Positions 1 through 12,623 of a DNA stretch of 12,623 nucleotides are shown here, piece by piece (the first letter of the stretch is position 1; each line of letters opens with the position of its first letter). The position numbers and the translations under genes are program-made. This DNA is from Muribaculaceae bacterium (lineage in GTDB: Bacteria; Bacteroidota; Bacteroidia; Bacteroidales; Muribaculaceae). Under the pieces are notes generated by a model that ran no database searches, was not told where the DNA came from, and saw nothing but the letters and a program-made list of their open reading frames with translations. Where the stretch lies: positions 1 through 12,623 of the forward strand of contig JAIDKP010000354.1 of the NCBI GenBank assembly GCA_029051445.1, in the 5' to 3' direction.

Positions 1-374
1 ACCTCTATCTCTGTCGGCAGTCCTGCAAATAAGTAATCTTCTTTGTCTGTGACAATGGCAGGTGTGGCGATTCCGTGAAAGACATCCGACAGATTGTGCA
101 GGTGCGCGCCGAAATGCTGTCCGATCGCCTGATGCCCGAGACAGATACCAAGTATCGGCTTGGTTTCGGCATAGCGCTCAAGCATAGGCATGAGCAGTCC
201 TGCCTCATCGGGAATGCCGGGGCCCGGCGAGATTATTATTTTGTCGTACTCTTTGATCTCGTCAAGAGAAATTGCATCGTTGCGTCTTACCTCGGGTGTT
301 ACTCCCAATAAGCGTAATGTATGCACGATATTGTATGTGAAAGAATCGTAGTTGTCGAAAACGAGAAGTTTCAT
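1..374 (-). CDS. trpG: Anthranilate synthase component II (glutamine amidotransferase), 3' part cut by window edge
   Basis: This subunit hydrolyses glutamine and passes ammonia to TrpE, which makes anthranilate from chorismate in the first committed step of tryptophan synthesis. The visible 124 residues start MKLLVFDNYDSFTYN, the standard TrpG/PabA opening. They contain the oxyanion-hole motif SPGPG (49-53) and the nucleophile elbow GICLGHQAI (76-84) with catalytic Cys78. The His-Glu part of the triad lies beyond the window; family members are about 190-200 residues, so roughly one third is missing. The ATG lies 13 bp after the trpE stop, as expected for a cotranscribed TrpE/TrpG pair. Some organisms use one such subunit for both anthranilate and p-aminobenzoate synthesis. 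The trp operon context favours TrpG. Confidence 0.95.
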   Translation of the reverse strand, partial: MKLLVFDNYDSFTYNIVHTLRLLGVTPEVRRNDAISLDEIKEYDKIIISPGPGIPDEAGLLMPMLERYAETKPILGICLGHQAIGQHFGAHLHNLSDVFHGIATPAIVTDKEDYLFAGLPTEIE

Positions 375-387
375 GGTCGTCAGGTGT

Positions 388-1779
388 TCATGGGTTGAAG
401 CGTGATGCCATCTCTACGGCCTTGCGCAGGGCACCGAGTTTGTTATTGGTCTCCTGCAGTTCTGTCGCGGGCTTTGAGTGGGCTACTATGCCGGCTCCGG
501 CCTGTGAGTATAGCCGTTGGCCTGAGCTGATGAATGTGCGTATCGTGATGGCCTGGTTGATCGAGCCGTCAAACCCGAGATACCCGAGGCATCCGCCATA
601 TATCTTGCGTGAGTGTGGCTCGAGCGAGTCGATAATCTGCATGGCTCTCACTTTGGGTGCTCCGCTGAGAGTTCCGGCAGGAAATGTTGATGCGAATAGC
701 GCGAAAATGTCGGCATCGGAAGGCAGATCGGCCTTCACGCGCGATACCATGTGGATCACATGGGAGTAGTATTGAATCTGCCGCATGAAGTCGATGCTGA
801 CCATGCCTCCTGAGCGGCTGAGGTCGTTGCGGGCAAGATCTACGAGCATGATGTGTTCGGCATTTTCTTTTTCATCGTGAAGCAGAGCTTCGGCAAGTTC
901 GCGGTCGCGTGTGTCATCGCCTGTGCGGCGGAATGTTCCTGCTATAGGGTCGATATAGGCTTTGCCGTCTTTGATGCGCAGATGTGTTTCGGGAGAGGAA
1001 CCGAATACCCTGAACGATGCAAAGTCGAAGTAGAACAGGTAGGGTGAGGGGTTGATGGAACGCAGCGCGCGATAAACATTGAAGTCATCGCCGCGGAACC
1101 CCTGAGAGAAACGTCGTGACGGAACAATCTGAAATACATCTCCGCGTTTGCAATGTGCCACGCTTTTTTCGACGATATGCATGAAGCCGCTGTCGGTGAG
1201 TGTGGATGCCACATCGTCGTCGGGGTAGAACCCGTAAATAGGCATATTGTTGTTTTTCAGTATGCTGACGAGCTTTGATGTCTCAGACTCGGCTCCGTCT
1301 GGAATATTCTCTATAATGGTCATTTCATTGCGGAAGTGGTTGACCTGAATGATGAACCGATAGAAAATATAGAGAATGTCGGGGATATGTGCGAACTCAG
1401 GCGCCGGATTGCTGACAGGTACGGTCGGCTCGAAATACTTTACAGCATCGTAGGCGGTGTATCCAAGGAGACCGTTGGTCGCACCGTTGACAGCAAGGTT
1501 ACTGAACCCCTGTACATAGTCGCGAAGGGATGATATCACATTGTCTGGACTTGCCTTGGTACGTGATGTGTGTCCGTCGGGCCATGTCTGTTGGATCTCG
1601 CCGTTCAGCACCATAAAATGTGCTATCGGATCCACGCCAATGATTGACACCGAATTTTGTGTCGTGTGGTAGTCGGAACTTTCAAGTAGAGCCGACTGTG
1701 GATAGATGTCTCTTATTTTCAGGTATATGCCGACAGGAGTTTCAAGGTCGGCCGGAACCAGTGTAGTGATGGTTTTCAT
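388..1779 (-). CDS. trpE: Anthranilate synthase component I
   Basis: This enzyme converts chorismate plus ammonia (from TrpG) to anthranilate in the cytoplasm. The 463-residue length is normal for an unfused TrpE. The N-terminal domain carries LLESSD (31-36) and the core has NPSPY (243-247); both correspond to the tryptophan-binding feedback site known in enterobacterial TrpE, so allosteric inhibition is likely retained. The chorismate-binding domain shows [10 protein letters not shown] (278-287), [15 protein letters not shown] (305-319), [15 protein letters not shown] (366-380) and [14 protein letters not shown] (427-440). Its ATG overlaps the trpB stop as ATGA (1776-1779), which suggests translational coupling. 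The TrpE-specific LLES and NPSPY elements and the neighbours argue against PabB or isochorismate synthase. Expression should follow the attenuator upstream of trpB. Confidence 0.97.
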
Positions 1780-2972
1780 TTTGCCAGGTGCTCTATGTAG
1801 GTTGCCATATCTTTGTCGCCGCGTCCCGATAGGTTTACCACGACAATATCGTCTTTGTTGAATCTGATCTTTTCAAGTCCGGCAAGGGCATGCGATGATT
1901 CCAGTGCGGGTATGATGCCCTCGTTACGGGTGAGGAACGCCGCTGCCTCCAGAGCCTCGCTGTCGGTTGCGGCGAGTACTTGCGTGCGCCCCGATTCGGC
2001 CAAAAAGGCATGGAGCGGGCCTACTCCCGGGTAGTCGAGTCCTGCCGAGATCGAGTAGGGCTCTATGATCTGTCCGTCGGCGGTCTGCAGCAACATTGTG
2101 CGTGATCCGTGCAGAATGCCGGGAGTTCCGGTGAGTATCGAGGCGGCTGTCATGTCGGTATCGGTGCCGAGTCCGGCAGCCTCGACTGCCACAAGCTTAA
2201 CGTCCGGATTATCGATGAAGTGGTAGAATGCTCCGGCGGCATTGCTTCCGCCGCCTATGCAGGCGATCACATAATCGGGGTTCTCGCGTCCTTCTTTTTC
2301 GAGAAGCTGCGCCTTGATCTCGCGGCTTATCACCGATTGAAAATAGGCTACCATTTCAGGGTATGGGTGAGGTCCTACAGTGCTTCCTATGACGTAAAAT
2401 GTGTCTGTCGGATTGCAGCACCAGTCACGTATGGCCTCATTGGTTGCATCTTTCAGCGTCTTGTTGCCGGAATGTACCGGGCGTACTTCGGCACCAAGCA
2501 TGCGCATGCGCTGCACGTTGGGTTGCTGGCGTTCGACATCGGTAGCACCCATGTACACGACGCATGGCATACCAAGCAGAGCTGCCACGGTCGCAGTGGC
2601 GACACCATGCTGTCCGGCTCCGGTTTCAGCTATAAGGCGTGTCTTGCCCATGCGTTTTGCCAGAAGTGCCGATCCGATCGCATTGTTGATCTTATGTGCG
2701 CCTGTATGGTTAAGATCCTCGCGTTTCAGATAGATGTTTGCTCCGTAGCGGTGTGAAAGGGATTCTGCCTTGTAGAGTGGCGACGGACGTCCTACATAGT
2801 CGGCAAGCAGTGACTCGATTTCGCTTATAAATGTCGGATCGCCGAGGGCCTCGGCAAACGCTTTTCTGAGGTTCATTATATTACTGTGGAGAATTTCCGG
2901 AATGTAGGAACCTCCGAACCGGCCATAAAATCCGTTCTCATCGACCGGCAGTGTTGTTGTCTTGTGATTCAT
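1776..2972 (-). CDS. trpB: Tryptophan synthase beta chain
   Basis: This PLP enzyme condenses indole with serine to give tryptophan; the partner TrpA is expected further along the operon, outside the window. With the start chosen here the protein has 398 residues, the usual TrpB length. Lys94 in HTGAHKINN (89-97) should hold [11 protein letters not shown] (116-123) carries the catalytic Glu116, and GGGSNA (240-245) binds the cofactor phosphate. The reading frame also has an ATG at 2994-2996, but that codon lies in the 3' arm of the attenuator hairpin and would add MVFFLYTD, encoded by the terminator T tract. The ATG at 2970-2972 gives [10 protein letters not shown] and directly follows the terminator, so it is preferred. 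trpB as the first structural gene is a known Bacteroidetes arrangement. The stop overlaps trpE by 4 bp. Confidence 0.97.
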
Positions 2973-2980
2973 GTCAGTAT

Positions 2981-3033
2981 ATAAAAAGAAAACCATCGAT
3001 GGTCAGTCTGTTAAACCGGATCCATCGATGGTT
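2981..3033 (-). terminator. Rho-independent terminator (attenuator) in the trp leader
   Basis: On the minus strand a perfect 12-bp stem, AACCATCGATGG (3022-3033) with CCATCGATGGTT (2991-3002), encloses a 19-nt loop. It is followed at once by TTCTTTTT (2983-2990), a T-rich tract. The structure ends 8 bp before the trpB ATG and about 50 bp after the stop of the Trp-rich leader ORF. That is the layout of a conditional terminator. It should also stop read-through from the gene upstream (3234-3851). Stem, T tract and position are seen directly; conditional use is inferred. Confidence 0.9.
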
Positions 3034-3109
3034 GTAAGTATTGTTGTATATCGTTAAGTCATGCGGAAAAAAGTACACACGTCAACGCCATCGGGAGGGA
3101 TCCTTCCGA
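3018..3109 (-). promoter_or_regulatory. Antiterminator and pause hairpin of the trp attenuator
   Basis: Two further structures share bases with the leader ORF and the terminator. First, TCGGAAGGATCCCTCCCGA (3091-3109) folds into a 7-bp hairpin with one A-C mismatch and a 3-nt loop. It starts 3 nt after the tandem Trp codons and fits a pause (1:2) hairpin. Second, the end of the leader ORF can pair with the 5' arm of the terminator: GGATCC (3098-3103) with GGATCC (3018-3023), CGATG (3089-3093) with CATCG (3026-3030), and GTTG (3083-3086) with CAAC (3031-3034). This pairing excludes the terminator stem. A ribosome stalled at Trp13-14 leaves it free; a ribosome at the stop codon covers its 5' half. 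Confidence 0.8.
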
Positions 3110-3153
3110 CGCCACCAATAAAACTTGCTGTTGAAGTTTGGTATTGTTGACAT
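3082..3153 (-). CDS. trpL: trp operon leader peptide (23 residues, WW and W)
   Basis: This short ORF of 23 codons, ATG at 3151-3153 and TGA at 3082-3084, lies between the trp promoter and the attenuator. Residues 9-16 are SKFYWWRR and residues 20-23 are SRWR, giving Trp13, Trp14 and Trp22. Three tryptophans in 23 residues, two of them adjacent, are far above normal use and are the hallmark of a ribosome-mediated attenuation sensor. The peptide itself probably has no function; the ribosome's position on these codons would decide between terminator and antiterminator. The ATG is about 27 nt from the predicted transcription start. No clear Shine-Dalgarno is seen, which is normal for Bacteroidetes. 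The call rests on sequence layout only, with no database comparison. Confidence 0.88.
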   Translation of the reverse strand: MSTIPNFNSKFYWWRRKDPSRWR

Positions 3154-3185
3154 GTTTTTGATGAGATATTTATATTATTTCAATG

Positions 3186-3217
3186 CAAAAATATGGCAGT
3201 ATACTGTTATATGCAAA
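3186..3217 (-). promoter_or_regulatory. trp operon promoter (Bacteroidetes -33/-7 type)
   Basis: On the minus strand a -33 TTTG (3214-3217) and a -7 TATTTTTG (3186-3193, matching TAnnTTTG) are separated by 20 bp, the spacing of the primary sigma factor promoter in Bacteroidetes. Transcription should start near 3179-3181 and give a leader of about 207 nt before trpB. The -33 box lies only 16 bp past the stop of the upstream gene, so the trp operon has its own promoter in a short gap. Confidence 0.75.
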
Positions 3218-3222
3218 TTTTT

Positions 3223-3248
3223 ACTTGATTTTTTTACTTGATTTTTTT
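3223..3248. repeat. Perfect 13-bp tandem duplication at the end of the DUF4923 gene
   Basis: ACTTGATTTTTTT occurs twice in a row (3223-3235 and 3236-3248). The right copy encodes the last residues of the minus-strand gene (IK, then TAA at 3234-3236) and the left copy lies just past its stop. Because each unit carries its own AAG-TAA end, gain or loss of a copy would leave the protein end unchanged. It may reflect replication slippage at the poly-T runs. The left copy is about 5 bp from the trp -33 box. Confidence 0.85.
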
Positions 3249-3851
3249 CAATACAAATCCGGCGGTGAGTCCGTCATAGGAGTTCAGTATGGATGACACT
3301 GATTTCATAGAGGAATTACCGGTGACTGATGCTATGGTGTTTACGAGGCTGATCAGTTTAGAAACATCGAACGTGACTTTTATTTGTCCTGTCGCAGTCT
3401 TTGAGATGTAGGCATTTAGTGATCCGGCACTTATCTTGCCAATTGCCTTAAATTTAAAAACAAATTCTCCGTCGTTCTCTCCCCGGACTATTTCGCCGGA
3501 GAAGGAAATCTTCTTCAATGCCATTTTGAAGGTGGCGGCAGAGTCAACTGCAAGAGTCATGTTGTCGAGACCGACAGTGCTATAATACGGGCGAAGTTTA
3601 TCGACAATGGTTGTCGAGGCTACTGAGCCTCCGGCTTTTTTGAGCAGGTTGTCACTCTTGAATTCAACAGCCGGTTCCACATATGTCCAGTTTCCTTCAA
3701 GATCAGCAATTGTGACTTTGCCAGAGCCGAGCACATTATTGGCGACTGTGCCGAGTTTGGAGAGAATATCGGAGACCGACTGTGCCGATGCCGTGTTGGG
3801 GGTGATGATTATGGCACTTATAATGGCAAACAGAAGTATAAGTTGTTTCAT
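3234..3851 (-). CDS. Exported DUF4923 family protein
   Basis: The function is unknown. The 205-residue protein starts with a signal peptide: MKQ, a hydrophobic stretch LILLFAIISAIII, then TASAQS with a likely cleavage after TASA or AQ around residues 22-25. There is no lipobox Cys, so a periplasmic or surface location is inferred. The rest resembles DUF4923 as I know it from Bacteroidetes: an early GNWTYVEPAVEF segment (54-65), SDNLLKKAGG (66-75), a middle strand-rich part with AFKM/FSGEI-type sheets, and a closing LNSYDGLTAGFVLKKIK. The overall look is a lipocalin-like or beta-barrel fold, which is inference. The ATG lies 9 bp after the M20 gene stop, so it is probably the last gene of the long minus-strand operon. 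The trp promoter starts right behind it and no terminator of its own was seen. Confidence 0.8.
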   Translation of the reverse strand: MKQLILLFAIISAIIITPNTASAQSVSDILSKLGTVANNVLGSGKVTIADLEGNWTYVEPAVEFKSDNLLKKAGGSVASTTIVDKLRPYYSTVGLDNMTLAVDSAATFKMALKKISFSGEIVRGENDGEFVFKFKAIGKISAGSLNAYISKTATGQIKVTFDVSKLISLVNTIASVTGNSSMKSVSSILNSYDGLTAGFVLKKIK

Positions 3852-3860
3852 GTACTTGTT

Positions 3861-4943
3861 TTATTTGAGAATGGCGATGTAGGTGTCAATAGCCTCCCGG
3901 AGTTCGTCAAGACCTATATACTCGTCGGATGAGTGGGAGCGTGCCGAGTCACCTGGCCCGGCCTTGAGCGAGGGCCATGGCATAAGTGCCTGATCGGAGA
4001 GAGTGGGTGAGCCGAAAGGCTCGAGGCCGAGCATGGCAAAACGAGCGACAAGTTGATCATCGGGCGAAATTGATGACGGATTCAGTCTTGTGGAGCGTGC
4101 CTTTATGTCGACATCGGGTACTGCCTGCTTTATCATGTCAAGTGTCTCGATGTTGGAGTAGGCATCGGTAGTCCGCACATCGGCGACAAACTTGCATAAG
4201 TCGGGCACGACATTGTGTTGCGTACCGGCTTCGACCTGTGTCACTGATATTTTGACCGGACCGAGCATCTCGGATTCGACAGGAAATCGGAGTGACCGCA
4301 TAGCGGAGATGGCCGGCAGGGCTTTGTAGATTGCGTTGACACCCTCGTCTCTTGCGGCATGGCCTGAAACTCCATGCACTTCACAGTCAAGCACCATAAG
4401 ACCTTTTTCAGCAATTGCAGGCCGCATACCGGTTGGCTCTCCTACAAGAGCTTTGTCAATGTGCGGAAGCAGAGGTACCATCATTTCCATGCCGCCGCGT
4501 CCGCTCACTTCCTCTTCACATGATGCAAGAAAAATCGGATTGCACGACGATGGCATGCCGGTGTGCAGGAAATGAATGAATGTTACTGCCAATGACACAA
4601 GTGAGGCTCCGGCATCGTTGCTGCCTAATCCGTATAGACGGTTTCGTGTCTCATCTACGGTCGGTGTGAACGGGTCAAGAGTCCATCCTGCCGATGGCTT
4701 TACTGTATCGATGTGGCTGTTGAGAAGCAATGTGGGCAGGCCGGTGCGCGGTGCTGCGGCGGGTACGGCGAGTATGTTGTTGCCGTGTCGTGTAACCTGT
4801 GCTTTGTCGCCGCACTGTCTATGCATGAAGTCTTCCAGCAGGTCGGCGGCTTTATTCTCATCGCGACTTATGCGTGGAATTGCAATCAAGCCCTTGAGCA
4901 GGTCAAGGGCTTGATAGAACAGTTCGTCACGATTATCGTTCAT
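3861..4943 (-). CDS. M20 family metallo-deacylase (ArgE/DapE-like)
   Basis: This predicted cytoplasmic two-metal hydrolase removes an acyl group from an amino acid or small peptide. At 360 residues it has the family fold in order: metal ligand His77 and Asp79 in NSHIDTVKP (75-83), bridging Asp110 in GLGSNDAGAS, catalytic Glu143 with Glu144 in SCEEEVSGRGG, metal ligand Glu169 in LVGEPT, the dimerisation insert around GVSGHAARDEG (191-201), and the last ligand His337 in RSHSSDEY. All key residues are present. The substrate is uncertain: ArgE-type N-acyl-ornithine or N-acyl-citrulline deacylase is my first guess, since Bacteroides are known to use N-succinylated arginine intermediates; DapE or a peptidase is also possible. 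No arg or dap gene is nearby. The ATG overlaps the glmM stop (ATGA, 4940-4943), so the two are likely coupled. Confidence 0.88.
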   Translation of the reverse strand: MNDNRDELFYQALDLLKGLIAIPRISRDENKAADLLEDFMHRQCGDKAQVTRHGNNILAVPAAAPRTGLPTLLLNSHIDTVKPSAGWTLDPFTPTVDETRNRLYGLGSNDAGASLVSLAVTFIHFLHTGMPSSCNPIFLASCEEEVSGRGGMEMMVPLLPHIDKALVGEPTGMRPAIAEKGLMVLDCEVHGVSGHAARDEGVNAIYKALPAISAMRSLRFPVESEMLGPVKISVTQVEAGTQHNVVPDLCKFVADVRTTDAYSNIETLDMIKQAVPDVDIKARSTRLNPSSISPDDQLVARFAMLGLEPFGSPTLSDQALMPWPSLKAGPGDSARSHSSDEYIGLDELREAIDTYIAILK

Positions 4944-6334
4944 CGTGTCGTGATTTCATTGACAACAGCAATGATGTCGTCGGCCAGTTTCTGTGCGTCT
5001 TCCATTGTGTGAGCCTCTGAGTAAATACGTATGATAGGCTCGGTGTTGGATTTGCGCAGGTGTACCCATGCATCGGGGAAATCGATTTTCACTCCATCGA
5101 TATCTGTGATCTTCTCGCATGAATACTTTTCTTTGATGGCCTCAAGGATCGCGTCGACGTTGATATCGGGGGTGAGCTGAACTTTGTTCTTTGCGATCGC
5201 ATAGGCAGGATAGCGCTTTTTGAGCTCGCTTACCGAAACTTTCTCATGGGCAAGGTGAGACAGGAACAGTGCTACACCCACGAGCGCGTCACGACCGGCA
5301 TGAATTGCGGGATATATGACTCCTCCGTTGCCTTCGCCTCCGATGACGGCACCGGTGCGGCGCATTTCGGTGACAACGTTTACCTCGCCTACGGCAGCGG
5401 CTGTGTAGGTGCAACCGAGGGCTTCGGTGACATCACGCAATGCGCGCGAAGAGCTGAGGTTGCTGACAGTCGCGCCGGGGGTATGCCGGAGGACATAGTC
5501 GGCAATTGCCACAAGTGTATATTCCTCGACAAACATTTCACCGTTCTCCATCACGATGGCAAGACGGTCGACATCGGGATCGACAACAAATCCTACATCG
5601 GCGATACCTGAACGCATCAGGTCGGAAATCTGTGTAAGGTTTTCAGGGATAGGCTCTGGAGTATGTGCGAAGCGTCCGTTGGGCTCGCAGTTGAGTTCTA
5701 CGACTTCCTTGACGCCGAGAGCGCGCAGGAGTGCCGGAATAGCTGTGCCTCCGACAGAATTGACAGCGTCTACAGCAACTCGAAATCCGGCTGCTGCTAT
5801 TGCCTCACGGTCTACGAGCGGCAGCGCGAGCACAGCATCGATGTGACGGCGCAGCCATGTCTCGTTGTGCTGTATAGAGCCTATTTTATCTATTTCGGCG
5901 AATGTGAAGTCATCTTCAGCTGCTATGCGGAGCACTTCTTTGCCCTGCGCGTCATTGAGGAATTCGCCTTTTGAGTCGAGGAGCTTCAGGGCGTTCCATT
6001 GCGACGGGTTGTGTGATGCGGTGATAATGATGCCTCCGCACGCGTCTTCGCCGGTAACTGCTATTTCGGTAGTGGGGGTTGTCGCAAGTCCGATGTTGAT
6101 GACTTCAAATCCCATGGCTGCGAGTGTTGATGTCACAAGCTGTGAGACGATGGGGCCTGAAAGTCGTGCGTCGCGGCCTACAACAATGCGTCGTGGTTTG
6201 TCGGCAGGTGTCGATCTGTCGATAAAAGCGGCATATGCAGCCGTGAATTTTACAATGTCTACAGGAGAGAGGCCTTCGCCGGGCTTCCCGCCTATCGTTC
6301 CGCGAATACCGGAGATGGATTTTATGAGAGCCAT
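4940..6334 (-). CDS. glmM: Phosphoglucosamine mutase / phosphohexomutase
   Basis: This enzyme is predicted to interconvert glucosamine-6-phosphate and glucosamine-1-phosphate, feeding UDP-GlcNAc for peptidoglycan and lipid A. The 464-residue protein shows the four-domain alpha-D-phosphohexomutase motifs: the N-terminal SGIRGTIGG (8-16), active serine Ser107 in TASHNP (105-110), metal loop DPDVDR (252-257), sugar loop EGNGG (334-338) and the phosphate-binding RKSNTEPIIRIYSE (427-440). The sugar loop is not the GEQSGH form of classical GlmM. It resembles phosphomannomutase/phosphoglucomutase-type members that Bacteroidetes genomes usually annotate as GlmM, so phosphomannomutase or mixed activity cannot be excluded. 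No other GlmM is visible here. A 57-bp gap separates it from the lipoprotein gene upstream, with no clear promoter. Confidence 0.88.
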   Translation of the reverse strand: MALIKSISGIRGTIGGKPGEGLSPVDIVKFTAAYAAFIDRSTPADKPRRIVVGRDARLSGPIVSQLVTSTLAAMGFEVINIGLATTPTTEIAVTGEDACGGIIITASHNPSQWNALKLLDSKGEFLNDAQGKEVLRIAAEDDFTFAEIDKIGSIQHNETWLRRHIDAVLALPLVDREAIAAAGFRVAVDAVNSVGGTAIPALLRALGVKEVVELNCEPNGRFAHTPEPIPENLTQISDLMRSGIADVGFVVDPDVDRLAIVMENGEMFVEEYTLVAIADYVLRHTPGATVSNLSSSRALRDVTEALGCTYTAAAVGEVNVVTEMRRTGAVIGGEGNGGVIYPAIHAGRDALVGVALFLSHLAHEKVSVSELKKRYPAYAIAKNKVQLTPDINVDAILEAIKEKYSCEKITDIDGVKIDFPDAWVHLRKSNTEPIIRIYSEAHTMEDAQKLADDIIAVVNEITTR

Positions 6335-6391
6335 TTTGACAGGTTTATGTATGGTGTTAAAAATGGAGAGTCGGTTTATTTTTGTACGATC

Positions 6392-6976
6392 TTATGTCTG
6401 GGCACGGAAGTAGCGCAGATTGTAGAGGTATGGCACGACGTTGGCAAGCTCTTCGGTAATGCCCACCTGTGATTTTACTACAAGATTGACGCGGCAGTCT
6501 ATGCCGAGAAATTTGAGCGGTTCCTGAATGCCTGTGCCGTAGTACGCATACGATGTGAGTGTGAAATTCTGAAATCTGAAACTTGTCGGCATTATCGACA
6601 TGTCGATGTCGTTTCCTTCTGATTCAGTTTCTCCTGTCTTCCACAATACCGTCAGGTTTGTGCGCATGAAGCGGAAGTATATCAGATCGTCGTAAACGGC
6701 TTTGTCGGATTTTGTTCCAGGATCGATTACCTGCATGTAGAGTGTGCCTTCTTCATTCAGACGGTAATATGGAGCGTTTTCTCCGAATTCAAATACGGAG
6801 TCTTCCGGGATGGAATTAATTACGCGATGGTTGGCCAAAAAAGAGTTTACGGCATGGTCTTCTTCATTAAGCCGCTGAGAGTAGCTCTTGCGGCTTGAAC
6901 ATGAAGACAGCATTGCAGCCGCAATGGGTATGAGCAATGCGATAAGAGGCAGTATTCTGTATTTTCTTTTAGTCAT
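6392..6976 (-). CDS. DUF4827 family lipoprotein
   Basis: The function is unknown. The 194-residue protein begins with basic MTKRKYR, a hydrophobic stretch (9-22) and a lipobox LSSC with Cys26, so it should be a signal peptidase II lipoprotein. The residues after Cys are SSRKSYSQ, without the acidic patch linked to surface export in Bacteroidetes, so a periplasmic face is more likely. The mature part (about 168 residues) is mixed alpha/beta and includes an NEEDHAVNSFLA segment (37-48) that matches my memory of DUF4827. A short conserved block (QEPLKFLGIDCRVNLVVKSQ) near the C-terminus gives the look of an FKBP-like or assembly-factor domain; that is a weak inference. It sits between the DHH phosphoesterase and glmM, a neighbourhood I recall from other Bacteroidales, which suggests an envelope role. 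Confidence 0.8.
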   Translation of the reverse strand: MTKRKYRILPLIALLIPIAAAMLSSCSSRKSYSQRLNEEDHAVNSFLANHRVINSIPEDSVFEFGENAPYYRLNEEGTLYMQVIDPGTKSDKAVYDDLIYFRFMRTNLTVLWKTGETESEGNDIDMSIMPTSFRFQNFTLTSYAYYGTGIQEPLKFLGIDCRVNLVVKSQVGITEELANVVPYLYNLRYFRAQT

Positions 6977-7021
6977 ACTGGAATATTGGGGGTAGAGTCT
7001 GTATTCTTGGATTGTGTTGTT

Positions 7022-8056
7022 CTATTTTTCAAGTAGAGGAAGATGCCCGGCATAGTCTGGAAGCACACGGCGCAGTGTCTCGACAGCTTCATTCATGCTG
7101 CCTTTGAATTCACCGCCTGCGGCATTGAGATGGCCGCCGCCTCCAAAATGATCAGCACATATTTTATTGACCGGAAATTCTCCTTTGGATCTCATGGAGA
7201 CCTTGATAAATCCCGGCTCCTGATGCATGAACACCGATACCGCTACATCGGGTATGCTCAGCGGGATGTTTACAAGCCCTTCGGTGTCACCTTTGATATA
7301 ATCGTAGGCATTGAGATCATCGTCGCTCAGTGTTATAAGCGATGCCCGTCCGCCAAGCAGTGATTCCATGCGTTTGTCAATGGCAAATGCGTTAAGTCTC
7401 AGCTGGTTTCTTGACTTAGTGTTGAGACGCTCCCAAAGGTACACTTTGTTGACACCAAGCCGCAGCAGATCGCTCACAATCACATATAAATCCGGATCGT
7501 TGGCGTTATATGACAGATTGCCTGTGTCGGTCATTATTCCGGCCATGAGACATGTCGCAGTCTTTTTGTCGATTATCGGCCTGAGACCAAGCGCACAGAT
7601 TACTTTAAAAAGTAGGGCACAGGTCGATGACTCGGCTGGCCGTGATATTGTTACATCGGCAAATGAATCGGGATCAAGATGGTGATCGATCAGTACTTTA
7701 GGCGCTTTGGCCTCATTGATAAGCGGCTCTGCGCGATCAATACGGCTTAGCGTGTTGAAGTCGAGGCAGAATATCAGGTCGGCTTTTTCTATCAAAGATC
7801 TGCAAAAATCCTCTTGTGCTGATACAGCTATTATATCCTTGCATCCCGGAAGAAATCTCAAGGATCTGGGAGGGGAGTCCGGTGTGATGATGTGAACCGT
7901 CTTGCCAAGAGCGGAGAGAATATGAAACAGTGCAAGAGATGATCCAATAGCATCGCCGTCGGGCTTGACATGACAAGTTGTGACCACTGTCTCACACTTG
8001 TCGGTCAGTTGTGCCAGGGTCTTGATTGATTTTTTGTCTATATCGTTGCCAATCAT
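7022..8056 (-). CDS. DHH/DHHA1 phosphoesterase, NrnA-like oligoribonuclease/pAp phosphatase
   Basis: This protein is predicted to degrade nanoRNA or cyclic-dinucleotide products and/or dephosphorylate pAp, using Mn2+. From the ATG at 8056 it has 344 residues, typical of NrnA. The DHH domain shows THVKPDGDAIG-type residues His29, Asp33 and Asp35 in CHVKPDGDAIGSS, then CLDFNTLSRID with Asp99, the name-giving IDHH (123-126) and GIMTDTGNL with Asp177. The DHHA1 domain ends with the glycine loop GGGGHLNAAGG (305-315), preceded by SMRSKGEFPVN. The open frame extends to 8095, but that codon is TTG and leaves only 2 bp after the preceding stop; the internal ATG fits the family better. It is the likely third gene of the operon. 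PAP phosphatase and oligoribonuclease activities cannot be told apart here. Confidence 0.9.
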   Translation of the reverse strand: MIGNDIDKKSIKTLAQLTDKCETVVTTCHVKPDGDAIGSSLALFHILSALGKTVHIITPDSPPRSLRFLPGCKDIIAVSAQEDFCRSLIEKADLIFCLDFNTLSRIDRAEPLINEAKAPKVLIDHHLDPDSFADVTISRPAESSTCALLFKVICALGLRPIIDKKTATCLMAGIMTDTGNLSYNANDPDLYVIVSDLLRLGVNKVYLWERLNTKSRNQLRLNAFAIDKRMESLLGGRASLITLSDDDLNAYDYIKGDTEGLVNIPLSIPDVAVSVFMHQEPGFIKVSMRSKGEFPVNKICADHFGGGGHLNAAGGEFKGSMNEAVETLRRVLPDYAGHLPLLEK

Positions 8057-8097
8057 GATGCTATTGCTGTTGGATCTAAGACTATGAATATGCAAAA

Positions 8098-8904
8098 TTA
8101 CAACATTTCAGTAGTTCTGCAAGTGAAACCTTTAAAAGCATGCTTCAATGTGAATAAAAACGGTGCTTTTGCTGTCAGGCTAGCGCGAGTCGCAAACATT
8201 ATGATACGTGGAAATCCGTGTATGATTCCGTGGGTGTAGCGTATAAATGCTCCTTGTGAGGCCGGAAAACCGCCATCGGCGCTGTATGCTCTTTCTCCTG
8301 ACGAAGGCGATGGCTGGATGCATGTCTCGACAGGTATCATCTCAATCTTGAGTTTCTGACGGATCGCATCGGTGATGAAAAAGGACTCCTCGGCGGCTGT
8401 GAACCGAGGGGCTCCGAGTCCGAAGTTGTTTCTGAATTTCAGCTTTCCGCGGATCGATGCTGTTCTAAAGGCTATTTCCGGTGAAGTGACCCAATATCCT
8501 TTTGGCAGCTTCCTGTTGACGGTTATACGCTTTTCCGGATATTTTTTTTGTTTTCCGGCGATACGAAACAGTGCGATGTCGATATCGGGGGTTTCCGAAA
8601 ATATCTTTTTTATGGTCTGGAACTCCGACGAGATCAGTACCGTGTCGTCGTCGGCGATCAGGCAGACTTCACCCGTGGCTTCGCCGATGGCGATATTGCG
8701 GCTTTGGCTGAGTCCGGCAGTATCGGAAACTATAATGCGTATGTCATCGCGCATGACAGAATCGGGAGGTGTCGCCCTATCTGTCATTCCCGGCATCTGC
8801 CACACAACGATATAGTCTACTCCCTCGGTTTTGGGGAGCGACATTTCCGCGACGCGCCTGATGCCGTCGCAGCCTATGGTGGATATGAGTACCGAGAGTG
8901 TCAG
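8098..8904 (-). CDS. Family 2 (GT-A fold) glycosyltransferase, probable CTG start
   Basis: This protein is predicted to transfer a sugar from a nucleotide donor, acceptor unknown, at the cytoplasmic side of the envelope. The nominal ATG at 8842-8844 would give 248 residues starting MSLPKTEG, but the same frame continues upstream with LSVLISTIGCDGIRRVAE, which is the conserved first beta strand of the GT-A fold. No ATG, GTG or TTG exists between that strand and the in-frame TAA overlapping the helicase end. A CTG at 8902-8904 is the best-placed codon, 10 bp after the helicase stop, and gives 268 residues. Other motifs in that numbering are GLSQSRNIAI (65-74), the metal-binding ADDDT (84-88) and AEES (171-174) as the probable acidic catalytic region. 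No transmembrane segment is clear. Alternatives are an assembly error at the start codon or a +1 frameshift from the helicase. Confidence 0.72.
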   Translation of the reverse strand: MTLSVLISTIGCDGIRRVAEMSLPKTEGVDYIVVWQMPGMTDRATPPDSVMRDDIRIIVSDTAGLSQSRNIAIGEATGEVCLIADDDTVLISSEFQTIKKIFSETPDIDIALFRIAGKQKKYPEKRITVNRKLPKGYWVTSPEIAFRTASIRGKLKFRNNFGLGAPRFTAAEESFFITDAIRQKLKIEMIPVETCIQPSPSSGERAYSADGGFPASQGAFIRYTHGIIHGFPRIIMFATRASLTAKAPFLFTLKHAFKGFTCRTTEML

Positions 8905-8914
8905 CTTGTATCGG

Positions 8915-10249
8915 TCAGGATAGAAATTCAGGACGGAAACGGTGTCCTTTTATTTTGTGCGGCTGATTGAAACCGTCAAGAGTGCGTGCAGCCTGCGGTG
9001 TCAGCACTGCGGTCGAGAACCTGTCGTCGACATCAATGCGTCCGACATCCGTGCCATTAAGCCCGGCTTGTTTGGTCAGAAATCCGAGAATGTCTCCTTT
9101 GGATATTTTATCGCGTTTGCCAAGATTGATAAGGAGTGTGACAGGGAGTTCGGTTGCCATGACTGTGTCGGTGTGTGGGGGTGACCAGATTCTGTCGGCA
9201 TCCATGAACTCCGGGCGGTCATCTTTATCTGAGAGGATTGTGTAGACTTTGCCCGAGGCACCGGCGCGTGCTGTGCGTCCGTTGCGGTGTGTCCATGCCT
9301 CGGGTGATACGGGGATGTGGTAATGGATGACAGCATCTATGTCGGGGATGTCAAGGCCGCGTGCGGCAAGGTCGGTTGCCGATAGGATCGGTGTCGTTCC
9401 GTTGCGCAGCAGCATGACTGCGAGCTGGCGATCCTGCTGCTCCATGCCGCCGTGATATATTCCAGCGGGTAGTCCTGCCTTGCGCAGTTCCTGATGTATG
9501 CGTTCTGCACTCTCGCGGTGGTTGGTAAATACAATCGACCGCGTGGCCGGAGGCAATGCTTTCAGGAGGTCTATGAGTGTCGGGAGTTTGTCGGGGATTG
9601 GCGAGTCGACTTCAATGATCTCGATGTCGGGCTTTTGTTCGGCTTTGTCGCCGGATTCTTCGCGGAAATCAAAGGTCACTGCATTGCTGAGCGCTATCTC
9701 GTCGGGCAGGCGGTCGATTGCAGTGGCCGATGTAAGTATGGTCAGACGCGTATTCTTGATTTTATGAATTATACGCTTCATCTCTTCCATAAATCCAAGC
9801 TCAAGGCATTTGTCGTACTCGTCGATTATCAGAGCCGAGATTGTTGTCAGGTCGAGGTTGCGGCGTCCGATGTGGTCAAGGAGTCGTCCGGGTGTGGCAA
9901 CTATTATGTCGGGCGTGTTTGCCGTAATAGAGTTTGTCTCGTCTCTGAAAGAGTGTCCGCCAAAAAGGGCGATTGTGCGGTAGGCCGGCGCTATTTTCTT
10001 CAAAACTCCCGCTATCTGCAGAGCCAGTTCTCTTGAGGGCGCGAGAACGACAGCCTGTATGCCGGCTCCCGGCCTTCGCATGAATCGCAAAAGTCTTATG
10101 GAGAATGCAATTGTCTTTCCGGAACCTGTCGGGGCGAGCAGGACTATACGTCGTTCGTCGGTCTCCGACATTTTCATCTGCATCCTGTTAAGCTTGGTGA
10201 AGCCTGTGAGAGACAGTATTTGTTTCTTTATAGCGGAAGAGTCTGACAT
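8915..10249 (-). CDS. DEAD-box RNA helicase with DbpA-like C-terminal RNA-binding domain
   Basis: This ATP-dependent RNA helicase probably acts on ribosomal RNA during ribosome assembly, as inferred from its C-terminal domain. The 444 residues hold the two RecA domains: a Q-motif region FTKLNRMQ (17-24), Walker A APTGSGKT (39-46), Ia PSRELALQ (71-78), Ib TPGR (119-122), Walker B variant DEYD (143-146), SAT (174-176), FTNHR (241-245), ATDLAARGLDI (291-301) and motif VI HRNGRTARAG (321-330). Residues about 369-415 (LLINLGKRDKISKGDILGFLT and GRIDVDDRFSTAVL) resemble the DbpA RNA-binding domain. The DEYD and the motif VI RTAR are variants of DEAD and RTGR; I recall similar forms in Bacteroidetes, so the protein is likely active. 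It is the first gene of the long minus-strand operon. Its stop context is TCC TGA C. Confidence 0.92.
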   Translation of the reverse strand: MSDSSAIKKQILSLTGFTKLNRMQMKMSETDERRIVLLAPTGSGKTIAFSIRLLRFMRRPGAGIQAVVLAPSRELALQIAGVLKKIAPAYRTIALFGGHSFRDETNSITANTPDIIVATPGRLLDHIGRRNLDLTTISALIIDEYDKCLELGFMEEMKRIIHKIKNTRLTILTSATAIDRLPDEIALSNAVTFDFREESGDKAEQKPDIEIIEVDSPIPDKLPTLIDLLKALPPATRSIVFTNHRESAERIHQELRKAGLPAGIYHGGMEQQDRQLAVMLLRNGTTPILSATDLAARGLDIPDIDAVIHYHIPVSPEAWTHRNGRTARAGASGKVYTILSDKDDRPEFMDADRIWSPPHTDTVMATELPVTLLINLGKRDKISKGDILGFLTKQAGLNGTDVGRIDVDDRFSTAVLTPQAARTLDGFNQPHKIKGHRFRPEFLS

Positions 10250-10307
10250 AGAGGTCTAAAAATGGGGTTAATTTATAATAGCGACGGCCGGAACATGAAT
10301 CTCTGTA

Positions 10308-10315
10308 CAAATTTA
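10308..10315 (-). promoter_or_regulatory. Possible helicase operon promoter (-7 box only)
   Basis: On the minus strand TAAATTTG fits the Bacteroidetes TAnnTTTG -7 element and would place the start near 10301-10303, about 50 nt before the helicase ATG. The expected -33 TTTG is not present at 19-21 bp (AGGT/CAGG is there instead), so support is partial. Confidence 0.4.
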
Positions 10316-10319
10316 GTCC

Positions 10320-10492
10320 AACTCAAAAAATAGAACCTGATAGCGCGGTTAATAGTTGTTAACATGCTGAAATAGATTGCTAATATTCGTGATGCTTTGC
10401 TGCAAGATATTGGAGTTGTGTGTTTTGCTCATTTTCGCATGATGTGTGCAATAGGTTAAGAAAAGGTTAAAAGGTGTGTAACTCAAAAAATA
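10320..10492. repeat. Direct repeat AACTCAAAAAATA, two copies 160 bp apart
   Basis: Identical 13-mers lie at 10320-10332 and 10480-10492. The right copy sits in the spacer of the plus-strand promoter; the left copy is just upstream of the minus-strand -7 box. On the minus strand each reads TATTTTTTG, close to but one base longer than a -7 element. It could be a shared operator or a chance AT-rich match. Confidence 0.55.
10453..10470 (+). repeat. Tandem AGGTTAA boxes upstream of the oxidoreductase promoter
   Basis: AGGTTAA occurs at 10453-10459 and 10464-10470, offset by 11 bp or about one helical turn. A partial AGGT follows at 10472-10475. The boxes end 4 bp before the predicted -33 element. 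This position and phase fit an activator or repressor binding site, but no regulator is known from the window. Confidence 0.45.
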
Positions 10493-10506
10493 AATCCTTA
10501 GTTTTG
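10475..10506 (+). promoter_or_regulatory. Promoter of the 2-oxoacid oxidoreductase operon
   Basis: The -7 box TAGTTTTG (10499-10506) matches TAnnTTTG exactly. The -33 position holds TGTG (10475-10478), one mismatch from TTTG, at a 20-bp spacing. The transcription start should be near 10511-10513, giving a leader of about 60 nt before the ferredoxin-like gene. Confidence 0.6.
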
Positions 10507-10571
10507 CATTAGAGTAATGTGCGTCTACAGAATGTGTGATGCCAACTACACGCGGAATCTAAAGAATAATT

Positions 10572-10838
10572 ATGGCAAAAGTATATGGGGCGGTCGACAT
10601 AGACCGCGAGCGTTGCAAGGGATGCGGGCTGTGTGTGGTCGCGTGTCCGTGCGACGTATTGTCCCTCCAGACCCGGGAGGTGAATGACCGGGGATACCTT
10701 TATGCCTATGCTAAGAATCAGGCGGCATGTATCGGTTGTGCGGCTTGTTCGGTTGTTTGTCCGGACGCCTGCATAGAAGTCTACCGTGTTGTAGACCGTG
10801 AAGATGTGTCGACGGAAAAAGATACAGCACGTGCATGA
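10572..10838 (+). CDS. korD: 2-oxoacid:ferredoxin oxidoreductase delta subunit, 2x[4Fe-4S] ferredoxin-like
   Basis: This small electron-transfer subunit carries electrons from the thiamine/iron-sulfur core to ferredoxin. The 88 residues contain two clusters of the CxxCxxCxxxCP type: Cys15, 18, 21 and 25, and Cys53, 56, 59 and 63, each followed by Pro. Two more cysteines (27 and 67) are present just after them. The N-terminal VDIDRERCKGC is typical of KorD/VorD/PorD subunits. The C-terminal tail after residue 72 is acidic and charged and probably flexible. The TGA overlaps the next ATG (ATGA, 10835-10838), so the two are likely coupled. First-gene position and the promoter 66 bp upstream support cotranscription with the alpha and beta subunits. 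A free ferredoxin is less likely given the operon. Confidence 0.92.
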   Translation: MAKVYGAVDIDRERCKGCGLCVVACPCDVLSLQTREVNDRGYLYAYAKNQAACIGCAACSVVCPDACIEVYRVVDREDVSTEKDTARA

Positions 10839-11941
10839 GTAATAAAGAATTGAAAGGTGATGTAGTGCTGCTGAAAGGCAATGAGGCGATTGCTCATGCC
10901 GCAGTACGCTACGGATGCGACGGATATTTCGGTTATCCGATCACTCCTCAGAGTGAGGTCCTTGAAACGCTTGAGGCTATAATGCCCTGGGAGACCACAG
11001 GCATGGTTGTGCTTCAGGCAGAGAGCGAGCTCGCGTCGATCAATATGGTTTATGCCGGCGCATCGACAGGCAAGGCTGTGTTCACTTCGTCGAGCAGCCC
11101 CGGTATCTCCCTGATGCAGGAGGGAATCTCATATATCGCGGCCGGCGAGCTCCCGGCTCTTATTGTCAACGTGATGCGCGGTGGTCCCGGTCTCGGTACG
11201 ATACACCCCTCGCAGAGCGATTATTTTCAGGCTACCAAGGGAGGCGGTCATGGCGACTATCACCTGATCGTGCTTGCGCCCAAGTCGGTACAGGAAATGG
11301 CAGACTTTGTCGGGCTTGGCTTTGATCTCGCGTTCAAGTACCGCACACCGGCCATGATACTTGTAGACGGCATGGTCGGCCAGATGATGGAGAAGGTCGT
11401 GCTCCCGCCACAGAGGCGTCGCCGCACCGACGAGGAAGTGCTTGAGCAGTGTCCGTGGGCTGCGACAGGCGATGCAGCAAAGCGTGGTCACAACAATATC
11501 ATCACCACACTTGAGCTCGACTCCCATGTGATGGAGAAAAACAACGAGCGTTTCCAGCAGACCTACCGCCGCATCGAGGAGAACGAGGTGCGGTTTGAGG
11601 AATATATGACCGAGGATGCCGAGTGGCTTATCGTTGCCTTCGGCTCTATGGCCCGCATAAGTCAGGCCGCTCTTCATGCCGCCCGCGAGGCAGGAATGAA
11701 GGTGGGTCTTCTGCGGCCGATCACGCTGTGGCCTTTCCCCTATAAGAAAATCGGGGAACTCTCACACAAGGTCAAGGGGGTTCTTGTTCCGGAGATGAAT
11801 GCCGGACAGATGATCGAGGATGTGCGCCTTGCAGTCGAAGGGCGTGTGCCGGTGAGACATTGCGGCCGCATGGGTGGCATAATTCCGAGTCCATCGGAGG
11901 TGCAGGCAGCTCTTAACGCATTAACAGAGGATAATAAGTGA
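10835..11941 (+). CDS. korA: 2-oxoacid:ferredoxin oxidoreductase alpha subunit (KorA/VorB type)
   Basis: This is the subunit of the CoA-dependent 2-oxoacid:ferredoxin oxidoreductase that carries the pyrimidine-binding domain of the TPP site; the enzyme makes or uses acyl-CoA and reduced ferredoxin in anaerobes. The 368 residues match the separate-alpha form without a fused gamma domain. Visible motifs are KGNEAIAHAA (14-23), YPITPQSE (34-41) for substrate and CoA handling, QAESE (61-65) with the likely catalytic Glu63, and NVMRGGPGLGTIHPSQSD (112-129). The C-terminal domain ends with GRMGGIIPSP. The TPQSEV form and length resemble what Bacteroidetes genomes annotate as VorB (branched-chain 2-oxoacids), while 2-oxoglutarate is also possible; the substrate is not decidable here. 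It is flanked by ATGA and TGATG junctions with the delta and beta genes. Confidence 0.93.
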   Translation: MSNKELKGDVVLLKGNEAIAHAAVRYGCDGYFGYPITPQSEVLETLEAIMPWETTGMVVLQAESELASINMVYAGASTGKAVFTSSSSPGISLMQEGISYIAAGELPALIVNVMRGGPGLGTIHPSQSDYFQATKGGGHGDYHLIVLAPKSVQEMADFVGLGFDLAFKYRTPAMILVDGMVGQMMEKVVLPPQRRRRTDEEVLEQCPWAATGDAAKRGHNNIITTLELDSHVMEKNNERFQQTYRRIEENEVRFEEYMTEDAEWLIVAFGSMARISQAALHAAREAGMKVGLLRPITLWPFPYKKIGELSHKVKGVLVPEMNAGQMIEDVRLAVEGRVPVRHCGRMGGIIPSPSEVQAALNALTEDNK

Positions 11942-12604
11942 TGAATCGCGAGGATATAGTCAAATCTGACAATAAAGTCGTTTCGCGTCCGCGACTGCTC
12001 AATGACAATGTGATGCACTATTGTCCCGGATGCGGACATGGAGTCGTTCACAAGCTGGTTGCCGAGGTCATCGACGAGATGGGACTCGACAAGACCGGTG
12101 TAGTGGCAGTGGCTCCGGTGGGTTGTGCAGTTTTCGCATACAATTACATCGATGTCGACTGGATCGAGGCTGCTCATGGGCGCGCACCCGCAGTGGCTAC
12201 CGCAGTGAAGCGTCTCTGGCCCAGAAAGATGGTGTTCACCTATCAGGGTGACGGCGATCTGTCGGCAATCGGCACAGGCGAGGCCATACATGCCGCCAAC
12301 CGTGGCGAGAATATCGCTATAATTTTCATAAACAACGGTATATATGGCATGACCGGCGGCCAGATGTCGCCTACGACACTTGAGGGTATGAAAACATCGA
12401 CGACTCCCTATGGGCGTCGTGTTGATCTGAATGGTTATCCGCTGGTGATAAGCGACTTGTTTGCTAAACTTGACGGCACATGTTATGTGACACGTCAGGC
12501 GGTTAATGATGCTGCGGCTGTGCGCAAGACCAAGGCTGCTATCAAAAAAGCATTCCAGAACTCGATGGATGGTCTCGGCACATCGGTTGTTGAGGTTGTG
12601 AGCG
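11941..12604 (+). CDS. korB: 2-oxoacid:ferredoxin oxidoreductase beta subunit (TPP-binding), 3' end missing
   Basis: This subunit binds TPP-Mg and the proximal [4Fe-4S] cluster. From the ATG at 11941 (TGATG junction with the alpha stop) 221 genuine residues are visible. A GTG at 11938 is also in frame but less likely. Motifs are YCPGCGHG (27-34) with cluster ligands Cys28 and Cys31, APVGC with Cys62, the TPP motif GDGDLSAIGTGEA (103-115), INNGIYGMTGGQ (130-141) and SPTT. The frame appears to stop at TAG 12613-12615, but that stop lies in adapter-like sequence. Family members continue after VVEVVS with a segment carrying the fourth cluster Cys and about 30 more residues, so the real gene is cut by the contig end rather than truncated in the cell. 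A gamma subunit gene is expected next. Confidence 0.9.
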
Positions 12605-12623
12605 CTGGCTCTTAGACACATCT
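12605..12623. other. Tn5/Nextera mosaic-end adapter remnant at contig end
   Basis: The last 19 bases, CTGGCTCTTAGACACATCT, match the Tn5 mosaic end CTGTCTCTTATACACATCT at 17 of 19 positions. Both differences are T to G (12608 and 12615). The match ends on the final base of the window. It is closer to the engineered mosaic end than to the natural IS50 outer end (15 of 19). This fits untrimmed library adapter, not genomic DNA. Confidence 0.88.

Follow-up and report, generated by a model that had tools for sequence, protein, structure and literature searches.

The window analysed here, a stretch of 12,623 nt from a Muribaculaceae genome, carries a tryptophan operon whose elements all lie on the minus strand, in the order DUF4923 gene, promoter-like site, leader ORF, hairpin, T tract, trpB, trpE and trpG. 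The first structural gene, trpB (1776-2972, with its ATG at 2972), matches NCBIfam TIGR00263 at 600 bits (cut-off 392). It is followed by trpE (388-1779), for which TIGR00564 scores 407 bits, under its cut-off of 517.7, and in which the Pfam domains Chorismate_bind and Anth_synt_I_N are found. A partial open ORF (3-374, MKLLVFDNYDSFTYNIVHTL...) continues past the window edge, and we take it to be trpG from its glutamine amidotransferase motif GICLGHQ. This is the trpBEG order proposed in the initial annotation. A longer trpB ORF starts at 2996, which is unlikely to be the true start since this position falls within the hairpin. The trp leader is immediately preceded, on the same strand, by a lipocalin-like DUF4923 gene (3234-3851; Pfam PF16270), whose end is 80 nt from the leader ATG.

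The leader ORF (3153-3082) has 23 codons (MSTIPNFNSKFYWWRRKDPSRWR) and contains, as initially read, tandem Trp codons at positions 13 and 14 (UGGUGG, 3117-3112), the presumed sensing site, and a further one at position 22. Forty-eight nt downstream (about 50 nt in the initial annotation) begins a perfect 12-bp stem in which region 3, the ascending arm (3033-3022, AACCAUCGAUGG), pairs with region 4, the descending arm (3002-2991, CCAUCGAUGGUU); the 19-nt apex of this hairpin itself forms another 6-bp stem. The hairpin runs into the T tract of an intrinsic terminator (TTTTCTTTTT, 2992-2983), whose first two T lie within region 4. The tract is separated from the trpB ATG by 10 nt, and the 8 bp given initially result from counting from 2981; the other positions and counts of the initial annotation stand. 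A simple consensus terminator scan, which permits loops of 3-8 nt only, called no terminator at the locus. Two further segments complete the arrangement: region 1 (3111-3106, CGUCGG), which pairs with 3094-3089, and region 2 (3094-3084, CCGAUGGCGUU), the putative antiterminator strand, which includes the Trp22 codon (3090-3088) and extends into the stop codon. The predicted fold of the 197-nt leader RNA is exceptionally stable (z = -4.2; 0 of 200 shuffles equally stable), as is that of the terminator (z = -3.9; 1 of 200). Taken in isolation, the 1:2 hairpin is unremarkable (z = -0.6, with 57 of 200 shuffles at least equally stable) and the antiterminator stretch gives a mild signal (z = -1.65; 14 of 200).

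The promoter-like site (3217-3186), identified by motif match, consists of TTTG (3217-3214), a 20-nt spacer and TATTTTTG (3193-3186). The pair TAnnTTTG and TTTG is the Bacteroides promoter consensus quoted by a transcriptome study (PMC7366714). The pattern TTTG-N17-23-TAnnTTTG has its sole match in the 12.6-kb window at this site, 32 nt upstream of the leader ATG; by chance, a mean of 0.16 matches per shuffle is expected, with at least one match in 30 of 200 shuffles. Of 48 leaders of the family (27 from the uniform detector described below and 21 further ones), 42 have the shorter pattern TTG-N17-23-TAnnTTTG no more than 90 nt ahead of the ATG, against a mononucleotide-shuffled mean of 0.3. 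This pattern is also present in 41 of 60 leaders from the 'order' and 'named' sets of other Bacteroidales, where 10 of the named loci duplicate or resemble family loci.

Conservation of the leader ahead of trpB

A trpB search over 99 genomes of the same family, including that of the window, yielded 33 full-length TrpB loci at 66% identity or more, 32 of which have at least 150 nt of upstream sequence. These were scanned with a uniform detector that calls an ORF with TGGTGG or TGGnnnTGG, an ATG 4-32 codons upstream of it, and then a hairpin with a T-rich tail. Such a WW or WxW leader with terminator precedes trpB in 27 of the 33 loci; of 9206 mutually overlapping control windows from other parts of the loci, the detector called 82. 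Since homologous leaders stand at most same-family trpB loci, we regard the observation as settled. Homologues lacking either the Trp codons or the stem had been named at the outset as the finding that would speak against it; the homologous leaders carry both. The alignment of related trpB upstream regions suggested at the same time reveals a conserved WW leader ORF together with covarying stems.

The detector scored no leader at L024, which has just 69 nt of upstream sequence; the leader lies on another contig of that genome (L153). Five loci have enough upstream DNA and no scored leader (L007, L009, L010, L027 and L028), of which L028 has TGGTGG but also ambiguous bases in its sequence. At L027, as at L070 (in a record titled Duncaniella sp.), an ORF resembling the leader has just one Trp codon (LRWRRFG) and stands before a weak hairpin; this may be an attenuator in decay. 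At L009 and L010 (genus g13) a TAnnTTTG box can be seen by eye immediately upstream of trpB. At L007 (G026, of the window's own genus) a gene ending like the DUF4923 gene of the window overlaps the trpB ATG (TAATG), and promoter, leader and terminator are all absent, which reflects either deletion of the attenuator or an assembly join. A full-length TrpB of the window type occurs in just 33 of the 99 family genomes, some of them incomplete, and tryptophan synthesis looks patchy in the family.

A covariance model (model R1), built from 27 family sequences and including stems 1:2 and 3:4 but not 2:3, was run over 178 family genomes and gave a match at E of at most 0.1 in 82 of them, many of these weak. 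Of its 41 hits at 38 bits or more, which comprise all 27 training places and 14 non-training ones, 40 adjoin trpB, as judged from the positions of the trpB search or by tblastn; at G092 the evidence is a 26-residue TrpB match, in a frame containing stop codons, at the edge of the contig that carries the hit. For the remaining strong hit (G264, L162) the available sequence stops 92 nt past the hit. We examined 18 further hit regions, 8 from the 41 and 10 weaker, and found trpB just downstream in 12, including four hits below 38 bits (L170, L172, L175 and L177). Six hits of 27-36 bits have no TrpB within 2.6 kb (L169, L171, L173, L174, L176 and L178) and are probable false hits. One of these, L171 (G312, genus g30; 35.8 bits), has a YWW ORF at 451-546 of the reverse complement and could be a false hit, a remnant, or a control element of another gene.

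The same genus g30 contains L165 (G320), whose TrpB is 84% identical to that of the window despite the different genus, and L172 (G271), whose TrpB is 65% identical; a TrpB match was absent from all 4 g30 genomes included in the trpB search. This pattern suggests that the trp operon was transferred together with its attenuator.

The distance between hairpin and trpB bears on how the hairpin could act. In the window, region 4 ends just 18 nt before the ATG, and one could imagine that the hairpin masks the trpB start region and is opened by translation of the leader. Across the 27 family loci, however, the distance from the hairpin to the trpB match ranges from 17 to 149 nt, on which ground we reject a control of the trpB translation start and rate it improbable. 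A T-rich tail after region 4 points in the same direction, although it is weak evidence because the tail was a selection criterion of the detector.

Other known regulators find no match. No Rfam family, T-box or other, reaches its gathering score in the window, and relaxing the search to E 10 over positions 2900-3300 gave 7 matches, all far under their cut-offs. The TRAP protein (TrpBP, PF02081) and TrpR (Trp_repressor, PF01371) are each over cut-off in 0 of 59 family genomes, among them the window's own (88% complete); a single sub-cut-off match to PF01371, at 21 bits, was seen in G012.

Competing stems and the third Trp codon

Covariation was assessed on an alignment of 27 family leaders (A1), five rows of which are misaligned in the region 2 block, and one of them, L029, in region 3 too; all were counted unchanged. 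For the terminator stem, 95.7% of the cells are standard-paired (83.4 in shuffled alignments), 36 cells are changed on both sides at once (9.3 shuffled; 0 of 500 shuffles reach this), and 7 of 9 pairs are changed on both sides, which 4 of 500 shuffles attain. Sliding one partner lowers pairing to 17-58%. Counting pair types gives no significant excess (132 of 500 shuffles). The 2:3 stem shows only a moderate excess on A1, with 86.4% standard pairs against 82.1 in shuffles and 12 double-changed cells against 4.4; neither its doubly changed pairs (116 of 500) nor its pair types (148 of 500) are significant.

We also compared, independently of any alignment, the pairing of each leader with its own terminator arm and with the arms of other loci, using leader positions 13-50 only and 20,000 permutations. 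Here the 2:3 pairing is highly specific: no permutation matches the own pairings, either in 26 training loci or in 21 further family loci. Of these 21, 16 were obtained through model R1 and 5 through TrpB in named records, the latter assigned to the family, by our own choice, on the grounds of record title and a TrpB identity of 68-75%. Pairing of the leader with the loop plus the first 6 nt of region 4 is matched by 3690 (26 loci) and 4970 (21 loci) permutations, and a version with the whole leader gives the same picture for the 26 loci (0 for 2:3; 3214 for loop and region 4). The 1:2 pairing likewise is matched by 0 of 20,000 permutations in the 47 family leaders. Comparative evidence thus supports all three stems that compete in classical attenuation (1:2, 2:3 and 3:4) as structures predicted from sequence.

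The DUF4923 gene lies upstream on the same strand and ends only 80 nt before the leader ATG, so that the hairpin might be thought to be merely its terminator, with the WW ORF arising by chance. The promoter motif, however, separates this gene from the leader in the window, leaders of this kind recur ahead of trpB across the family, and the three competing stems covary; on these three grounds we reject this explanation and consider its probability close to nil.

The position of region 2 is informative about the sensor. UGGUGG is unchanged in all 27 rows of A1, which were preselected for WW or WxW. Counting from the first Trp codon, region 2 has its first paired base at 20-26 nt in 24 of 26 training loci and 19 of 21 further family loci; the start of the stop codon, by contrast, varies between 16 and 79 nt across the 47 family leaders. 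As this spacing is fixed and the stop is variable, region 2 appears to be positioned relative to WW and not to the stop codon, which is expected if a ribosome stalled at WW must leave region 2 free.

The initial annotation had listed Trp22 alongside the tandem codons. In the window, codons CGA-TGG are located inside region 2. Among the 47 family leaders, region 2 contains a Trp codon in 24, is part of the ORF but free of Trp codons in 18, and follows the stop in 5. Because only 24 of 47 leaders have a Trp codon there, Trp22 looks like a part of the RNA structure of region 2 seen through the genetic code, and the antiterminator sequence explains it better than sensing does; given the leaders in which region 2 lacks Trp (18 of 47) or lies beyond the stop (5 of 47), we reject it as a sensing codon. 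At six loci of other Bacteroidales (L094, L100, L108, L117, L129 and L135) the tandem itself reads Trp-Arg-Trp (YWRW) in place of WW.

In TnaC, the nascent leader peptide senses free tryptophan. A similar role for the present peptide, which is short and has Trp residues, is very improbable: the peptides differ widely in length and sequence outside the WW core, and the conserved stretches after WW coincide with RNA stems.

To describe the effect of a ribosome, the 47 family leaders were folded with a 15-nt mask (masks of 12 and 18 nt gave a nearly identical outcome). With the mask at WW and the transcript extending up to region 3, the leader is predicted to pair with region 3 by at least 5 bp in 47 of 47, whereas 2:3 forms in 14 of 47 with no mask; the first count offers a weak contrast, as some leader pairing with region 3 also arises in 34 of 48 other Bacteroidales. 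Masking region 2 instead lets the terminator form in all 47. At full-length equilibrium with WW masked (15 nt), the terminator is still present in 46 of 47, and antitermination would therefore have to be kinetic.

Relation to Rfam RF01692 and antiterminator wiring

A 2010 survey of candidate RNAs is reportedly the work of Weinberg and colleagues. Rfam RF01692, 'Bacteroid-trp', is listed in Table 1 of that survey of 104 candidates (PMC2864571). It is a curated family, described as a Bacteroidete tryptophan peptide leader RNA, and takes in trp leaders from other Bacteroidales. The window element, which lies upstream of trp genes in a member of the Bacteroidota and has a Trp-rich leader ORF, sits and would act like RF01692 and is probably related to it. 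RF01692 (gathering score 49 bits) nevertheless has no match in the window, neither at gathering nor up to E 10, and under stricter filters it is over cut-off in 0 of 99 family genomes (best 40 bits, G083), with a positive Bacteroides control. The Rfam search recommended initially thus has as its outcome an existing family that does not match the window. In a set of 20 loci, it exceeds its cut-off at the trpB leader in 4 of 11 order-level loci (L048, L041, L037 and L035) and in 0 of 9 family loci. Its consensus segments AAagUCgU and GGCUUGUC are not found in the window, which carries CCGAUGGCGUU and AACCAUCGAUGG instead.

The element could be an ordinary RF01692 leader, wired as in other Bacteroidales, with the separate wiring an artefact of conservation or scoring. 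Position, YWW leader and promoter type are shared, and model R1, run on 73 sources comprising the window plus loci not used in training, matches all four RF01692-positive loci in the same place (E 1.2e-5 to 0.037), a signal that may largely be the YWW core. Against this stand the failure of RF01692 in the window and the family and the opposite outcome of the pairing tests elsewhere. Of 28 order-level trpB loci, 16 have a leader and terminator called by the detector, as do 44 of 80 named ones; 10 of the 44 were left out of the 'others' (five family duplicates and five reassigned to the family), leaving 34, and the order-level and named others overlap slightly (e.g., L107 and L045). In the 34 named others it is the leader:loop/region 4 pairing that is specific (0 of 20,000 permutations) and the leader:region 3 pairing that is not (10,991 of 20,000), the reverse of the family. 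The 15 order-level others, whose sequence is nearly invariant, show specificity for neither (9843 for loop/region 4 and 6783 for 2:3, of 20,000), which leaves room for a common wiring. In order-level others, leader:loop/region 4 pairing reaches -11.7 kcal/mol versus -6.9 with shuffled leaders, while leader:region 3 pairing is no stronger than with shuffled ones (-8.0 versus -8.2 kcal/mol).

Individual loci can also be compared for their stronger partner. In the trimmed comparison, 40 of 47 family leaders pair more strongly with region 3, and 41 of 48 others with loop/region 4; trimming was adopted after the untrimmed result. Untrimmed, with the whole of region 4, region 3 is stronger in 17 of 27 family loci, loop/region 4 in 9, with one tie, the 9 being compatible with an ordinary RF01692 leader; in 16 order-level loci, loop/region 4 is stronger in 15 and one is tied. 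In the window itself, the 2:3 stem extends over just 6 bp (-9.8 kcal/mol) and ranks as the second weakest among 26 family loci; region 3 of the window is nearly palindromic, so that region 2 could pair with region 4 as well, and with the whole leader set against the whole loop and region 4 the latter is the stronger partner (-14.1). Given the opposite permutation and per-locus results, we regard a single RF01692-type wiring throughout as unlikely, while according it more weight than the alternatives discussed above.

We instead lean towards two antiterminator wirings among Bacteroidales trp attenuators, one of which was converted into the other while the WW codons, promoter type and position were retained. 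In Muribaculaceae, the leader strand would capture the ascending arm of the terminator, as in classical 2:3 pairing; elsewhere among the sampled Bacteroidales, the leader would capture the loop and descending arm in a 2:4-like manner, with a presumed antiterminator role. If correct, attenuators can be re-wired while keeping their sensor.

Proposed attenuation mechanism and known systems

Based on the above data, we propose that transcription of the trp operon in the window is very probably controlled by a ribosome-mediated attenuator, which has diverged from Rfam Bacteroid-trp but is probably a relative of it. The stalling at WW put forward in the initial annotation is the best supported reading of the sequence, and homologous leaders keep both the Trp codons and the stem. 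The transcription start would lie about 25-30 nt upstream of the leader ATG, judging from the promoter motif, and a ribosome would translate the 23-codon leader. When charged tRNA-Trp is scarce, the ribosome would stall at Trp13-Trp14 and cover region 1 just downstream, leaving region 2 free to pair with region 3; the 3:4 hairpin would then fail to nucleate, and RNA polymerase would continue into trpB-trpE-trpG. When tryptophan is plentiful, the ribosome would reach region 2 and the stop codon, allowing the 3:4 hairpin to form. With no ribosome, region 1 would pair with region 2 and the 3:4 hairpin would likewise form. Either way, transcription would stop about 10 nt before trpB. We infer that antitermination is decided during RNA synthesis. 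Cross-genome comparison supports the leader, its WW codons, the promoter motif, the terminator, the three stems and the fixed WW-to-region 2 distance; the start site, termination, stalling and the response to tryptophan are predictions of the model.

The initial suggestion of an element new or poorly documented in this lineage holds in part. As a kind it is not new, since RF01692 exists, and it is this family that RF01692 misses; the regulator is thus of a known kind, of which the family variant is invisible to Rfam and apparently differs in its antiterminator. Vitreschak and colleagues reportedly name Bacteroidetes/Chlorobi in the abstract of a FEMS paper from 2004. In the open-licence literature, we found no paper on the trp leader of this family. 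A 2019 paper on Flavobacterium psychrophilum compares the RF01692 RNA with the E. coli trp leader (PMC6414381). The 2020 Bacteroides thetaiotaomicron transcriptome paper notes that long 5' UTRs hold short ORFs reminiscent of attenuation leader peptides, and the word 'tryptophan' is absent from its main text (PMC7366714). Our results point to leader-peptide attenuation as a control of trp genes in many of the Bacteroidales sampled, among them a family where 0 of 99 genomes reach the RF01692 cut-off, and they account for the frequent third Trp codon by RNA structure and not by the peptide.

The trpL attenuator of E. coli and other enterobacteria is the textbook model of alternative 1:2, 2:3 and 3:4 stems. 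Its hallmarks recur here: a short tandem-Trp leader ORF ahead of the first trp gene, an intrinsic terminator between leader and first gene, recognised by sequence and fold, and mutually exclusive 1:2, 2:3 and 3:4 pairings, indicated by covariation and folding. Unlike in E. coli, the operon starts with trpB and has a promoter motif of the Bacteroidota type; region 2 extends across the last codons of the ORF, where it may specify a third Trp; and TrpR is over cut-off in 0 of 59 family genomes. Actinobacterial trp attenuators, as described in a 2005 paper (PMC1262725), share the double or triple UGG codons and the 'complementary triple' of segments 2-3-4, which reads gGCC-rGCy-GGCC there and commonly CGAUGGC-GCCAUCG-CGRUGGC here. 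With RF01692 the element shares its place before Bacteroidota trp genes, the tandem-Trp leader ORF and the terminator right afterwards; it differs in its sequences, AAGUCGUGAG and GGCCUGUCG there against region 2 CGAUGGC and region 3 GCCAUCG in this family, and in the predicted partner of region 2, the ascending arm here and the loop plus descending arm there. Two related natural designs of one attenuator would make the evolution of antiterminator wiring testable.
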